The notes below the pieces were generated by a model. It did not search any database. It had not been told where the DNA came from and was given only the letters and a program-made list of their open reading frames with translations. This document shows, in pieces, positions 1 through 64,000 of a DNA stretch of 64,000 nucleotides (within the stretch, counting starts at the first letter, position 1; every line of letters begins with the position of its first letter). The stretch covers positions 415,454-479,453 of the forward strand of contig NZ_JALXFV010000003.1 of NCBI RefSeq assembly GCF_023699475.1, written 5' to 3'. This DNA comes from Halomarina rubra (GTDB taxonomy: Archaea; Halobacteriota; Halobacteria; Halobacteriales; Haloarculaceae). Made by a program: the position numbers and the translations under genes.

Positions 1-849
1 TACAACGGTGACTTCCGCTCGATGCCCGCCTACCTCGACGCGGGCGACTGGGACGCCGCGGGCGTCAAGTGGGTGAACGTCCATACCGACAACGTCGAGG
101 ACCACGACCTGCCCACCGTCATGGGCACCATCATCTACTCGGACCCCGAGACGGCGTTCCCGCTCGCCGTGATGGACGGCACCACCGTCACGCGCCTGCG
201 GACGGGCGCGGCCGCCGCCGTCGCCACCGACCACCTCGCCGTCGAGGACGCCTCCTCGCTCGGTATCGTCGGTGCGGGCGTCCAGTCGTACTCCCAACTC
301 GAAGCCATCGCCTCGATTCGCCCCATCGAGACCGTCGTCGTCTCGGACCTCGACGACGAGCGTGTCCAGGCGTTCGTCGACCGCTTCGGCGACGAGTTCG
401 ACGTCCAGTCGGGGTCCATCGAGGACGCCGCTGCCTGCGACGTGCTCTCGACGGTGACGCCCGTCGAGTCGCCCATCGTGAAACGTGAGTGGCTCGGTGA
501 GCACACCCACATCAACGCGATGGGCGCGGACGCAGAGGGCAAACACGAACACGACGACCAGACGCTCCTCGACGCCACGCTCGTCATCGACGACTACGCT
601 CAGACGACCCACTCCGGGGAGATCAACGTCCCGTGGAGCGAGGGCGTCCTCGACGACGACGACATCCACGGCGCGCTCGGCGAAATCGTCGTCGGCGAGA
701 AGGCGGGCCGCACCGACGAGACCGGCATCACCGTCTTCGACTCGACCGGCCTCGCCATCCAGGACATCGCCACCGCCCACGTCGTCTACGCCGCGGCCGA
801 CGAGAACGACAACGGCGACCCGTTCGACCTCGTCGACACGCGGGTCTGA
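1..849 (+). CDS. Ornithine cyclodeaminase / alanine dehydrogenase family protein (5' end missing)
   Basis: The reading frame is open from the first base, so the N-terminus lies outside the window. The first visible residues are YNGDFRSMPAYL. A Rossmann nucleotide-binding segment (SLGIVGAGVQSYSQ, about residue 90 of the visible part) follows the family's substrate-loop region (TRLRTGAAAA), which matches the OCD/mu-crystallin family. Members are NAD(P)-dependent and act on ornithine, alanine or other amino or imino acids. Archaeal members include alanine dehydrogenases, so the exact substrate cannot be set from this fragment. The stop codon is followed by a short gap and a convergent kinase gene. 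Identification as the family is firm; the reaction is inferred. Confidence 0.85.
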   Translation, partial: YNGDFRSMPAYLDAGDWDAAGVKWVNVHTDNVEDHDLPTVMGTIIYSDPETAFPLAVMDGTTVTRLRTGAAAAVATDHLAVEDASSLGIVGAGVQSYSQLEAIASIRPIETVVVSDLDDERVQAFVDRFGDEFDVQSGSIEDAAACDVLSTVTPVESPIVKREWLGEHTHINAMGADAEGKHEHDDQTLLDATLVIDDYAQTTHSGEINVPWSEGVLDDDDIHGALGEIVVGEKAGRTDETGITVFDSTGLAIQDIATAHVVYAAADENDNGDPFDLVDTRV

Positions 850-870
850 ACCGATACGACGCGTCTCTTC

Positions 871-1812
871 TCAGTGTAGTCGCTCCGCCCGGTCGACAGC
901 GCCCGCCAACTGCTCGGCGTAGAACGCCAGTTCCTCGTCGGTGAGCGCTTCGAACATCAGCAACCCGCCGACGTGGGCCGCGAGCGTCGCCACGCGATAG
1001 ACGGGTTCGGCCCGCGCGAACGAGTCGTCCGTCCCGGCGACCGCCCGGTAGCCCGCGTAGAACTCCCTACGCACGTCGCGGTCGCTCGCGGGGTCGTGCA
1101 TCCAGAAGCCGTTCGCGGCCTTCGCGAGGTCCCAGCGCGCGTCGCCGGCGTACGCCCGGTCGAAGTCGAGCACGCCCGCGATGTCGTCGCCCGCGAACAG
1201 CACGTTGTCCGGCGAGTAGTCGCCGTGACAGAGTACGGCCGGGACCTCTCCGGGTAGGTTCGGCGACCCATCGACCACGCGCTGGACGTCCGCGGCGACG
1301 GTCGGGTGGCCGGCGTCGCGAATCTCCCCGACCACGTCCCCGACGATCTCTTGGAGGCGACCGCGCGGGTCGGGTTCGGCGAACGCCTCGGCGTGCAGTC
1401 GCCCCTCGGCGAGCGCCACCGGCCCCGCCCGTTCGAACCCGCGGTGGTCGTGGAGACGCGCCAGCACTCGCCCGGCGTTCACGGCGCGTTCGCGGGGGAC
1501 CGAACGCCCGCCGGTCTCGCCGGGGAGGCGCTCGACGAGGCTGTACGTCCGGTCGCCGTGTGTTCCCAGTCGCTCCGTCACGACGTCGGGGACCGGCACG
1601 TCGCTGCCGCCCAGCGCGACGTAGCAGTCCAGGCCGCGCTGGAGGGAGTCGTCCCAGTCGTGCTCGGGGTCCGCCTCGAACTGGAGGACGTACTCGCGCC
1701 CGGCACAGCGCAGCGTGTACGTCTCGTTGAGCAACCCGCCGTCGACGCGTTCGACGCGCTCTGCGGGCGCATCCAGCTCCCGTCGCGCTATCGCGTGGAC
1801 GGCGCTCGTCAC
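871..1812 (-). CDS. Phosphotransferase of the aminoglycoside phosphotransferase (APH/choline kinase) fold
   Basis: A 313-residue protein with the APH-fold catalytic loop HGDYSPDNVLF and the metal-binding motif DFDRAYAGDARWDLAKA downstream of it, in the order seen in aminoglycoside, homoserine and choline kinases. The N-lobe contains a nucleotide-binding strand region (NETYTLRCAGREYVLQ). The family phosphorylates small hydroxyl substrates with ATP, but haloarchaeal members of this type have no assigned substrate and resistance should not be assumed. It is convergent with the upstream OCD-like gene. I see no operon partner. Confidence 0.85.
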   Translation of the reverse strand: MTSAVHAIARRELDAPAERVERVDGGLLNETYTLRCAGREYVLQFEADPEHDWDDSLQRGLDCYVALGGSDVPVPDVVTERLGTHGDRTYSLVERLPGETGGRSVPRERAVNAGRVLARLHDHRGFERAGPVALAEGRLHAEAFAEPDPRGRLQEIVGDVVGEIRDAGHPTVAADVQRVVDGSPNLPGEVPAVLCHGDYSPDNVLFAGDDIAGVLDFDRAYAGDARWDLAKAANGFWMHDPASDRDVRREFYAGYRAVAGTDDSFARAEPVYRVATLAAHVGGLLMFEALTDEELAFYAEQLAGAVDRAERLH

Positions 1813-1890
1813 GCTCTCACCGAACGTGGTCCCGGTCGCATACCGTCCGGTCGGACCGACGGGAGCAAAGGCCCGTCGGAGTGCGGCCGG

Positions 1891-2106
1891 CTACTCGTCG
1901 CTCAGCCGTCGCTCCCCGCGTTCGGCGAGTTTCGACACCAGCCAGACGATGACGATGAACGGTAACAGCGGGACGAGCAGGATGACGAGACCGAGGAACA
2001 GCGACCAGCCTACCACGTCCATCTCCACGTCGGGGCGGCCGAAGTACTCGGGCGTGACGGTCCGGAGCGCGCCGGTCAGTCCGTTTGGGTCGTCCGATTC
2101 GCTCAT
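1891..2106 (-). CDS. Small single-pass or hairpin membrane protein of a haloarchaeal family
   Basis: A 71-residue protein starting MSESDDPNG, with one long hydrophobic stretch (about residues 30-55, GWSLFLGLVILLVPLLPFIV) and a charged C-terminus. The ATG at 2104-2106 is chosen over an upstream in-frame start because a TATA-like CTATAT on this strand is centred about 26 nt before it, giving a leaderless transcript. It resembles small haloarchaeal proteins that I recall as a DUF (possibly DUF7535); function unknown. Confidence 0.7.
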   Translation of the reverse strand: MSESDDPNGLTGALRTVTPEYFGRPDVEMDVVGWSLFLGLVILLVPLLPFIVIVWLVSKLAERGERRLSDE

Positions 2107-2265
2107 GCTAGACGTGACGACTCGCGTGCATATAGCGGTAGTCCCCATCCGGTTCGCGCGACGGCCGGTCGACGCGACTCGCTCCCGTTCGCGTACCTGT
2201 CAGTCCCCGCTGTCGAATGACAACCTAAAGAAGCACCCACCGAGTACCAGCAGTATATCACCATC

Positions 2266-4905
2266 ATGCAGGACCAGGACCAACGAGGCTTCGACCACGG
2301 CGAGATAGAGCCACGATGGCAACGCGAGTGGGAGGAGGCGGGCACCTTCCACATCCCGGACGACGCCGACGACCCGACGTACGTACTGGGGATGTTCCCG
2401 TACACCTCCGGGGAGTTGCACATGGGTCACGTCCGCAACTACACCATCACCGACGCGTACGCCCGCTATCGGAAGTTGCAGGGCGACGAGGTGCTCCACC
2501 CCATCGGCTGGGACTCCTTCGGGTTGCCCGCCGAGAACGCGGCCATCGAACGCGACACGAACCCGCGCGACTGGACGCTGTCGTGCATCGAGACGATGCG
2601 CGAGCAGATGCAGGCGATGGGGTTCGGCTACGACTGGGAACGCGAGATAGCGACGTGTGACCCCGAGTACTTCCGGTGGAACCAGTGGCTGTTCCAGCAG
2701 TTCCACGACGCCGGGTTGGTCCACCGCGAGGCCAGCGAGGTCAACTGGTGTCCGGACTGCGAGACCGTCCTGGCCGACGAGCAGGTCGAGGGTGACGACG
2801 AACACTGCTGGCGCTGTGGTACGCCCGTCGAGACCCGCGAGTTGGACCAGTGGTTCTGGGGCATCACCGAGTACGCCGACGAGTTGGCCGACGACTTAGA
2901 AGAACTGGACGGCTGGCCCGACAACGTCCGCCAGATGCAGGAGAACTGGATCGGTCGCCAACCCGGCGCGCGACTGGAGTTCCAGGTGTCCGACAACGGC
3001 CCCGTCGAGGTGTTCACCACGCGCATCGACACCATCTACGGCGCGACGTTCTTCGCGCTGGCTCCGGGCCACGCCATCTCCCAGGCGTTGGCCGAAGAGG
3101 ACGACGAGATTCGCCACTTCGTCGAGGAGGAGGCCGACCCCGAAGGCGACGAACCGAACGGCGTCCGGACGGACCTGACCGCGACCAACCCGGCGACGGG
3201 CGAGGAGATTCCGGTGTTCGTCGCGGACTTCGTCCTCTCGGACGTCGGCACGGGCGCGCTGATGGGCGTGCCGGGCCACGACGACCGCGACCACGCCTTC
3301 GCGAGCGACCAGGGCGTCGACATCGTGCCCGTCGTCGCCCCCTCCCCGGAGGAGGTGCCCGACGTGAGCGAGGCCGCCTACACGGACGACGGCGTGCTGG
3401 TCAACAGCGGCGACTACTCCGGCACCGAGAGCGCCGCCGCCCGCGAGGAGTTGACCCGCGACATCGCCTCGGCGACCGACCACGTCCAGTACCGCCTGCG
3501 CGACTGGGGTATCTCCCGACAGCGCTACTGGGGAACGCCCATCCCGGTCGTCGAGTGTCCGGACTGTGGCCCCGTGATGGTCCCCGACGAGGAGTTGCCC
3601 GTCGAGTTGCCCGAGTTCGTCCAGACCACCGGGAACCCGCTGGACGAGGCGACGGAGTGGAAACGGACCACCTGCCCCGACTGTGGCGGCGACGCCGAAC
3701 GCGAGACGGACACGATGGACACGTTCGTCGACAGTTCGTGGTACTTCCTGCGCTACGTCTCGCCCGACGACGCAGACGCACCGTTCGACGTCGAGCGAGC
3801 GAACGAGTGGATGCCCGTCGACCAGTACGTCGGCGGTATCGAACACGCCGTGATGCACCTGCTGTACTCGCGGTTCGTCACGAAGGCCATCGCGGACATG
3901 GAGCTACTGGAGCACCGCGAACCGTTCGAGAACCTGGTGACTCAGGGGATGGTCCTGGCCGACGGCGAGAAGATGTCGAAGTCCAAGGGCAACGGCGTCT
4001 CGCCGCTGGCCATCGTCGACGAGTTCGGCGCGGACACCGCCCGCCTGTTCACGATGCAGGCCGCCCGTCCCCCGCGGGACTTCGACTGGTCCGAGACCGG
4101 CGTCCAGTCGGCCAACGGCTTCCTGCAACGCTTCCACGAGACCGTCGAGATGTTCCGCGAATCGCCCCCCGAGGGCGACGAGGACGCCATCGCCGCATAC
4201 GTCGCCCGTGAGGTCGACGCGACCATCGCCGCCGCTCGCGAGAGCTACGACGACCTGACGTTCACGGAGGCGCTGCGCGAGACCCGCGACCTGGTCGGCC
4301 TGTTGCGCCAGTACCGCGAGTACACCGACCCTCACGCCGAGACGTTCGAGCGTGGTCTGTCGGTCGCGGTTCGCCTGCTGGCCCCGGTCACGCCCCACAT
4401 CGCCGAGGAACTGTGGTCGACGCTGGGTCACGACGGGTTCGTCGCCGAGGCGTCGTTCCCCGAACCGGCGGGCGACGTGAGCGACGCCGAGCGTGAACGC
4501 CAGTTGGTCGAGAACACCCGCGAGGACGTGCGCAACATCGTCGACGTGGCGGGCATCGAGGACCCCGAACAGGTCACCATCGTCGTCGCGCCGGCGTGGA
4601 AACACCGCGCGCTGGACATCGCTATCGAGAGCGACGCGCCCAACGTCATCGGCGAGTTGATGCAGGACGAAGAGATCCGCGCGAAGGGCGACGAGGCCGC
4701 CAGCTACGGGCAGGACCTCCAGAACGAGCGCCAGTCGCTGACGAGCGCGCTGGCCCCCGACCGCGAACTGGCCGTGCTGGAACAGGCGACGTGGTTGGTC
4801 GAACGCGAGTTCGGTGCCGAGGTGTCGGTCGTGCCCGCGAGCGAGGCCGACGAGAGCGTCGCGAAGAAGGCCGCGCCGAACCGCCCGGCGATTCGGATCG
4901 ACTGA
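2266..4905 (+). CDS. leuS: Leucyl-tRNA synthetase, bacterial-type body
   Basis: Class I synthetase of 879 residues that charges tRNA-Leu. HIGH-type motif HMGH is at residues 52-55 and KMSKS near residue 569. A Cys cluster (CPDC...CWRCG) precedes the CP1 editing domain, which holds the threonine-rich TTRIDTIYGATFFALAPGH and the DVGTGALMGVPGHDDRD loop; a second CPDCG pair follows. The segment HPIGWDSFGLPAENAAI and the position of CP1 after the zinc module are bacterial-type. The last 120 residues (VAPAWKHRALDIA...) look like the archaeal C-terminal tRNA-binding region. Chimeric LeuRS enzymes of this kind have been reported in Natrialba magadii. It stands alone, with another gene on the same strand 68 nt later. 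Confidence 0.97.
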   Translation: MQDQDQRGFDHGEIEPRWQREWEEAGTFHIPDDADDPTYVLGMFPYTSGELHMGHVRNYTITDAYARYRKLQGDEVLHPIGWDSFGLPAENAAIERDTNPRDWTLSCIETMREQMQAMGFGYDWEREIATCDPEYFRWNQWLFQQFHDAGLVHREASEVNWCPDCETVLADEQVEGDDEHCWRCGTPVETRELDQWFWGITEYADELADDLEELDGWPDNVRQMQENWIGRQPGARLEFQVSDNGPVEVFTTRIDTIYGATFFALAPGHAISQALAEEDDEIRHFVEEEADPEGDEPNGVRTDLTATNPATGEEIPVFVADFVLSDVGTGALMGVPGHDDRDHAFASDQGVDIVPVVAPSPEEVPDVSEAAYTDDGVLVNSGDYSGTESAAAREELTRDIASATDHVQYRLRDWGISRQRYWGTPIPVVECPDCGPVMVPDEELPVELPEFVQTTGNPLDEATEWKRTTCPDCGGDAERETDTMDTFVDSSWYFLRYVSPDDADAPFDVERANEWMPVDQYVGGIEHAVMHLLYSRFVTKAIADMELLEHREPFENLVTQGMVLADGEKMSKSKGNGVSPLAIVDEFGADTARLFTMQAARPPRDFDWSETGVQSANGFLQRFHETVEMFRESPPEGDEDAIAAYVAREVDATIAAARESYDDLTFTEALRETRDLVGLLRQYREYTDPHAETFERGLSVAVRLLAPVTPHIAEELWSTLGHDGFVAEASFPEPAGDVSDAERERQLVENTREDVRNIVDVAGIEDPEQVTIVVAPAWKHRALDIAIESDAPNVIGELMQDEEIRAKGDEAASYGQDLQNERQSLTSALAPDRELAVLEQATWLVEREFGAEVSVVPASEADESVAKKAAPNRPAIRID

Positions 4906-4973
4906 GCGCTCGCCTTCGAACCGTCCCGGCGGCGTGAACGCACCGCTTTCTCCTCGTATCGCCTCCCTCCTCC

Positions 4974-6101
4974 ATGGATTCACCGACCGTGACCGGCGAG
5001 GTTCGACGACGGCGACTCCGTGCCCAGCGTCTCGCGCCGCGCCACGCCGAGACCGCGACGGTCGCCGACGTGGTACACGCCGCCTGCGGTCTCCAGGCCC
5101 AGGAGAAGCCCGCCGCGGCGCTGTCGGTCCGGGCGCGGAGCCGTGGACTGACGGCCGAGGACGTCGAACGAGCGCTGTACGAGGAGCGCTCGGTCGTCCG
5201 GACGTGGTGTATGCGCGGGACGCTCCACCTCGTCGCCACCGACGACCTCTCGCTCTTCCTCTCGGTGTTCGGCCCGACGTTCGCGACGCGGGGACCGGAG
5301 GCCCGACGATTGGCCGCGTGGGGACTCGACGAGGCCACCATCGACGCGGCCGTCGACCTCGTGGGGGCGGTGCTGGCCGACGAAGGGCCGCTCACGAAGC
5401 GGGACATCGTCGAGGCGCTCGTCGCTCGCGGCGTCGCCCTCGACCCGTCGACGCAGGCTCCGAACGTCTTGATTCGGCGGGCCGCGCTCCGGGGGGTACT
5501 CTGTGCGGTCGCGCCCGTCGACGGGAAGAACGCCTACGACCGACTCGACTCGTGGGTCGACCTGCCGCTCGCGCCGGACCGCGACGCGGCGCTCGCGACG
5601 CTCGGCCGGCGGTATCTCGCGGCGTACGGCCCCGCGACACGCGCCGACTTCGCGGCGTGGAGCGGTCTGTACGCGGCCGACGTGAAAGCGGCGTGGGACT
5701 CGCTCGGTGACGACGTCCGCGAGGTCGGCGTCGGCGAGACGTCCGCGTTAGTTCTGGACGACAGGGACGCACCCGACGACCGGGGAGACACCACGTCGGT
5801 CCGTCTCCTCCCCGGCTACGACACGTTCCTGCTGGGCTACGAGAAGTCCAACCGGCCCATCCCCGTGGGGTTCGAGTCCCGCGTCTGGCCCGGCGGGGGT
5901 ATCATCCGCCCGACGGTGCTCGTCGACGGGCAGGTGGCGGGGACGTGGCACCTCGACCGCTCGCGCTCGCACGCGCTGGTGACCGTCTCACCGTTCGGGT
6001 CGCTCGACGACTCGGCTCGTGAGCGTATCGACGAGGAAGTCCGTGACGTGAGTCGGTTCCTCGACCGCCCCGTCGAGTGGCGAACCGGGGCGATGGCGTA
6101 G
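4974..6101 (+). CDS. Winged-helix protein of the AlkZ/YcaQ (HTH_42) DNA glycosylase superfamily
   Basis: A 375-residue protein with the YcaQ/AlkZ layout: an N-terminal helical region (RRRRLRAQRLAP), the QxQ motif as Q41-A42-Q43 (CGLQAQEKPAAA), then VVRTWCMRGTLHLV and a C-terminal beta-rich part (LLPGYDTFLLGYEKSNRPI). In AlkZ-type glycosylases the two Gln residues of QxQ act in removing bulky or cross-linking N-alkyl lesions. Many archaeal relatives are annotated only as winged-helix DNA-binding domain proteins. The sequence directly shows the conserved QxQ; glycosylase activity is inferred. The ATG follows a pyrimidine-rich stretch. It is convergent with hsp20. Confidence 0.85.
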   Translation: MDSPTVTGEVRRRRLRAQRLAPRHAETATVADVVHAACGLQAQEKPAAALSVRARSRGLTAEDVERALYEERSVVRTWCMRGTLHLVATDDLSLFLSVFGPTFATRGPEARRLAAWGLDEATIDAAVDLVGAVLADEGPLTKRDIVEALVARGVALDPSTQAPNVLIRRAALRGVLCAVAPVDGKNAYDRLDSWVDLPLAPDRDAALATLGRRYLAAYGPATRADFAAWSGLYAADVKAAWDSLGDDVREVGVGETSALVLDDRDAPDDRGDTTSVRLLPGYDTFLLGYEKSNRPIPVGFESRVWPGGGIIRPTVLVDGQVAGTWHLDRSRSHALVTVSPFGSLDDSARERIDEEVRDVSRFLDRPVEWRTGAMA

Positions 6102-6123
6102 TCGACTCCCAGCGCCGACTCGC

Positions 6124-6531
6124 TCACTCGATGGGGATGGAGTCGCCCTCGTCGCCGCTCGCCTTCTCCAGCGTCACCGTCAGCACGCCGTTGTTGTACG
6201 ACGCCTCGGTCGCACCACCGTCGAGGCGGTCGGGGAGACGGAGCGTCCGCGAGACCGACTCGGTGGCACGTTCCTGGCGGACGTAGTTCTCCCCTTCCTC
6301 GTCGGCTTCCGACTCCCGGGTCGCGCTGATGGTGAGCGTGGCCCCCGAGAGGCGGATGTCGATGTCCTCCTTCTCGTAGCCGGGGAGGTCGGCGGTCACC
6401 ACGTAGGCGTCCTCGCGGTCGACGACGTCGACGGGCACGCCGCGCGTGAGTTGCGTGTCGAACGCGCGGAACCCCTCGTTCATCTCCTCGAACATCCGGT
6501 TGATATCGTCGAACGGGTTGCGCCGTGACAT
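6124..6531 (-). CDS. hsp20: Hsp20 / alpha-crystallin family small heat-shock protein
   Basis: A 135-residue ATP-independent holdase. The N-terminal arm (MSRRNPFDDINRMFEEMN) is followed by the alpha-crystallin domain at about residues 34-120 (DAYVVTADLPGYEKEDIDI, then the usual YNNGVLTVTLEK end strand) and a C-terminal I-x-I anchor, SIPIE. The open frame runs much further upstream, but the ATG at 6529-6531 is supported by a consensus TATA (GATTTATC on the minus strand, centred about 28 nt upstream) and by the natural Hsp20 start. Confidence 0.95.
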   Translation of the reverse strand: MSRRNPFDDINRMFEEMNEGFRAFDTQLTRGVPVDVVDREDAYVVTADLPGYEKEDIDIRLSGATLTISATRESEADEEGENYVRQERATESVSRTLRLPDRLDGGATEASYNNGVLTVTLEKASGDEGDSIPIE

Positions 6532-6555
6532 GGGGGGCGGTAGGCCGCGAAAACT

Positions 6556-6563
6556 GATAAATC
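6556..6563 (-). promoter_or_regulatory. TATA box of hsp20
   Basis: GATTTATC on the minus strand, about 28 nt before the ATG, the usual haloarchaeal spacing for a leaderless mRNA. Confidence 0.7.
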
Positions 6564-6614
6564 TACCACAGGTGCGGGGCGGTCGTCCGCGGAACCGGCG
6601 GACGGGTCGACGAC

Positions 6615-7442
6615 TCAGTAGAGCACGTGACGCGTGTCGTACGACCCGAGCGTCCGGACCCACCCCTCGCCGACTATCGCCTCGACCTCCGCGACGGCCT
6701 CGGCGGTGCGGTCCTCGTAGAGGCCCGCCGCGACGTCGACGTGGAAGACGTAGTCGCCCAGTCGCTCGCCGCTGGGCCGGGACTCGATGCGCGAGAGGTT
6801 GATGTCGCGGTCGGCGAACGGTTCGAGCAGTTCGAGCAGGAGGCCGGGGTGGTTCGTCTTGGGGTAGACGACCAGCGAGGTCTTGCCGCCGCCGCGCTGG
6901 CGTTCCTCGGCGGGGGCGACGACGAGAAACCGCGTCGCGTTCGAGGTGCGGTCTTGAATCTCCTCGGCGAGGACGCGCAGCGTTCCGTCGGCCGTGTCCG
7001 GGTGGGCGATAGCCGCCACGGTCGGGTCCTCGCGGGCGACCTCCACCCCGCGAGCGGTCGAGGCGACGGCCTCCTGGGTCGCCTCGGGATGGTTCGCCTC
7101 CAGGTAGCCCCGGCACTGCGCGAGCGCCTGGGCGTGGCTGGCGACCCGCGAGAACGACTCCGACTGGGCGAGCAGCGCGTGGCGGATGGGGGTGACGATC
7201 TCGAGGACGACTGCGACGTCGGTGTTCGTGAGCGCGTCGAGGCTCTCGGTCACGCTCCCCTCGATGCTGTTCTCGATGGGGACGACGCCGCGGTCGGCCG
7301 TCCCGTCGGCGACCCGGGCGACGATGTCGGTGACCGACTCGGTGAACGAGATGGCCTCGTCGGGGTCCTCGCCACCGTCGACGACCGCACGGGCCGCCCG
7401 GTGGGAGTAGGTCCCGGCGGGACCGAGCGTGATGACCTTCAT
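6615..7442 (-). CDS. pheA: Prephenate dehydratase
   Basis: A 275-residue enzyme that converts prephenate to phenylpyruvate in phenylalanine synthesis. It opens MKVITLGPAGTYSHRAA, carries the catalytic Thr in NATRFLVVA, and ends with an ACT domain whose ESRP element (SRIESRPSG) is the phenylalanine-sensing site, so feedback inhibition is expected. The start at 7442 is chosen because the family begins at this Met; the open frame extends 19 codons further. It is divergent from the SRPBCC gene. Confidence 0.96.
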   Translation of the reverse strand: MKVITLGPAGTYSHRAARAVVDGGEDPDEAISFTESVTDIVARVADGTADRGVVPIENSIEGSVTESLDALTNTDVAVVLEIVTPIRHALLAQSESFSRVASHAQALAQCRGYLEANHPEATQEAVASTARGVEVAREDPTVAAIAHPDTADGTLRVLAEEIQDRTSNATRFLVVAPAEERQRGGGKTSLVVYPKTNHPGLLLELLEPFADRDINLSRIESRPSGERLGDYVFHVDVAAGLYEDRTAEAVAEVEAIVGEGWVRTLGSYDTRHVLY

Positions 7443-7528
7443 ACCCCGCCGTCGCAGCGATTCCGGAAAAGCGCGTCGGCGGTCACAACTTTCATCCACT
7501 CCGGTCGAGTGGTGACGACGACCACAGG

Positions 7529-8014
7529 ATGGTGACGATTCGCCTGGAGACCCACGTCGATGCGCCGACCGAGCGGGTGTTCGACCTCGCGCGAAGCGTC
7601 GACCTCCGGCGCGAGTCCTCCGAGGCGAGCGGCACGCCCGTCGCGGGTGCGGTCACGGGTCTCCCCGACCCGGGCGAGTCAACCGTGTGGCGCGTCCCGC
7701 TGCTCGGCAAGCGCTTCGAACTGACGACGAAGGTGAGCGCGTACTCCCGACCGACGCACTTCCGGTTGACCATGACCGACGGGCCGCTCCAGACGCTCGT
7801 CCACGACCACTTCTTCGCGTTCGAGGACGCCGACGACCCCGAGGAGGGAACCGTCCTCAGAGACGTCCTCACCTTCGAGTCGCCGCTCGGCCCGGTCGGA
7901 CAGGTGTTCGACCGCGCCGTCGAGCGGCGGTTCTCGACCGTCCTCGAAGAGCGCAACGCGTTCCTCAAGCGCGTCGCCGAGGGCGACGACTGGCGACGGT
8001 ATCTGGACGAGTGA
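7529..8014 (+). CDS. SRPBCC (START-like/polyketide cyclase) family protein
   Basis: A 161-residue protein with the SRPBCC opening (TIRLETHVDAPTERVFDLA), a central beta-sheet region and a long C-terminal helix ending ERRFSTVLEERNAFLKRVAEG. Proteins with this helix-grip fold bind hydrophobic ligands. Haloarchaea have many uncharacterised copies, and no ligand can be assigned. It diverges from pheA with an 86-nt gap and converges on lpdA. Confidence 0.8.
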   Translation: MVTIRLETHVDAPTERVFDLARSVDLRRESSEASGTPVAGAVTGLPDPGESTVWRVPLLGKRFELTTKVSAYSRPTHFRLTMTDGPLQTLVHDHFFAFEDADDPEEGTVLRDVLTFESPLGPVGQVFDRAVERRFSTVLEERNAFLKRVAEGDDWRRYLDE

Positions 8015-8213
8015 GCGACGGGTGGAGTGGTGTCGCGGTGTGGTGGCCGGGAGCGCGTGCCCGAGCAGGCGCGAGGGTCAGCGTGACTCGGGGAAGGGCA
8101 GGCCTGTCTCTCGACCGAACCACGAACGAGCGAAGCGAGTGAGTGGCACTCCGGCGCGGTCGCGCGACCAGTGCGACTCGCGCAACGCCGTCCTGGCGGA
8201 ACACTAAGGGCGA

Positions 8214-8235
8214 GAAATCGCGGCCAAGCGATTTC
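8214..8235. terminator. Hairpin between convergent genes
   Basis: GAAATCGC and GCGATTTC form an 8-bp perfect stem with a 6-nt loop, 7 nt beyond the lpdA stop, in the 227-bp gap between two convergent genes. The rest of this gap holds GAGCGAAGCGAG-type low-complexity sequence and no gene. A terminator role is inferred from position; the hairpin itself is seen. Confidence 0.4.
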
Positions 8236-8241
8236 GAGGGC

Positions 8242-9666
8242 TTAGCGGTTGAGCGTGTGAATCGCGTGGCCCAGCGCGTTCTCGGCGGCCTCCATCGTCG
8301 CCTCCGACAGCGTCGGGTGGACGTGGATGGTCGCGGCGACGTCCTCTAAGGTCGCGCCCATCTCGATGGCGAGTGCGAGTTCCGCGACGAGTTCGCTCGC
8401 TTCGGGCGCGACGATCTGTGCGCCGAGGACGAACCCGCTCGGTTCGTCGGCGACGACGCGGACGAACCCCTCGGACTCGTTCATGCTGAGCGCACGCCCG
8501 GAGGCGCGCATCGGCATCTGGCCGACGACAGGTTCGAAGCCCTGCTCCTCGGCTTCGGCCTCGGTCAGGCCGACGGTGCCGATTTCGGGGTCGGTGAACA
8601 CCGCGGCGGGGACGGCCTGGTAGTCGAGGGCGGCGGGTTCGCCGGCGATGTGCTCGGCGGCGACCTGCCCCTCCTTGCTAGCCTTGTGCGCGAGCATCGG
8701 TTCGCCGGCGACGTCGCCGACGGCGTAGATGTGCTCGACGTTCGAGCGAGCGCGGTCGTCCGTCTCGATGAACCCCTTGTCGTTCGTCTCGACACCGGCG
8801 GCGTCGAGGTCGATCGTGTCGGTGACCGGCGAGCGCCCGACGGCGACCAGTGCCTTCTCCGCGCCGAACTCGCTGACCTCGCCGTCGGCGTTCTCGGTGC
8901 GGACGGTGATGCCCTCGCCCATCTCCTCCCACTCGCTGGCGGCCTCGCCGAAGTGGAAGTCGACGCCGAGGTCCTCGGCGCGCGAACGGACGACGCGTGC
9001 CACGTCGTCCTCGTAGCCCGGCAGCGCCGAGTCGAGCATCTCGACGACCGTCACGTCGGTGCCCAACTTGGCGAACACCGTCGAGAGCTCCATCCCGATG
9101 TAGCCCGCGCCGACGACGAGCAGGCTCTCGGGGACCGCGTCGAGCGCCAGCGCGTCACGCGAGGAGAGGATGTGCTCGCCGTCGAACTCGAAGTTCGGGA
9201 CCTGGACGGGTCGAGAGCCGGTCGAGACGACGGCGTGTTCGAACTCGATGGACTCGCTGCCCTGGCCCTCGCCGTCGTGACCGACGCGGACCTTGTTCTC
9301 GTCGGCGAACGTCGCCGTCCCTTCCATGAGGTTGACGCCGTTGGCCTTGCAGAGTTTCTCGACGCCGCCGGTGAGCTGGTCGACGACGCCGTCCTTCCAG
9401 GACGTCATCGCCGCCATGTCGATGGCGGGGTCGGCGTGGATGCCCATCTCCTCGGCGTTGCCCGCGTCGTGGGCCAGCGAGGAGGCGGTGACGAACGCCT
9501 TCGAGGGGATACAGCCGTAGTTGAGGCAGGTACCACCGTACGCGTTCTTCTCCACGAGGGTGACGTCCTTCCCGAGCTGTGCGGCACGGATGGCGGCGAC
9601 GTAGCCGCCCGGCCCCGCGCCGATGACGACGACGTCGGTGCCTGTCGCGATGTCTCCGACGACCAT
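8242..9666 (-). CDS. lpdA: Dihydrolipoamide dehydrogenase
   Basis: A 474-residue FAD disulfide oxidoreductase (E3) that reoxidises dihydrolipoyl groups with NAD+. FAD site VVVIGAGPGG (about 12-21), redox cysteines C47 and C52 in GGTCLNYGC, an NAD-binding Rossmann motif (VVGAGYIGMEL), the second FAD motif (YAVGDVAGEPMLAH), and the C-terminal His-Glu dyad region (IHVHPTLSEAT). All catalytic residues are present. The E1/E2 genes of a 2-oxoacid dehydrogenase complex are not adjacent, so it may serve several complexes or stand alone. Confidence 0.96.
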   Translation of the reverse strand: MVVGDIATGTDVVVIGAGPGGYVAAIRAAQLGKDVTLVEKNAYGGTCLNYGCIPSKAFVTASSLAHDAGNAEEMGIHADPAIDMAAMTSWKDGVVDQLTGGVEKLCKANGVNLMEGTATFADENKVRVGHDGEGQGSESIEFEHAVVSTGSRPVQVPNFEFDGEHILSSRDALALDAVPESLLVVGAGYIGMELSTVFAKLGTDVTVVEMLDSALPGYEDDVARVVRSRAEDLGVDFHFGEAASEWEEMGEGITVRTENADGEVSEFGAEKALVAVGRSPVTDTIDLDAAGVETNDKGFIETDDRARSNVEHIYAVGDVAGEPMLAHKASKEGQVAAEHIAGEPAALDYQAVPAAVFTDPEIGTVGLTEAEAEEQGFEPVVGQMPMRASGRALSMNESEGFVRVVADEPSGFVLGAQIVAPEASELVAELALAIEMGATLEDVAATIHVHPTLSEATMEAAENALGHAIHTLNR

Positions 9667-9778
9667 ACACGCGATATTTGCCGCCGGGGGTTTGGCTGTA
9701 TGGGTTCCGTCGCGTGCCGTGTCACGAGCTGTCCATCGCGGTGCCTACCGAGCTTCCGTCCAGCATCGACGTACTCAT

Positions 9779-9790
9779 GTTCGTGCATAC
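9779..9790 (+). promoter_or_regulatory. GTTCGTGCATAC element (putative purine operator)
   Basis: A 12-bp element 14 nt before the ATG of the PRTase-domain regulator. The same 12 bp occur exactly upstream of purO (33470-33481) and with one change twice upstream of the purine permease. This gene has no clear TATA, so the site may take part in autoregulation. Confidence 0.6.
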
Positions 9791-9804
9791 ACTCTCGGGT
9801 GGGT

Positions 9805-10518
9805 ATGAACCGCGCCGAGAAGGCGACCCTCCAGTTGCGGGCGGTCGCCGTCCTCAGGACGCTCAAGCGGACGCGCACGTACGACGAACTCGCCGACGAG
9901 ACCGGGTTGCCCGCGGGCGACCTCAACCGGTACGTCAACGGCCACGTGCTGCCCGGTGAGTCCCGAGCCCGCGACATCGTGAGCGAGACGGGCTACGAGA
10001 CGCTCGCGGCCGAACTCGAATCGCGCATCCGCCACGACGAGGAGGGGTACGTCGACAACTCCGCGGCCGTCTTCGACCAGCCGTTCCTCGACCTCGTCGC
10101 GCCCGTCGTCGCCGAGCGCTTCGCGTTCGACTCACCCGACGTCGTGCTGACGGCGGCCACCGACGGCATCACCCTCGGGTCGGCGATGGCCCGGCACTTC
10201 GACGCCCGCCTCGCCTACGCGAAGAAGTCCAAAGAGACCGCCGTCGAGGAGTTCATCGAGGCCCGAAAGCGCTTCGAGTCGGGCATCGAGCTGACCTACT
10301 ACCTCCCCGAACGGGCGCTGTCGGGCCGCGACAGCGTGCTCGTCGTCGACGACCTCATCCGTTCGGGCGAGACCCAGGAACTCCTGTTGGATATCGCCGA
10401 CGGCGCGGACGCGGAGGTCGTGGGCGTGTTCGCGCTCATCGCCGCCGGCACCGACGGCGTCGAGGTCGCCGAGTCGCGCACCGACGCCCCCGTCGGCGCG
10501 CTCACGACGCTCGACTGA
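9805..10518 (+). CDS. HTH-phosphoribosyltransferase transcriptional regulator (PurR-like architecture)
   Basis: A 237-residue protein. Residues 1-65 look like a helix-turn-helix (TYDELADETGLPAGDLNRYV). Residues about 85-237 form a type I phosphoribosyltransferase domain with the PRPP loop VLVVDDLIRSGETQE. It is easily annotated as an adenine phosphoribosyltransferase, but HTH plus PRTase is the architecture of Bacillus PurR, where PRPP or a purine controls DNA binding. It differs in length and domain sequence from the haloarchaeal glycolysis regulator GfcR. It lies directly before a purine permease and shares an upstream 12-mer with that gene and with purO, so I infer a purine regulator. The ATG is at 9805; longer frames are unsupported. 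Confidence 0.8.
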   Translation: MNRAEKATLQLRAVAVLRTLKRTRTYDELADETGLPAGDLNRYVNGHVLPGESRARDIVSETGYETLAAELESRIRHDEEGYVDNSAAVFDQPFLDLVAPVVAERFAFDSPDVVLTAATDGITLGSAMARHFDARLAYAKKSKETAVEEFIEARKRFESGIELTYYLPERALSGRDSVLVVDDLIRSGETQELLLDIADGADAEVVGVFALIAAGTDGVEVAESRTDAPVGALTTLD

Positions 10519-10555
10519 GCGACGCGACGGTCGCGGTCGACGATACACAATACAC

Positions 10556-10567
10556 GTTTGTGCATAC
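10556..10567 (+). promoter_or_regulatory. GTTTGTGCATAC element, permease operator arm 1
   Basis: Matches the window consensus GTTCGTGCATAC at 11 of 12 positions and abuts the TATA-like TTTAGA (10568-10573) of the permease gene. Confidence 0.55.
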
Positions 10568-10600
10568 TTTAGAAGGCAACGCCTAAGTCAGTATGCGAAT

Positions 10601-10612
10601 GTATGCTCGAAC
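10601..10612 (-). promoter_or_regulatory. Inverted copy of the purine element, permease operator arm 2
   Basis: GTATGCTCGAAC is the reverse complement of GTTCGAGCATAC (11 of 12 to consensus). It sits 7 nt before the permease ATG. Together with the arm at 10556 it forms an inverted pair bracketing the promoter. A further GTATGC half lies at 10591. Confidence 0.55.
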
Positions 10613-10619
10613 GTGAACT

Positions 10620-12092
10620 ATGGGGGCCACTGATACCCAGTCGGAGGAGTCGGCGAGCGGGATGCGGGGGACCGTCCGCGAGTTCTTCGAGTTCGACCGC
10701 TACGGGACCGACCTCGGGACCGAGGTGACCGCCGGCATCACGACGTTCCTGACGATGAGCTACATCGTCTTCCTCAACCCGGTCATCCTCGGGCCGGCCA
10801 TCACGATTCCCGGGATGAGCGACGCGGCGGTCGTCTCGATGCTCACCGTCGTCACCATCCTCGCGGCGTTCGTCGCGACGAGTATCATGGCGCTGTACGC
10901 CAACCGGCCGTTCGGGCAAGCGCCCGGACTGGGGCTGAACGCGTTCTTCGCGTTCACCGTCGTCCTCGGACTCGGCGTGCAGTGGCAGACGGCGCTCGCC
11001 GCCGTCGTCGTCGAGGGTCTCGTCTTCATCGCGCTGACCGCCGTCGGCGCGCGGAAGTTCATCATCGAGGCGTTCCCCGAACCCGTGAAGTTCTCCGTCG
11101 GAGCCGGCATCGGCGCGTTCCTCGCGCTCATCGGCCTCGAGGAGATGCAGATCGTCGTCGCCGACCAGGAGACGCTCGTCACGCTCGGCAACGTCGCCAG
11201 CAACCCCGTCGCCATCATGTCCGTCGTCGGCCTGTTCCTGACGCTCGCGCTCTACGCTCGCGGCGTGCGTGGCTCCATCGTCATCGGCATCCTCGGGACG
11301 ACGCTGCTCGGCTGTCTCGTCACCGTCGGTGGCCTCGTCGCACCCGGTACCGTCGCTCCCGCGTTCGTCGTCGAAGGCGGTATCGACGGCGCGGTGTTCG
11401 TGGACCAACTCACGAACGTCCAGTACGACATCACCCCGCTGGCGGGAGCGTTCGTCACCGGACTCAGCGGTATCGAACCGTTCGCGTTCTCGCTGGTCGT
11501 CTTCACGTTCTTCTTCGTCGACTTCTTCGACACCGCGGGGACGCTCACTGGCGTCGGGCAGGCCGCGGGCTTCCTCGACGAGGACGGCGACCTCCCCGAG
11601 ATCGAGAAGCCGCTGATGGCCGACGCCGTCGGCACCACCGTCGGCGGGATGCTCGGCACCTCCACCGTCACCACCTACATCGAGTCCGCGACGGGCGTCG
11701 AAGAGGGCGGCAGGACGGGCATGACCGCGCTCGTCGTCGCCCTGCTGTTCTTGCTCTCGCTGGCGTTCGTCCCGCTCGCGACGGCGATTCCGCTGTACGC
11801 CAGTCACATCGCACTGGTCGTCATCGCCGTCGTGATGCTCGGCAACATCGCCGCGGTCGACTGGAACGACATCACCCACTCGGTCCCCGCCGGTCTCACT
11901 ATCCTCGTCATGCCGTTCACGTTCAACATCGGCTACGGCATCGCCGCGGGCATCATCTCCTACCCGCTCGTGAAGGCCGCCGTCGGCGAGTGGCGCGACA
12001 TCCGGCCGACGCAGGTCGTCCTCGCGCTGGCGTTCGTCGTCTACTTCGTCGTCGCGACCGGCGGCGTCCTCGACGCCGCGGTCGGGTCGTAA
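10620..12092 (+). CDS. NCS2 (AzgA/PbuG-type) purine permease
   Basis: A 490-residue membrane protein with about 12-14 hydrophobic segments. It has AzgA-branch hallmarks: GTEVTAGITTFLTMSYIVF near the N-terminus, the PGLGLNAFFAFTVVLGLG loop, and the SATGVEEGGRTGMTALV segment. The branch imports adenine, guanine or hypoxanthine by proton symport. It follows the PRTase-domain regulator by 101 nt on the same strand, and that gap holds two copies of the shared element, which supports purine rather than pyrimidine transport. The exact base is not determined. Confidence 0.93.
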   Translation: MGATDTQSEESASGMRGTVREFFEFDRYGTDLGTEVTAGITTFLTMSYIVFLNPVILGPAITIPGMSDAAVVSMLTVVTILAAFVATSIMALYANRPFGQAPGLGLNAFFAFTVVLGLGVQWQTALAAVVVEGLVFIALTAVGARKFIIEAFPEPVKFSVGAGIGAFLALIGLEEMQIVVADQETLVTLGNVASNPVAIMSVVGLFLTLALYARGVRGSIVIGILGTTLLGCLVTVGGLVAPGTVAPAFVVEGGIDGAVFVDQLTNVQYDITPLAGAFVTGLSGIEPFAFSLVVFTFFFVDFFDTAGTLTGVGQAAGFLDEDGDLPEIEKPLMADAVGTTVGGMLGTSTVTTYIESATGVEEGGRTGMTALVVALLFLLSLAFVPLATAIPLYASHIALVVIAVVMLGNIAAVDWNDITHSVPAGLTILVMPFTFNIGYGIAAGIISYPLVKAAVGEWRDIRPTQVVLALAFVVYFVVATGGVLDAAVGS

Positions 12093-12166
12093 CTGCCCAC
12101 CGTTCGAACCGCCACGTTCGCCACCGAACGTGCTCGTCCCGTGCGAACTCACACCACGAATCTTAC

Positions 12167-12175
12167 CTTTTAAGA
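12167..12175 (+). promoter_or_regulatory. TATA box for the gene at 12198
   Basis: CTTTTAAGA centred about 27 nt before the ATG, a typical leaderless haloarchaeal promoter. Confidence 0.7.
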
Positions 12176-12197
12176 GAACACGGGACGCGAACGGGGT

Positions 12198-12779
12198 ATG
12201 GACTACGCGCTCGCCATCGAGACGACGCCCGAGACCGTGCCGGGGGGCACCGGCATCATGCTGCTCCACCCGAGCACCGGCGAGACCGACCGCATCGACA
12301 CCGACTTCTTCAAGACCGACACCGACCACCTGTTCATCCTCTCGACGCGGACGACGGCCCGCGAGGTCCAGCAGAAACTCGAGTACTACGAGGTCGACGA
12401 GAGCCGAGCGACCATCCTCGACACCCTCTCCATCGAACGTGGTTACTCCCGACGCTCTGGGCAGAACATCCGCTACGTCTCCTCGCCCGACGACCTCGAC
12501 GGGATGGTCGAGGCCATCGAGACGTTCCTCGAGACCCACGACGGGAAACTCCGCATCTCCATCGACTCCGTCACCGAGATGGCGTACTACGCCGACGAGG
12601 AGCGCACCCGGACGGCCGTCGAACAGATTCTCGAACTGCTCGACGAACACGACGCCATCGGTCTGTTCCACGTCGCCGAGGAGGTCCACGACGACGACGT
12701 CGTCGACGGCTACCGCGACCTGTTCGACGGCGTCATCGAACTCGAAGAGGACGGCCGCGTCGAGTCGCAGTTCTCCTGA
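12198..12779 (+). CDS. KaiC/RecA-like protein lacking Walker A (haloarchaeal HTR-like/DUF7090 type)
   Basis: A 193-residue acidic protein. It carries the second half of a RecA/KaiC-like fold, with strand-rich segments (LFILSTRTTAREVQQKLEYY, then KLRISIDSVTEMAYYA in the Walker B position), but no GxxxxGKT is visible. I recall related haloarchaeal proteins described as HTR-like or DUF7090. The missing P-loop suggests a non-catalytic or regulatory role. The start is fixed by the TATA at 12167. It is a single gene. Confidence 0.7.
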   Translation: MDYALAIETTPETVPGGTGIMLLHPSTGETDRIDTDFFKTDTDHLFILSTRTTAREVQQKLEYYEVDESRATILDTLSIERGYSRRSGQNIRYVSSPDDLDGMVEAIETFLETHDGKLRISIDSVTEMAYYADEERTRTAVEQILELLDEHDAIGLFHVAEEVHDDDVVDGYRDLFDGVIELEEDGRVESQFS

Positions 12780-12939
12780 ACGGAGCTCTCTCCGTTCGGT
12801 CGCTCGGCCTCACCAGCGACTGCGATAGCCGACTGGGTGAGCAGTCGTTCTGTCGTGTCGCGAGCGACCGGAGGGAGCGAGCGGGAGCGACGAACCACCG
12901 AAGGTGGTGAGTCGTGATTTTGGTCCAGCTTTTACACTG

Positions 12940-12960
12940 CCGGGTCGCTCCGCGACCCGG
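12940..12960. terminator. 9-bp hairpin between convergent genes
   Basis: CCGGGTCGC and GCGACCCGG pair perfectly around a TCC loop, 20 nt beyond the stop of the DUF2391-type gene (on the minus strand) and 160 nt beyond the plus-strand stop. T-rich stretches flank it on both sides. The rest of 12780-12980 shows no gene. Function as a bidirectional terminator is inferred. Confidence 0.45.
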
Positions 12961-12980
12961 CGCGTGGTTAAAAGGTGGTT

Positions 12981-13421
12981 TTAGAACACCGAGTCCGCCG
13001 TCGCCGCGCCCACGACCGAGAAGATGGCCCCGACGGCGGTCGCCTTCAGCGTGAAGTACACGAGCGTCGTCAGGTCCGGCGTCCCCTCGAAGAAGTCACC
13101 GGCGAACGTGTTCGGCGCGTTGAACGCCAGCGCGAGGACGAGTACGGACCCGAAGGAGACCCCCATCAGCGAGACGAACCGGGCAGGGACCCCGCCGACC
13201 TCGACCTCTCGGTCGGGGTCCCGGCCCGCGTCGGCCTTGTACAGCGCCCCGTAACCGATACCGAAGACGATGGCTACCGTCGCGAGCACGTGGTACCAGC
13301 GCATGTTGGTCGCCAGTTGCCACACCTCCGCGGTGACGACGAACGGGCCGGCGAGGAGGAAGCCACCGACCAACTGCTGGGCGACGTCGGCGGTCTTGAA
13401 GCGGCGACGCGGTCCGACCAT
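12981..13421 (-). CDS. DUF2391-like integral membrane protein
   Basis: A 146-residue protein with four hydrophobic segments at about 15-32, 42-60, 82-102 and 122-142 and a short acidic loop (ADAGRDPDREVEVGG). It resembles the C-terminal half of the DUF2391 (TIGR02587-like) membrane family. No catalytic motif is visible. The start at 13421 gives a compact protein; the frame stays open far upstream, but that part overlaps the divergent methyltransferase gene and is arginine-rich shadow sequence. Confidence 0.7.
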   Translation of the reverse strand: MVGPRRRFKTADVAQQLVGGFLLAGPFVVTAEVWQLATNMRWYHVLATVAIVFGIGYGALYKADAGRDPDREVEVGGVPARFVSLMGVSFGSVLVLALAFNAPNTFAGDFFEGTPDLTTLVYFTLKATAVGAIFSVVGAATADSVF

Positions 13422-13531
13422 GCCGGGTCGTGGCCGGCGGGCGGTATAACGCTCCCGCCTTCGTGTTGGGTGGTCGTCACCGACCTCCCGCGCTTCGCAA
13501 TCGGTTTGGCGTCGCCCCGCGCGCACTCGGT

Positions 13532-14212
13532 ATGAGCGTTCGTCAGGAGTTCGACGCGTGGGCGGCCGACGGCCGCGACAAGGGGATGGAAGAGCGCCAC
13601 TGGCACACCGCGAAACACGCACTCGCGCGGATGCCCATCGAGGAGGGCGACCGGGTGCTCGATTTGGGAACCGGGTCGGGCTACATCCCCCGGGCGATTC
13701 GGGAGGCGACCGACGCCGAACGGGTGTACGGCCTCGACGGCTCGCCCGAGATGGCTGCCAACGCCCGGTCGTACACCGACGACCCGAACGTGGGGTTCGT
13801 CGTCGGCGACTTCGATTCGCTCCCCTTCGAGGACGACTCGCTCGACCACGTCTGGACGATGGAGGCGTTCTACTACGCCGCCGACCCAGACCACACGCTC
13901 GAAGAGGTCGCGCGCGTGCTGAAACCCGGTGGGACCTTCTACTGCGCCGTGAACTACTACGAGGAGAACGTCCACAGCCACGACTGGCAGGACAACATCT
14001 CGGTGGAGATGACCCGCTGGTCGCGCACGGAGTACCGCGAGGCGTTCGAGCGCGCCGGCCTCCACGTCGCCGAGCAGGACACCATCCCCGACGAGGAGAC
14101 GGAGATTCCCAACGAGAGCGAGTTCCCACACGAGGGCTGGGAGACCCGCGAGGCGATGGTCGAGCGGTATCGCGTGTTCGGGACGCTCCTCACCGTCGGC
14201 GTCGCGCCGTAG
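13532..14212 (+). CDS. Class I SAM-dependent methyltransferase
   Basis: A 226-residue protein with SAM motif I VLDLGTGSGYIPRAI (about 41-55), the motif II acidic loop (VYGLDGSPEMAA) and post-motif regions (VVGDFDSLPFEDDSLDHV, VLKPGGTFYC). This is the UbiE/Methyltransf_11 type. The ATG at 13532 is preferred over an upstream in-frame Met because the N-terminus (MSVRQEFDAWAADGRDKGM) is typical of the family. The substrate is unknown. Both neighbours are oriented away from an operon. Confidence 0.88.
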   Translation: MSVRQEFDAWAADGRDKGMEERHWHTAKHALARMPIEEGDRVLDLGTGSGYIPRAIREATDAERVYGLDGSPEMAANARSYTDDPNVGFVVGDFDSLPFEDDSLDHVWTMEAFYYAADPDHTLEEVARVLKPGGTFYCAVNYYEENVHSHDWQDNISVEMTRWSRTEYREAFERAGLHVAEQDTIPDEETEIPNESEFPHEGWETREAMVERYRVFGTLLTVGVAP

Positions 14213-14238
14213 TCTGACCGTTTCGCCACTTTCTCGAC

Positions 14239-15342
14239 TCAGAGCGGCCGTGCCGCTTCGGGTGGGAACGTCACCGTCACCTCCCCGTCAGGGGTCGCGT
14301 CGGCCGCCACCCTGACGACGAGCGTCGCCTCGCCACAGTCGAGCGTGAGGCGCGTGGCGGTGCCGAGGAACTCCGTCTCGCGGACGCGACCGGCGAGCGC
14401 GTTGGTCGGTGCCGGCCCCGCCTCCGAATCCAGCGTGAACGACTCGGGGCGGACCGAGAACGCGACGCGTTCGCCGACGGCGGCGTCGGTGGCGACCGTC
14501 ACCGTCGCGTCGAGGCGGTCGAGGGCGACGCGGGCGAGCGACGGGCGGTCGCCGCCGTCGCCCTGGACGTCGGTCGCGGTCCGCACCGAACTCGCGTCGA
14601 CCAGTTCGAGCACCTCGCCGTCGAACAGGTTGTTCTCGCCGACGAACGCCGCGGTGAACCGTGTCGCGGGCGCGTCGTACACCTCGCGTGGCGTTCCGAC
14701 CTGCTCGATTCGACCGTCGTTCATCACCGCCAACCGGTCGGAGACGGCCAGCGCCTCCTCTTGGTCGTGGGTGACGTAGATGGTGGTCACGCCGAGTTCG
14801 CGCTGGATGCGTCGGACCTCCCGGCGCAACCGTTCGCGCAGGCGGGCGTCGAGCGCGCTCATCGGTTCGTCGAGCAGGAGCAGTTCGGGACTCGGCGCGA
14901 GCGCGCGGGCGAGCGCGACGCGCTGGCGCTGACCGCCCGAGAGGTCATCGGGGTCCCGGTCGCCCAGCCCCGAGAGGCCGACGAGGTCCAGCAGTTCGTC
15001 GACCCTCGCGTCGGCGTCACCGCCCGGCGGTGGGCGGAAGTTCAGCGCGTAGCCGACGTTCTCGCGGACGCTCATGTGGGGGAACAGCGCGTACTGCTGG
15101 GGGACGACGCCCACGTCGCGTTTCTCGGGAGGGACGCCGACCATCGACCGGCCGCCGATGGACACCTCCCCCACGGTGGGGTCCTCGAACCCTGCCACGA
15201 GGCGGAGCGTCGTCGTCTTCCCACACCCCGAGGGGCCGACGAGCGTGAAGAACTCGCCGTCCTCGACGTGCAGGTCGACGGGGCCGAGCGCGCGGGTGTC
15301 GCCGTATCGTTTCTCGACGCCCGTCAGGTCGACGTCAGCCAT
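14239..15342 (-). CDS. thiQ: ABC transporter ATPase, thiamine/iron(III)-type
   Basis: A 367-residue ATPase with Walker A GPSGCGKTT, Q-loop (VVPQQYALFPHM), signature LSGGQRQR, Walker B LLLLDEPMSALD, and a C-terminal TOBE-like beta domain after residue 240. It belongs to the CysA/PotA/ThiQ group. The ATG at 15342 overlaps the permease stop by 8 nt; a GTG three codons earlier is also possible. Substrate is assigned from the TbpA-like binding protein in the same operon. Bacterial ThiQ is shorter, so the name rests on context. Confidence 0.88.
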   Translation of the reverse strand: MADVDLTGVEKRYGDTRALGPVDLHVEDGEFFTLVGPSGCGKTTTLRLVAGFEDPTVGEVSIGGRSMVGVPPEKRDVGVVPQQYALFPHMSVRENVGYALNFRPPPGGDADARVDELLDLVGLSGLGDRDPDDLSGGQRQRVALARALAPSPELLLLDEPMSALDARLRERLRREVRRIQRELGVTTIYVTHDQEEALAVSDRLAVMNDGRIEQVGTPREVYDAPATRFTAAFVGENNLFDGEVLELVDASSVRTATDVQGDGGDRPSLARVALDRLDATVTVATDAAVGERVAFSVRPESFTLDSEAGPAPTNALAGRVRETEFLGTATRLTLDCGEATLVVRVAADATPDGEVTVTFPPEAARPL

Positions 15343-17122
15343 CGAACGCACCTCCGAGGCGGTCGATGACGACGAAACTCGCGGCAGTCACGACGAGCAG
15401 CACCGTGCCCATCGCGCTGGGCGGACCGAGCGAACGCTCGGTGAGGTAGCGTTCGACGGCGACGGGCATCGTGTAGCTCTCCGACCCCTCCGCGAGGATG
15501 ACGGTGGCGTCGAACTCGCCGATGGAGATGGCGAACGCGAACGCCGCGCCCGCCAGCACGCCGCCCATCACGAGCGGCAGTTCGACGTCCCACAGCGCCC
15601 GGAGGCGACTCGCACCGGCGGCGCGGGCCACCTCGGGGAGCGCCGGGTCGAGGCGCGCGAGCAGCGGCGACACCGAGCGCGTGACGAACGGGTACGCGCC
15701 GACGGCGTGGGCGGCGACGATGGCGAACGCACCCGTGAGGACGATGCGGTGGCCGAACAGCACGGTCCCGAACACGAACGACTGGAGCAGGCCGAGGCCC
15801 AGCACGACGCCGCTGACGGCGAACGGGACGAACGCGAGCGTGCCGCCGACCTGTACGAGACGGCCGCCCCGTGCGGTCAGTAGCGAGACGGTCACGCCGA
15901 GCGGGACGGCGAGGGCGAGCGTCCCGAAGCCGAACAGCAACGAGTTCCGGACGGCGGTCAGCGGCTGCGTCTGGAAGCTCGCGGCGGTCGTCTGGCGGGC
16001 GACGAGGAACTCGTAGTATCGGAGGGTGAACCCGTTCGGCCCGACGACGCTCTCGGCGACCATGCTCACGAGCGGGAGGGCGAACACCACGAGCGTGACG
16101 ACGCCGTACGCCCCGACCGCGAGGCGAGTACGTGCGCTCGCTGCACCGAACCGGAGTCGGTCGAGCGTCCGCCCGCTCCCGCCGCGGGCCTGACGGGCCT
16201 CGTAGCGCAGGTAGGCGTAGGTGAGCGACAGCGAGACGACCGCCTCGACGGTGGCGAGGGCGGCGGCCTCCTGCAGGTCGAACGACTGGACGAGGTCGAA
16301 CACCCACACCTCGACGGTCGCCAGTTGGAGGCCACCGAGCGCGAGCACGATGGCGAACGACTGGAAGGTGAACACGAACGTCAACAGCGCAGCCGTCCCG
16401 AGCGCGGGAAGCAGTTGGGGGACGAGCACGTCCCACGCCGCCCGCCAGCGCGGAGCGCCGCTGGCGCGGGCGACTTCGAGCGTTCGCGTGTCGAGGCGTT
16501 CGGCGGCCGCGCTCACGATGCGGACCACGAGCGGCGCGTTGTAGAAGGCGTGGGCCAGCACCACGAGTTCGAGCGTGAACAGCAGCGAGAACCGTGGGAG
16601 ACCGATTGCGGCGAACGCGTCGCTGAGCGTCCCGTCGATGCCGAACGTGGCGACGAAGCCGACCGCGACCATGATGGAGGGGAGGACGAACGGCACCGCG
16701 GTCAGCGACCGGACCGTCTCTCGCCCTCGGAACTCGAAGCGCGCGAGGACGTACGCACCGGGGAGGCCGAGCGCGACGCTCGCGACCGTCGAGAGGAGCG
16801 CCTGCCACGCGGTGAACCCGACGAGGCCGAACCCGGGCCACGAGAAGCCGTTCGCGGCCCACGCGGCGAGGCCGGCGGGGATGGCGCTCGGGTCGGCGAG
16901 CGCGCTCCCGAACGCTCCGGTGTAGAACGGGTCGGTGAGCACGGTGACGAGGGGGTCGAGACTCGGTGCCCCCTCGACCGTCACGGCCTCGACGAGCACG
17001 CTGGCGACGGGGTAGTACAGCATCGCGGTGAGGAACGCGCCGACGGCGAGCGTCGCCAGCAGGCGAACGCGGCGCTCGCGGGTCAGACCGACCCGCTCGA
17101 ACGCGCCGCTCGCGCGACTCAC
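15335..17122 (-). CDS. thiP: ABC transporter permease, duplicated (ThiP/FbpB-like)
   Basis: A 595-residue protein of two homologous halves, each with about six membrane segments and an EAA-type loop (first RTLEVARASGAPRWRAAWDV, second ALPEVARAAGASRLRALWDV). Fused permeases of this kind serve thiamine (ThiP) and ferric iron (FbpB) importers. It uses a GTG start at 17120-17122 and lies between the binding protein (46-nt gap) and the ATPase (overlapping), so the order is binding protein, permease, ATPase. Confidence 0.9.
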   Translation of the reverse strand: MSRASGAFERVGLTRERRVRLLATLAVGAFLTAMLYYPVASVLVEAVTVEGAPSLDPLVTVLTDPFYTGAFGSALADPSAIPAGLAAWAANGFSWPGFGLVGFTAWQALLSTVASVALGLPGAYVLARFEFRGRETVRSLTAVPFVLPSIMVAVGFVATFGIDGTLSDAFAAIGLPRFSLLFTLELVVLAHAFYNAPLVVRIVSAAAERLDTRTLEVARASGAPRWRAAWDVLVPQLLPALGTAALLTFVFTFQSFAIVLALGGLQLATVEVWVFDLVQSFDLQEAAALATVEAVVSLSLTYAYLRYEARQARGGSGRTLDRLRFGAASARTRLAVGAYGVVTLVVFALPLVSMVAESVVGPNGFTLRYYEFLVARQTTAASFQTQPLTAVRNSLLFGFGTLALAVPLGVTVSLLTARGGRLVQVGGTLAFVPFAVSGVVLGLGLLQSFVFGTVLFGHRIVLTGAFAIVAAHAVGAYPFVTRSVSPLLARLDPALPEVARAAGASRLRALWDVELPLVMGGVLAGAAFAFAISIGEFDATVILAEGSESYTMPVAVERYLTERSLGPPSAMGTVLLVVTAASFVVIDRLGGAFDG

Positions 17123-17168
17123 CGTCCCCTCCGGGTCGGCGCGCTCGTGGCGTCGTCCACCCGTCCGC

Positions 17169-18314
17169 TCAGCCCTGTGCGATCTGGCGCGCCCACTGGT
17201 CGACCCATTCGTCGACGTTCCCCTTGAGTTCCTCGTAGGTGAACGTCACCGGCTCCTCCGGTTCGAACGTGTACTTCGAGAACTCCTCGGGGAGTTCTGC
17301 GTTCGTCGTCGCAGGGTACTGGACGTTGCGCTGGGCGATCTCGCCCTGGGCCTCGGGGGTGAGCAGGAACTCGACGAACGCCTGCGCCAACTCCTGCTGC
17401 TCGGAGTCGGCGAAGCGAGCGACGCCCTCGGGCTGGGCGTACGCCTGGTCGTTCAGGAAGCCGACCTGGTGGCGCGAGAGGTCCGCCCCCGCCTGGTGGG
17501 CGTACACCTGGTCGGTCGAGTAGGAGACGACCATCGGGGCCTCGCCGTTCTCGTAGGCGGTGTAGGAGTCCGACCAGTTGCCGAGGATGCGCACGTCGTT
17601 GTCCTGAAGCTGCTGCCAGTAGTCGAGGTAGCCGTCTTCGCCTTTCGCCTTCACCGTGTGGAGCATGAACGCCCGGCCCGTCGCGCTCGACTGGGCGTTC
17701 TGGGCGAGCAGGTCGCCGCGGTACTCCTCGGTCAGCAGGTCGTCGAACGTCGCGGGTGCCTCGACGGTGGTCTCGTCGTAGACGAGGCTGATGTAGCCCG
17801 TGTCGTAGGGCACCGCCCGCCCCTGCGGGTCGAACTGGAGGCCCTCCTTGACGGGCGCGTCGACCGACAGCGGCGAGAGCACGTCGCCCCCGGCCTTCTC
17901 GTCGAGGTCGATGAGTTCGTCGACGTTCAGCCCCAGGTAGACGTCGGCGTCGATGGGCGCACCCTGTGCCGCCCGGCGGATGAAGTAGCTGAACCGCGAG
18001 TCGGGCGTGGTGTACTCGACGGTCGCGTCGTACTCTGACTCGAACGCCTCCTTCACCCACGTCCCCGCGGGACTGTCGCCCTCGACCCACGTCGGATAGG
18101 TGGCGACGACCAGGGTCCCCGAGACGGACGCCGCCGTGCCCGTCGTCGTCCCGGACGTCGTCCCCTCGCCCGTGGTCGGTCCGTCGGTGGCGTTCGCCCC
18201 GCCCGCGCCGTCCCCATCGGTCGTCTCGGTCGTCTCGCCGCCGTCGTCGCCCAGACAGCCGGCCAGCGCCGCCGCCCCCGCACCGGCGCTCAGGAGGAAG
18301 CTTCGTCGTCTCAT
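17169..18314 (-). CDS. thiB: Thiamine-type ABC substrate-binding lipoprotein
   Basis: A 381-residue exported protein. The leader MRRRSFLLSAGAGAAALAGC combines a twin-arginine motif with a lipobox whose Cys is residue 19 or 20, followed by a Thr/Gly/Asp-rich tether. The mature part shares TbpA/ThiB features, notably the C-terminal pattern QYPATTNAELPEEFSKY. It would capture thiamine or a thiamine phosphate outside the membrane. I saw no TPP riboswitch in the 94-bp upstream gap shared with a divergent gene. An iron(III)-binding role is the main alternative. Confidence 0.85.
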   Translation of the reverse strand: MRRRSFLLSAGAGAAALAGCLGDDGGETTETTDGDGAGGANATDGPTTGEGTTSGTTTGTAASVSGTLVVATYPTWVEGDSPAGTWVKEAFESEYDATVEYTTPDSRFSYFIRRAAQGAPIDADVYLGLNVDELIDLDEKAGGDVLSPLSVDAPVKEGLQFDPQGRAVPYDTGYISLVYDETTVEAPATFDDLLTEEYRGDLLAQNAQSSATGRAFMLHTVKAKGEDGYLDYWQQLQDNDVRILGNWSDSYTAYENGEAPMVVSYSTDQVYAHQAGADLSRHQVGFLNDQAYAQPEGVARFADSEQQELAQAFVEFLLTPEAQGEIAQRNVQYPATTNAELPEEFSKYTFEPEEPVTFTYEELKGNVDEWVDQWARQIAQG

Positions 18315-18379
18315 TACTCGGTTGTTTCTTCGGGTGGTACTTACGTCACACGGTGTGGGGGTCGGGTCGATGAGGCTGA

Positions 18380-18385
18380 TTTATT
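18380..18385 (+). promoter_or_regulatory. TATA box of the AI-2E family gene
   Basis: TTTATT centred about 27 nt before the ATG at 18409. This fixes the start of the downstream gene, whose open frame extends about 100 codons upstream into the divergent thiB gene. Confidence 0.65.
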
Positions 18386-18408
18386 GGTGGGCAATCACAA
18401 CGGGGCGC

Positions 18409-19587
18409 ATGCATCTCGCTCGTCGCCGTCGAAACGTCGTCGCGGGGTTGTTGGCGCTGTTCGCGCTGTGTGCGGCGTACGTCCTCTGGGAGGTCATCGG
18501 GACGGTGTTCTTCGCCATCACCGTCGCGTACGTCCTCGTCCCGGCGCGCAACCGCCTCGTCGCCCGCGGCTTCTCCAGGCGGGTCGCGAGCGCGCTCGTC
18601 ACGACCGGTGCGTTCGCCGTCGTGCTGTTCGTCCTCGGGGCGTTCGGCTTCCTGCTCTACCAGCGCCGCCAGTCGGCGTTCACGCTCATCGAGTCGCTGC
18701 CCGACGAACTCTCCCTGGAGGTCGCCGGGATGGTGTACGCCGTCGAACTGTCGACCGTCGTCGGTGCCGTGACCGCGACGCTCCGCGGTGTCGCGACCGG
18801 TCTGGCGGCCACGCTCCCGGTCGTCCTGCTGAAGCTGATGCTGTTCGCCATCCTGCTGTTCGGTCTGCTCCTCCGGCCGGGTGCGACCGGCGACGCGTTC
18901 CGGCGGGTCGTCCCCGACGCCTACCACGACGTCCTCATCGCGCTCAACGAACGCATCCGCCAGACGCTGTACGGCATCTACGTCCTCCAGGCGGCGACGG
19001 CGTTCGGCACCGCACTCGTCGCGCTGGTCGTCTTCTACGCACTGGGCTACGAGGCGGTGTTCACCCTCGCCATCGTCGCGGGGTTCCTCCAGTTCATCCC
19101 CGTGCTCGGTCCGAGCGTCCTCATCGCACTCCTCGCGCTCGTCGACCTCGTCGGCCCGACGCCCGACCCGACGCGGGCGGCGCTGGTCGTCGTCGTCGGT
19201 GGCGTCCTCATCGGTGCGGTTCCCGACGCGGTCATCCGCCCGCGACTGGCGTCGTGGGCCGCCGACCTCCCGACGAGCCTCTACTTCATTGGGTTCGTCG
19301 GCGGCGTCCTCACCGTCGGAGCCATCGGGTTCATCGCCGGCCCGCTGGTGGTCGCGCTGGTCGTCGAGACCGTCGAACTGCTCGCGAACGACACCGGGTC
19401 CGCGTCCGAGGCCGACGCGGACGACGTGGGGCCGTCGGTCGAGGACGACACCGACGCACCGCCCGAAGCGGACGACCCGCCGGACACGGGGGACTCCCCG
19501 AGCGAGTCGGCGGACGGCGGGTCGTCTCCGTCCGATTCCGACTCCTCCGGTCGCGACCAGTCCGGGACGGACCCGACCGGTGACTGA
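18409..19587 (+). CDS. AI-2E family transporter (PerM/YdiK-like)
   Basis: A 392-residue membrane protein with about eight hydrophobic segments in the typical 2+1+5 layout, including AATAFGTALVALVVFYALG and the AGFLQFIPVLGPSVLIALLA element. The last about 70 residues are a very acidic Asp/Ser/Pro tail, likely cytoplasmic and haloarchaeal-specific. Family members export small molecules or act as Na+/H+ exchangers; quorum-signal export should not be assumed. The start is chosen from the TATA at 18380. Confidence 0.88.
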   Translation: MHLARRRRNVVAGLLALFALCAAYVLWEVIGTVFFAITVAYVLVPARNRLVARGFSRRVASALVTTGAFAVVLFVLGAFGFLLYQRRQSAFTLIESLPDELSLEVAGMVYAVELSTVVGAVTATLRGVATGLAATLPVVLLKLMLFAILLFGLLLRPGATGDAFRRVVPDAYHDVLIALNERIRQTLYGIYVLQAATAFGTALVALVVFYALGYEAVFTLAIVAGFLQFIPVLGPSVLIALLALVDLVGPTPDPTRAALVVVVGGVLIGAVPDAVIRPRLASWAADLPTSLYFIGFVGGVLTVGAIGFIAGPLVVALVVETVELLANDTGSASEADADDVGPSVEDDTDAPPEADDPPDTGDSPSESADGGSSPSDSDSSGRDQSGTDPTGD

Positions 19588-19593
19588 GGCGGC

Positions 19594-20400
19594 TCAGTCC
19601 TCGCCGTCGCCCGACGCCAACTCCCTGCCTTCCTCCTCCCACTCGGTCAGCGACCCCTCGTAGAACGCCAGGTCCTCGTAGCCGAGGTGCCGGAGGACGA
19701 CGTAGGTGTGGCTGATGCGCCGGGCGGTGTTGCAGTAGAGCACGACGCGCTTCTCGGGAGAGATGCCCCGCTCGTCGAGCAGCGCGCGGAGGTCGGCCTC
19801 GGGACGGACGCCGCGGGTGTCGTCGTCGACGAGTTCCTGCCAGTCGAGGCGGACGGCCCCCGGCAGGTGTCCCTCCTCGTACTCCCACTGCTCGCGCGTG
19901 TCGACGACGACGCTGTCGGGGTCGTCCAGCGCCGCGGCCGCGGCGTCGGCGTCGACGAGCGGCCCTTCGGCGTCGAACGCCGCCTCGTAGGTCGCCGGGT
20001 CGGGGTCGACCGCCTCCTGGCTGACGGCGTGTTCGCGCGCCCACGCCGAGTAGTCGCCGTCGAGCAGGTGCAGACGCTCGGGGTCGTGGCCGTACAGTTC
20101 GCAGGTGACGAGCAGTCGCGCCGCGAACACCCCGTGGGTGTCGTCGTACGCGAGCACGTCGTCCTCGCGGGTGACGCCCGCCGCGCCCATCACCTCGGCG
20201 AACGTCTCGGCACCGGGGAGCATCCCGGCTTCGCCCGCCCCACCCGCCGAGGCGTGGTCGTCCGCCCGGTAGCTGTCGAACGGCACGTTCACCGCGTCGG
20301 GCAGGTGGCCGATGCCGTCGTACTCCCACGCGTCGCGGACGTCCACGCGACGGACCGCCTCACCCTCCGTCTCGACCCAGTCGGCACCGACGATGTCCAT
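19594..20400 (-). CDS. Sulfurtransferase, two rhodanese domains
   Basis: A 268-residue thiosulfate or 3-mercaptopyruvate sulfurtransferase. Both rhodanese domains are recognisable: the N-terminal one (VDVRDAWEYDGIGHLPDAVN) has lost its Cys, with LAYDDTHGVFA in the active-site position, as is usual. The C-terminal one carries the persulfide Cys in YCNTARRIS. It is divergent from a second sulfurtransferase gene at 20623. It could supply sulfur for detoxification or tRNA/cofactor thiolation. Confidence 0.92.
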   Translation of the reverse strand: MDIVGADWVETEGEAVRRVDVRDAWEYDGIGHLPDAVNVPFDSYRADDHASAGGAGEAGMLPGAETFAEVMGAAGVTREDDVLAYDDTHGVFAARLLVTCELYGHDPERLHLLDGDYSAWAREHAVSQEAVDPDPATYEAAFDAEGPLVDADAAAAALDDPDSVVVDTREQWEYEEGHLPGAVRLDWQELVDDDTRGVRPEADLRALLDERGISPEKRVVLYCNTARRISHTYVVLRHLGYEDLAFYEGSLTEWEEEGRELASGDGED

Positions 20401-20622
20401 ACGAGGCCTTGTGGGGGTCGAGACTTCACCGTTCCCCGCTCGGAGATACCTGTGTATGTTGCCGGTTGTTTCGGCACCGGCCCGTCTCTGTCCGGGTGGT
20501 TCGACCCGTCACGTGCGACTCCACCGAACAACCGGCAATCGTTTCTCCAAGGCGGAACGTGCGGCGAATCCGTCCGGCAGTAACACGGATATAGCCACGC
20601 TGACGTAACGTTCCGGTGCATT

Positions 20623-21486
20623 ATGAGCGATTACGCGAACGACGTGCTCGTCTCGGCCGACTGGGTCGAGGAGCACCTCGACGAGTTCCAGAGCGACGAC
20701 CCGGCGCACCGACTGGTGGAGGTCGACGTGGACACCGAGGCGTACGACGAGGGCCACGCTCCCGGCGCGATCGGGTTCAACTGGGAGACCCAACTGCAGG
20801 ACCAGACCGAACGCGACGTGCTGGAGAAGGAGGACTTCGAGGACCTGCTCGGCAGTCACGGCATCTCGAACGACTCGACGGTCGTGCTGTACGGCGACAA
20901 CTCGAACTGGTTCGCCGCCTACACCTACTGGCAGTTCAAGTACTTCGGGCACGAGGACGTCCGACTCATGAACGGCGGGCGTGACTACTGGCTGGACAAC
21001 GACTACCCGACGACGACGGACGTCCCCGAGTTCCCCGAGCAGGAGTACTCGGCGGACGACCCCGACGACTCCATCCGCGCGTACCGCGGCGACGTCGAGG
21101 ACGCGATGGACGCGGGCCTGCCGATGGTCGACGTGCGCTCGCCCGAGGAGTTCCGCGGCGAGATTCTCGCGCCGCCCGGACTCCAGGAGACCGCCCAGCG
21201 CGGCGGCCACATCCCCGGCGCGTCGAACATCTCGTGGGCCGCGACGGTCAACGACGACGGGACGTTCAAGTCCGCCGACGAACTGCGCGAACTGTACGAG
21301 AGCGAGGGAGTCACCGACGACGAGAAGGTCGTGGCGTACTGCCGCATCGGCGAACGCTCCTCTATCGCGTGGTTCGCGCTCCACGAACTGCTGGGGTACG
21401 ACGACGTCGTCAACTACGACGGGTCGTGGACCGAGTGGGGCAACCTCGTGGGTGCGCCTATCGAGAAGGGCGAGGCTGACGACTGA
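20623..21486 (+). CDS. Sulfurtransferase, two rhodanese domains (second copy)
   Basis: A 287-residue paralogue of the divergent gene. The N-terminal domain has VVLYGDNSNWFAAYTYW in place of the active-site loop. The C-terminal domain has the catalytic Cys in YCRIGERSS. The longer linker includes an insertion (GEILAPPGLQETAQRGGHIPG) typical of the bacterial SseA-like group. The promoter may use GGATATAGCC near 20588. Its 3' end, coding GEADD-stop, is copied again about 140 bp downstream in noncoding DNA. Confidence 0.92.
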   Translation: MSDYANDVLVSADWVEEHLDEFQSDDPAHRLVEVDVDTEAYDEGHAPGAIGFNWETQLQDQTERDVLEKEDFEDLLGSHGISNDSTVVLYGDNSNWFAAYTYWQFKYFGHEDVRLMNGGRDYWLDNDYPTTTDVPEFPEQEYSADDPDDSIRAYRGDVEDAMDAGLPMVDVRSPEEFRGEILAPPGLQETAQRGGHIPGASNISWAATVNDDGTFKSADELRELYESEGVTDDEKVVAYCRIGERSSIAWFALHELLGYDDVVNYDGSWTEWGNLVGAPIEKGEADD

Positions 21487-21699
21487 GCAAAGCGAAGGAG
21501 GAAGCCTCGGAAAGAGCGAGCGGGCCGAAGGCCCGCGAGCAGGGCGAAGCCGAGTAAGCGCGAGCGCACGAGGCCTCATAGCGAAGCGGGGAGCGGAGTG
21601 CCCCGTGGAGCAGGGCGAGGCCGACGACTGTAGCGAAGCGAAAGAGGAAGCCTCGAAAAGAGCGAGCGGGGAGCGGAGTGACCCGCGAGCAGGGTGACT
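21463..21699 (+). repeat. Imperfect direct duplication covering the 3' end of the sulfurtransferase gene
   Basis: The stretch from about 21463 to 21555 (GGCGAGGCTGACGACTGAGC...GAGCGAGCGGG...CGCGAGCAGGG) is repeated at about 21608-21699 with scattered changes. Copy 1 includes the last codons and stop of the sulfurtransferase gene; in copy 2 the stop is altered. Both copies are rich in GAGCGAAGCGAG-type words. Confidence 0.6.
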
Positions 21700-21988
21700 G
21701 AAACGACCCTCGCTGTCGAACTTTTCTCGACCGAAAGCTCCGAAGAACTCCGCCGAGCGGCCGCGACCGGCGTCGGTTCACCCAGCGGCACCGCTGGTCG
21801 TCGAGCACCACGAGAAACGACCGGCGACACCCGGAGACGCCCGTCACGCCGAAGGCGTCACCGGCGTGTGACCGGGGAGCCACACGACCGTGTGGGCACG
21901 CGTCGTCGAGGCTACTGCAGCGCGGCGTCCGCTTCGACGACGCGACGGCCGTGAGGTGGTCGTCCGTCCGCCCTGCGGGGCTGGCCGC
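21487..21988. other. 502-bp gap, no convincing gene
   Basis: The first 210 bp hold the duplicated GAGCGAAGC-rich sequence. The remainder (21700-21988) has only Arg/Ser-rich frames without a start or codon bias like the neighbours. I found no recognisable RNase P or SRP RNA core here. Confidence 0.5.
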
Positions 21989-22165
21989 TCACCCCGGCGC
22001 GGCGTCGGTCTTCGGTCCACCGACCGGTTCGACGACGTCGAACTTCTCGCCCCCGCACGTACAGCGGTTGCCCGCAAGCGGGAGGATTATCGAGCCATCC
22101 TCTTCGACCCGCCCCGAGATGACTCGTTCACAGTCTTCACACACCAGGATTCGTCGTTCTGTCAT
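21989..22165 (-). CDS. Small zinc-ribbon-like protein
   Basis: A 58-residue protein, MTERRILVCEDCERVISG at the start, with a CxxC pair (residues 9 and 12) and a CxC pair (CTC, about 36-38) as likely zinc ligands. Two adjacent ATGs (22165 and 22168) could start it. Such small zinc-finger proteins are common in haloarchaea and mostly unassigned. It lies downstream of, and on the same strand as, the oxidase gene (142 nt). Confidence 0.7.
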   Translation of the reverse strand: MTERRILVCEDCERVISGRVEEDGSIILPLAGNRCTCGGEKFDVVEPVGGPKTDAAPG

Positions 22166-22307
22166 CATCGTCGCTAGCGGTCCCGGACGGGTACACTGCC
22201 GGTTTGCGAGAGCCGAAACCGACGGCGTCGCCCGCTGGCGATTCGATTTCGCAAGGAGGGGTTGATATGTAAGCACCTTTCCCCGACCCAGGGGGTTGGT
22301 GAGCGGG

Positions 22308-24074
22308 TCAGTCCTCGTCTGAGGGGTTGGTCTCGAAGCCGCGGCGCTCCGCGAGTTTGCGCTCGAACCACTGCCACTCGCGGGTGAACTGGTCTGTCTC
22401 CTTCAGCTTCCAGACGTCGGCGTCGATGACGATGGGGCCGGTCCGGAGCGACTGGACCATGTTGACGACCCAGAGCGTCACCGAGAACATGATGATGTAC
22501 GCCCCGAGCGTCGATATCTGGTGGAGCAGGGTGAACTGCTGGGGGTACTCCGCGTAGCGCCGGGGCATCCCGAGGTAGCCGAGCAGGAGCTGGGTGGTGA
22601 ACGTGATGGTGACCCCGACGATGAGGATGAGCGCCTGGGCCATCGCCAACCGCCGGTCGTACATCCGGCGGGTGAGGATGGGGTACCAGTAGTAGCTCGC
22701 GGCGAGCATCGCCATGGCGATGATGCCCATGATGATGAAGTGGAAGTGCCCGACGATGTAGTACGTCCCCTGGAACGCCATGTCGACGGGGATGGAGGCG
22801 AGGAACACGCCCGTGACGCCGCCGACGATGAACGTCCCGATGCCGCCGATGAGCAGGACCATCGGCGCGGTGAGTTTGATGGCCCCCTCCCACATCGTCG
22901 TCATCCAGTTGAACGTCTTGACGGCGCTCGGGATGGCGATGGCGATGGTGACCGCCATGAACGAGACCTTGATGCGCGGGTCGATGCCCGTCGTGAACAT
23001 GTGGTGGGCCCAGACGCCGAAGCTCATCACGCCGATGGCGAGCGTCGAGTAGACGATGAACTTGAACCCGAACAGCTTCCGGCCCGAGAACTTCGGGAGG
23101 ATGAGGCTCGTCAGCCCCGTCGCCGGTAAGAACAGGATGTACACCTCCGGGTGTCCCCAGAACCAGAACAGGTGTTGCCACAACAGCGGACCGCCGCCCT
23201 CCAGCGCGAAGAACGTCGTCCCGAAGTTCCGGTCCATCAGCAGCATGATGAGTGCGCTGCCGAGCAGCGGGAACGCGAACAGGATGATGGCCGACTGCGT
23301 GAGCATCGTCCAACTGAAGATGTCGAGGTTCGCCCAGTCGATGCCGTCGCCGCGTTCGACGAAGATGGTGACGATGAAGTTGATGGCTCCCAGCGTCGTC
23401 GCGATACCCGAGAGGTGCAGCCCCAGTAACATCAGGTCGACCTGTGGGTTCACCTGCGCGAGCGACAGCGGCGTGTACATGGTCCACGACGTCGTCGGCG
23501 GGCGCAACGCGAACAGCGGGTCGACGAGCGACCCGAGCGCCGGCGCGACGACCTTCGCGAACACCTCGGTGATGAGGCCGCCACGAACGAGCAAGAACGC
23601 CGGCGGCAACAGCCAGAACGCGATGGCGTTGATGCGCGGGAACGCCATGTCGTCGGCGTCGATGAGGATGGGCAGGAAGTAGTTCGCGATGCCCGTGAAC
23701 ACCGGCACGACGAAGAAGAAGATCATCGTGATGCCGTGGGTCGTGAACAGCGCGTTGTACGTCTCGTTGCCCCAGATGGTCTCGGCGGGCGTCAACAGCT
23801 CCGTCCGGGCCATCATGGCGTCGGTGCCGCCCCACAGCGCGGCGACGGTCCCGAAGAAGATGTACAGCAGACCGATGTCGCGGTGGTCGACGGTCGTCAA
23901 CCAGCGGAGGACACCCGTCGGCTTCGCCGTCTCTGTCGCCGTCTCGCCCGGTCTGGCGTAGCCCCCGTCGGCCGCCGTCCGGCGCCCGGGAGCGCGATAC
24001 AGCCCCACGAGCACGAGCACGGACAGCAGGGCCCCGGCGATGAGGATACCAGGAATAGTCTGGACAGATACCAT
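22308..24074 (-). CDS. coxA: Haem-copper terminal oxidase subunit I (type A)
   Basis: A 588-residue integral membrane subunit. Haem and copper ligands are visible in HGITMIFFFVVPVF, WGHPEVYILFLP (with the His-Tyr pair and the proton-channel Glu of type A oxidases), AHHMFTTG and VGHFHFIIMG. Type B (ba3) enzymes have a different HPxVY context, so this is the A type. The ATG at 24074 is chosen over a distal TTG. A TATA-like CTATTT lies near 24124 on this strand. Subunit II is not adjacent, which is unusual. Confidence 0.95.
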   Translation of the reverse strand: MVSVQTIPGILIAGALLSVLVLVGLYRAPGRRTAADGGYARPGETATETAKPTGVLRWLTTVDHRDIGLLYIFFGTVAALWGGTDAMMARTELLTPAETIWGNETYNALFTTHGITMIFFFVVPVFTGIANYFLPILIDADDMAFPRINAIAFWLLPPAFLLVRGGLITEVFAKVVAPALGSLVDPLFALRPPTTSWTMYTPLSLAQVNPQVDLMLLGLHLSGIATTLGAINFIVTIFVERGDGIDWANLDIFSWTMLTQSAIILFAFPLLGSALIMLLMDRNFGTTFFALEGGGPLLWQHLFWFWGHPEVYILFLPATGLTSLILPKFSGRKLFGFKFIVYSTLAIGVMSFGVWAHHMFTTGIDPRIKVSFMAVTIAIAIPSAVKTFNWMTTMWEGAIKLTAPMVLLIGGIGTFIVGGVTGVFLASIPVDMAFQGTYYIVGHFHFIIMGIIAMAMLAASYYWYPILTRRMYDRRLAMAQALILIVGVTITFTTQLLLGYLGMPRRYAEYPQQFTLLHQISTLGAYIIMFSVTLWVVNMVQSLRTGPIVIDADVWKLKETDQFTREWQWFERKLAERRGFETNPSDED

Positions 24075-24222
24075 GGTGTGCGAGTCGGAGGGACTCGTGG
24101 TCGAACCTCCGCGTGGCAGGGTCAAATAGGTTGAGGCGGCGTAGCGTCGGGCGTTTTCGTCGTTTCCGGAACGACCTCATCCGGGCGCTGACGGTCGCCG
24201 AGACCGACCGACGTCGGGTCGT

Positions 24223-24669
24223 TCAGCCGACCGTGTACTCCTCGCGGGGGAGTTCGGTCTCCCCGTGGAGGTGGGCGTACACCGCACCCATCACCCAGCC
24301 GTACGCGAGGTGGGCGACGAGCGTCAGCGCGACGTAGACGATGAGCAGCGGGCCGGTGATGTCGCCGCGGCCGGTGACGGCGAACGCGACCCACAGCGGG
24401 ATGGCGAAGACGACACCCTGTGCGGCGGGGTCCGGGCCACCTGGGATGTACCGCTGGATGGCGATGAACACGAGCGGCCACGCGACACAGCCTGCGAGGA
24501 GGTAGATGACGAACCCGATGGCCTGCTGCTCGGGCAGGCCGACGAACCGGGCGATGACGTCGAAGACGAGGATCTGTTCTCGCGTCTGGACCTCCAGTAA
24601 GATCAACAACAGCGAGAGGACGGCGGTTCCGGCGACGCCGCCGGCGATTGCGCTTGGCACGCGGTCCAT
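24223..24669 (-). CDS. Four-helix membrane protein (DUF6789-like)
   Basis: A 148-residue protein with four hydrophobic segments (about 6-26, 50-72, 85-98 and 105-128) and a short hydrophilic tail. Proteins like this, which I recall as DUF6789, occur near terminal oxidase genes in haloarchaea. No catalytic residues are recognisable. It is 149 nt upstream of coxA on the same strand, so co-expression is possible. Confidence 0.65.
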   Translation of the reverse strand: MDRVPSAIAGGVAGTAVLSLLLILLEVQTREQILVFDVIARFVGLPEQQAIGFVIYLLAGCVAWPLVFIAIQRYIPGGPDPAAQGVVFAIPLWVAFAVTGRGDITGPLLIVYVALTLVAHLAYGWVMGAVYAHLHGETELPREEYTVG

Positions 24670-24793
24670 ACCCCGCTCTCTCGGCGCGGCGACAAAACGC
24701 TATCCCGTCGGCGTCGCCTCCCCCTCGGAGCGTTCACCCCGAAGAACCGCCGGTCCCGGTGGCTACAAACCCACACCGACCGTACCGTCGTCC

Positions 24794-25420
24794 ATGACCG
24801 CAGACGAGTTCGCCGACCGAGTTCGCGAGGACAACCGCACCGCCCTCTCCCGACTCGGCTCTTCGAAGGCGCTGTACGCCGACACCGGCGGCGACATCGA
24901 GCGCGACACCGTCCTCCGGGCCACCGCGGAGGCCGAACGCGCCGCCTGGGAGACCTACGAGCAGTGGGCCGACGAGGAAGACGGCGAGGCGAGCGAGGCG
25001 TTCGCCGCCACCGCCGACGAGGAGCAGGGCCACTACGAGACGGTCTCGGAACTGCTCGGTGAGGAGGTCGAGGTGGACGACGTGCCCGCCATCCAGCAGT
25101 ACCTCCGCGAGCGCGAGGACACCCTCGACCGTGCCGGTGGCTTCCTCGGGCGGACGCTCGCCGCCGAGAAGTCCAAAGACCAGCTCGTCGGATTCTTCGT
25201 CGGCCAGGCCGACCCGAAGACGACGCGGAAGATTCGCGAGATGAACGGAGACCTCGACGACCAACTGGAACGGGCGCTCGACCTGCTCGACACGCTCTGT
25301 GAGAGCGACGAGGACCGGGACCGCGCCGCCACCGCCGCAAGCGAGGCGATTCAGGCGGCCTACGAGGAGTACACCGACCGTCTGGAGGGGATGGGCGTCA
25401 ACCCGAAACCCGTTTGCTAG
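24794..25420 (+). CDS. Rubrerythrin/ferritin-like-domain protein
   Basis: A 208-residue, very acidic helical protein. Glu-rich helices contain ATAEAERAAWETYEQWA and ADEEQGHYETVSELL, the second with an ExxH metal motif as in ferritin-like di-iron proteins. The C-terminal half (about 110-200) is an extra helical region. There is no rubredoxin CxxC domain. It may detoxify peroxide or store iron. The ATG at 24794 is chosen from the natural domain start. Confidence 0.75.
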   Translation: MTADEFADRVREDNRTALSRLGSSKALYADTGGDIERDTVLRATAEAERAAWETYEQWADEEDGEASEAFAATADEEQGHYETVSELLGEEVEVDDVPAIQQYLREREDTLDRAGGFLGRTLAAEKSKDQLVGFFVGQADPKTTRKIREMNGDLDDQLERALDLLDTLCESDEDRDRAATAASEAIQAAYEEYTDRLEGMGVNPKPVC

Positions 25421-25692
25421 AACACCCACCTTTCACCACCCACGTTTTGCTGCGCTCGTTCGCCGCTTCGCGGCTCACTCGCTCACGGTACGACCGACGA
25501 CCGACCCGCACAGCACCACGCCCGCACCGCTCGGCGACCGCTCAGTACCGCGCTCTCCTGGCGAACAGGCGAGGCTCGTCGCGCCGCCGGGCGCTGCCTC
25601 GCACGGTGTCGTGGACTCTCCCACGCGTGACGACCGGCGGTGTCACTCAGCGCACGACGACGCTGGGTGCGTCTTCGTGTATGAACCCTCGC

Positions 25693-26076
25693 TCAGGAGG
25701 CCAATCGGTAGCGGACGGTCGGCGTCCCCTCGAAGCGGGGACCGCTGCCGTCGCTCTCGAACCCGTAGGTCTCGGCGGCGTTCCGACGACTGTCGTCGTG
25801 CTCCGGGAGGAGAAGTTCGACGGCCATCGACTCGCCGCGCGCGAACCGAACCGGCTCTTCGAGCAACCGTTCACACGCCTCGGGGTCGCCTTCCAGTTGG
25901 GTGATGTACACCGTCCGGCGCTCGGCGTCGAAGCTGACGAACCCCGCGATGGTGTCGTCGTCGACGCCCACCCGGACCGTCCGGTCGTGGACCAGGTTGC
26001 GCATCACGTCCCGTGGTCGGCCCGTCAGTTCCGCGAGGCGCTCGGCGTCGGCCTCGACTGCGTCCCGCACCTGCAT
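25693..26076 (-). CDS. GNAT-like N-acetyltransferase
   Basis: A 127-residue protein opening MQVRDAVEADAERLAEL, as in GNAT enzymes, with the beta-strand core VRVGVDDDTIAGFVSFD. The acetyl-CoA loop (R/Q-x-x-G-x-G/A) is not clear, so the protein may be degenerate. The ATG at 26076 is supported by a TATA-like GATTTATCC about 28 nt upstream. It is divergent from aspartate kinase. The substrate is unknown. The preceding gap 25421-25692 holds no gene that I can see. Confidence 0.7.
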   Translation of the reverse strand: MQVRDAVEADAERLAELTGRPRDVMRNLVHDRTVRVGVDDDTIAGFVSFDAERRTVYITQLEGDPEACERLLEEPVRFARGESMAVELLLPEHDDSRRNAAETYGFESDGSGPRFEGTPTVRYRLAS

Positions 26077-26277
26077 CGTCCCTCTGCTAGTTCCTGCCAC
26101 GGGATAAATCCACCCACCGACAGGAGACCGGCAAGCCTTCGTGTGATTCCGTCTGTTTATGCCCGCCCGGAGCTTGTTCACGACAATGTTTGACACGCCC
26201 GAGAACCTGAGGGCGCTGCGACCGTCTCGACGACCGCTTCGACGACCGCTTCGCCGGCCGAATCGGGGGGATGGTGT

Positions 26278-27462
26278 ATGCGCGTCGTAGCGAAGTTCGG
26301 GGGGACGAGTCTGGGGAACGGCGACCGCGTCAACCGGGCGGCCGACTCCGTCGCGGCGGCCGTCGAGGCCGGCCACGAGGTCGCCATCGTCGCCAGCGCG
26401 ATGGGGAGCACGACCGACTTTCTCCTGGAGGCCATCAACTTCGAGGCCGACGAGAAGGACCGCGCCGAGATCGTCTCGATGGGCGAACGCACCTCCGTGC
26501 GGATGCTCAAAGCCGCCCTCGCCGCCCGGGGCGTCGACGCGCTGGTCGTCGAACCCGGCAGCGCCGCGTGGCCCGTCATCACCGACGCCCGCGGCGAGGT
26601 CGACGTCGAGGAGACCCAGCGACGCACGAAGGCGCTCGCCGACCGCCTCGACGGCACCGTCCCGGTCATCACGGGCTTCCTCGCCCAGGACCACGCGGGC
26701 AACGTGACGACGCTCGGCCGTGGTGGCTCCGACACCTCCGCGGTGATGCTGGGCAACTACATGGACGCCGACGAGGTCGTCATCGTCACCGACGTCGAGG
26801 GTGTCATGACCGGCGACCCGGCCGTCGTCGAGGGTGCGCGCAACGTCGGGGAGATAACCGTCGACGAACTCCGGAACCTCTCGTTCCGGGGCGCGGAGGT
26901 CATCGCGCCCTCGGCGCTGTCGTACAAGACCGAGACGCTCGGAGTCCGGGTCGTCCACTACCAGCACGGCGACCTGCTGGCGGGCGGGACGAGCGTCGAG
27001 GGGCAGTTCGAGAACCTCATCGACCTCCGGGAGGACCCGCTGGCCTGTCTCACCATCGCGGGCCGCGCCATCCGCAACCAGCCGGGCATCCTCGCGCGCC
27101 TCTCGGGAGCGCTGACCGGGGCCGACATCAACATCGACGCGGTCGCCAGCGGGATGGACTCCATCACCTACTACGTCGACCAGTCGGTCGCCGAGGAGGC
27201 CGAGATGGTGCTCCACGACGAGGTCGTCGACGAGGCGACGCTCTCCAGCGTCACCGTCGACCCCGACATCGCCGTCGTCCGGGTGACCGGCGGGGAACTC
27301 CCGAACCGGCCGGGCGTCATCCGCCAGATCGTCGACCCGCTCGCGGACGCCCACATCACCATCCACGACCTGCTGACCAGCGCGACGAGCGTCGCGGTCT
27401 TCGTCCGCTGGGACGAGCGCGAGGACGCGCTGCGCATCATCCAGGAGGAGTTCACGGAGTAG
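26278..27462 (+). CDS. lysC: Aspartate kinase
   Basis: A 394-residue enzyme that makes aspartyl phosphate for Thr, Met and Ile synthesis. It has the kinase hallmark KFGGTSLGN at the N-terminus, TLGRGGSDTSAVML, and the VTDVEGVMTGDP loop. Two C-terminal ACT domains (about 265-390: LTIAGRAIRNQPGILARLSG and VRVTGGELPNRPGVIRQIVD) imply allosteric feedback by an end-product amino acid. It is a single gene with no threonine-pathway partners next to it. Confidence 0.95.
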   Translation: MRVVAKFGGTSLGNGDRVNRAADSVAAAVEAGHEVAIVASAMGSTTDFLLEAINFEADEKDRAEIVSMGERTSVRMLKAALAARGVDALVVEPGSAAWPVITDARGEVDVEETQRRTKALADRLDGTVPVITGFLAQDHAGNVTTLGRGGSDTSAVMLGNYMDADEVVIVTDVEGVMTGDPAVVEGARNVGEITVDELRNLSFRGAEVIAPSALSYKTETLGVRVVHYQHGDLLAGGTSVEGQFENLIDLREDPLACLTIAGRAIRNQPGILARLSGALTGADINIDAVASGMDSITYYVDQSVAEEAEMVLHDEVVDEATLSSVTVDPDIAVVRVTGGELPNRPGVIRQIVDPLADAHITIHDLLTSATSVAVFVRWDEREDALRIIQEEFTE

Positions 27463-27652
27463 CCGCCGGTCGCCACGCTCGGACACGTGAGGTTTCCGAG
27501 AGACGAGGTTTTCGAGAGGCGAGGTCCGAGAGAACGGAGTCCGTACGGGCGGGGGCGGCCCGTACGGCCGTCGAGAGGCGGCGCGTCGGACCCAGTGGCG
27601 TCGACAGACGGCGGACGATGTCCCGGGTCGTCAGGGGGGTGTCACGCGCCAT
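27452..27652 (-). CDS. Possible small ORF, unsupported function
   Basis: A 66-residue frame starting MARDTPLTTRDIVRRLST. The first 39 codons show strong G/C third positions, and a TATA-like CTTTTAC lies about 23 nt upstream on this strand, so a leaderless small gene is possible. The second half loses coding bias and overlaps the 3' end of lysC. It may be chance. Confidence 0.25.
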   Translation of the reverse strand: MARDTPLTTRDIVRRLSTPLGPTRRLSTAVRAAPARTDSVLSDLASRKPRLSETSRVRAWRPAATP

Positions 27653-27856
27653 CTACACGGTGTCGACTCGGGAGTAAAAGCCTCGCTAAGTGGGCTCTAT
27701 CGGGCTACTGTCTGCTCTATCGTCCACCCGAACCGTCCGCGCCGCGGATGGTTCCGACCGTCGACCACGCGGCCGGTGGGTCGCGCCGCTCGCGGCTATC
27801 GAATCGGAGTCGAACGCACGTCGCTCCGGGGTCGTCCCGAACGAGGTCCGCGGGCG
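27463..27856. other. 394-bp gap between lysC and pstB
   Basis: Apart from the doubtful minus-strand frame at 27452-27652, I see no gene, RNA or clear repeat. A phoU gene, common at the end of pst operons, is absent here. Confidence 0.5.
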
Positions 27857-28735
27857 CTACCCGAACTTCCCGGTGATGTAGTCCTCGACGCGCTCGCTCT
27901 CGGGGTTCTCGAAGATCTTCTGGGTGTCGTCGAACTCGACGAGTTCGCCGCCGGTGAGGAACACGGCGGTCTTGTCGGAGATACGCGCCGCCTGCTGCAT
28001 GTTGTGGGTGACGATGACGACGGTGTACTGCTCGGCGAGGTCGGCGATGAGGTCCTCGATCTGGGAGGTGGCGATGGGGTCGAGTGCGCTCGCCGGTTCG
28101 TCCATCAGGATGACCTCGGGGTCGGGGGCGATGGCGCGCGCGATACAGAGGCGCTGTTGTTGCCCGCCGGAGAGTTCGAGGCCGGACTCGTCGAGACGGT
28201 CTTTCACCTCGTCCCACAGCGCGGCCTTCCGCAGGGACTCCTCGACCACTTTATCGTAGTCGGCGTCGATGCCCTGCACTTTCAGCCCGTAGAGGACGTT
28301 CTCGCGGATGGACTTGGGGAACGGGTTGGGTTTCTGGAACACCATCCCGACCCGGCGTCGGAGCGCGACGGGGTCGACGTCGGCGTCGTAGACGTTCTTG
28401 TCGCCGAGGTACAGTTCGCCGTCGACGCGCGCGGCGTCGATGAGGTCGTTCATCCGGTTGATACACCGGAGGAACGTCGACTTCCCACAGCCGGAGGGAC
28501 CGATCATCGCGGTCACCTGCCGTTCGGGAATCGCCAGCGAGATGTCGTGGAGCGCCTGGTCGTCGTCGTACCAGACGTTGATGTCCTTCGCCTCGACGAC
28601 GGTGTCGGTCACCGTCGAACTGCCCGCCGAGACGGAGTCGCTGACGTCCGTCTGGATGAGCATGTCGTCGTCCGTCGGGTCGCTCATGTCTTCCTGTTCT
28701 TCGACCGCCTGGGATGTCGTGTCTTCCGATTTCAT
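27857..28735 (-). CDS. pstB: Phosphate ABC transporter ATPase
   Basis: A 292-residue ATPase with Walker [13 protein letters not shown], PstB-specific [11 protein letters not shown] after it, signature LSGGQQQR and Walker [14 protein letters not shown] 45-residue acidic N-terminal extension precedes the domain. The ATG at 28735 is chosen over a GTG at 28744 because a GGTGA Shine-Dalgarno element sits 5 nt upstream. It is last in the pstSCAB operon, 10 nt after pstA. Confidence 0.97.
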
Positions 28736-28745
28736 TGGTGTCACC

Positions 28746-30422
28746 TCAGTTTCGCTGCCGGTAGCGGTTCCGCAGGACGATGGCGACGGAGTTCATCGCC
28801 AGCATCGCGACGAGCAGGACGACCACGCCCGCCGGGATGACCTTCGTGTAGAACTCCTCGGTGCCGGAGGTCGTCGCCCACGCGTAGATCTGCAGGGGCA
28901 TCGCGCCGACCCGCGAGGAGAGCTCCTGGGGGATGCCGAACTCGTTGGGCGCGCCGATGACGAGCAGCGGTGCGGTCTCGCCGATGGCCCGCCCGAGTGC
29001 GAGGATGGTCCCCGTCAGGATGCCCGGGAACGCCTTGGGGAGGACGACGTTCTTCACCGTCTGCCAGCGGGTCGCGCCCATGCCGTAGGAGGCCTGACGC
29101 TGGGAGGGTGGCACCGAGCGGATGGCCTCCTGCGAGGAGATGATGACGATGGGCAGGATGAGCAGCGACAGCGTCAGCCCGCCGACGAAGACGGTCCCGA
29201 TACCGAACAGGTCCCCGCCGACGCGAATCGGCTCCAGACCGAGCGGGTCGGCGACGACCGCCGGGAAGACGGGGAGGCCGTCTTCGAGCATCCGCGCGAG
29301 CAGGCCGAGACCCAACAGACCGTAGACGACGCTGGGGACGCCCGCGAGGTTGGCGATGTTGACCTCGATGAGCCGCGTCAGCCGGGAGTTGCCGGCGTAC
29401 TCTTCGAGGTACACCGCTGCGCCGATGCCGATGGGGAACGAGGCGAGGCTGACGATGAGCATCAGCATGATGCTGCCCGCGAGCGCGGGGTAGATGCCCG
29501 CGCTCTCGGCGGAGAAGCTGTTGTCGCTCGTGACGAACGCCCAGTCGAGCCACGACGCCGGCCCGGCGAAGCCGACCGTCCGGACGAGGAACGCGCCCAG
29601 CAGCATCCCGCCGAGGACGACCAGCGGGAGCAACAGCCCCTCGCGACGGGTCGGGTGCTGGTCGACGACCGTCGCGACGTACAGTCCGACGGGCACTCCG
29701 GCGACGGTCGCCAGGACCGTCGCGGCGATACCGCCGACTCCGGTGAGCGAGCCGACCAGCCCACCGACGAGGACGCCGCCGAGCGCGGCGAGCGCGGCGA
29801 TACGACCGACTCGACGGTCGTTCCACGAGGCGGCGGCGTACGCCCCCGCGATGGCCGCGGTTGGTGCCCCGATGGTGAGCGCGACGAGCAGCCACTCGAC
29901 GGGAATCACGGGTACGTTCTGGATGAAGTTCGGAACGAACAGCAGCGAGGCGACGGTGACGACCGCCGCGGCGACCAGTTTCGCGACGAACCCGACCTGG
30001 CGCGTGCGCTGGAGCGCGACGATGGCGGCGAGCGGAATCGCGAGCGCCACCGCGAACGAGAACACCACCAGCGCGGGCAGGATGCTCAGGAACAACACGG
30101 CGACGCCGCCGGCGAACAGCGGCATCACCGCGAGGAGACCGAGCGACTCGAGCCCGACGCGGAGGCTCCCTTCTCCCCGTCCGGAGAGGGAGTAGCCGAC
30201 GGCCAGCGTCGGCACCACGAGCGTCAGGAAGAACGTGAGGTGCCAGCCGGGGTCGGCGGTGAACGGCTGGATGGCGTCGTTGGCGACGTAGACGAACAGG
30301 ATGCCGACGGCGAGGATGCCGAGCAGCGTCGCCGCCAACAGCGCGTAGCGGAAGACGACGCCGGCAGTTCGACTGACGGTGCCGAACCCGTCTCTGACCG
30401 TGCTCGGGGAGTCGGCCGCCAT
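28746..30422 (-). CDS. pstA: Phosphate ABC transporter permease PstA with long N-terminal membrane extension
   Basis: A 558-residue protein, about twice the usual PstA length. Canonical PstA begins near residue 290 ([15 protein letters not shown]) and includes [18 protein letters not shown], the EAA loop [18 protein letters not shown], and a GETAPLL segment. The first about 280 residues add roughly eight further hydrophobic segments with no recognised domain. It shares bases with the pstC stop (start at 30422), so the two are coupled in translation. Confidence 0.92.
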
Positions 30423-31423
30423 CAGTCGTACGCCTCCTGGTACCGGCTTGCGATCCAGTTACTGACGATGTTCATGAACAGGGTTATCGCGAACAGCGTG
30501 ATGCCGATGCCGAACAGACTGCGGTAGGCCAACCCGCCCCCGGTGATGTCCGAGAACAGCAGTTGGACCATCGCGCCGGTCATCGGCTGGATGGACTCGA
30601 GGAAGTACGCGGGGTCGGGGTACGGCAGCGACACCGGCCCGGCGTCGACGCTCCCGGTCGTCCACAGTCGCGGGGTCGCCCCCGCGGCGATGGCGACGGC
30701 CATCGTCTCGCCGATGGCCCGGGAGATGGCGAGGATGAACGACGAGACGATGCCGGAGATGGCGGCGGGGACGACGATGCCCGTCGAGACGTCGAACTTC
30801 GTCGCGCCCATGCCGTAGCCGGCCTGCCGGAGTTCGTCGGGTACCGCGCTCATCGCGTCCTCGGAGATCGAGGAGACCATCGGGATGATCATGATGCCGA
30901 CGACGATGCTCGCCGACAGCGCGTTGAAGAAACCGATGTCGGGGAACAGGTACTGCTTGAGGAGGGGGGTGATGTACTCGATGGCGAAGAAGCCGTAGAT
31001 GACGGTCGGGACGCCGGCGAGGATCTCCAGTGCGGGTTTGAGGTACGCCCGGACCCGCGGACTGGCGTACTCGCTGAGGTAGATGGCCGTCGCGACCCCG
31101 AGTGGGAGTGCGATGACCGCCGACCCGATTACGATGGCGAGCGTCCCCGACAGCAGCGGGAGGACACCGAACTGGTCGCCGGCGATGGAGAACGTCGTCC
31201 CCGTCAGGAAGTCGACGAGCGAGACGGTCTCCCCGGTGACACCGAGGAACTGTGCGGTACCGGTGAAGAACGTCGCCGCCTCCGAGACGAGTACGAAGAC
31301 GATACCGGCAGTCGTCAGAATCGATACGAACGCACAGACGAAGAAGAACGTCCGTACGAGCAACTCACGAGGCGAGTTCTCCGTCTGCCTCGTGAGCGTG
31401 TCTGTCAGATTGTCTGCCCCCAT
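30422..31423 (-). CDS. pstC: Phosphate ABC transporter permease PstC
   Basis: A 333-residue permease with six membrane segments. The PstC pattern is clear: [18 protein letters not shown], the EAA-type loop [19 protein letters not shown], and [15 protein letters not shown]. It is of normal length. Its stop overlaps the pstA start by 1 nt, and it follows pstS by 63 nt. Confidence 0.95.
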
Positions 31424-31486
31424 TTTGATTTGTCCTTCGTGTGTAGTCGAAAAAGCGCTTCGTTCCCCCCCGGGTCGGTCGGCCGT

Positions 31487-32584
31487 TCAGCCCTGAGCTT
31501 CCTGAATGGCCGACTCCAGCGTGCTCATCATCTCGTCGGCCTCCTCCTGGGAGTTCGGCACGTAGCCGACCTGGTTGGCGACGATGTCCTCGTTCGTCGA
31601 CTGCTCGACGAAGAACTTCGCGAACGCGGCGACGTGCTCCTCGGCGAGTGACTCGCGGGCGGGGTAGGTGAACAGCGGCCGGGCCAGCGGGTAAGCACCG
31701 GACTTCGCGGTCTCCAGCTTCGGTGCGACGGCCCCGTCGCTGTCGCCGCCCTCGACGGAGAGCGCCTTGACGGCGTCCGTGTTGTTGCTGTAGTACGCGA
31801 AGCCGAAGAAGCCCATCGCGTACTGCGAGCCCTGCACACCCTGGACGATGGTGCGGTCGTTCTCGGTCGCCTGGTAGTCGGTGCGCATGCCGGGGCCCTC
31901 CTCGCCGATGACGGTCTCGAGGAAGTAGTCGTAGGTGCCCGATGCCTCGGTCGGGCCGAACAGCTGGAGCTTCTCGTCGGGCCACTCGGAGTTGACGTCG
32001 CTCCAGGTCGAAGCGTCGCTGTCGGCCGACCAGATCTGGTAGAGCTGCTCGAAGGTGATCTCGTCGACGAAGTCGTTCTCGTTGTTGACGACGACCGTCA
32101 GCGCGTCCGTCGCGACCTTCAGCTCGACGGGGTTGACGCCGTTGTCCTGACAGAGTGCCTGCTCCTCCTCTTTGATGGGCCGCGAGGCGTTGTTGAAGTC
32201 GGTGTCGCCGACACAGAAGTAGTTCTGGAAGCCGCCACCGCTCCCGGTCGACTGGAGCGTGATGTTGACGTCCGGGTGCATCTCCTCGCTGGTGAACTGC
32301 TCCTGGAGCGCCTGTGCGAGGGGGTACACCGTCGAACTCCCGGCGACGTTGATCTCGCCCGAGAGATTCTGGTACTCACTGTTGCCGTCCCCAGTGGAAG
32401 AGTTACCGCCCTCCGTCGACCCGCCGCCGTCGCCACCGTCGGTGGAATCGCCGTCGCTCCTCTCGTCGTCACCACCACCCGCGTTCGGGTTGCTCGTACA
32501 GCCGGCGAGCGCCAGCGCACCAGCCGTGCCCGAGGCGGCGATGAACTTGCGACGCGAGAGACGCTTGGACGAGTTGTCTGCCAT
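31487..32584 (-). CDS. pstS: Phosphate-binding lipoprotein PstS
   Basis: A 365-residue exported protein. The leader has a twin-arginine motif (RLSRRKFIAASG) and the lipobox LALAGC, then a Gly/Asp/Ser tether of about 50 residues. The mature domain has the phosphate-binding pattern INVAGSSTVYPLAQAL and TLQSTGSGGGFQNYF. The ATG at 32584 is chosen over the preceding GTG. First gene of pstSCAB; its promoter region contains an AT-rich inverted repeat. Confidence 0.95.
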   Translation of the reverse strand: MADNSSKRLSRRKFIAASGTAGALALAGCTSNPNAGGGDDERSDGDSTDGGDGGGSTEGGNSSTGDGNSEYQNLSGEINVAGSSTVYPLAQALQEQFTSEEMHPDVNITLQSTGSGGGFQNYFCVGDTDFNNASRPIKEEEQALCQDNGVNPVELKVATDALTVVVNNENDFVDEITFEQLYQIWSADSDASTWSDVNSEWPDEKLQLFGPTEASGTYDYFLETVIGEEGPGMRTDYQATENDRTIVQGVQGSQYAMGFFGFAYYSNNTDAVKALSVEGGDSDGAVAPKLETAKSGAYPLARPLFTYPARESLAEEHVAAFAKFFVEQSTNEDIVANQVGYVPNSQEEADEMMSTLESAIQEAQG

Positions 32585-32632
32585 CACCGGGTACTCGCCG
32601 CGTTCACAATATCAAGCTTCCGACTCAGGTAT

Positions 32633-32652
32633 ATATTTTTGTAGAAAATATT
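32633..32652. promoter_or_regulatory. AT-rich inverted repeat at the pstS promoter
   Basis: ATATTTTT-GTAG-AAAATATT overlaps the TATA-like region about 50-70 nt upstream of pstS. It is striking in this GC-rich genome and may be a phosphate-response element plus box A. The rest of the 293-bp gap up to purO shows nothing else. Confidence 0.45.
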
Positions 32653-32880
32653 GCTACATCGCCGTTGCACTCCTCCCCTCTCGATACGGCTACAGAGAGC
32701 TATCCGTGTCGGTGATTACCAATACAGACGTCCGGTCTCCGGAGGCTCGCTGCTCCCGGCTCGTTCTCGCACCGGGACCGCTCGGAGACTCCCCGGAACG
32801 AACCTGCGTGTCGGCGCACCGCGTCGTCGGAACCCGCTTCGAGGTAGTCCGGTCCGCCCGCTCGGTCTCTCGTGGTCCGC

Positions 32881-33465
32881 TCAGTCGTTGACGAAGGCAG
32901 TCTCGAACCCCTCCTCGTCGACCGTCACGCCCGCCGCACAGACCGCGTGCTCGAACTCGTGGTCGTACACCTCGCGGGCGGCCGCGTTCGCGTCCGCCGC
33001 GTCGAGGTCGAACGGTTCGGGGTCGTCGGTCTCGTAGGTCGCGACCAGCGTCGGCTCGTCGACCTCTCGGACGACCAGCGCGTCCCGACGGACGGTGGCG
33101 ACGGTCGCCGCCTCGGCACCGACCACGCCCGCGACGCGTGGCGTGTCGTAGTCGTCCTTCTCGAAGTCCAGCGCGAGCAACGACAGCGCCAGCGCGTCGC
33201 GCACGGGGTAGCCCATCGCCAGTTTCTCGGTGACGGGGTCGACGTGCGACCCGTTGCCGACGACCGCCAGCGGCCCCTCCTCGCGTTCGACCGTCCGCAG
33301 GCAGTTGTACGCGATGTAGGGGTTGTCCGACGGCGGCGCGTCCGGCGTCGGCGCGACGGTCAGCGTCCCGTCACGGTCGGTGACCTGGCGATCGGGGAAC
33401 GACCGCGAGGAGACTCGATACGCACCGATGCCCGGACCGACGACGACGAAGCGACCGACGTACAT
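32881..33465 (-). CDS. purO: IMP cyclohydrolase, archaeal PurO type
   Basis: A 194-residue enzyme that closes the purine ring (FAICAR to IMP), the last step of IMP synthesis in archaea that lack the bacterial PurH cyclohydrolase domain. It begins [12 protein letters not shown], and the family pattern [12 protein letters not shown] and [15 protein letters not shown] are conserved. Length is normal. The ATG at 33465 is supported by a TATA-like CTATTT centred 28 nt upstream and by the operator-like element lying between them. Confidence 0.93.
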
Positions 33466-33469
33466 ACGT

Positions 33470-33481
33470 GTTCGTGCATAC
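33470..33481 (+). promoter_or_regulatory. GTTCGTGCATAC element at the purO promoter
   Basis: Exact 12-bp match to the element before the PRTase-domain regulator. Relative to purO it lies 5-16 nt before the ATG, between TATA and the start, a repressor-like position. A weaker inverted partner (GATGCACGTTC, near 33505-33515) lies upstream. Confidence 0.6.
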
Positions 33482-33563
33482 CTCGGAGAGAAATAGCTGA
33501 CGGTGATGCACGTTCGACCCGAAACGAAGGGGTTCGATTCGGGCGCGAACGCGAACCACGACG

Positions 33564-33570
33564 TTTTAAT
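33564..33570 (+). promoter_or_regulatory. TATA box of tRNA-Gln
   Basis: TTTTAAT centred about 28 nt before the mature tRNA 5' end, at normal box A distance. Confidence 0.7.
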
Positions 33571-33595
33571 ATCCGGCCTCCGTCCTTTCGAGTGC

Positions 33596-33668
33596 AGTCC
33601 CATGGGGTAGTGGCCAATCCTGTTGCCTTCTGGGGGCAACGACCGCGGTTCGAATCCGTGTGGGACTA
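33596..33668 (+). tRNA. tRNA-Gln (anticodon CTG)
   Basis: A 73-nt cloverleaf without intron. Acceptor AGTCCCA pairs with TGGGACT, with discriminator A at 33668. The anticodon stem TTGCC/GGCAA encloses the loop TTCTGGG, giving anticodon CTG (codon CAG, Gln). The T arm GGTTCGAATCC is canonical. The 3' CCA is not encoded. Confidence 0.95.
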
Positions 33669-33751
33669 CTTCTTCACTCTCCACCCGTCGAGCGTCCGCT
33701 CTCGTCGCCCGAACCCCGACGTTGAAATCCTCGCCCCGCGTGGAGCCTGAC

Positions 33752-35257
33752 ATGACAGCCTCAGACCTCGCCACACAGGTGTCCGAGGTGCTCTCGGTCG
33801 ACGCCGAGGAGTTCCAGCGGCGGGTCGAACGGGAAGCCGAGGACCTGAAGCACGAGGTCCGGGACGGGACGTTCGACAACCCACAGGGCATCGTCGGTCT
33901 GGAGTACGAGTTCTACGGCGTCGACACCGACGACCACACGTTGAAGCGCGTCCCCCGACGGCTGCTGGAGTACATCGGTTTCGAGAAGGAACTGGGTCTC
34001 CACAACGCCGAGATGCAGACGACGCCCCAACCGCTCTCGAAGTACGGGCTGCGTTCGCAGACCGCGGAGGTCCAGGCGCGTCTCGACGCCGCGCTCAGGG
34101 AGACCCGCTCGTCGGGTATCGACCTCGTCTCCGACGGCATCTGGACGATTCCGCCCGTCGGCGAGTCCGCCGGGAAGTACCTCTCCGACAGCGTCGACGA
34201 CGGCGGTGTCCGCATCGCCACCAACATGTCCGACGCCGTGCGCTACCACGCGATGGCGAACGTCGACGGCGGCATCCGGATGGAACTGGACGTCCCCCAC
34301 GTCTCGCTGTCGGCGGACACGGTGATGCCCGAGAGCCTCATCACCTCCATCCAGCCGCACTATCAGGTCTCACACGCGCCCGACCTCCCCGACTACTTCG
34401 CGTACGCGCTGCGAGTCGCCGGGCCGCTGCTCGCGCTCGGCGTCAACTCGCCGTTCGTCCCGCCCGAACTGTACGACGCCGACCCCGAGACGGTCCTCGA
34501 CGACGGCTGGATGGAGTGTCGCGTCGGCATCTTCGAGTCGTTCCTCAACACCGGCGGCGAGAACAAGGTCCGGTTCCCGCCGGACTTCGACAGCGTCGAG
34601 GACGCCATCGACGACATCGCCGCCGACCGCACCGTCGTCCCGATGCTCACCGACGAGTCGGGGCGGTTCGACGACCGGTTCGCCCACCTCCGCCACACCC
34701 ACGGGTCGTACTGGCGGTGGGTCCGCCCCGTCTTCGACGGCCCCACCCGGTCGGCGGCCAACGCCCGCATCGAGTTCCGGCCCATCCCCGGTCAGCCGAC
34801 GGTCCGGGACACCGTCGCCTTCCTCGCCGCCTACGCCGGCCTGCTGGAGAGCCTCCACGCTCGGGACCACCCGCTCACGGACCTCCCGTGGGAGGCCGCC
34901 CGCGACAACTTCTACGCGGCCGTCCGCGACGGCCTCGACGGCGAGTTCCGCTGGGTGACCGCCGACGGCGAGGAGACGACCGACGCCGAGGTGCTGTTCG
35001 ACGACCTGCTCGAGTCCGCCCGCGACGGACTGGCACTGCGTGGGCTCTCCGAGCGCGAGATCGACCGCTACATCGCGCCGCTGGCCGCCCGCGTCGACCG
35101 CTGGGTGACCCCCGCCTCCTGGAAACACGACCGCGTCCGGCAGTTGGTCGCCGACGGCGCGCCGTTCGACCAGGCCATCTACGCGACTCAGAGCGACTAC
35201 ATCGACCAGCAACGCGAGACGCTGGTCGAGGGGACGTTCGTCGACTGGCTGGAGTGA
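33752..35257 (+). CDS. Glutamate-cysteine ligase-like (GCS2 superfamily) protein
   Basis: A 501-residue acidic protein with carboxylate-amine ligase hallmarks: the N-terminal substrate/metal motif [10 protein letters not shown] (about 49-58), [13 protein letters not shown], and the C-terminal [22 protein letters not shown]2 enzymes make gamma-glutamylcysteine, the haloarchaeal thiol, or other gamma-glutamyl amides. This one is longer than the known haloarchaeal GshA (about 360 residues), so another amine substrate is possible. The start at 33752 follows tRNA-Gln by 83 nt. Confidence 0.75.
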
Positions 35258-35311
35258 GCGGGGTGGTCCGACGGGAGCGTCGCCACACCGTCGGCCCCGA
35301 CCGCTCGGTGA

Positions 35312-36184
35312 CTACTCGTAGGTGAGGGTGTAGCCGCCGTCGAGCAGCAGGTCGCCGGCGTTGATGTAGTGGCCGTGTCTCGACAGGCCGAACGTACAGA
35401 CGTTCGCCACCTCGTAGGGCTCCATCATCTCCTTCGTGCGTGCCTGTTCGAGCAACACCTGCGTGACGGCCTCGTCGACGGTCAGCCCGCGGGCGTCGGC
35501 GGTGTCCGGGAGCTGTTTGGCGACGAGTTCGGTCTTGACGTAGGTCGGACTGACGGTGAACGCGCGAATCGCCCCCTCGCCCTCGGCCGCGGTCGACTGC
35601 GTCAGCCCCCGGAGACCGAACTTCGTCGCGTTGTACGCCACCTTGTCGCGGGTGACGTAGTGGCCGTGGATGGAGGCCATGTTACAGACGACGCCCCCGC
35701 CGGCCGACTCGAAGTGCGGCCAGCACAGTTGCGTCAACAGCAGCGGTGCTCGGAGCATGATGGCGTGCATCTGGTCGTACTTCTCCATCGGGAACTCCGC
35801 GATGGGGGCGATGTGCTGGATGCCGGCGACGTTGACGAGGTAGCGAATCGCGCCCTCCTCGGCGGCCGCGTCGACGACCGAGCGCATGGCCTCGTCGTCG
35901 GTGAGGTCGCCCGGTGCACCCATGAACCGGCCGTCGAGTTCCAGGTCCTCGGTCGTCTCTTCGACTTCGGCCAGTCCGTCCTCGTCGACGTCCGTCCCGA
36001 CGACGGTCAACCCGTTGGCGGCCAACCCGAGCGCGATGGCCCGACCGATGCCGTTCGCCGCCCCGGTGACCAACGCGACGTGTTCCTCGGTGAAGTCCGG
36101 GTCGGGGACCGTCAGCAGGTCCTCGGGGGTTATCTCGCTGGGTCCGTACTGCTCCATCGCTTCCTCGACGGACATGTCGGCCAT
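35312..36184 (-). CDS. 3-hydroxybutyrate dehydrogenase-like SDR
   Basis: A 290-residue short-chain dehydrogenase. A 35-residue acidic N-terminal extension precedes the cofactor motif TGAANGIG. NVAG and the catalytic Ser-Tyr-Lys (MASIHGHYVTRDKVAYNATK) are intact. The central HBDH-like pattern (QHIAPIAEFPMEKYDQM) suggests oxidation of D-3-hydroxybutyrate to acetoacetate, which would fit PHA mobilisation since the pha genes lie 7 kb away. A second Met three residues in is an equal start option. Confidence 0.82.
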   Translation of the reverse strand: MADMSVEEAMEQYGPSEITPEDLLTVPDPDFTEEHVALVTGAANGIGRAIALGLAANGLTVVGTDVDEDGLAEVEETTEDLELDGRFMGAPGDLTDDEAMRSVVDAAAEEGAIRYLVNVAGIQHIAPIAEFPMEKYDQMHAIMLRAPLLLTQLCWPHFESAGGGVVCNMASIHGHYVTRDKVAYNATKFGLRGLTQSTAAEGEGAIRAFTVSPTYVKTELVAKQLPDTADARGLTVDEAVTQVLLEQARTKEMMEPYEVANVCTFGLSRHGHYINAGDLLLDGGYTLTYE

Positions 36185-36300
36185 ACCCGGCGCGACGGGG
36201 CGGGGGGTGAAATAGCTCCGCCCGCCGACACCATCCCCTCGACCCGCCGCGGTGTGCCACCGCGCACCGAGGGTTTAGGCACGCCGAAACTTCGGTGGGC

Positions 36301-36306
36301 TTATAG
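36301..36306 (+). promoter_or_regulatory. TATA box of the iron-siderophore binding protein gene
   Basis: TTATAG centred 27 nt before the ATG at 36330, indicating a leaderless mRNA. Confidence 0.6.
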
Positions 36307-36310
36307 TGGA

Positions 36311-36324
36311 TTAGGTTGGCCTAA
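36311..36324. promoter_or_regulatory. Palindromic iron operator candidate TTAGG-N4-CCTAA
   Basis: A perfect 5-bp inverted repeat with 4-bp spacer between the TATA box and the start codon. The sequence resembles DtxR/IdeR-type boxes. A sister site with 6-bp arms lies before the permease gene (38444-38459). Confidence 0.7.
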
Positions 36325-36329
36325 ACCGT

Positions 36330-37541
36330 ATGGACGACCACCGGACGCGACGACAGTTCCTGCTGGCGAGCGGTGCGGTCGGGGCGGGCGCGCTGCTCGC
36401 AGGCTGTACGAACGACGGCGGCTCCGGCGAGGGGTCACCGACCGCGGACCCGACCGACGCGGGGACCGATGGAGGGACCGACGCCGGGGGCCAGGGGACG
36501 ACCACCGAATCGACCGAGAACCAGCAGTCGACCGAGAGCGGCTCGTACTCGGTGTCGATGGAGCCGGTCGGTACCGTCGAGTTCCAGTCGGTGCCCGAGG
36601 CGGTGGCCGTCTACTGCCCGGGCTACGCCGACATGGCGGTCGCGCTCGGTCACGGCGACGCCGTGAACACGGTCGGGCAGAAGGCGCGCTACTACACGAG
36701 CTACTACGACGACCTCTCGGGAGTCAGTCTCGACAAGGCGTCGCTGACGAACATGTACCAGGACGGCATCGACAAGGAGCTGTTCTACGAACTCGACAGC
36801 GACCTCCACCTCGTCGACCCGAACTGGCTGCTGAACAACTTCAGCGGGTGGGCGCAGTCCGACGTCGACGACGTGAGCGAGAACGTCGCGCCGTTCCTCG
36901 GGAACACCATCTTCCGCCGGACGGACGACTGGCACGACTACCAGTACTACTCGATGTACGAGGCGTTCGAGAAGGTCGCGCAGGTGTTTCAGGAACAGGA
37001 GCGCTACGAGGCGTTCGCGTCGTTCCACGACGACGTCCTCTCGACCGTCGAGTCGAACCTGCCCGCCGAGGGCGAGCGCCCGAACGCGCTGTTGACCTTC
37101 GGGAGCGGCGACCAGCCAGAGACGTTCTCGCCGTACCGGATCACCGGAAAGGGGACGAACAAGAAGCAGTTCCGCGACCTCGGCATCGGCGACGCGCTGG
37201 AGGGGACCGGCATCGGCGGCCTCTCGACGAACGACCGCGGCCAGATCGACTACGAGACGATGGCCGAGGTCGACCCCGACTCCATCCTGATTCGGGGCCA
37301 CGAGACGAAGACCGAAGGGGAGTTCCAGGACACCGTCGTCGCGTTCATGGAAGAACACCCCGTCGCGAGCGACCTCACGGCCGTCCAGGACGGGATGGTG
37401 TTCCGTGGCGGCCCCATCTACGAGGGGCCCATCCAGAACCTGTTCCTGACCGAGCGGTTCGCGCAGGCGTACTTCCCCGACCAGTTCTCGGGCGAGCTGT
37501 TCGACCGCGACGAACTCGCGAGCGTCGTCACCGGCAACTGA
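36330..37541 (+). CDS. Iron-siderophore-type ABC substrate-binding lipoprotein
   Basis: A 403-residue exported protein. Its leader has a twin-arginine motif (RTRRQFLLASG) and the lipobox LLAGC, then a Thr/Gly/Asp tether to about residue 70. The mature part is a type III (FepB/BtuF-like) binding domain (VAVYCPGYADMAVALGHGDAVNT...), with a C-terminal FLTERFAQAYFPDQF helix. Siderophore, haem or cobalamin are possible ligands; the iron-type operator favours iron. It is followed 3 nt later by a flavoprotein gene. Confidence 0.88.
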   Translation: MDDHRTRRQFLLASGAVGAGALLAGCTNDGGSGEGSPTADPTDAGTDGGTDAGGQGTTTESTENQQSTESGSYSVSMEPVGTVEFQSVPEAVAVYCPGYADMAVALGHGDAVNTVGQKARYYTSYYDDLSGVSLDKASLTNMYQDGIDKELFYELDSDLHLVDPNWLLNNFSGWAQSDVDDVSENVAPFLGNTIFRRTDDWHDYQYYSMYEAFEKVAQVFQEQERYEAFASFHDDVLSTVESNLPAEGERPNALLTFGSGDQPETFSPYRITGKGTNKKQFRDLGIGDALEGTGIGGLSTNDRGQIDYETMAEVDPDSILIRGHETKTEGEFQDTVVAFMEEHPVASDLTAVQDGMVFRGGPIYEGPIQNLFLTERFAQAYFPDQFSGELFDRDELASVVTGN

Positions 37542-37544
37542 GCC

Positions 37545-38405
37545 GTGACGACCGACCCGCCCGCGAGCGACACCGACGCCTCCGCCGTCGCCGACGCCGC
37601 CGACACGGCCGCCGCGGACGAGCAGCGTGACGTGGTCGTCGTCGGCGGTGGGGCGGCCGGTCTCTCGGCGGCGCTGTTCACCGCCCGGTACGACCTCGAC
37701 ACGCTCGTGTTCGACCGCGGCCCCTCCGCCATCCGCCAGGCGTACGTCGTCGAGAACTACCTGGGACTGCCCGCGATAACCCCCGAAGAACTCCTCTCGG
37801 TCGGGCGGACGCAGGTCGAGGACGCCGGCGGGAGCGTCGTCGAGGACGCCGTCACCGACGTCGTCCCCCTCGCGGCGGGCGACGACGCGCCGCGATTCCG
37901 CGTCGAGACCGCCGACGGCCGCGCCGTCGAGACCGGTGCGGTCGTCGCCGCCTCCGCGTACGACGCCGACTACCTCCCCGAGGACGTCGACCCCACCGCC
38001 GTCGACGAGGGTGGCCGGACCGACCGCGACGGACTCTACGTCGCCGGGTGGCTCACCGAAGGCCCCCACCAGGTCGTCGCCTGCGCGGGGCAGGGCGCGC
38101 GTGTCGGCAAGACCGTCGTCTCGAACCGCCGCCGGGCCGACGGCTGGTGGGACGCCGTCGCGACGTACTACGACTGGTCGGTCCCCGAGGGGCGCTACGA
38201 CGAGGCGGAGTGGCACGAGTCGATGGACGCGTGGCTCGCCGACACCCGCCCCGAGGCCGTCTCCGACGAACGCTTCGAACGCGTCAGCGAGGCCGTCAAG
38301 GCCGACCGCCTGGCGTTCGAGACGACCGCGACGGAGCGCGACGAACGGGTCGCGTCGGGCCGCGAGGCGCTTCGTGAGGGCCTCGACTGGCCGAGCGAGG
38401 GGTGA
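37545..38405 (+). CDS. Thioredoxin-reductase-like FAD protein lacking a visible NAD(P)H domain
   Basis: A 286-residue protein with a GTG start 3 nt after the binding-protein gene. After a 27-residue acidic leader, the FAD site is VVVVGGGAAGLSAALFTARY. The chain then passes (VVAASAYDADYLPEDVD) straight to the C-terminal FAD motif RDGLYVAGWLTEGPHQ. No second GxGxxG/A and no CxxC is visible, so the NADPH domain and redox disulfide of thioredoxin reductase seem absent. The last about 95 residues are a new Trp/Glu-rich helical region. Placed in an iron-uptake operon, it may act as a ferric-siderophore reductase with another electron donor; this is inference. Confidence 0.75.
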   Translation: MTTDPPASDTDASAVADAADTAAADEQRDVVVVGGGAAGLSAALFTARYDLDTLVFDRGPSAIRQAYVVENYLGLPAITPEELLSVGRTQVEDAGGSVVEDAVTDVVPLAAGDDAPRFRVETADGRAVETGAVVAASAYDADYLPEDVDPTAVDEGGRTDRDGLYVAGWLTEGPHQVVACAGQGARVGKTVVSNRRRADGWWDAVATYYDWSVPEGRYDEAEWHESMDAWLADTRPEAVSDERFERVSEAVKADRLAFETTATERDERVASGREALREGLDWPSEG

Positions 38406-38443
38406 CGCCGTGGGGACGCCGACTCCGAAACGGTTTTCCGTGT

Positions 38444-38459
38444 TTTAGGGGTACCTAAA
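38444..38459. promoter_or_regulatory. Palindromic iron operator candidate TTTAGG-N4-CCTAAA
   Basis: A perfect 6-bp inverted repeat with a 4-bp spacer, 9 nt before the permease ATG and overlapping its probable TTTTA box. It is related to the site at 36311-36324. Confidence 0.72.
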
Positions 38460-38468
38460 CGCAATCGA

Positions 38469-39677
38469 ATGGCGACCGACATCGACACGGCCACCGACCG
38501 CCAGCGGGGACGCGCCTCGCTGGTCGACGGCCGACTGCTATCGCTCTGTCTCGGGAGTTCGTTCGTCGTCGTCGCCAGCCTGCTCGTCCAGGTGAGCTTC
38601 GGGACGTACTCGATGAGCATCCCCGAAGCGTGGGGGGCCGTCGCCGACGCGGCCGTCTGGACGAACCCGCAGGTCCTCTTCCGGTTCCTGCTCGGCGAGG
38701 GCCTCGGGAACATCGTCGCGAGCACGCTCGGGTTCTCGACGGCCGAGGTGGACCTCGCGACGGCGACGAACATCGTCTGGAACATCCGACTGCCCCGCGT
38801 CTTCGTCGCCATCCTCGCCGGCATGGCGCTGGCGGTGTCGGGGGCCATCTTCCAGGCGGTCACCCGCAACGAACTCGCCAGTCCGTTCATCCTCGGGGTC
38901 TCCTCGGGGGCGGGACTGACCGTCCTGTTGACGCTCGTCGTGTTCTCCGGGGCCACGTTCGTCGTCCCGCTCACGGCGGGCGCGGTCGTCCTCGACCCGA
39001 CCGCGTTGCTCCCGTTCACCGCCGCGCTGGGCGGGGCCATCGCGTTCGCGCTCGTCTACGCCATCGCCTGGAAGGGCGGCACCAGTCCCGTCCGCCTCGT
39101 CCTCGCGGGCGTCGTCGTCTCGACGGTGTTCCAGTCGCTCCAGCGCGCGCTGTTCACGTTCGCCAGCGACATCGGCGTCGTCCAGCAGGCGCTCGCGTGG
39201 ACCACCGGGTCGCTCACCGGCGTCGGCTGGGGCCAGGTCCGCGTCGCGCTCCCGGGGACGCTCCTCGCCGTCGTCCTCGCCCTCCTCCTCGCCCGGCAGT
39301 TGAACGTCCTCCTGCTCGGGGAGAAGACCGCCCGTTCGCTCGGGATGCCGGTCGAGCGGATGCGCCTCGGCCTCTCGGTCGTTGCCATCGTCGCGGCCGC
39401 CGCCTCCATCGCCGTCGCCGGCATCGTCAGCTTCGTCGGTCTCATCGTCCCCCACGTCGTCCGGAACGTCGTCGGGAGCGACTACCGGAAGCTCATCGTC
39501 GGCTGTCTGTTCGTCGGCCCCGCGCTGCTGTGTGCGGCGGACGTCGGCGCACGGCTGTTCTTCGAGGTGGTGTTCGACCAGCCCCAACAGCTCCACGTCG
39601 GCATCGTGACGGGGCTGGTCGGCGGGCCGTACTTCCTCTACCTCATGCGCAAACAGGACACGATGGGTGAGCTATGA
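38469..39677 (+). CDS. FecCD/BtuC-family ABC permease
   Basis: A 402-residue permease with about nine or ten membrane segments. Family marks are IRLPRVFVAILAGMALAVSGAIFQAVTRNELASPFILGVSSGAGL and, near the C-terminus, GIVSFVGLIVPHVVRNVVG. It has its own operator-bearing promoter, and its stop overlaps the ATPase start (ATGA). It imports the ligand of the upstream binding protein. Confidence 0.93.
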   Translation: MATDIDTATDRQRGRASLVDGRLLSLCLGSSFVVVASLLVQVSFGTYSMSIPEAWGAVADAAVWTNPQVLFRFLLGEGLGNIVASTLGFSTAEVDLATATNIVWNIRLPRVFVAILAGMALAVSGAIFQAVTRNELASPFILGVSSGAGLTVLLTLVVFSGATFVVPLTAGAVVLDPTALLPFTAALGGAIAFALVYAIAWKGGTSPVRLVLAGVVVSTVFQSLQRALFTFASDIGVVQQALAWTTGSLTGVGWGQVRVALPGTLLAVVLALLLARQLNVLLLGEKTARSLGMPVERMRLGLSVVAIVAAAASIAVAGIVSFVGLIVPHVVRNVVGSDYRKLIVGCLFVGPALLCAADVGARLFFEVVFDQPQQLHVGIVTGLVGGPYFLYLMRKQDTMGEL

Positions 39678-40726
39678 GCCGGCAGGACCAGGACTCGACG
39701 CAGGGACCGACGACCGGCGGCGGCGAGCCCGCGGCGGACGGTGGCGAATCGGTCGACCCGGACGGGGCCGACACCCGGTGGGCCACGCCCGCACACGACG
39801 AGTCGGCCGGGAGCGCCATCGTCGGCGAGGACCTCGCCATCGGCTACCCCTCGACCGACGACCCCATCGTCGAGTGTGCGCGGCTCGACGTTCCACAGGG
39901 GGAAATCACGGCGCTCGTCGGGCCGAACGGGTCGGGCAAGTCGACCCTGTTGAAGTGTCTGGCTCGCGAACTCGCCCCCGAGCGAGGGGGGGTCGTCCTC
40001 AACGGTCGGGCCCTCCAGGAGCGTTCCTCGAAGGAACTCGCCCGCGAACTGGGCCACCTCTCACAGGAACACGACTCGCCGTCGACGCTCACCGTCGAGG
40101 ACCTCTGTTACCACGGCCGGTACCCCTACCGGGGGTTGTTCGACTCGCTCTCGGAGGCCGACGACCGGGCCGTCGAGCGCGCGATGTCGCTGGCAGGCGT
40201 CGACCACCTCGCGGACGCCGAACTCGGCCAGTTGAGCGGCGGGCAGCGCCAACTGGCGTGGATCGCGATGGTGCTCGCGCAGGACACCGAGGTGCTCCTG
40301 CTGGACGAACCGACGACGTTCCTCGACCTCCACCACCAGTTGCGCGTCCTGGAGACGCTCCGGAAACTCAACGCCGACGAGGGCGTCACCGTCTGCGTCG
40401 TCCTCCACGATATCGCGCAGGCCGCCCGGTTCGCCGACTACCTCGTCGCGCTCCGCGACGGCGAACCGTACGACTGGGGGCCGCCCCGAGAGGTCGTCAC
40501 CGAGGAACTGCTCGCCGACGTGTTCCGCGTCGACGCCGCCGTCCGCTACACGCCCGAACCGGAGGTCATCCCGCGCTACGCGCTCGCCGAGGAGTCCGAC
40601 GAGGAGGGTACGGCCGACCCTGTGACCGACACCACGCCCGAGGAGTCGGCAACCGACACGACCGAGAAGTCGGGGGCCGGGGTGACCGACGCCGACGGTC
40701 GACGGTCCGACGACGACGCCGAGTGA
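39674..40726 (+). CDS. FepC/BtuD-type ABC ATPase
   Basis: A 350-residue ATPase with Walker A VGPNGSGKSTLL, signature LSGGQRQL and Walker B VLLLDEPTTFLDLHHQ, the FepC arrangement. The N-terminal about 45 and C-terminal about 65 residues are low-complexity acidic tails. It overlaps the permease gene by 4 nt, so it is its partner. Confidence 0.93.
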   Translation: MSRQDQDSTQGPTTGGGEPAADGGESVDPDGADTRWATPAHDESAGSAIVGEDLAIGYPSTDDPIVECARLDVPQGEITALVGPNGSGKSTLLKCLARELAPERGGVVLNGRALQERSSKELARELGHLSQEHDSPSTLTVEDLCYHGRYPYRGLFDSLSEADDRAVERAMSLAGVDHLADAELGQLSGGQRQLAWIAMVLAQDTEVLLLDEPTTFLDLHHQLRVLETLRKLNADEGVTVCVVLHDIAQAARFADYLVALRDGEPYDWGPPREVVTEELLADVFRVDAAVRYTPEPEVIPRYALAEESDEEGTADPVTDTTPEESATDTTEKSGAGVTDADGRRSDDDAE

Positions 40727-40785
40727 ACCCGTCCCACGGCACTCGCAATCGTGGCACGTATGTCGTCCGCAGCTGATCTTTCAGT

Positions 40786-42723
<1,938 letters not shown>

Positions 42724-42764
42724 GCGGGCGGCCCGTTCAGAACCGTGTCCTCAGAACTGGCCGT

Positions 42765-43517
42765 TCACCACTCCATCCCGCCGTTGACGGCGAGCACCTG
42801 GCCGGTCATGTAGCTCGACTCGGGCGAGGAGAGGAAACGGACGATGCCGCTGACGTCCTCGACGCTCGCGAACCGGCGCAGCGGAATCCGCTCCAAGATC
42901 TTCTCTTGGACGCGCTCTGGCACCTCGTCGAGCATGTCGGTCTGGACGAACCCCGGGGCGACGCAGTTGGCGGTCGACCCCGAGCGGGCCATCTCCAGGG
43001 CGATAGTGCGGGTGAACCCGAACATCCCCGACTTGGTGGTCGCGTAGTTGGCCTGCCCGTAGTTGCCCTGCTGGCCGACGACGCTGGAGATGTTGATGAG
43101 ACGGCCCTGGTCGGACTCCAGCAGGTCCGAGAACAGACAGTTCGTGCAGTTGTACACGCCGCCGAGGTTGACGTCCATCACCCGGTCCCAGTCCTCGCGG
43201 GTCATGTTCTTGAACGTCTTGTCGATGGTGATGCCGGCGTTGTTGACGAGCACGTCGACCGGCCCGAACGCGTCGCGGACGTCCTCGCACATCGCCTCGA
43301 CCTGCGCGTGGTCGGCGACGTCGCCCTGGGCGGTGACGGCCCGGCCGCCAGCGTCCTCGATGCGGTCGACGACCTCCGCGGCCTCACCCTCCGAGGAGCG
43401 GAAGTTGACGGCGACGTTCGCGCCGTGTTCGCCGAGTTCGAGGGCGATGCCGCGCCCGATACCGCGTGAACCGCCGGTGACGAGACAGGTCTGACCCGAG
43501 AGCATCTCACTTCGCAT
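42765..43517 (-). CDS. phaB: Acetoacetyl-CoA reductase
   Basis: A 250-residue NADPH-dependent SDR that makes (R)-3-hydroxyacyl-CoA for PHA. Cofactor motif TGGSRGIG, NNAG, and the catalytic SS-Y-K (ISSVVGQQGNYGQANYATTK) are intact. Close to FabG; the PHA role follows from its position 69 nt after phaC. ATG at 43517 or 43505. Confidence 0.9.
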   Translation of the reverse strand: MRSEMLSGQTCLVTGGSRGIGRGIALELGEHGANVAVNFRSSEGEAAEVVDRIEDAGGRAVTAQGDVADHAQVEAMCEDVRDAFGPVDVLVNNAGITIDKTFKNMTREDWDRVMDVNLGGVYNCTNCLFSDLLESDQGRLINISSVVGQQGNYGQANYATTKSGMFGFTRTIALEMARSGSTANCVAPGFVQTDMLDEVPERVQEKILERIPLRRFASVEDVSGIVRFLSSPESSYMTGQVLAVNGGMEW

Positions 43518-43586
43518 AGTAGCAGTCTGAGAGCGAGGGGTGATAGGACTTTCTCGTGTCAGACGAAGGAGAAAACCGCCGGCGGG

Positions 43587-45014
43587 CTACTCGGTCAGGC
43601 CGTCGAGCCACTCCCGAGCGCGTGCCTCGCCGACCTCTGCGGCCTCCGCGACCGTCGCCACGTCCGCGCTGGCGAGGTCGTCGACGGTCGCGATGCCCGC
43701 CGCTCGGAGTCGTTCGGCGTACGTCGGGCCGATACCGTCGACGATTTCGACGTCTTCGCCCTCGGTGCCTGCCGGACCGGCCTCCGCTTCTTCGACGTCG
43801 GCGCTCGCTTCTTCGACGTCGTCGGAGACGTCGGCCCCTGCCTCGCTCTCCACGACGACCTCGACGTCCTCCGATTCGGCCACGTCGTCGAACGCGCCCT
43901 CGGCGTCGCCGTCTCCGCTCTTCTCGTGGTACCACTCGGCGACCTTCGGCCAGACCTCCTTGTGGGAACTGCCCGACACGGAGAGGCCGATGTGGCCCGT
44001 CGGGTACTCGATGACCGTCACGTCGTCGCTGCCGACGACGTCGTTGAACGGTTTCGAGGCTCCCGGCGGGATGAGGTGGTCGTACTCGCCGAGAATCTGG
44101 AGGACGGGCATGTCGACGTTCGAGATGTCGACGTGTTTGCCGTCGAGCTCCAGCTCGTTCTTGTACAGCTTGTTGTCCTGGTAGATGTCCTCGAGGAACT
44201 GGACGTACGCCGCGCCGGCGACGTCGATACCCTCGGAGAGCCACCGCTCCATGCGGGCGAAGTTCTCGACGAAGTCCTCGTTCTCGACGTTGTCGTACAG
44301 GCGGACGTACTTCGAGACGTAGTTGGCGACGGGGTCCATCAGCGCGAACCCCACGTCGAGGAACTCGCTGGGCATGTTGCCGTACACCTCCGTCACGTCC
44401 CGTGGGTCGTAGTACTCGTCGTCGCCCCACGTCTCGAGGACGCCACCGCTCTCCTCGAAGCAGAGGCCCGCGGCCATCAGCCCGAGGTTCTTCACCTTCT
44501 CGGGGTGGAGCGCGGCGTACATCACAGACATCGTCCCGCCCATGCAGTAGCCCAGCACGTTGATGGCGTCCTGCCCCGAGCGTTCGCGGACCACGTCGAC
44601 GCAGTTCTCGATGTAGCGGTTGACGTAGTCGTCGAGCGTCAGGTGGCGGTCGAGCCGCGACGGCTCGTTCCAGTCGATGAGGTAGACGTCGTGGCCCGCT
44701 TCGAGCAGGCGACGCACCACCGAGCGGTCGGGCTGGAGGTCGAGGATGAACGGCTTGTTGATGAGCGCGTAGATGACGAGGATGGGCACCTCGTTCTGCT
44801 CGTCGCTCTGGGACTCGTAGTGAAGCAACTCCAGCTTGTTCTCGGTGTAGACGACCTCGCTGGGCGTCTCGCCGACCTCGACGGACTGGAGGGTCTCCAG
44901 TCGGTCGTCGACGACCTCGCTGCGTTCGAACGCGCCCGTCGTCGCCTCCAGCAGTTCGCGCTGGGTGTTGACGGCCAGGTCGAACGGGTTGGGCGTCGAG
45001 TCCTCGCGGCTCAT
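43587..45014 (-). CDS. phaC: PHA synthase catalytic subunit with C-terminal helix-hairpin-helix module
   Basis: A 475-residue class III-type synthase subunit that polymerises hydroxyacyl-CoA. The nucleophile is C157 in the lipase-like box GYCMGG; D312 ([10 protein letters not shown]) and H341 (YPTGHIGLS) complete the triad. The core ends near 367. Then comes an acidic linker (about 368-420) and residues about 421-475 read as a HhH module ([20 protein letters not shown], then [18 protein letters not shown]). Haloarchaeal PhaC is known to be longer at the C-terminus; a HhH fold there is my inference. The start overlaps the phaE stop (ATGA). Confidence 0.96.
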
Positions 45015-45553
45015 TCGTCCTCCAGATGCTCCAGGATGCGGTCGAGTCGGTCCTCGACGGCCTGCTGGCGGCGCTCGAGTTCGACGAGGCGACCGGCCAC
45101 CTCGTCGACGTCGCCGCGCGTCGAGAAGCCGAGCTGTGAGAGCGTCTCCTCGCTGACCTCGTCGGTCTGCTGTTGGAGGTCCATCATCGCCTCGACCATC
45201 GAGCCCTGGGAGGCGGCGAACGCCGTCGTCCCCATGACCTCCTTGAACGCGTCGTTGGCGCTGCGCAGCCAGATGTCGCGGAACTCGGTGAACGAGACGT
45301 CCTCGCCCTCGGCGGCGTCGGTGACGCGCTCGTACATCTGGTCGGCGGCGTCCATCCACACCTCGTAGGCCCTCGCGTAGGACTCGGCGCTCTCTTCGAG
45401 CTGGTCCTGGTCGAGCATCGCCTGCTCGACGCCCTGGGTCCACGACTCCATGAACTTGGCCTGCGCCTCCATGTTCTGCTCGACGGAGCGCGCCATCGCC
45501 TCGTTCATCTGCTCGGCCATGTTGAGCCAGTTGAACTGCGCCTGGTCGCTCAT
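45011..45553 (-). CDS. phaE: PHA synthase subunit PhaE
   Basis: A 180-residue helical, acidic partner of PhaC. It has a PhaE-like central segment ([22 protein letters not shown]) and a C-terminal coiled coil ([20 protein letters not shown]). It is much shorter than bacterial PhaE, as is usual in haloarchaea. Its start overlaps the phaP stop and its stop overlaps the phaC start, both ATGA. Confidence 0.92.
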
Positions 45554-46206
45554 TCTTCCTCCTGGCTCCGGCGCTGGAGCTCCTCGACCTGCTCTTGCAT
45601 GCGGTCGACCTGCTCGCGGTACTGTTCGAGTTGCTGTTCGAACGTCTCGCGGAACTGCTCGCTCTGACGCTCGAAGGCGTCGCTCATCTCCTCGGCCTGC
45701 CCCTCCATCTCCGACTGGAGGCGCTCGTACTGCTCCAGGGACTCCTCCATCGTCGTGATGGTGCGTTCCTGGACGTCCTCGTGGGCCTCCAACAGGGCCT
45801 CGACCTGCGCTTCGAGCGCGTCGAGGTACGCCTCGGAGAACTCCTCGTACTCCTCGACGGAGCGCTCCATCCCCTCGCCGGCGGCGTCGAACGCCTCCTC
45901 GTGGGCCTCCAGCAGGTTGTCGAACCCCTCGTCGACCGAGCGGCGCATCTCGCGGACGCCGCGCGTGCCGACGCCGGGGGCGCTCATCGTCTCGACGGCG
46001 TCGAGGTACGCGTGGATGCCGTCGCGGGCGAACTCGACGCCCGTTCGCTGGGTCTCCTCCTGAGTGTCCATCCCGTCGAGCATCGCGTGGTTCATGCGTC
46101 GCTGGAAGTCCAGCGAGCGCTCGAACGCCTGTTGCCCTTGCTTGACGGCGTCGCGCTGGAGTTCGAATGCGGTGCTCATCGGTCCGGTGTAGCTGTTGTC
46201 AGTCAT
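45550..46206 (-). CDS. phaP: Phasin, PHA granule-associated protein
   Basis: A 218-residue all-helical acidic protein. The N-terminal half ([20 protein letters not shown]) is phasin-like; the C-terminal half (about 120-215) is a long Glu/Gln-rich coiled coil. It is longer than the roughly 150-residue phasin of Haloferax mediterranei. It coats PHA granules. Its start overlaps the phaR stop by 8 nt. Confidence 0.9.
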
Positions 46207-46519
46207 CTGAGTTTCCTCGGTTTCGTTTGATCGGTACGACGACGGTCTGCACGATGTCTCCCTCTTCGATGTCGAGGGCTTCTCGTTCGGCGTCCGGAAT
46301 CGAAATCCGGCCGCCGCTCTGGACCCGGGTCTTGAACATCGCCAACTGGCTCATCGCGCCCAACTGCGACGGGACGGAGTCGCCCATCCCGCCCAGGCCG
46401 TTGGCGTCGAGCATCCGCTGGAAGTACTGCTGTTGGCGGTCCAGCGCCTCCTCGGACGCCTCCTGGAACTCCCGCGCGAACAGCGCGGGCGGCCACATCG
46501 GGTCGCGGTCGTCGGACAT
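46199..46519 (-). CDS. phaR: AbrB/SpoVT-domain regulator PhaR
   Basis: A 106-residue protein. The N-terminal part (FAREFQEASEEALDRQQQYF) is helical and phasin-like. Residues about 62-100 form a swapped-hairpin AbrB domain (FKTRVQSGGRISIPDAERE, then LDIEEGDIVQTVVVPI). In Haloferax mediterranei PhaR binds DNA and granules and represses phaRP. First gene of the phaRPEC(B) operon. The start is supported by a TATA at 46548. Confidence 0.92.
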   Translation of the reverse strand: MSDDRDPMWPPALFAREFQEASEEALDRQQQYFQRMLDANGLGGMGDSVPSQLGAMSQLAMFKTRVQSGGRISIPDAEREALDIEEGDIVQTVVVPIKRNRGNSDD

Positions 46520-46547
46520 CGTCGTTCGATGTCAGGAGGCTCCGAGA

Positions 46548-46553
46548 CTTAAG
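46548..46553 (-). promoter_or_regulatory. TATA box of phaR
   Basis: CTTAAG centred about 31 nt before the phaR ATG, in the order expected for a leaderless transcript. Confidence 0.55.
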
Positions 46554-46568
46554 CGTTGCTCTGATTCA

Positions 46569-46588
46569 CCATCTGATACCATCTGATA
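46569..46588. repeat. Tandem 10-bp repeat upstream of phaR
   Basis: CCATCTGATA occurs twice in tandem and is followed by a partial third CCA. It lies 50-70 nt before the phaR start, just beyond the TATA, where a regulator could act on phaR and the divergent phaJ-like gene. Confidence 0.55.
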
Positions 46589-46680
46589 CCACTCGTTGGC
46601 AACGGGCGAAACGGCTTTTTGTGCTCGGCCCGTTCGTGTCCCTATGGGCACAGTTCACGTTCCGGCCACGAGGCGCGTGA

Positions 46681-46686
46681 TTAATA
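46681..46686 (+). promoter_or_regulatory. TATA box of the phaJ-like gene
   Basis: TTAATA centred about 29 nt before the ATG at 46712. Confidence 0.6.
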
Positions 46687-46711
46687 CGCACGGGGTCGAA
46701 GGGGTGGCCGA

Positions 46712-47332
46712 ATGAGCTACACGCCCCCGTCGCTGTTCGAACCGTGGGTCAAGACGTCGGAGCTGTTCGTCGACAGTGTGGTCGCCGCCAACCGCGCGAC
46801 GGCCGCGGCTTTCGGCGTCCCGATGTCGGCCGACGGTGACGCGCCGACGGGCGACGCCGACACCGAAGAACGACTCGAACCGGGCGAGGACCTCCCCGAG
46901 TGGGACACCGAACGGACGGTCCACTCCCGCGAGAACGTCACCGTCGGCGACGGCGTCCGGTTCACCAAGACCATCACCGAACGCGACGTCGAGCGCTTCG
47001 CCGCCGCCAGCGGCGACACCAACCCGCTCCACCTCGACGAGTCGTACGCAGCGGACACCCGATTCAAGGGTCGCATCGCCCACGGGACGCTCGTCGGTGG
47101 CCTCATCAGCGCCGCGCTCGCCCGGTTCCCGGGCAACGTCATCTACCTCTCACAGGACCTCGAGTTCCTCAGACCGGTCCGCATCGGCGACCGCATCACC
47201 GCCGACGTCGAGATCGTCGAGGAGTTCGGCGACGACCGATTCCGACTCACCACCCGCGTCCGCAGCGGCGAGGACGCGGTCATCGAGGGCGAGGCCGTCG
47301 TCCTCATCGACCACGCACCGGACGCGCAGTGA
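46712..47332 (+). CDS. phaJ: MaoC-type (R)-specific enoyl-CoA hydratase
   Basis: A 206-residue hot-dog-fold protein. The catalytic dyad is D102 and H107 (SGDTNPLHLDE), followed by IAHGTLVGGLISAALA. A 70-residue N-terminal extension, partly amphipathic and acidic, precedes the domain. (R)-hydratases feed beta-oxidation intermediates to PHA synthase. It is divergent from phaR, sharing a 192-bp control region with the tandem repeats. MaoC-family members with other roles exist, so the symbol rests on context. Confidence 0.85.
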   Translation: MSYTPPSLFEPWVKTSELFVDSVVAANRATAAAFGVPMSADGDAPTGDADTEERLEPGEDLPEWDTERTVHSRENVTVGDGVRFTKTITERDVERFAAASGDTNPLHLDESYAADTRFKGRIAHGTLVGGLISAALARFPGNVIYLSQDLEFLRPVRIGDRITADVEIVEEFGDDRFRLTTRVRSGEDAVIEGEAVVLIDHAPDAQ

Positions 47333-47360
47333 CGACCCGTCGGTGACGCTCGCCGCTCGT

Positions 47361-47540
47361 TTCTCGGCGACTCTCGCTGCGCTCGACTCTCCCTACTCGC
47401 GGCTCACTGCGGTCGTCGCTCGATTGGCCGTGGTTCTCGCTCGTTCGCTGCGCTCACTCTCTCCGAACGACGCTGCTCGCGGGTCGCGTCGCTCCCCGCT
47501 CGCTTCTCGGAGATTCTCGCTGCGCTCGAATCTCCCTACT
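47361..47540. repeat. 37-bp direct repeat pair (47361-47397 and 47504-47540)
   Basis: TTCTCGGCGACTCTCGCTGC and its continuation occur twice with three differences in 37 bp. The second copy covers the last bases and stop of the cgi121 gene. The intervening DNA is CTCGCTGCGCTC-rich. No gene is seen in 47333-47535. Confidence 0.6.
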
Positions 47541-48036
47541 TCTCCACGGTCAGTAACGCCACCCGCTCGCGGACGAGTTCGGACAGCGACGCGTCGGTCG
47601 CCGCCCGCTCGGCGTCGGTGACGTCGTAGAACGAACGGACCCGCTGCTCGTCGTACTCGCCGAGCGTCTCGGCGGGCGCGAGCAGGTCGTAGACCGCCTC
47701 GGCGGCCGCCCGCTCGCTTCCCGACTCCTCGCTCGCGTGGACGACGACCACCGCCGGTACCTCCCCCTCGCGCACGCCGAGCGCGAGCGCCTGGTCTATC
47801 TGCCGGCGACCCGCCGCGTACAGCAGTATCTCGACGCCCCGGTCACGAGCGACGTTCTCGCCGCGTTCGAACGCGCGGTCGGCCAACTCCACCGCCCGCC
47901 GGAGGTGTGCCTCGTCGACGACCGCGCGGGCGTCGAACGCCTGGACCGCACAGCCGTACTCGTCGCCGACGTCGCCCAACTCGGCGACGAACGCGTCGAC
48001 CGACTCGACGGTCGCCCGCCCCTCGACCAGCCGCAT
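47536..48036 (-). CDS. cgi121: KEOPS complex subunit Cgi121
   Basis: A 166-residue subunit of the KEOPS complex that makes t6A37 in tRNA; Cgi121 binds the tRNA 3' end and activates Bud32. The family marks are the central region QAFDARAVVDEAHLRRAVELA, NVARDRGVEILLYAAGRRQI and the end DASLSELVRERVALLTVEK. Its start shares one base with the hel308 stop, an arrangement common in haloarchaea. Confidence 0.92.
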   Translation of the reverse strand: MRLVEGRATVESVDAFVAELGDVGDEYGCAVQAFDARAVVDEAHLRRAVELADRAFERGENVARDRGVEILLYAAGRRQIDQALALGVREGEVPAVVVVHASEESGSERAAAEAVYDLLAPAETLGEYDEQRVRSFYDVTDAERAATDASLSELVRERVALLTVEK

Positions 48037-50327
48037 CAGTAGTCACCGAGGCTGGTCTGGTCCTCCTCCTCGGGGTCGTTGCCGGACTGCGTCCGGCCGC
48101 TCGCCGAGCTTTGCTCGGCCCTGTCGGCCTCGATGGCGAGCGCGGTCGACTTCGCGTCGGGGTCCTCGCGGACGCCGTCCATCGAGGTGTCCTCTCGCCC
48201 GGCGTTCTCCAGGATGGACTCGGCGGTCTGCCGGCGACCGCGGAGCGCACCGAGGACGACCGACTTCTCGGCGTTGCGGAGGTCAGAGCGGTCCTCGATA
48301 CCCGCCTCGTACAGCCGCCGGGCGCGTTTGCGACCGACGCCTCGCACCCCGGCGAGGTCGATGAGGTCCTCTCCGACGCCGTGTTTCACCCGGACGCGGG
48401 CCTCGCGGATGGCCGGGGCGATGGTGAGGTCGAGTTCCCCGGCGAGGCGTTCGGCCGCGCCCAGCAACCACTCGGCGGTGTCGACCTTCCCGCGGACGTC
48501 GCCGGGGCCGACGCCGTAGCGTTCGGCGATGCGGTCCTCTTCGACCTCGCCGGCCCAGTCTTCGAGCATCCGTGCGGTCTTGAGCGCCGACAGCCAGTCC
48601 TCGAACCGGGCGTCCTCGAACTCGCTGGGCATCGCGCCGAGGAACTCCGACTCGCGTTCGTACGCGAGCATCGTGTACTGCTCGCGGTCGCCCGAGCGCA
48701 GGTAGAGGTCGTACATGTCCGGCGTGCGACTGACGAGGTGGTAGAGACCCATCGCGGTCGCGTCGGTCGCTCCGCGGAGCCCGTCGATTATCTCGGCGGC
48801 GCTCATCGGGTCGAGGTAGAGTCTGGAGACGGTGTGGCCGATGCTGGTGGCGGCGAGGCTGTCGCCCTCTTTCTCGAGGAACTCGTTGGCGACGAGGTAC
48901 GCGACGACGTCGTCGGTGACGCGTTCGAGGCGACCCGGTTCGTCGGTCTGGGTCGCGTACAGCGTCCGTTCGAGGAAGCTCAGGAGGCTCGACCGGGAGT
49001 CGGCGAACCCGCTGGCGACGGTGGCGAGGACGTGCGTCCGCAGGGCGGGTTCGGCGGCGAGTTTCGACCGGACGGCCTCGGGGTCGGCCCAGACGTAGCG
49101 CTCGAACAGTTCGTCGAGTTCGTCGTGGCTGTTCGCCAGCAGGACGGCCTCGCCGTACGGGTCGAGACCGGGGCGGCCCGCCCGCCCGAACATCTGGTGG
49201 ACTTCGAGCACCGAGAGGGGAGCCATCCCACCCACGGAGCCGTCGTAGCGTCGCCAGTCGCGGACGACGACCCGTCGGGAGGGCGTGTTGACCCCCGCCG
49301 CGAGCGTCGGCGTCGCACAGACGACCTTGATGAGGCGGTCCTGGAACGCCCCCTCGACGAGCGAGCGGTGGTCACGGGCGAGCCCCGCGTGGTGGAACGC
49401 CGCACCGCGTTCGACGGCTGCCGCGAGGTCGTCGCTCGTGTCGGTGTCGCTCACCTCCCGGATGGCGTCGGCCACCTCGCCGAGCGCCTCCTGTTCCTCG
49501 TTCGAGAGCGTCTCGCTCACGACACCCGCGAGGCGCTTGGCCGCACCCTCGGCGTTGCGCCGGGAGTTGACGAACACGAGCGTCGAGCCGTCCTCGTCGA
49601 GCGTGTCCCGGACGATAGCCGAGGTGGGTTTCTCGTTACCCCGCACGGGGAGTTCGCGCTTCTCGCCGTCGTCGAAGTGGAGCGCCTGCCCGTAGTGGAC
49701 GCCCGTCCGCAGGTCGATGGGTCGCCAGTCCGAGTCGACGAGTTCGGCGTCCAGCCAGTCGGCCATCTCCTCGGCGTTGCCGACCGTCGCCGAGAGGGCG
49801 ACGGTCTGGAGGTTCGGGTTCAACCGCCGAAGCTTCGCGAGCGTGACTTCCAGCGTGGGGCCACGGTGGGCGTCGTCGACGAGGTGGACCTCGTCGCTGA
49901 CGACACACGAGAGGTCGTCGATCCACGACGCACCGTTGCGCACCAGCGAGTCCACCTTCTCGCTGGTCGCGACGACGATGTCCGAGGAGGAGAGCCACTC
50001 GCCTTCCGACTCGTAGTTACCCGTCGAGACACCGACCGAGAGCCCGTAGCGTTCGAACTGTTCGAACTCCTCCTGTTTCTCGGATGCGAGCGCGCGCAAC
50101 GGGACGATGTAGAGTGCCTTCCCGCCACGAGCGACGCTGGAGAGCATCGCCAACTCGGCGATGAGCGTCTTGCCCGACGCGGTCGGGACGGAGGCGACGA
50201 GGCTGTCGCCCTCGGTGACGCCCTTCTCGACGGCTTCGGCCTGCGGCGGATAGAGCTCCTCGATACCGTCGTCCCGGAGATGTCCTGGCAGCCACTCGGG
50301 GACCTCGGGGACGTCGTCGACGTTCAT
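48036..50327 (-). CDS. hel308: ATP-dependent DNA helicase Hel308
   Basis: A 763-residue Ski2-like superfamily 2 helicase acting at stalled forks. Walker [15 protein letters not shown] box [10 protein letters not shown], motif III LSATVGN, motif [14 protein letters not shown] HhH-containing region ([19 protein letters not shown]) and an acidic C-tail follow. The tail ends QTSLGDY, similar to archaeal PCNA-interacting motifs. The TATA TTTAAA (50352-50357) supports the ATG at 50327. Confidence 0.96.
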
Positions 50328-50351
50328 TGACGGGCATAACGCGCGATGGTT

Positions 50352-50357
50352 TTTAAA
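50352..50357 (-). promoter_or_regulatory. TATA box of hel308
   Basis: TTTAAA, centred about 28 nt before the ATG, drives hel308-cgi121. Confidence 0.7.
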
Positions 50358-50458
50358 CGCTCGGCAGTCGCGGCGAAAGTGGAACTGGTCACGTGAGAAC
50401 CGCCGTGGCGTCTCCCACCGAGCGCCACCCCTTTCTCACCCCCCGACGAACCTCGCGT

Positions 50459-50701
50459 ATGCGCATCGAGTACGACCGGGACACCTGCATCGGGATGTAC
50501 CAGTGTGTCGCCGAGTGGGACGGCTTCTCGAAGGACATGGACGCCGGGAAGGCCGTCTTGGAGGACAGTGAGGAGGTAGAAGACGGCGTGTTCAGCCGCG
50601 AGATTCCAGCGGACGCGGAACTGGACGCGAAGTTCGCCGCGCGGGTCTGTCCCGTCGACGCCATCAAGGTGTTCGACGACGACGGCGAGCAGATAATCTA
50701 G
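50459..50701 (+). CDS. Small single-cluster ferredoxin
   Basis: An 80-residue, very acidic ferredoxin. The cluster motif is CIGMYQC near residues 10-16 plus CPVDAI near 66: the usual middle Cys of CxxCxxC is replaced by Met, which points to a [3Fe-4S] cluster or an exchangeable fourth site. It resembles cytochrome P450-associated ferredoxins, but no P450 is nearby. The ATG at 50459 is the natural start. Confidence 0.85.
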   Translation: MRIEYDRDTCIGMYQCVAEWDGFSKDMDAGKAVLEDSEEVEDGVFSREIPADAELDAKFAARVCPVDAIKVFDDDGEQII

Positions 50702-50883
50702 CCGACGTTTTCACCGTCCCACCGCCCCCCGTCGGCACGCCCCGACCGTGTGTCGACGAGCACTCGACTCGCCCACCCACGGGTCCGAGATTCCCGTTTC
50801 TGGGTCTGTCGGACGACGTTCGAGTGGGAAACGAACGTAGGCTTTTCTCGTCGTCGACCGTACGTCTCGGTGACAGTCGTCGG

Positions 50884-51645
50884 ATGGCGCTCAGTTATCT
50901 CGGCTTCCACCTGGTGTTCGTCGTCCCCGCTCTCGTCTTCCTCGTGGTCATCGGCCCACGACTCACGCGTCGACGAGCGGCGGGCATCGCGCTACTGGCG
51001 AGCATCGCGTTCGTCTACACGACGCCGTGGGACAACTACCTCATCGCGCAGGGTGTCTGGTCGTACCCGCCCGACGCGGTCCTCGGCCGCGTCTGGCAGG
51101 CCCCCTACGAAGAGTACGTGTTCTTCCTCCTCCAGCCGGTGTTGACGGGGCTGTGGTACCATCGAACCGTCGCGAGCGTCGACACGGCGACCGCCGGTGG
51201 GTGGCGACCGCGGGCCGCCGGTGTCCTCTTCTGGAGTGCGCTCGCCGTTGCGGGCGGCGCACTCACGATCACGGACGCGGGCTACTACCTGGGTGCCATC
51301 CTCGTCTGGGCGGCTCCCGTCCTCGCCTTCCAGTGGGGGTTCGGCGGTCACGCTCTCTGGGCGTCCCGCCGCCCGTTCGTCCTCGCCGTCGCCGTCCCGA
51401 CGCTGTACCTCTGGGTCGCCGACGCCGTCGCCATCGCGCTCGGTATCTGGGTCATCAACTCCGAGTTCACGACCGGTCTCGCGCCGCTGGGTCTCCCCGT
51501 CGAGGAGGCGACGTTCTTCCTCGTGACCAACCTGCTGGTCGTCCAGGGGTTGCTCCTGTTCGAGTGGGTGCTCGCGGTGTCCGCCGAGCGCCGGCCAACC
51601 CCCGCGGCCGACCCCACGCCACGACCGGCCCCGCGACAGCGATGA
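50884..51645 (+). CDS. crtY: Lycopene cyclase (fused CrtYc-CrtYd type)
   Basis: A 253-residue membrane protein with seven or so hydrophobic segments in two homologous halves. Each half carries the heterodimer-cyclase signature: APYEEYVFFLLQPVLTG and LPVEEATFFLVTNLLVVQG. It closes the rings of lycopene to make beta-carotene. ATG at 50884 is chosen over an upstream in-frame Met. The stop overlaps the brp/blh start by ATGA, making a two-gene unit for retinal. Confidence 0.92.
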   Translation: MALSYLGFHLVFVVPALVFLVVIGPRLTRRRAAGIALLASIAFVYTTPWDNYLIAQGVWSYPPDAVLGRVWQAPYEEYVFFLLQPVLTGLWYHRTVASVDTATAGGWRPRAAGVLFWSALAVAGGALTITDAGYYLGAILVWAAPVLAFQWGFGGHALWASRRPFVLAVAVPTLYLWVADAVAIALGIWVINSEFTTGLAPLGLPVEEATFFLVTNLLVVQGLLLFEWVLAVSAERRPTPAADPTPRPAPRQR

Positions 51646-52763
51646 CCGTGGAGACGGCGTCGGCGGCCCGCCGAACCCTCCGACGGGCGGTGTTCCTTCC
51701 GGTGTGGCTCCTCCTCGTGGCCGTCGCGGTTCCGTTCGCGCTCGGTCTCACGGTTCCCCGGGCGCTGCTGTACCTCCCGTTCGCCGCGAGCGTCCTCGTA
51801 CTCGGACTGCCACACGGCGCGGTCGACCACGTCACGCTGCTGCGTGCTCGGGGGACCCTCGCCGACGCCGGCCTCCGCGCACTCCTCACCGGGCCGGCCC
51901 GCGACGCCCTCGCGCGCGTAGGACTGCTGTACCTCGTCCTCGGCGGGGCGTACCTGCTCGGCTGGTGGGTCGCACCCGCCGCCGCCTTCGTCGTCTTCGT
52001 CGCTCTGACGTGGTTCCACTGGGGGCAGGGTGACCTCTACGCGCTCGTCGACCTCGTCGAGACGACGCACCTCCGGACCGGCTCCCAGCGAGCGCTCGCC
52101 GTGGTCGTCCGTGGTGGCCTCCCGATGGTCGTCCCGCTGGTTGGCGCGCCAGTCGCTTACCGTCGGGTCGCCACCGACGTCGTCGGACTGTTCGACGCCG
52201 GCGCTGCCGACGCGCTGGCCCCCGCGTTCGCGCCCGGCACGCGACTCGTCGTCGCCGTGGGATTCGGCGCACTCTCGCTGGCCACACTCGTACTGGGGTT
52301 CGTCCACGCCCGGCGTCGCGGTGGGGCCGCCCGCGTGTCGTGGCGACTCGACGCCGTCGAGACGACCCTGCTCTGGGGGTACTTCCTCGTCGTCCCACCC
52401 GTCCTCGCGGTCGGTCTCTACTTCTGTCTCTGGCACTCGGTGCGGCATATCGCCCGACTGGTCGTCCTCGACCGGCCCGCGACCCGCGCGCTGGCGGCCG
52501 GTGACCTGCGCCCCGGAGTCGTTCGGTTCGCCCGCGACGCCGCCCCGCTCACGGTGGGTGCACTCGTCGTCTTCGCGGCGCTCTTCCTCGCCGTCCCGAC
52601 CGACGGCAGCCTCGCAGCGCTCGTCGCCGTCTACCTCGTCCTGCTGGCGGTGTTGACCCTCCCCCACGTCGTCGTGGTGACGCTGCTGGACCGCGAACAG
52701 GGGCTGTGGACGCCGCCGGGAGTCGACGGACCGGGACCCGCCCACGGCTCCCCAGGGCGGTGA
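51642..52763 (+). CDS. brp: Brp/Blh beta-carotene 15,15'-dioxygenase
   Basis: A 373-residue membrane enzyme that cleaves beta-carotene to retinal. Family His motifs are present: GLPHGAVDH near residue 48, TWFHWGQGD, FCLWHSVRH and LPHVVVVTLLDR, the presumed iron ligands. It overlaps crtY by 4 nt. No rhodopsin gene lies in the window, so the opsin using this retinal is encoded elsewhere. The frame extends upstream inside crtY, but that part is shadow sequence. Confidence 0.93.
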   Translation: MTVETASAARRTLRRAVFLPVWLLLVAVAVPFALGLTVPRALLYLPFAASVLVLGLPHGAVDHVTLLRARGTLADAGLRALLTGPARDALARVGLLYLVLGGAYLLGWWVAPAAAFVVFVALTWFHWGQGDLYALVDLVETTHLRTGSQRALAVVVRGGLPMVVPLVGAPVAYRRVATDVVGLFDAGAADALAPAFAPGTRLVVAVGFGALSLATLVLGFVHARRRGGAARVSWRLDAVETTLLWGYFLVVPPVLAVGLYFCLWHSVRHIARLVVLDRPATRALAAGDLRPGVVRFARDAAPLTVGALVVFAALFLAVPTDGSLAALVAVYLVLLAVLTLPHVVVVTLLDREQGLWTPPGVDGPGPAHGSPGR

Positions 52764-52840
52764 CGAACTGCCGAGCGGGAGAGCGTCGCCGACGCTGGTC
52801 GTGGCGTCGCGTCGGAAGAATCGATGGTGGAGCGACCGGG

Positions 52841-53755
52841 TTACGAGATCTTCTCGTACTGGTCGGCGAGCTTCTCGGCGGCGTCGTCCATCAGTTCGAC
52901 CTCGTAGTCGTCGCGCTCCCACTCGACGACCTCCTCGACGCCGTTCGCGCCGAGTTTGACGGGGACGCCGAAGGCGGTGTCCTCGTAGCCGTACTCGCCG
53001 TCGAGGACGACGCTGCCGGGCAGCACCTCACCCGTGTCCCGGAGGATGGCCTCGACCATGTGGGCGACGCCGGTCGCCGGTCCCCACTGGGTCGCGCCCT
53101 TGCGCTCGATGACGTCCATCGCGGACTCCTGTAGCTCTTCGAGGATGGTCTCGCGCTCGCTCGCGTCGAACTCGGGGTCCGCGCCGTCGACGCGGACCTT
53201 CGAGAACATCGGGACCTGCGCGTCGCCGTGCTCGCCGAGGATGGTCGCCTCGACGTTCTTGACGGGGACGTCGAAGCGCTGGGAGAGGACGTAGCGGAAC
53301 CGCGCGGAGTCGAGGCGACCCCCGAAGCCGATGACCTTGTTGCGGTCGCGGTCGCCCGTCTCGTAGAGGTGGCGGTTGAGCAGGTCGACCGGGTTCGACG
53401 TCGTGACGGAGACGAAGTCGTCGTTGTACTCCGCGAGCGACGAGCCGATGTCGTCCATGATGGGCGCGTTGTCGCCCGCGAGGTCGATGCGCGTCTGTCC
53501 CGGCTGGCGCGGGATGCCGGCGGTGATGACGACGACGTCCGACCCGGCGGTGTCCTCGTAGCCCCCCTGAACGACGGTGGTGTTCGAGTCGTAGGCGACC
53601 CCGTGGTTGGTGTCGGCGGCTTGTCCGACGGTCTCGTCTTCCTTGTCCGGAATGTCGACGAAGACGAGTTCGTCCACGACGTCACGCAGCGCGAGGTTGT
53701 ACCCGGCTGCGGCGCCGACCGTGCCGGCCGCTCCGACGACGCTCACTTTTACCAT
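52841..53755 (-). CDS. mdh: Malate dehydrogenase (LDH-like)
   Basis: A 304-residue NAD-dependent enzyme of the citric acid cycle. NAD-binding [16 protein letters not shown], the acidic VFVDIPD that selects NAD, the substrate Arg in IPRQPGQTR and the active His in GEHGDAQVP are present. Haloarchaeal malate dehydrogenases belong to this LDH-like group. The ATG at 53755 is the domain start; the frame extends 25 codons further. Confidence 0.95.
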
Positions 53756-54131
53756 ACCTTCAACGTCCCGCGGACAGTGGTTAAGCGCTTCGAAGCGCCG
53801 TATCTCGGTACTCGGCCACGGTGTTTCCAATCGACGCGGCCGCCGCCCGTGTGGCTATCGTTGTCACGAAACGAGCGTGAGTAGCTACCACTGTTCGGGA
53901 CTGCCCGCCGTTCGGTCCCCCGTGGCTCTCGCTCGTTCGCTCCGGTCGCTCGTCACCGGGGTGAACGCCGCCGGTCTCTAGCGGAACCGACGGCCTCGCC
54001 AAACTCAGTGCACCGTGCATCTCGCGGTTCGTTCCACTCACCGCTCGGCCAGCCGCGATTCTCGTTCGCGACGCTCACTCCGAATCGCGCACCCACCACG
54101 CTTTTCGGTTCAGCCGCCCGTAGCGTGGTCT
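53756..54131. other. 376-bp gap between mdh and the SSA1-like gene
   Basis: Contains CTCGCTCGTTCGCTCC-type low-complexity words near 53930. I see no gene, RNA or conserved element. Confidence 0.5.
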
Positions 54132-54755
54132 ATGAGCGAGTTCGACAAGGAGGCGGAGCGCGAGAAACTCCGCGAACAGTTCGCCGACGACGAGCGCGAA
54201 CGCGAGTCGACCCAACGGATGAGCGAACTACTCCTCCAGGGGGCGACGATGACGAACAAGCACTGCGACGTCCACGGTGCTCCCCTCTTCCGCCAGAACG
54301 GCGAGGAGTTCTGCCCGACGTGTCAGACCGAGGGCCGCGAGACCGTCGCCGCCGAGAACGCCGAGCAGGCCGCCGACGCCGAGGCGACTGCCCCCACGGA
54401 GCAGTCCCCATCGGAACGGCCACCGTCCGAGCCGTCGCCCGTCGAACAACCCACCGAGCAGTCACCCGCCCCCGACCGCCCCGCTCCCGCGCAGTCCTCG
54501 TCCTCGACGGCCACCACCGACGGCCACGAGGCGACGCCGACGCCCGAACGGACCGCCGCTCCGGAGCCACGAGGCCAGTCCACCCACCCGGCCCACACCG
54601 ACCTCTCTGAGGCCCGCGCGTCGCTCGCCCGCACGGTGACGCGCTTCGCCGACGAGGCCGAACGGACCGACGACCTCGCGCGTGCCCGAGAGTACCTCGA
54701 CGCGGTCGAGGACGCGGCGGACGCGCTCGCGGCAGTCAGGAACGCCGAGAAGTAG
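54132..54755 (+). CDS. Sjogren's/scleroderma autoantigen 1-like zinc protein
   Basis: A 207-residue protein. The N-terminal helix (SEFDKEAEREKLREQF) and the motif RMSELLLQGATMTNKHC, followed by FCPTCQ, form the SSA1 zinc module at about residues 28-62. A Pro/Ser/Glu low-complexity linker (about 75-145) leads to a helical end (ARASLARTVTRFADEAERTD). Function is unknown; archaeal members are widespread. Confidence 0.85.
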   Translation: MSEFDKEAEREKLREQFADDERERESTQRMSELLLQGATMTNKHCDVHGAPLFRQNGEEFCPTCQTEGRETVAAENAEQAADAEATAPTEQSPSERPPSEPSPVEQPTEQSPAPDRPAPAQSSSSTATTDGHEATPTPERTAAPEPRGQSTHPAHTDLSEARASLARTVTRFADEAERTDDLARAREYLDAVEDAADALAAVRNAEK

Positions 54756-54790
54756 GCAGGCCCGGACGAACGGCGACCGTGGAGGTCTGC

Positions 54791-55408
54791 TTACCCGGCC
54801 GTCTCTCGCCGAGGCGGGTCGCTCGATACTCGCTGCGCGCTCACCGTCAGATACACTGGTACACTCATCAACACCGCCATCCCGAAGAAGACGCCGCTGA
54901 AGTAGACGACTCCGATGGCTTCGAGTCCCCGCTGGTCGGCCGTGACGATGGGGTAGACGAAGGGAATCGAGGCTAGCATCGCCACTCCCAACCGGAGTGT
55001 TGGACTCGATAGAACCGCGAACACTACCGACGTAGCGACGACAGCTAAGATCGGAATCAGTGGCCCGCCGAACGCGAGGTCGTCGAACTGTACTCCGGAC
55101 GGTGGCAGACCGGGTCGACCGGCCGTGAACGACAGCACCCTGACGACGAGCGCCGTCACGAACCCAACCGTGGCGACCAGGGTCGCACCCGTCGGTGTCA
55201 ATCGGCGTTCGAGACGTTCGGCGACGGTCACCGCCACACCGCTCACGACGTAGATACACCCCCCACCGAGCAACAGTCCCCGTCCGAGCATCGTGTCTCC
55301 AGGTCGCACCACTACGAGTGCAACGCCGGCTAGACAGAGCAGGGCCCCTCGGGGGTTCACAACCTGACCTATCGACTCGCCTGTAAGTACTTTCTCCCGA
55401 ACGCTCAC
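54791..55408 (-). CDS. Unidentified six-helix membrane protein
   Basis: A 205-residue protein with about six hydrophobic segments (near 22-40, 44-62, 76-92, 113-131, 135-155 and 168-188). I do not recognise a family. Codon use is less GC-rich at third positions than that of its neighbours, with frequent T and A, which suggests acquisition or weak constraint. Its ATG overlaps the hef stop (ATGA), so it is translated with hef. Confidence 0.7.
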   Translation of the reverse strand: MSVREKVLTGESIGQVVNPRGALLCLAGVALVVVRPGDTMLGRGLLLGGGCIYVVSGVAVTVAERLERRLTPTGATLVATVGFVTALVVRVLSFTAGRPGLPPSGVQFDDLAFGGPLIPILAVVATSVVFAVLSSPTLRLGVAMLASIPFVYPIVTADQRGLEAIGVVYFSGVFFGMAVLMSVPVYLTVSAQRVSSDPPRRETAG

Positions 55409-57963
55409 TCGTAGTCGCTGCCGACGACTTCGCGGATGCGCTCGGCGGTCACGGCTCCCACACCCTTCACTTCCAGCAGGTCCTCCTCGTTCGCGGTCAT
55501 CACCGCCTCGACGCTCCCGAAGTGAGTGAGCAGCGCGCGGGCGGTCACCGGCCCGACGTCGGCGATGGAGCCGACGACGTACTCCTGTTGTTCGTCGAGC
55601 GTCTTGGCGGCCTTCTCGCCGTGGACGCTCACCTCGCGGTCGGACTCCTCCTGTTCGCGTCGGGCGATGACCTCGACGAGGTCGGCGGTGTCGGCCTCGT
55701 CGGTCGTCCGCAGAATCGAGGCCCCGAAGTCGATGGCGAGCGAGGCCAGTGCCCCGCGGATGGCGTTGGGGTGGACGTTGCGCGCGCCGTAGAGGTCCTC
55801 TCCCTCGACGACGACGACGGGCCGGGAGTAGTGCCGAGCGCCGTCTTTCACCTGCTCGAACATCGAGCGGTCGCCCCCGACGAGCGTGTCGAGGAAGTCG
55901 TCGACGGACTTGCGCTCGACGACGACGCGGTCCGAGAGCACGTAGTCGCCCACCGCGAGCGTCTCCAGCCGAGTAGTGATGCCGTCGCGCGTCGAGAGGT
56001 CCCGGGCGATGGTCGAGTCGAGTTCGCGCTGGTCGACGACGATCTCGACGGTGTCGCCGTCACCGCGGGCGGTCGCGACCGTGGCGTCCGCGCCGGGGCC
56101 GTCGTCCGTGTCGGTGGCGTCGTCGAGCGTCGAGTCGGACGCGCGTTCGTGGCGCTCTCCCCCTCCCTCTTCGCGGCCGGCGAACGCGTCGAGTCCGGAC
56201 TGGCCGTCCGAACCCCCCTCGTTTCCGGTCGACGCCTTCGCCCCCTCGCTCGATTTCGTGTCAACTGAGTCATCACTTTCGCTCGGGTCGTCGGTGGCGT
56301 CGGCTCCGCCGTTGGTCGCGGTCTGTGCGGCCGCGGGCGACGCGTCCGGGGTGGCCTCCGCCTCGTTCGCCGACTCGAACTCGTCGAGGCCGTGCTGGCC
56401 GAGTTCCTCGTTGACCTCGCCGGCGACGCCCTTCAGCTTCCGCAACTCCTCTTCCATGCGCTTCTCCTCCCTGCGCGAAATCCAGAAGTACGCCTCGTCG
56501 CGGGTGTCCTCGGCGAGCAGGACGTGGACCTTCCCCTCGGTCTGCCGACCGGTTCGACCCTTGCGCTGGATGGCACGGATGCCCTTCGGGACGGGTTCGT
56601 AGAAGAGGACGAGGTCGACCTCGGGGACGTCTAGACCCTCCTCCGCCACGCTCGTCGAGACGAGCACCTCGAACTCCCCGTTCCGGAACGCGTCGAGGGT
56701 CTCCTGCTGTTGTTTCTGGGTCATCCCGTCGGAGCCCTCCTTGTCGCCCTGCCCGACGAACCGGTGGGTCTCGAAGTGCTCGCCGAAGAACTCGGTGAGC
56801 GTCTCGGCGGTGTCGCGGGACTCGGTGAACACGATGACGCGCTCGCCTTCCTCGATGCCGAGCGTCTGTGCCAGCAGGATGCGCGCCCGACGGAACTTCG
56901 GGTGGAGGTCGTCGAACTGCTCGGCCCGGCGCATCGCCTCCTGGACCCGCGGGTCGGAGACGAACCGCTGGGAGGCCTTCGACGCCCCCGACGAGCGTGC
57001 GGCGTTGCGCTGGCGTTCGAAGTACCGCCGGAGGGACTCGACGGACTGGGTCTCGACGAGTTCGACCGCCCGCCGCAGCTTCATTATCTCGGCGTGGGCG
57101 GACATCCCCTGGTAGCCCTCCGACTGGTCGTTGCTCATCATCTTCTGGAGCTCCGAGCGGATGGAGTTGAGGTCTCGCTGGGACATCTCGGGGTTCGTCG
57201 AGCGCGTAACGCCCAACTGTTTGAGCTTCTCCAGGCGGTCGGTGATGACCTCGTTGAGCGCGTCTCGTATCTCGATGACGCCCTCGGGGAGTTCGACGCG
57301 CTCCCACTCCACCTCGGTCTTGTGGGTGAACTCGCTCACGTCCGAGTCGCCCTCGGTCATCACCTCCACCTCCCGAAGCCCGAGGTTCTCACAGACGACG
57401 AGAATCTCCTCCTTGTCCCCACCGGGCGAGGCGCTCATGCCGGTCACGAGCGGGTCCGCGGCGTCGGCGTGGTAGCGCTCGGCGATGTAACAGTAGGCGT
57501 AGTCGCCGGTCGCGCGGTGACACTCGTCGAAGGTGAGGTGGGTGACGTCTTCGAGCGAGATGCGGTTGCCGACGAGGTCGTTCTCGACGACCTGGGGGGT
57601 GGCGACGACGACCTGCGCGGACTCCCACAGTTCCGCTCGGTCGTCGGGGCGGACGCTCCCGGTGAACACGACGATGTCGTCGTCCGGAATCGTCAGCGCC
57701 TCGCGGTAGAAGTCGGCGTGCTGGTTGACCAGCGGCTTCGTCGGTGCGAGCAGCAGGGACTTCCCGCCGGTCTCGTGGAGGCGCTGTGCGGTGACGAGGA
57801 GGCTCACCGCGGTCTTCCCGAGTCCCGTCGGGAGACAGACGAGCGTGTGGTCGCGGAGCGCGGCGTCGGCGAGTTCGGCCTGGTACTCCCGGCGCTGGAG
57901 CAGGCCCGGCGTGAGGAGTGGGCCGTCGATGGTCTCGGCGTCGGACTCGCTACTGGCCGCCAT
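55405..57963 (-). CDS. hef: Hef: fused SF2 helicase and XPF/ERCC4 nuclease
   Basis: An 852-residue fork-processing protein. Helicase: Walker A LPTGLGKTAVS, DECH box TFDECHRATGDYAY, motif VI IQRKGRTGRQTEG. An acidic linker (about 525-640) follows. Nuclease: GDYVLSDRVVVERKSVDDFLDTL with the ERK-x-D core intact. It ends in a HhH region (SIADVGPVTARALLTHFGSV and VKGVGAVTAERIREV). In Haloferax Hef acts at stalled forks alongside Hjc. It is translationally linked to the downstream membrane ORF. Confidence 0.96.
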   Translation of the reverse strand: MAASSESDAETIDGPLLTPGLLQRREYQAELADAALRDHTLVCLPTGLGKTAVSLLVTAQRLHETGGKSLLLAPTKPLVNQHADFYREALTIPDDDIVVFTGSVRPDDRAELWESAQVVVATPQVVENDLVGNRISLEDVTHLTFDECHRATGDYAYCYIAERYHADAADPLVTGMSASPGGDKEEILVVCENLGLREVEVMTEGDSDVSEFTHKTEVEWERVELPEGVIEIRDALNEVITDRLEKLKQLGVTRSTNPEMSQRDLNSIRSELQKMMSNDQSEGYQGMSAHAEIMKLRRAVELVETQSVESLRRYFERQRNAARSSGASKASQRFVSDPRVQEAMRRAEQFDDLHPKFRRARILLAQTLGIEEGERVIVFTESRDTAETLTEFFGEHFETHRFVGQGDKEGSDGMTQKQQQETLDAFRNGEFEVLVSTSVAEEGLDVPEVDLVLFYEPVPKGIRAIQRKGRTGRQTEGKVHVLLAEDTRDEAYFWISRREEKRMEEELRKLKGVAGEVNEELGQHGLDEFESANEAEATPDASPAAAQTATNGGADATDDPSESDDSVDTKSSEGAKASTGNEGGSDGQSGLDAFAGREEGGGERHERASDSTLDDATDTDDGPGADATVATARGDGDTVEIVVDQRELDSTIARDLSTRDGITTRLETLAVGDYVLSDRVVVERKSVDDFLDTLVGGDRSMFEQVKDGARHYSRPVVVVEGEDLYGARNVHPNAIRGALASLAIDFGASILRTTDEADTADLVEVIARREQEESDREVSVHGEKAAKTLDEQQEYVVGSIADVGPVTARALLTHFGSVEAVMTANEEDLLEVKGVGAVTAERIREVVGSDYE

Positions 57964-58050
57964 TTGGCGATACTGACGCGCGTTCGCGGTTAAGGGTTCG
58001 CGTATCGGGGTGAAAGTGAACCGGCGAACGTCCTCGAACGCGTTGACCGC

Positions 58051-58341
58051 TCAGCGGTTGCCCGTCGCGACGAGCACGAGACCGAAGAGCACGCCCACGA
58101 CGACCAGTACGACGCCGCCGATGGCGTACAGCTCTCCGGGCGTGTACGCGAACCGGTCGCCGTACATCGTGATGGCCGCCGAGAACAGGAGGGTGAGTCC
58201 GGAGCCAGTCAGAACGGTCGCGACGTCGAAGCCGGCGGGGTTGCCGAAGTCGGGCACGGTGGCAGTAGCGCCCACCGTCGGAAAGCGCTGGGGGTTGCGA
58301 ACCCGGCGCGACGGCCGGACGCGCCACTGCCCCCTCGACAT
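58051..58341 (-). CDS. Small two-helix membrane protein
   Basis: A 96-residue protein with an Arg-rich N-terminal 30 residues and two hydrophobic segments (about 42-62 and 72-92, ELYAIGGVVLVVVGVLFGL). Its ATG shares one base with the stop of the AEC gene (TGATG), so coupled translation is likely. Family not recognised. Confidence 0.6.
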   Translation of the reverse strand: MSRGQWRVRPSRRVRNPQRFPTVGATATVPDFGNPAGFDVATVLTGSGLTLLFSAAITMYGDRFAYTPGELYAIGGVVLVVVGVLFGLVLVATGNR

Positions 58342-59252
58342 CACCCGACGAACTGGAGCACCACGAGCACGCTCGCGACCGACGCGACCGTCGTCACGAA
58401 CACGTTCGTCGAGGCGAGGTCGGCGTCGCCACCGAGTTCGCTCGCGTAGACGAACGTCGACACCGCGGTCGGCATCGCGAGCATCACCACCCCCGCGCGA
58501 GTCGTCGAGGGGTCGGCAGCGAGTGCCCAGAACACGAGGAGCGCGACGGCGGGCATCACCAGCATCTTGACGGCGACGACGCTCCCGACCGTCGAGCGGT
58601 CGACGGCGTCGCGGTCGAACGACAGCGACGCGCCGATGGCGAGCAGCGCCACCGGGAGCGCGAGCTCCGCCAGCACGCCCAGCCCCGCCGACACCGGTTC
58701 CGGAACCGGCACGCCGAGTGCGGCGACGGCGAGGCCAGCGCCCAGCGAGAGCAGTACCGGGTTGGTGAGGAAACCCCGGACCTCCGCGCGGAGGTCGGTC
58801 TCGGCGTCGGTGAGGAAGGCGAACACCCCCAGCGTCAGGGGGACCTGCGTCAGCGCGCCGACGCCGAGCAGGAGGCTCGCCTTGGCGGTCACGACGCCGC
58901 TACCGAACGCCGCCGCGACGATGGGCAGGCCGAGGAACCCGAGGTTGCCGTGGTACGACTGGACGACGGCGACGCTCCGCACGGCGGACGAGGACTCGCG
59001 GCGGTGGACGACCCAGCCGACGGCGACGACGGCGAACAGCACCGTCCAGTAGCCGACGACGAGACGCGGTTCGAGCACCTCGCCGAGGTCCTGCCCGGCG
59101 GTCGACCCGAACACGAGCGCCGGCAGCGCGACGTAGAACGCGACGGTCGTGAGCAGGTCCGCCCGCCGGTCGGTCAGGAGGCCGACCGAGCGCCCGGCGA
59201 CGCCGAGGCCCAGCACGACGAGCAGGTACAGCAGGTTCGTGACGACGCTCAC
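58341..59252 (-). CDS. AEC (auxin efflux carrier) family transporter
   Basis: A 303-residue membrane protein with ten hydrophobic segments, N-terminus LLYLLVVLGLGVAGRSVGLL, and the AEC central pattern SYHGNLGFLGLPIV. Microbial members move malate, other carboxylates or amino acids. Substrate is unknown. Coupled to a small membrane ORF. Confidence 0.85.
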   Translation of the reverse strand: MSVVTNLLYLLVVLGLGVAGRSVGLLTDRRADLLTTVAFYVALPALVFGSTAGQDLGEVLEPRLVVGYWTVLFAVVAVGWVVHRRESSSAVRSVAVVQSYHGNLGFLGLPIVAAAFGSGVVTAKASLLLGVGALTQVPLTLGVFAFLTDAETDLRAEVRGFLTNPVLLSLGAGLAVAALGVPVPEPVSAGLGVLAELALPVALLAIGASLSFDRDAVDRSTVGSVVAVKMLVMPAVALLVFWALAADPSTTRAGVVMLAMPTAVSTFVYASELGGDADLASTNVFVTTVASVASVLVVLQFVG

Positions 59253-59301
59253 TGGGAGGGCGTTCGAACGGCGGGCGGTTCGGTGTTGCGTTCCACGCCG
59301 G

Positions 59302-60519
59302 TCAGGTCGCCCCCGGAATCACGTCCGCGATGCGGTCGGCGTACTGCATCGCGAGTGTCCCGAGCACGCTCATCACGAGGACGTAGCCGACGGCGAACGC
59401 CGGGATGGTCTCGGCGAGGACGGGCGAACTCGCGCCCGCGACCAGCGCCGCGATGATGAGTGAGAACTCCCCGCGCGTGACGAGACCCGCCGCCACACGG
59501 ACCGACCGTCGCTGGTCGAGGCCGTACACCCGCCGCCCCGTCAGATACCCCGAGGCGAACTTCGAGAGCGTCGTGAGCACCACGGCCACGGCGAGCAAAC
59601 CGACGACGGCCCCGACGAGTTCGAGCTGGGTCGTCAAACCGATGTAGAAGAAGAAGACGGCCGCGAACACGTCCCGAATCGGTGCGAGCAGCCGTTCGAG
59701 CGCTTCGAGGTGGCGCGTCGACGAGAAACCCATCCCGACGAAGAAGGCGGCGACCGCCTCGCTCACCCCGAGTTCGAGCGCGATACCGCCGACGAGCGTC
59801 GCCACCGCCACCGCGCGCAACACGAACAGTTCGTTCGAGTCGACCGCGAGGTAGCGTGCGAACAGCGCCTCGCCCTTGACGACGCCCGCGACGAGCACGA
59901 GCAGGAAGCCCCCGGCGACGCCCACGCCCTGCGCGGCGCTCGCGAGGTCACCGCCACCGAGGACGACCGCCGACAGGATGGCGAGGTACAGCGCGATGGC
60001 GAGGTCCTCGAACACGAGCGTCCCGAGCATCGGTTCGGACTCGGCGTTGGCGATCCACCCCAGGTCGATGAGCGACTTCGTGATGACGGCGCTGGAGGAG
60101 ATGTAGACGACTCCGCCGAGGACGAACGCCTCGACGAGCGACCAGCCCGCGACGAGACCGATGGCGACCCCGACCGGGAAGTTCACCGCGAGGTCCAGCG
60201 CGCCCGCCGACAGCAGGCGGTCGCGACTCGCCAGCAGGCGCTCGACGCTGAACTCCAGTCCGAGGAAGAACAGCAGGAAGACGATACCCAGCTCCGCGCC
60301 GAGCGCGACGAACTCGCTGTCCGGCTGGGGCACCATCGTCGCTACCTCCGCGAGCGTCCCCGACGCGCCGGCCGCGCCGGTCGCCACCTCCCCCACGCCG
60401 ATGCCCGCGACGATGTAGAGTGGGATGACCGACACGCCCGCGCGTCGGGCGAGCACGCCCGCGAGGACGAGCGCGAGGAACATCGCCCCGACGGCGAGCA
60501 GCGTCGTCCCCTCAGCCAT
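59302..60519 (-). CDS. khtU: Cation:proton antiporter, CPA2 (KhtU/KefB-type)
   Basis: A 405-residue membrane protein with about 12-13 segments. CPA2 features include FFLGLEFSVERL, GGVVYISSSAVITKSLIDLG and VTRGEFSLIIAALVAG. No C-terminal TrkA domain is present; that regulatory part is supplied by the overlapping upstream gene. Likely K+/H+ exchange by analogy with Bacillus KhtTU; Na+ is possible. Confidence 0.88.
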   Translation of the reverse strand: MAEGTTLLAVGAMFLALVLAGVLARRAGVSVIPLYIVAGIGVGEVATGAAGASGTLAEVATMVPQPDSEFVALGAELGIVFLLFFLGLEFSVERLLASRDRLLSAGALDLAVNFPVGVAIGLVAGWSLVEAFVLGGVVYISSSAVITKSLIDLGWIANAESEPMLGTLVFEDLAIALYLAILSAVVLGGGDLASAAQGVGVAGGFLLVLVAGVVKGEALFARYLAVDSNELFVLRAVAVATLVGGIALELGVSEAVAAFFVGMGFSSTRHLEALERLLAPIRDVFAAVFFFYIGLTTQLELVGAVVGLLAVAVVLTTLSKFASGYLTGRRVYGLDQRRSVRVAAGLVTRGEFSLIIAALVAGASSPVLAETIPAFAVGYVLVMSVLGTLAMQYADRIADVIPGAT

Positions 60520-61006
60520 CCACGTCCCCGGAGACCACGCCGTCCAGTTGGCGACACGCCTCGCTCGACCCGAGGACGACGAGCGTGTCCTCGGCCAGTA
60601 TCTCGGTGTCCGCGCCGGGGTTCTCGATGGTCTCCCCGCCGCGCTGGATGGCGACGACGGAGACGCCCAACTCCTGGCGCAGTCGGGTCTCGGCGAGCGT
60701 CTTCCCGACCAGCGGGGAGTCCGCCTGGACCTTCGTCCACTCGATGAGCGTGTCGTCCGACAGCACCGTCTCGATGCTGTCGGTTCGGATGGGCTGGAAG
60801 TACGCCCCCTCCATGATGGTCCCGACCTGGCGGGCGAGACGGTCCGACAGGCCGAACAGCTTCTCGGCGTCCGCGTCCTCGGACTCTCGGAGGAACAGCT
60901 CTCGTTTCCCGGTGTTGTGGATGACGATGACCAACCGCGCCTCGCCGTCGAGTTCCACCTCGAACTTCTTGCCGACGCCCGGGAGGTCGCTCTCGTAGAC
61001 GGTCAT
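60512..61006 (-). CDS. khtT: Antiporter regulatory subunit, KhtT-like with TrkA-C domain
   Basis: A 164-residue soluble protein. The N-terminal part (TVYESDLPGVGKKFEVELDG) matches KhtT, and residues about 85-160 form a TrkA-C domain (KTLAETRLRQELGVSVVAIQ). In Bacillus KhtT binds cyclic di-AMP and gates KhtU. The ATG at 61006 is the family start. Its stop overlaps the antiporter start by 8 nt. Confidence 0.85.
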   Translation of the reverse strand: MTVYESDLPGVGKKFEVELDGEARLVIVIHNTGKRELFLRESEDADAEKLFGLSDRLARQVGTIMEGAYFQPIRTDSIETVLSDDTLIEWTKVQADSPLVGKTLAETRLRQELGVSVVAIQRGGETIENPGADTEILAEDTLVVLGSSEACRQLDGVVSGDVDG

Positions 61007-61161
61007 TACACGAACCAAGTGTGCGCCGGGTCATAACCGTCCCGACGCTGTGGGACGGTTCTCGCACCCCACGACAGACGTTGGCGAACCCCTTCGTTTC
61101 GGGTGCAGAATCGTGACACTCGGACGTGTCTGACGGTCGAAGCGTCGGCGTCGTCGACCGG

Positions 61162-61755
61162 TCAGGCCACGCCGAGGAGGTACGTCCCGAGCAGGACGCC
61201 GACGGCCGCCGCCGGCGGGATGGTGAGGTTGTCGTCGATGACGTAGGTGGCGACGACGGGTTTCACGCCGTCGGCGACGGTGGCGGCCGCCGCGCCCGCG
61301 ATGGCCGGCACCGGCGCGAGGCCGACGCCGAGCGCGATGGCGAGACACACCGCGAACATCGCGAGGAGGACGGGCGTCCCCTTCACCGACTGGAGTTCGC
61401 CCGACCCCAACAGCCCGGAGACGGGGTCGCCGAGTGCGAGCATCAACATCCCCGCGACGGCCGCGCCGGGGACGACGCTCGGGGGGAACAGCCAGGCCAC
61501 CCCGCACATCGAGACCAGGTACAGCGCGTAGCCCGCGAGGTTGTCCTGTTCGTACTCGCGGGTCAGCGTGTCGTAGATACGCCACTGGACGACCCCCGAC
61601 AGCCGCAGCGCTTCGAGGAGCAGCCCTCCCAGCGCGGCGAGCGTCCAGGCGAGTTGGACCCACCGCCACGGCACGTCGAACAGGAGGTACGCGAGCGGGA
61701 CGACCGCACCGGTGGCGTGGACCAACCGGCGCTGGACCTCTGGGGGGACGACCAC
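61162..61755 (-). CDS. Dolichol kinase-like CTP-dependent kinase
   Basis: A 197-residue membrane protein with about six segments. The CDP-alcohol/dolichol kinase pattern appears as LALGDPVSGLLGSG, KGTPVLLAMFAVC and a C-terminal DDNLTIPPAA. It would phosphorylate polyprenols used for S-layer N-glycosylation. The GTG at 61753-61755 is chosen since it sits 1 nt after the glyS stop; a GTG 12 codons upstream would overlap glyS. Confidence 0.8.
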   Translation of the reverse strand: MVVPPEVQRRLVHATGAVVPLAYLLFDVPWRWVQLAWTLAALGGLLLEALRLSGVVQWRIYDTLTREYEQDNLAGYALYLVSMCGVAWLFPPSVVPGAAVAGMLMLALGDPVSGLLGSGELQSVKGTPVLLAMFAVCLAIALGVGLAPVPAIAGAAAATVADGVKPVVATYVIDDNLTIPPAAAVGVLLGTYLLGVA

Positions 61756-61756
61756 G

Positions 61757-63505
61757 TTACTCGACCGGGTCGCCCCACTCGCGGAGGTCACCGCCGGTCC
61801 GGAGGTTGGCGATGGCCGCGGCGAGGTCGGCGACCGGCAGGCGGACCTGGTCGGTCGAGTCGCGTTCGCGCAGCGTCACGGTGTCTTCCTCCAGGGTCTC
61901 GTAGTCGACGGTGACGCCGTAGGGCGTACCGACCTCGTCCTGGCGGCGGTAGCGCCGTCCGATGGCACCCGAGTCGTCGTAGACGACGCTCAGACCGGTC
62001 TGGCGGAGCGTGCTCGCGAGGTCCTTCGCGCGCTCGTCCATGCCGTCTTTCGTCATCAGCGGGAAGACGCCGACGGTGGTCGGGGCCATCTCCGGCGGGA
62101 GAGCGAGGTACGAGCGCTGCTCGCCGTCGACCTCGTCGGTCCGGAGCGCGTGGTCGAGCACCGTCGCGACGAGACGGTCGACGCCGAACGACGGTTCGAC
62201 GACGTGGGGCGTGACGTGCTCGCCCGCCTCCGTGACCTCCTCGACGCGGTGGTCGACGGCGTCGCCGGGCACGTCGTACGTCTCGCCGTCGACGGTGACG
62301 GGGATGGGGTCGGCGTCGAAGTCGCCCTCGCCCGCGGCGGCCATCCGGTCGAGTTCCGCGGCGACGTCGCCGGCCGCGCCGCCGAACTCGGGGCCGAGCA
62401 CGCTCATGTCCGGGTCGACGACCGCCCGTTCGACGGTGACGGGGTCATCGTACTGCTGGAACACGGTGAAGTCGGCGTCGGCGTACTTCGCGTGTTTCGA
62501 GAGGTCGTAGTCGCCCCGGTAGGCGAAGCCCGTTATCTCGATCCAGTTGCCGTCGATCTCGGCCTCGGCGTCCCAGCAGTCACTGGCGTAGTGGGCGAGT
62601 TCGCCCGGCAGGTGCTGGCGGTAGCGGAACCGGTCCATGTCGACGCCGATGCGCTCGTAGAACTGCTTGGAGAGACCGAGGTAGAACGCCACCCAGTCGC
62701 TCGTGACGACGTTTCGTTCGACGGCCTCGCCGACGGTCATCGTCTCGATGCCGCCGTCGCCGTCCTGCGCGCTCGCGGAGTACAGCGGTACCTCGACGTC
62801 CGCGACGCGTTCGAGCGGCGGTTCGTCGGCCTCGGGGTCGACGAAGTGTTCCAGTTCGGCCTGCGTGAACTCTCGGACGCGGATGAGACCCCGCCGCGGC
62901 GATATCTCGTTGCGGTAGGCTCGACCGACCTGTGCGACGCCGAACGGGAGTTGGTTGCGCGCGTACTCCTTGAGCCGCGAGAACTCGACGAAGATGCCCT
63001 GTGCGGTCTCCGGGCGCAGGTAGCCCGCCTGCGAGGAGCCGGGGCCGATGGCCGTCTCGAACATGAGGTTGAAGTCGGTGACGTCGACGCCCGCGAGCGG
63101 TTCGCCACACGCCGGACAGGCGATGTCGTGGTCGGCGATGAGCGCCTCCACGTCGGGAATCGGGAGCGCCTCGGCGTCGGCGATGTCGGTCGCACCCTCG
63201 ACGAGGTGGTCGGCGCGGTGGGGTTCGCCACACGACGGGCACTCGACGATCATGTCGTCGAACGTGTCGAGGTGGCCCGACGCCTCGAAGACGGGTTCGG
63301 GCATGACGGTTGGCGCGTCGATCTCCATGTGGCCCTCGCGGGTGACGTAGCGGTCGCGCCAGGCGTCCTCGACGTTCGACTTCAGGGTCGCACCCTGCGG
63401 GCCGTAGACGTAGAAGCCCGCGACGCCGCCGTACGCCTCGCTGGCCTGGAAGAAGAAGCCCCGGCGCTTGGCGAGCTCCATCAGGTCGGTGTCGGCCTCG
63501 CTCAT
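61757..63505 (-). CDS. glyS: Glycyl-tRNA synthetase (alpha2 type)
   Basis: A 582-residue class II enzyme. Motif 1 region near YGPQGATLKSNVEDAWRDRY, two CxxC zinc pairs in the insertion (CPSCGEP and CPACGEP), motif 2 VGRAYRNEISPRRGLIRVRE, and motif 3 SFGVDRLVATVLD. The C-terminal anticodon-binding domain runs from about 475. Start at 63505 overlaps the CBS gene stop by 4 nt. Confidence 0.97.
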   Translation of the reverse strand: MSEADTDLMELAKRRGFFFQASEAYGGVAGFYVYGPQGATLKSNVEDAWRDRYVTREGHMEIDAPTVMPEPVFEASGHLDTFDDMIVECPSCGEPHRADHLVEGATDIADAEALPIPDVEALIADHDIACPACGEPLAGVDVTDFNLMFETAIGPGSSQAGYLRPETAQGIFVEFSRLKEYARNQLPFGVAQVGRAYRNEISPRRGLIRVREFTQAELEHFVDPEADEPPLERVADVEVPLYSASAQDGDGGIETMTVGEAVERNVVTSDWVAFYLGLSKQFYERIGVDMDRFRYRQHLPGELAHYASDCWDAEAEIDGNWIEITGFAYRGDYDLSKHAKYADADFTVFQQYDDPVTVERAVVDPDMSVLGPEFGGAAGDVAAELDRMAAAGEGDFDADPIPVTVDGETYDVPGDAVDHRVEEVTEAGEHVTPHVVEPSFGVDRLVATVLDHALRTDEVDGEQRSYLALPPEMAPTTVGVFPLMTKDGMDERAKDLASTLRQTGLSVVYDDSGAIGRRYRRQDEVGTPYGVTVDYETLEEDTVTLRERDSTDQVRLPVADLAAAIANLRTGGDLREWGDPVE

Positions 63506-64000
63506 AGCGACTTCAGGAGGTCCATGTCCTGGACGATGCCCACGAGGTCGCTACCGCTCATCAGCGGTATCTGCTCGATGTCGTGTTTCAGCATCTGGCG
63601 GGCGGCGAACTGCGCGGTCTTCGTCCGCGAGACGGTCACCATCTCCTCGCTCATGAACTCGCTGGCGGTGCCCTCGGGGAACTGCACGTCACGCGTCGGG
63701 ATGTAGCGGTTGCCGACGGCCTTGATACCCTCCCACTTCCAGTCGTCGTCCTCGTCGGCGATGGAGTCGCCGGTCTGGCCCTCGCCCTCGACGACCTCGG
63801 CGACCTCGATGAGGTCGGCTTCGGTGATGATGCCGACGACGTCCACCTCGTCGTCGTCCTCACCGACGACGATGCCGTAGGGGACGTCCGCGAACGACAG
63901 TTCGCGCTCGACGACCGCCAGCGGCGTCTCGGTGTAGACGCAGTTGACGGTGCGCGTCGCGAGGTCGCCGACCGCGCTCTCGCCGTCGGCGTCGCCCTCT
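63502..64000 (-). CDS. CBS-domain protein, 5' end outside the window
   Basis: At least 166 residues are visible, from EGDADGESAVGDLATRTVNC onward. The CBS pair is seen as VGIITEADLIEVAEVV and the closing strand MSGSDLVGIVQDMDLLKSL, with an acidic insertion between. CBS pairs bind adenine nucleotides. Co-transcribed with glyS (ATGA overlap), a conserved pairing in haloarchaea as far as I recall. Function unknown. Confidence 0.85.
   Translation of the reverse strand, partial: EGDADGESAVGDLATRTVNCVYTETPLAVVERELSFADVPYGIVVGEDDDEVDVVGIITEADLIEVAEVVEGEGQTGDSIADEDDDWKWEGIKAVGNRYIPTRDVQFPEGTASEFMSEEMVTVSRTKTAQFAARQMLKHDIEQIPLMSGSDLVGIVQDMDLLKSL

Follow-up and report, generated by a model that had tools for sequence, protein, structure and literature searches.

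A one-domain thioredoxin reductase-type flavoprotein linked to iron-uptake genes in Halobacteria: a candidate ferric-siderophore reductase

The window, which is the whole stretch of 64,000 nucleotides analysed here and part of a 4.07-Mb haloarchaeal genome (G000), encodes on its forward strand a one-domain thioredoxin reductase (TrxR)-type FAD protein of 286 aa with a GTG start codon (37545..38405), hereafter the long form. Immediately upstream, on the same strand, lies the gene for a FecB-like ferric-siderophore binding protein of the TAT/lipoprotein type (36330..37541; Peripla_BP_2, PF01497, 6.7e-21). The gap between its end at 37541 and the flavoprotein start at 37545 is 3 nt, in agreement with the first-pass annotation, and both genes are probably carried on the same mRNA. 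Downstream, again on the forward strand, are genes for a FecCD-type ferric-siderophore ABC permease (38469..39677; PF01032, 5.7e-81), a FecE-type ABC ATPase (39674..40726; best NCBIfam match FecE at 1.4e-80, under the cut-off) and, 3′ of the latter, an MsbA-like exporter-fold ABC protein (40786..42723), which is adjacent in some relatives as well. No signal sequence was matched in the flavoprotein in the Pfam scan, whereas the FecB-like protein matched the TAT_signal model (4.8e-4, just under that model's cut-off); the flavoprotein should therefore act in the cytosol. Copies of the MsbA-like protein with >50% identity occurred in 10 of 60 long-form loci (9/40 in the window's own family and 1/20 in other families). 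This protein may carry the siderophore back out once emptied, or use its exporter fold for import.

Two palindromes, both unstranded features, flank the flavoprotein gene and its upstream neighbor. TTAGGTTGGCCTAA (36311..36324), a putative iron-repressor site of the DtxR/SirR type, ends 5 nt upstream of the start codon of FecB, and TTAGGGGTACCTAA (38445..38458) lies 10 nt upstream of that of FecCD. The common motif, TTAGGNNNNCCTAA, thus occurs twice in the window, where 0 occurrences are expected: once before the FecB-flavoprotein pair and once before FecCD.

The first-pass annotation had read the protein as TrxR-like FAD halves joined directly, with neither a second Rossmann motif nor a CxxC, and both parts of this reading were borne out. 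The FAD-binding motif GGGAAG (residues 34-39; 37644..37661, forward strand) has no second counterpart. Pfam detected only the N-terminal dinucleotide-binding motif, the best stretch being residues 29-73, which matched Pyr_redox_2, and a second nucleotide-binding motif was found neither in the Pfam scan nor in the long-form alignment. The protein contains one cysteine, Cys180, and no CxxC. In a phmmer comparison with 5nii, residues 26-135 and 152-193 matched 5nii residues 2-107 and 249-290, skipping the NADPH domain, with the second piece (residues 152-193) weak when taken alone (E 6). The FAD half-domains therefore meet at residues ~137-157 (37953..38015, forward strand), the position of the NAD(P)H domain in TrxR. 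In contrast to the split match to 5nii, TTHA0370 of Thermus thermophilus (2cvj) aligned in a single piece over flavoprotein residues 29-196 (phmmer, PDB sequences), and 2cvj was also the best PDB match (E 2.1e-31) of profile A1, built from 28 long forms.

Structure prediction agrees with these alignments. The AlphaFold2 model of the window protein, built with 4 sequences (pLDDT 74.2, pTM 0.72), comprises a single FAD domain followed by three helices at the C-terminus (residues 220-234, 241-257 and 262-278), with a weakly predicted loop at residues 65-76. In the fold search, model residues 27-213 superposed on the whole of 2cvj (Z 22.4, rmsd 2.0 Å, 171 residues, 34% identity). Several two-domain reductases came within Z 1 of 2cvj and are tied with it, matching by their FAD domain only. 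The model of L099, a Halobacterium relative, agrees (pLDDT 76.7, pTM 0.76; 2cvj at Z 22.3), and the C-terminal part is mostly helical in both models. No NAD(P)H domain appears in the predicted structure. The missing domain is thus real, and a one-domain TrxR-like architecture is already known from TTHA0370. The earlier wording that the domain was "lost" stands as to its absence; it does not stand as a recent deletion in the window gene, since the trait is family-wide. The aspartate of the TrxR "G-D" near the C-terminal FAD part is absent from the alignment in both the flavoprotein and TTHA0370, so that FAD binding by the window protein, judged from its sequence, is likely, short of proof.

The new C-terminal region of about 95 residues noted earlier is indeed helical, and its length is refined to about 88 (residues 199-286; 38139..38402, forward strand; alignment and AlphaFold2). 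A profile of the extension itself (A4) gave one chance-level match against the PDB (best E 0.6), and 0/20 members had a match in NCBIfam. Whole-model fold searches hardly probe this part, and residues 199-286 may yet have a known fold. The extension contains Asp210-Trp211, which is invariant across 42 long forms, across 25 short forms (see below for the short form) and across the unique sequences of a larger set filtered by length, motif and score (82/82). IruO-type enzymes have a residue from the C-terminal region that stacks on FAD, a part that this pair might conceivably play; the model holds no FAD, and pLDDT near this pair is low. Tyr139 is likewise invariant in the 42 long forms and is replaced by Asn in 20/25 short forms. 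The FAD motif, Tyr139, Gln176 and Asp210-Trp211 are all kept in the window protein.

Position 66 behaves differently. Codon 66 (37740..37742, forward strand) encodes Ala in the window protein, while the position is Cys in 38/42 long forms and Asn in 25/25 short forms; in the larger set, from which three Asn-bearing short forms were set aside for this count, 75 of the 79 others have Cys. Relatives that carry Cys66 occur in Haloferax and in H. marismortui (WP_011222677.1). The residue sits just before a V-E-N-Y stretch that aligns with TrxR, where we take this loop to lie near the flavin. The loop is poorly predicted, and its placement beside FAD is not fixed by the model. Despite its frequency, Cys66 was rejected as a universal redox centre because the window protein has Ala66, and a thiol route via Cys66 cannot be general.

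The long form is a conserved haloarchaeal family found in about two thirds of the sampled Halobacteria, and no local oddity of the window. Searching with the window protein recovered relatives, of several forms, in 145 of the 146 genomes of its family. With profile A1, the best E-values across 292 Halobacteria genomes fell into two sets separated by a gap from ~1e-64 to 1e-84, and the long form, counted from the A1 listing, was present in 187 of these genomes. Its absence from the other 105 indicates that it is dispensable to the class. No long form was found with A1 in 124 non-Halobacteria genomes (G380-G503) of a 148-genome phylum sample, where the top score of 99.5 bits came from the N-terminal part. 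A contig collection yielded no relative when scanned with the window sequence alone; scanned with A1, it yielded mostly distant TrxRs, the true long forms being only L099 and L100. Two further candidates, L112 and L130, were rejected as relatives because they are two-domain TrxRs with CxxC, and were kept solely as outgroup.

Haloarchaea also encode short (~245 aa) and mini (~190 aa) one-domain paralogues with the same FAD domain. A 57-sequence tree placed the 35 long, 16 short and 4 mini forms and the 2 two-domain TrxRs in groups set apart by a branch each. Support for the long-form branch was not strong (84/83), and long branches meet between the mini forms and TrxR. The window protein grouped with a congeneric sequence, L039, to which it is 71% identical. 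The short form shares the Asp-Trp pair with the long form and differs from it in Asn66 and in a weaker iron linkage (5/20 loci; see below). The mini form is a third paralogue, a bare FAD domain of 192 aa; in several genomes it is encoded within the long-form cluster, a few kilobases away from the long form (for example, L224:14924-15502, L057:14972-15547 and L082:14213-14788).

Placement in an iron operon, as stated in the first-pass annotation, extends to the homologues. Neither of the two results that the annotation would have counted against itself, an intact NAD(P)H domain in the prediction or homologues never linked with iron genes, was obtained. In 58 of 60 loci (40/40 in the window's family and 18/20 in other families) the long form has a FecB, FecCD or FecE gene within 500 bp, as opposed to 5 of 20 short-form loci (Fisher p 2.7e-10, kinship ignored). 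These loci (40 long from the window's family, 20 long from other families and 20 short) are the best-scoring matches rather than a random sample, and two long matches were left out (G012:C1:341944 and the one in G040, identical in coordinates to that in G041). Of the two exceptions, L198 (genome G190) has no Fec match in 14 kb, yet carries the palindrome within 3.5 kb, and L202 has its nearest Fec match at 517 bp, just outside the cut. An extra stretch, L229, had no Fec match. Among named examples, the long form is directly followed by permease and ATPase genes on Haloarcula marismortui pNG700, overlaps FecB and permease genes by 4 nt each on Halobacterium hubeiense pSTJ001, and follows FecB in both Halobacterium sp. 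TGN-42-S1 and Haloferax sp. Q22, the order in the latter continuing flavoprotein-FecCD-FecE. Haloterrigena turkmenica provides another iron-linked long form, and in Natrinema versiforme a metal-dependent regulator gene and dpsA lie 3′ of the flavoprotein gene (L226:10128-11428). RefSeq names the plasmid-borne long forms "NAD(P)/FAD-dependent oxidoreductase" or "FAD-dependent oxidoreductase."

Two other arrangements were observed. A short form (L063:8576-9310; G124:C10:94587-95246) lies directly 3′ of two IucA/IucC siderophore synthetase matches, which indicates that the short form is also able to occur in an iron context. In Haloferax larsenii (L239:7989-10268), the long form is followed by a binding-protein gene and sits beside the denitrification genes nosZ and nosD, a neighborhood worth noting because iron genes are reported to be repressed during denitrification (see below).

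The palindrome accompanies the long form as well. The 60 long-form loci contained 134 TTAGGNNNNCCTAA sites, distributed over 55 loci; the next best of the 320 half-sites with two G/C compared gave 8, and 10 simulations gave 0. Of the long-form loci, 48/60 had a site no more than 3.5 kb from the flavoprotein gene, compared with 7/20 short-form loci. In the window's own genome TTAGGNNNNCCTAA occurs 9 times, while the backward control gave 0. The seven sites outside the window are near genes for a Peripla_BP_2 protein, an extracellular solute-binding protein, a 2Fe-2S ferredoxin and an aconitase, and near a gluconate-dehydrogenase-subunit-3-like gene, an RGP-like gene and an ABC/regulator pair. 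The palindrome presumably resembles a DtxR box, and we assume a DtxR/SirR-type regulator as its binder. Sites are often paired, with starts 34-37 nt apart (L085:6435/6471, L090:5724/5760, L091:7627/7663, L094:1096/1132 and others), which suggests two repressor dimers per promoter.

Published expression data point in the same direction. In an RNA-seq study of H. mediterranei, E6P09_02485, an "NAD(P)/FAD-dependent oxidoreductase," has a log2FC of −4.06 and is repressed under denitrification; so are E6P09_02480 (permease), E6P09_02475 (ATPase) and genes for siderophore synthesis, and SirR is proposed there as a possible regulator (PMC11218638). E6P09_02485 is probably an orthologue of the long form, and its gene order fits Haloferax sp. 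Q22. On the strength of the conserved Fec linkage, the palindromes and this expression table, we are highly confident that the flavoprotein has a role in the iron regulon. Beyond the first reading, the analysis adds a conserved family, a solved one-domain relative, near-universal linkage in the sampled long forms, a flanking palindrome and a cysteine that is missing in the window copy.

Several known systems can be compared with the window protein. TTHA0370 ("thioredoxin reductase related protein"; 2cvj, 2ywl) shares the single TrxR-type FAD domain and the direct junction; its chain of 180 aa ends after the FAD domain, whereas the window protein adds the 88-residue extension. To our knowledge TTHA0370 has no known function, and a full-text literature search found no functional study of it. 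Bacterial and archaeal NADPH thioredoxin reductases have the FAD fold and sequence family in common with the window protein, but possess the inserted NAD(P)H domain and the CxxC that it lacks. With SIP/ViuB and FhuF ferric-siderophore reductases the likeness lies in the proposed reaction, as the window protein had no Pfam match to SIP (PF04954) or FhuF (PF06276). IruO and FNR1, TrxR-like ferredoxin/flavodoxin oxidoreductases of Firmicutes, are likewise FAD enzymes of iron acquisition with an iron-repressor box (PMC10294844); unlike the window protein, they retain an NAD(P)H domain, and their box is a Fur box, in contrast to the TTAGG palindrome found here. According to the same paper, IruO is reported to reduce hydroxamate siderophores, and this chemistry therefore suits the FAD scaffold. 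The ferredoxin-dependent flavin thioredoxin reductase (FFTR) pairs a TrxR fold with a ferredoxin donor (PMC12796991). It has a redox-active disulfide, which the window protein with its single Cys lacks, and nothing observed here suggests a thioredoxin role.

SIP (PF04954) was matched in 0/146 family genomes. PF06276 matches occurred in 34/146 and IucA/IucC matches in 33. Haloarchaeal FhuF was rejected as an explanation of the PF06276 matches compared by eye at a subset of places, since these come after an IucA/IucC match on a shared stretch and are apparently synthetase C-termini. A 309-aa frame in G100 matches PF06276 without IucA and could be a real FhuF. The window's own genome has neither a PF06276 nor an IucA/IucC match. 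In H. volcanii, the genes for import and for Fe(III) reduction are described as unknown (PMC7407949). Our literature search, itself incomplete, found no description of the long-form family as an iron reductase, nothing on one-domain TrxR, and nothing relevant on haloarchaeal siderophores combined with thioredoxin reductase.

Siderophore-bound iron normally needs reduction or ligand cleavage. The window protein is most likely a ferric-siderophore reductase among the cytosolic FAD enzymes one could envisage for the haloarchaeal iron-uptake regulon, an assignment on which our confidence is evenly balanced. The first-pass annotation had put forward a reductase supplied by ferredoxin or another partner as one idea, a sensible one that the present results support in part. 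In such a scheme, FecB would capture the ferric siderophore outside the cell and FecCD-FecE would bring it in; the flavin of the flavoprotein would then pass an electron to the Fe(III)-siderophore, and Fe(II) would be released. The C-terminal helices with the invariant Asp-Trp could cover the flavin face exposed by the missing domain and form a site for substrate or partner. Because the NAD(P)H domain is missing, recharging would fall to an external donor, either a protein or a small molecule. The first candidate is a haloarchaeal 2Fe-2S ferredoxin, which is plausible by analogy with FFTR and from the palindrome before a ferredoxin gene, although we regard it as possible and on balance doubtful. 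In the window's own genome an exact palindrome precedes the 2Fe-2S ferredoxin gene (L234:1501-1948). The idea of ferredoxin co-regulation was retained as no more than a weak hint, as such a palindrome was found in just 4/30 related genomes including this one (5/30 with one mismatch), mainly at genus level. A thiol acting via the conserved Cys66 would be the second candidate, a route absent in the window copy.

The iron operon evidence applies also to a siderophore-processing oxidase or dehydrogenase, in which the flavin would draw its electrons from the ligand (or a thiol) and give them to O2, the altered ligand freeing the iron. A substrate that is itself the electron source would make an NAD(P)H domain unnecessary, and the structural neighbors of the model in the fold search include HlmI, DepH and GliT, which we take to be dithiol oxidases. 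These enzymes keep their second domain, however, and presumably carry a CxxC that the flavoprotein lacks, and we consider this activity unlikely. Direct reduction, with either NAD(P)H or reduced flavin in free form as donor and without a nucleotide Rossmann domain, is something of which small flavin enzymes are capable, but with no nucleotide-binding motif besides the FAD one it appears very unlikely here. The missing family-conserved Cys could instead point to a non-catalytic protein, such as an FAD-binding chaperone or a redox sensor for the transporter or for its regulation; as the FAD motif, Tyr139, Gln176 and Asp210-Trp211 are retained, this is the least probable of the options.

A role of the flavoprotein within the iron regulon could also concern heme or cobalamin, with the protein passing electrons, for example, to an enzyme that degrades heme. 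FecCD and BtuCD are hard to separate by sequence, the permease also scores with BtuC models, and FNR1 and IruO reportedly reduce enzymes of the IsdG type (PMC10294844). Against this, ferric-siderophore models rank top for both permease and ATPase, though under the cut-off, and the neighboring gene in H. mediterranei is co-repressed with siderophore synthesis genes (PMC11218638). Moreover, among 58 family genomes the long form was present in 13/14 IucA/IucC-positive versus 24/44 negative genomes (p 0.011, kinship ignored). A heme or cobalamin function is therefore quite unlikely.

Returning to ferric-siderophore reduction, we tentatively propose, though we rate it somewhat less likely than not, that the long form represents a new reductase class: a TrxR FAD domain without an NAD(P)H domain, capped by C-terminal helices and charged by a partner (ferredoxin) or a thiol, which would supply the missing reduction step in Halobacteria. 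The FAD domain would then exist in three tiers (mini, short and long), with the long form dedicated to iron. For the release of iron from imported siderophores in haloarchaea, this conserved, iron-linked family provides a concrete candidate gene and a small, assayable protein. If the proposal is true, the family would further illustrate how a TrxR-type FAD domain functions when it has no NAD(P)H domain of its own, the question posed by the TTHA0370 structure.

Follow-up and report, generated by a model that had tools for sequence, protein, structure and literature searches.

A conserved helix-hairpin-helix domain on an acidic tether in haloarchaeal class III PHA synthases, with a possible role in nucleic-acid docking

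Introduction

Why would a PHA synthase end in a helix-hairpin-helix (HhH) domain, and what might this domain hold on to? The question is raised by the phaC gene of Halomarina rubra, which lies within a window—i.e. the whole stretch of DNA that was analysed—of 64,000 nucleotides. In Haloferax mediterranei PhaC, a disordered region and an HhH domain, missing from bacterial PhaC, have been described and likened to PhaH (PMC12028471, published in 2025), i.e. both the observation and the PhaH analogy are already known. As reported in reviews (PMC7137286 and PMC6631277), truncating the C-terminal extension of haloarchaeal PhaC lowers PHA accumulation. What is added here is a family-wide survey, the signature of a ‘W-type’ HhH, an analysis of its single hairpin and its charge, and a set of natural tailless paralogs.

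Results

The phaC locus

phaC is the final gene of a phaR-phaP-phaE-phaC series, with a maoC-like gene in divergent orientation and a gene for a FabG/PhaB-type reductase downstream; maoC-phaR-phaP-phaE-phaC is a gene cluster known in haloarchaea (PMC7137286). The features in and around phaC are as follows:

42765..43517, minus strand: FabG/PhaB-type short-chain reductase, downstream of phaC (Pfam adh_short_C2, E 3.3e-61)
43587..45014, minus strand: phaC, class III PHA synthase catalytic subunit with a C-terminal HhH module, 475 aa plus stop
43917..45014, minus strand: PhaC catalytic core, residues 1-366 (C157, D312, H341), delimited by the invariant triad and the ends of bacterial homologues
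43755..43916, minus strand: acidic linker, residues 367-420 (54 aa), with 22 D/E and no K/R, predicted to be mostly disordered
43590..43754, minus strand: HhH domain, residues 421-475 (Pfam HHH_5; AlphaFold2)
43692..43739, minus strand: intact hairpin [16 protein letters not shown], residues 426-441, with G427 and G429 invariant (n=122)
43608..43610, minus strand: W469 codon, invariant in 122 distinct haloarchaeal PhaC; together with R465 it marks the W-type HhH
45011..45553, minus strand: phaE, short class III subunit, 180 aa (Pfam PHA_synth_III_E, E 1.4e-14)
45550..46206, minus strand: phaP-like phasin gene, 218 aa (cluster position; weak Phasin_2 match)
46199..46519, minus strand: phaR-like gene for an AbrB-type protein, 106 aa (weak AbrB-like/MazE matches and gene order)
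46712..47332, plus strand: maoC-like dehydratase gene (Pfam MaoC_dehydratas, E 6.4e-23)

Two more HHH_5 matches in the window, both on the minus strand (48261-48359 and 55429-55569), belong to a Hel308-type helicase and Hef and are unrelated to PHA.

The original prediction had placed PhaC in a class III context with C157, D312 and H341 as catalytic residues, and this is borne out by a score of 409.5 bits against NCBIfam TIGR01836 (PHA_synth_III_C; curated cut-off 365.3), by the Cys-Asp-His triad being invariant in an alignment of 60 PhaC, by a lipase-like box (GxCxGG) that reads GYCMGG, and by the partner gene phaE being encoded next to phaC with a 4-base overlap. Halomarina oriensis PhaC, the nearest named relative found, shares 91% identity in the core, 79% in the HhH and 72% in the aligned linker.

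Bacterial homologues stop at about residue 366, with 0-4 residues beyond, whereas the PhaC of the window continues for another 109 residues (367-475), as is typical of the haloarchaeal subtype with a long C-terminus, i.e. with an extension of about 100 residues that is absent from bacterial class III PhaC. The extension had thus been correctly spotted and its length, given as about 108 residues, nearly so; the coordinates assigned to the tail (43587-43850) did not stand, since they start at residue 389 within the linker, which actually begins at 43916 (residue 367). Both of its predicted parts, the acidic tether and the HhH module, are recovered. Residues 425-473 match Pfam HHH_5 (PF14520) with an E value of 8.4e-12 and 45.8 bits (curated cut-off 27), and AlphaFold2, when given the tail alone—a check proposed at the outset—returns a confident four-helix HhH with a mean pLDDT of 93. 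In the full-length model, the linker falls below a pLDDT of 50 over residues 376-395 and 397-418, and the HhH lies mostly at 91-97. By sequence and model, therefore, PhaC carries a predicted HhH fold of the HHH_5 type on a predicted disordered tether.

The tail does not have the two G-h-G hairpins expected of an (HhH)2 DNA-binding domain: in the 122 distinct haloarchaeal PhaC, the first hairpin is invariant, and the second is degenerate, with glycine at both 460 and 462 in just eight of the 122. The domain is also acidic, with an average net charge of -9.4 and just 3.2 K/R per domain, and the linker preceding it averages -23. Haloarchaeal PhaC linkers consist of 40% D/E and 1.8% K/R, and range in length from 3 to 157 residues. 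The HhH domains of LigA and PolX in the same genome are comparably acidic (-11 and -10).

Distribution and conservation of the HhH domain

Of the 391 genomes of the class, 222 have a PhaC match. The loci fetched from these yielded 134 complete tailed PhaC, 122 of them distinct, and about 70 genomes with a PhaC match were left out of individual examination. All 122 aligned proteins have the HhH module. G427, G429, L436 and W469 are invariant (122 of 122), and Y432 (116), A433, R435 (103), G440 and R465 (109) nearly so; Q472 is found in 89. Mean conservation (KL) amounts to 3.39 bits in the core, 2.38 in the HhH and 1.07 in the linker. When 60 PhaC were scanned with Pfam, HHH_5 was detected in 49 of 49 main haloarchaeal proteins and in 0 of 11 others, which by our own count are ten bacterial proteins and one Halococcus paralog. 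With an alignment of this size, four invariant residues and this partitioning of HHH_5, the observation is well beyond chance. In each of twelve further divergent genomes, one or more PhaC, complete or as a fragment, has the HhH; these genomes add the families f2, f6 and f11, so that ten haloarchaeal families are covered in all. Distances between cores and between HhH domains are correlated (Mantel r 0.50; maximum of 500 permutations 0.12), which indicates that the module travels with its enzyme. Judged from these sequences, the HhH tail is near-universal in haloarchaeal PhaC, is missing in those bacterial class III PhaC that were examined, and has been inherited together with the core.

Several artefacts and apparent losses could be discarded. 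The HhH is not a misread frame, as it is kept in 122 proteins. Where a protein match ended early, the fetched loci had long linkers followed by the HhH. The module has not been lost in Halococcus either, where every genome pairs a tailed PhaC with a tailless paralog.

A few divergent haloarchaeal PhaC paralogs, mostly plasmid-borne, do come without an HhH. Those on plasmids of Salinigranum marinum (L212) and Halococcus dombrowskii (L210), in Halococcus (L146/L147) and in Natronococcus sp. AD-5 (L218) have an intact Cys-Asp-His triad and an extension of just 0-22 residues; a tailless PhaC-like protein of Halomarina sp. BND7 has a Ser nucleophile. In Salinigranum marinum, the gene directly adjoins a PhaE-like gene. 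Conversely, H. mediterranei PhaC3 has kept the HhH although there is no adjacent phaE. Truncated PhaC2-like homologues have been reported as undetected outside H. mediterranei (PMC12863089), and the tailless proteins look like counter-examples by sequence, with their orthology to PhaC2 being putative.

Two odd loci were seen on plasmids. In Salinirubellus sp. SYNS196 (L219, 3061-4832), a small ORF encoding a second HhH domain comes after an HhH-tailed phaC and overlaps it, and in Salinigranum rubrum (L215, 3001-4321), phaC apparently has a frameshift in its linker, so that the HhH is annotated as an ORF of its own. Searches with tblastn returned only two records for the PhaC HhH against plasmids and only two for a related HhH against phages.

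Relatives of the HhH domain

The genome of H. rubra has 16 HHH_5 matches including PhaC, and nearly all others fall in ribosomal proteins or in proteins that act in nucleic-acid metabolism, i.e. UvrC, LigA, RadA, PolX, Hef, TopA, DinB, Hel308-type helicases, an RNase H-family protein, a MutS2-like ATPase and L32e. The exception, L001, is an acidic protein with the HhH at its end, encoded adjacent to aroE, and is the closest relative of the PhaC HhH within this genome. By profile score, the PhaC module comes closest to L001 and its counterpart in Halococcus, to two HerA-like ATPases and to the C-terminus of TopA. By inspection, R465 and W469 are common to L001 and TopA, and the HerA types have the tryptophan only. 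In L001 (L205:6049-7014) and its Halococcus counterpart (L171), a short helix at the N-terminus (M-[ST]-[IL]-LD-x-IKSLLG) is joined by a long, acidic stretch of low complexity and a terminal W-type HhH, and both are encoded beside aroE. The Halococcus HerA-like ATPases (L172 and L170) contain one or two W-type HhH modules, internal or terminal.

In a Foldseek search with the model of the tail, N-terminal domains of RadA/Rad51 came out best (1pzn, TM 0.79 by query; range 0.71-0.79), followed by Y-family polymerases, UvrC and NusA. Probabilities were near 1 and TM scores about 0.7-0.8, with no match at E 0.001, as expected for only 60 residues. The acidic HhH-type repeats of NusA bind protein. 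By sequence, the nearest solved structures are those of the HhH at the N-terminus of haloarchaeal ribosomal protein L32e.

Discussion

Our tentative proposal is that haloarchaeal class III PhaC carries a conserved docking domain, i.e. an HhH with one hairpin, held on a flexible acidic tether. This domain would attach the synthase, and with it the granule as it forms, to nucleic acid, chiefly to the nucleoid, and would do so without sequence specificity. The HhH of PhaC might then do in cis what bacteria achieve in trans with PhaM, PhaF and PhaH, with granules becoming spread over the chromosome. We consider this a little short of an even prospect, with the DNA step being the uncertain one. Docking onto nucleic acid is favoured by the company of HHH_5 proteins in the same genome, the fold similarity to RadA/Rad51 and PhaH as a precedent, and also by near relatives of the module including the topoisomerase I C-terminus and HerA-like ATPases. 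It is weakened by the single intact hairpin, the net charge of the domain (although the HhH of LigA and PolX are as acidic), the acidic linker and the protein-binding members of the fold (NusA), as well as by the closest own-genome relative, L001, sitting beside aroE without a known DNA role. Direct data on DNA binding or localization were not found. The evidence for a DNA tether is thus mixed, and the idea plausible. Its strictest form, in which the haloarchaeal synthase itself is the granule–nucleoid tether, with the HhH binding DNA non-specifically, granules being nucleated on the chromosome and segregating with it, and no need for the separate adaptor of bacteria, is rather doubtful.

The HhH could also bind protein—PhaP, PhaR, PhaE, a second PhaC or some other partner—and be needed for assembly of an active complex at high salt. 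Conserved polar or aromatic positions outside the hairpin (Y432, R435, R465, Q472 and W469), a degenerate second hairpin, an acidic surface and the precedent set by NusA among the Foldseek matches all speak for such a role, as does the drop in PHA accumulation upon truncation (PMC7137286), which, however, fits DNA or protein docking alike. Docking of PhaE as such does not require the module, since bacterial class III PhaC lack an HhH and Salinigranum marinum has a tailless PhaC beside a PhaE-like gene. The HhH is also retained where a PhaC paralog has no phaE next to it, as in H. mediterranei PhaC3, which likewise speaks against a protein partner. Such a partner seems possible, if on balance not what we would expect, and slightly less likely than docking onto nucleic acid.

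That linker and small domain together bind no particular ligand and just keep a hydrophobic synthase soluble or stable when KCl is at saturation is improbable: the composition and free length of the linker agree with such a tail, but this accounts for the linker and not for a folded module that is much better conserved than the linker and has four invariant residues (G427, G429, L436 and W469). Least likely of all is a module that ties the synthase to ribosomes or mRNA, as the L32e matches might suggest, because the L32e HhH, by inspection, is without the R465/W469 signature and the W-carrying TopA and HerA-type relatives point to DNA.

Should the HhH bind DNA, a single archaeal protein would serve both as polymerase and as nucleoid tether, unlike the arrangement with PhaM, PhaF or PhaH, and there would be a mechanism behind the reported dependence of haloarchaeal PhaC on its long C-terminus. 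Should it bind protein, G427/G429, R465 and W469 would define an assembly interface that is missing in bacterial class III synthases. In a bioplastic producer, these same residues, i.e. the hairpin glycines, R465 and W469, would be a site to alter in order to change how large and how numerous the granules are.

Comparison with known systems

The nearest comparison is H. mediterranei PhaC (PhaC_Hme; AF-I3R9Z4), which belongs to the same enzyme family and has the same longer C-terminus with a disordered region and then an HhH. The two proteins are orthologues with no essential difference seen; PMC12028471 treats one species, without a survey. The N-terminal HhH of RadA/Rad51, the best fold match, is likewise a single-HhH domain of about 55 residues, but it is part of a recombinase and is without R465/W469, the RadA of the same genome having T and I at these positions.

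Functionally, the closest precedent is PhaH, the HhH phasin of Caulobacter crescentus (Salinas et al. 2023, via PMC12028471 and PMC13052382), which is bound to granules and, like PhaC, has its HhH at the C-terminus. It employs an HhH domain and shows non-specific DNA binding (review PMC13052382), and a granule–nucleoid role has been proposed for it (PMC12028471). PhaH is a phasin, whereas the haloarchaeal HhH is fused to the synthase, and the two HhH domains are alike by description only. Among 32 bacterial Phasin_2 (PF09361) loci, i.e. the best-scoring loci only from 249 genomes of the phylum of one bacterial PhaC locus, none had an HhH, a result that does not bear on PhaH. For PhaM of Cupriavidus necator and PhaF of Pseudomonas putida, an analogous job, i.e. 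non-specific attachment of granules to the nucleoid, has been proposed (PMC13052382); these are separate proteins, however, with histone-like C-termini whose sequence is unrelated to the PhaC HhH.
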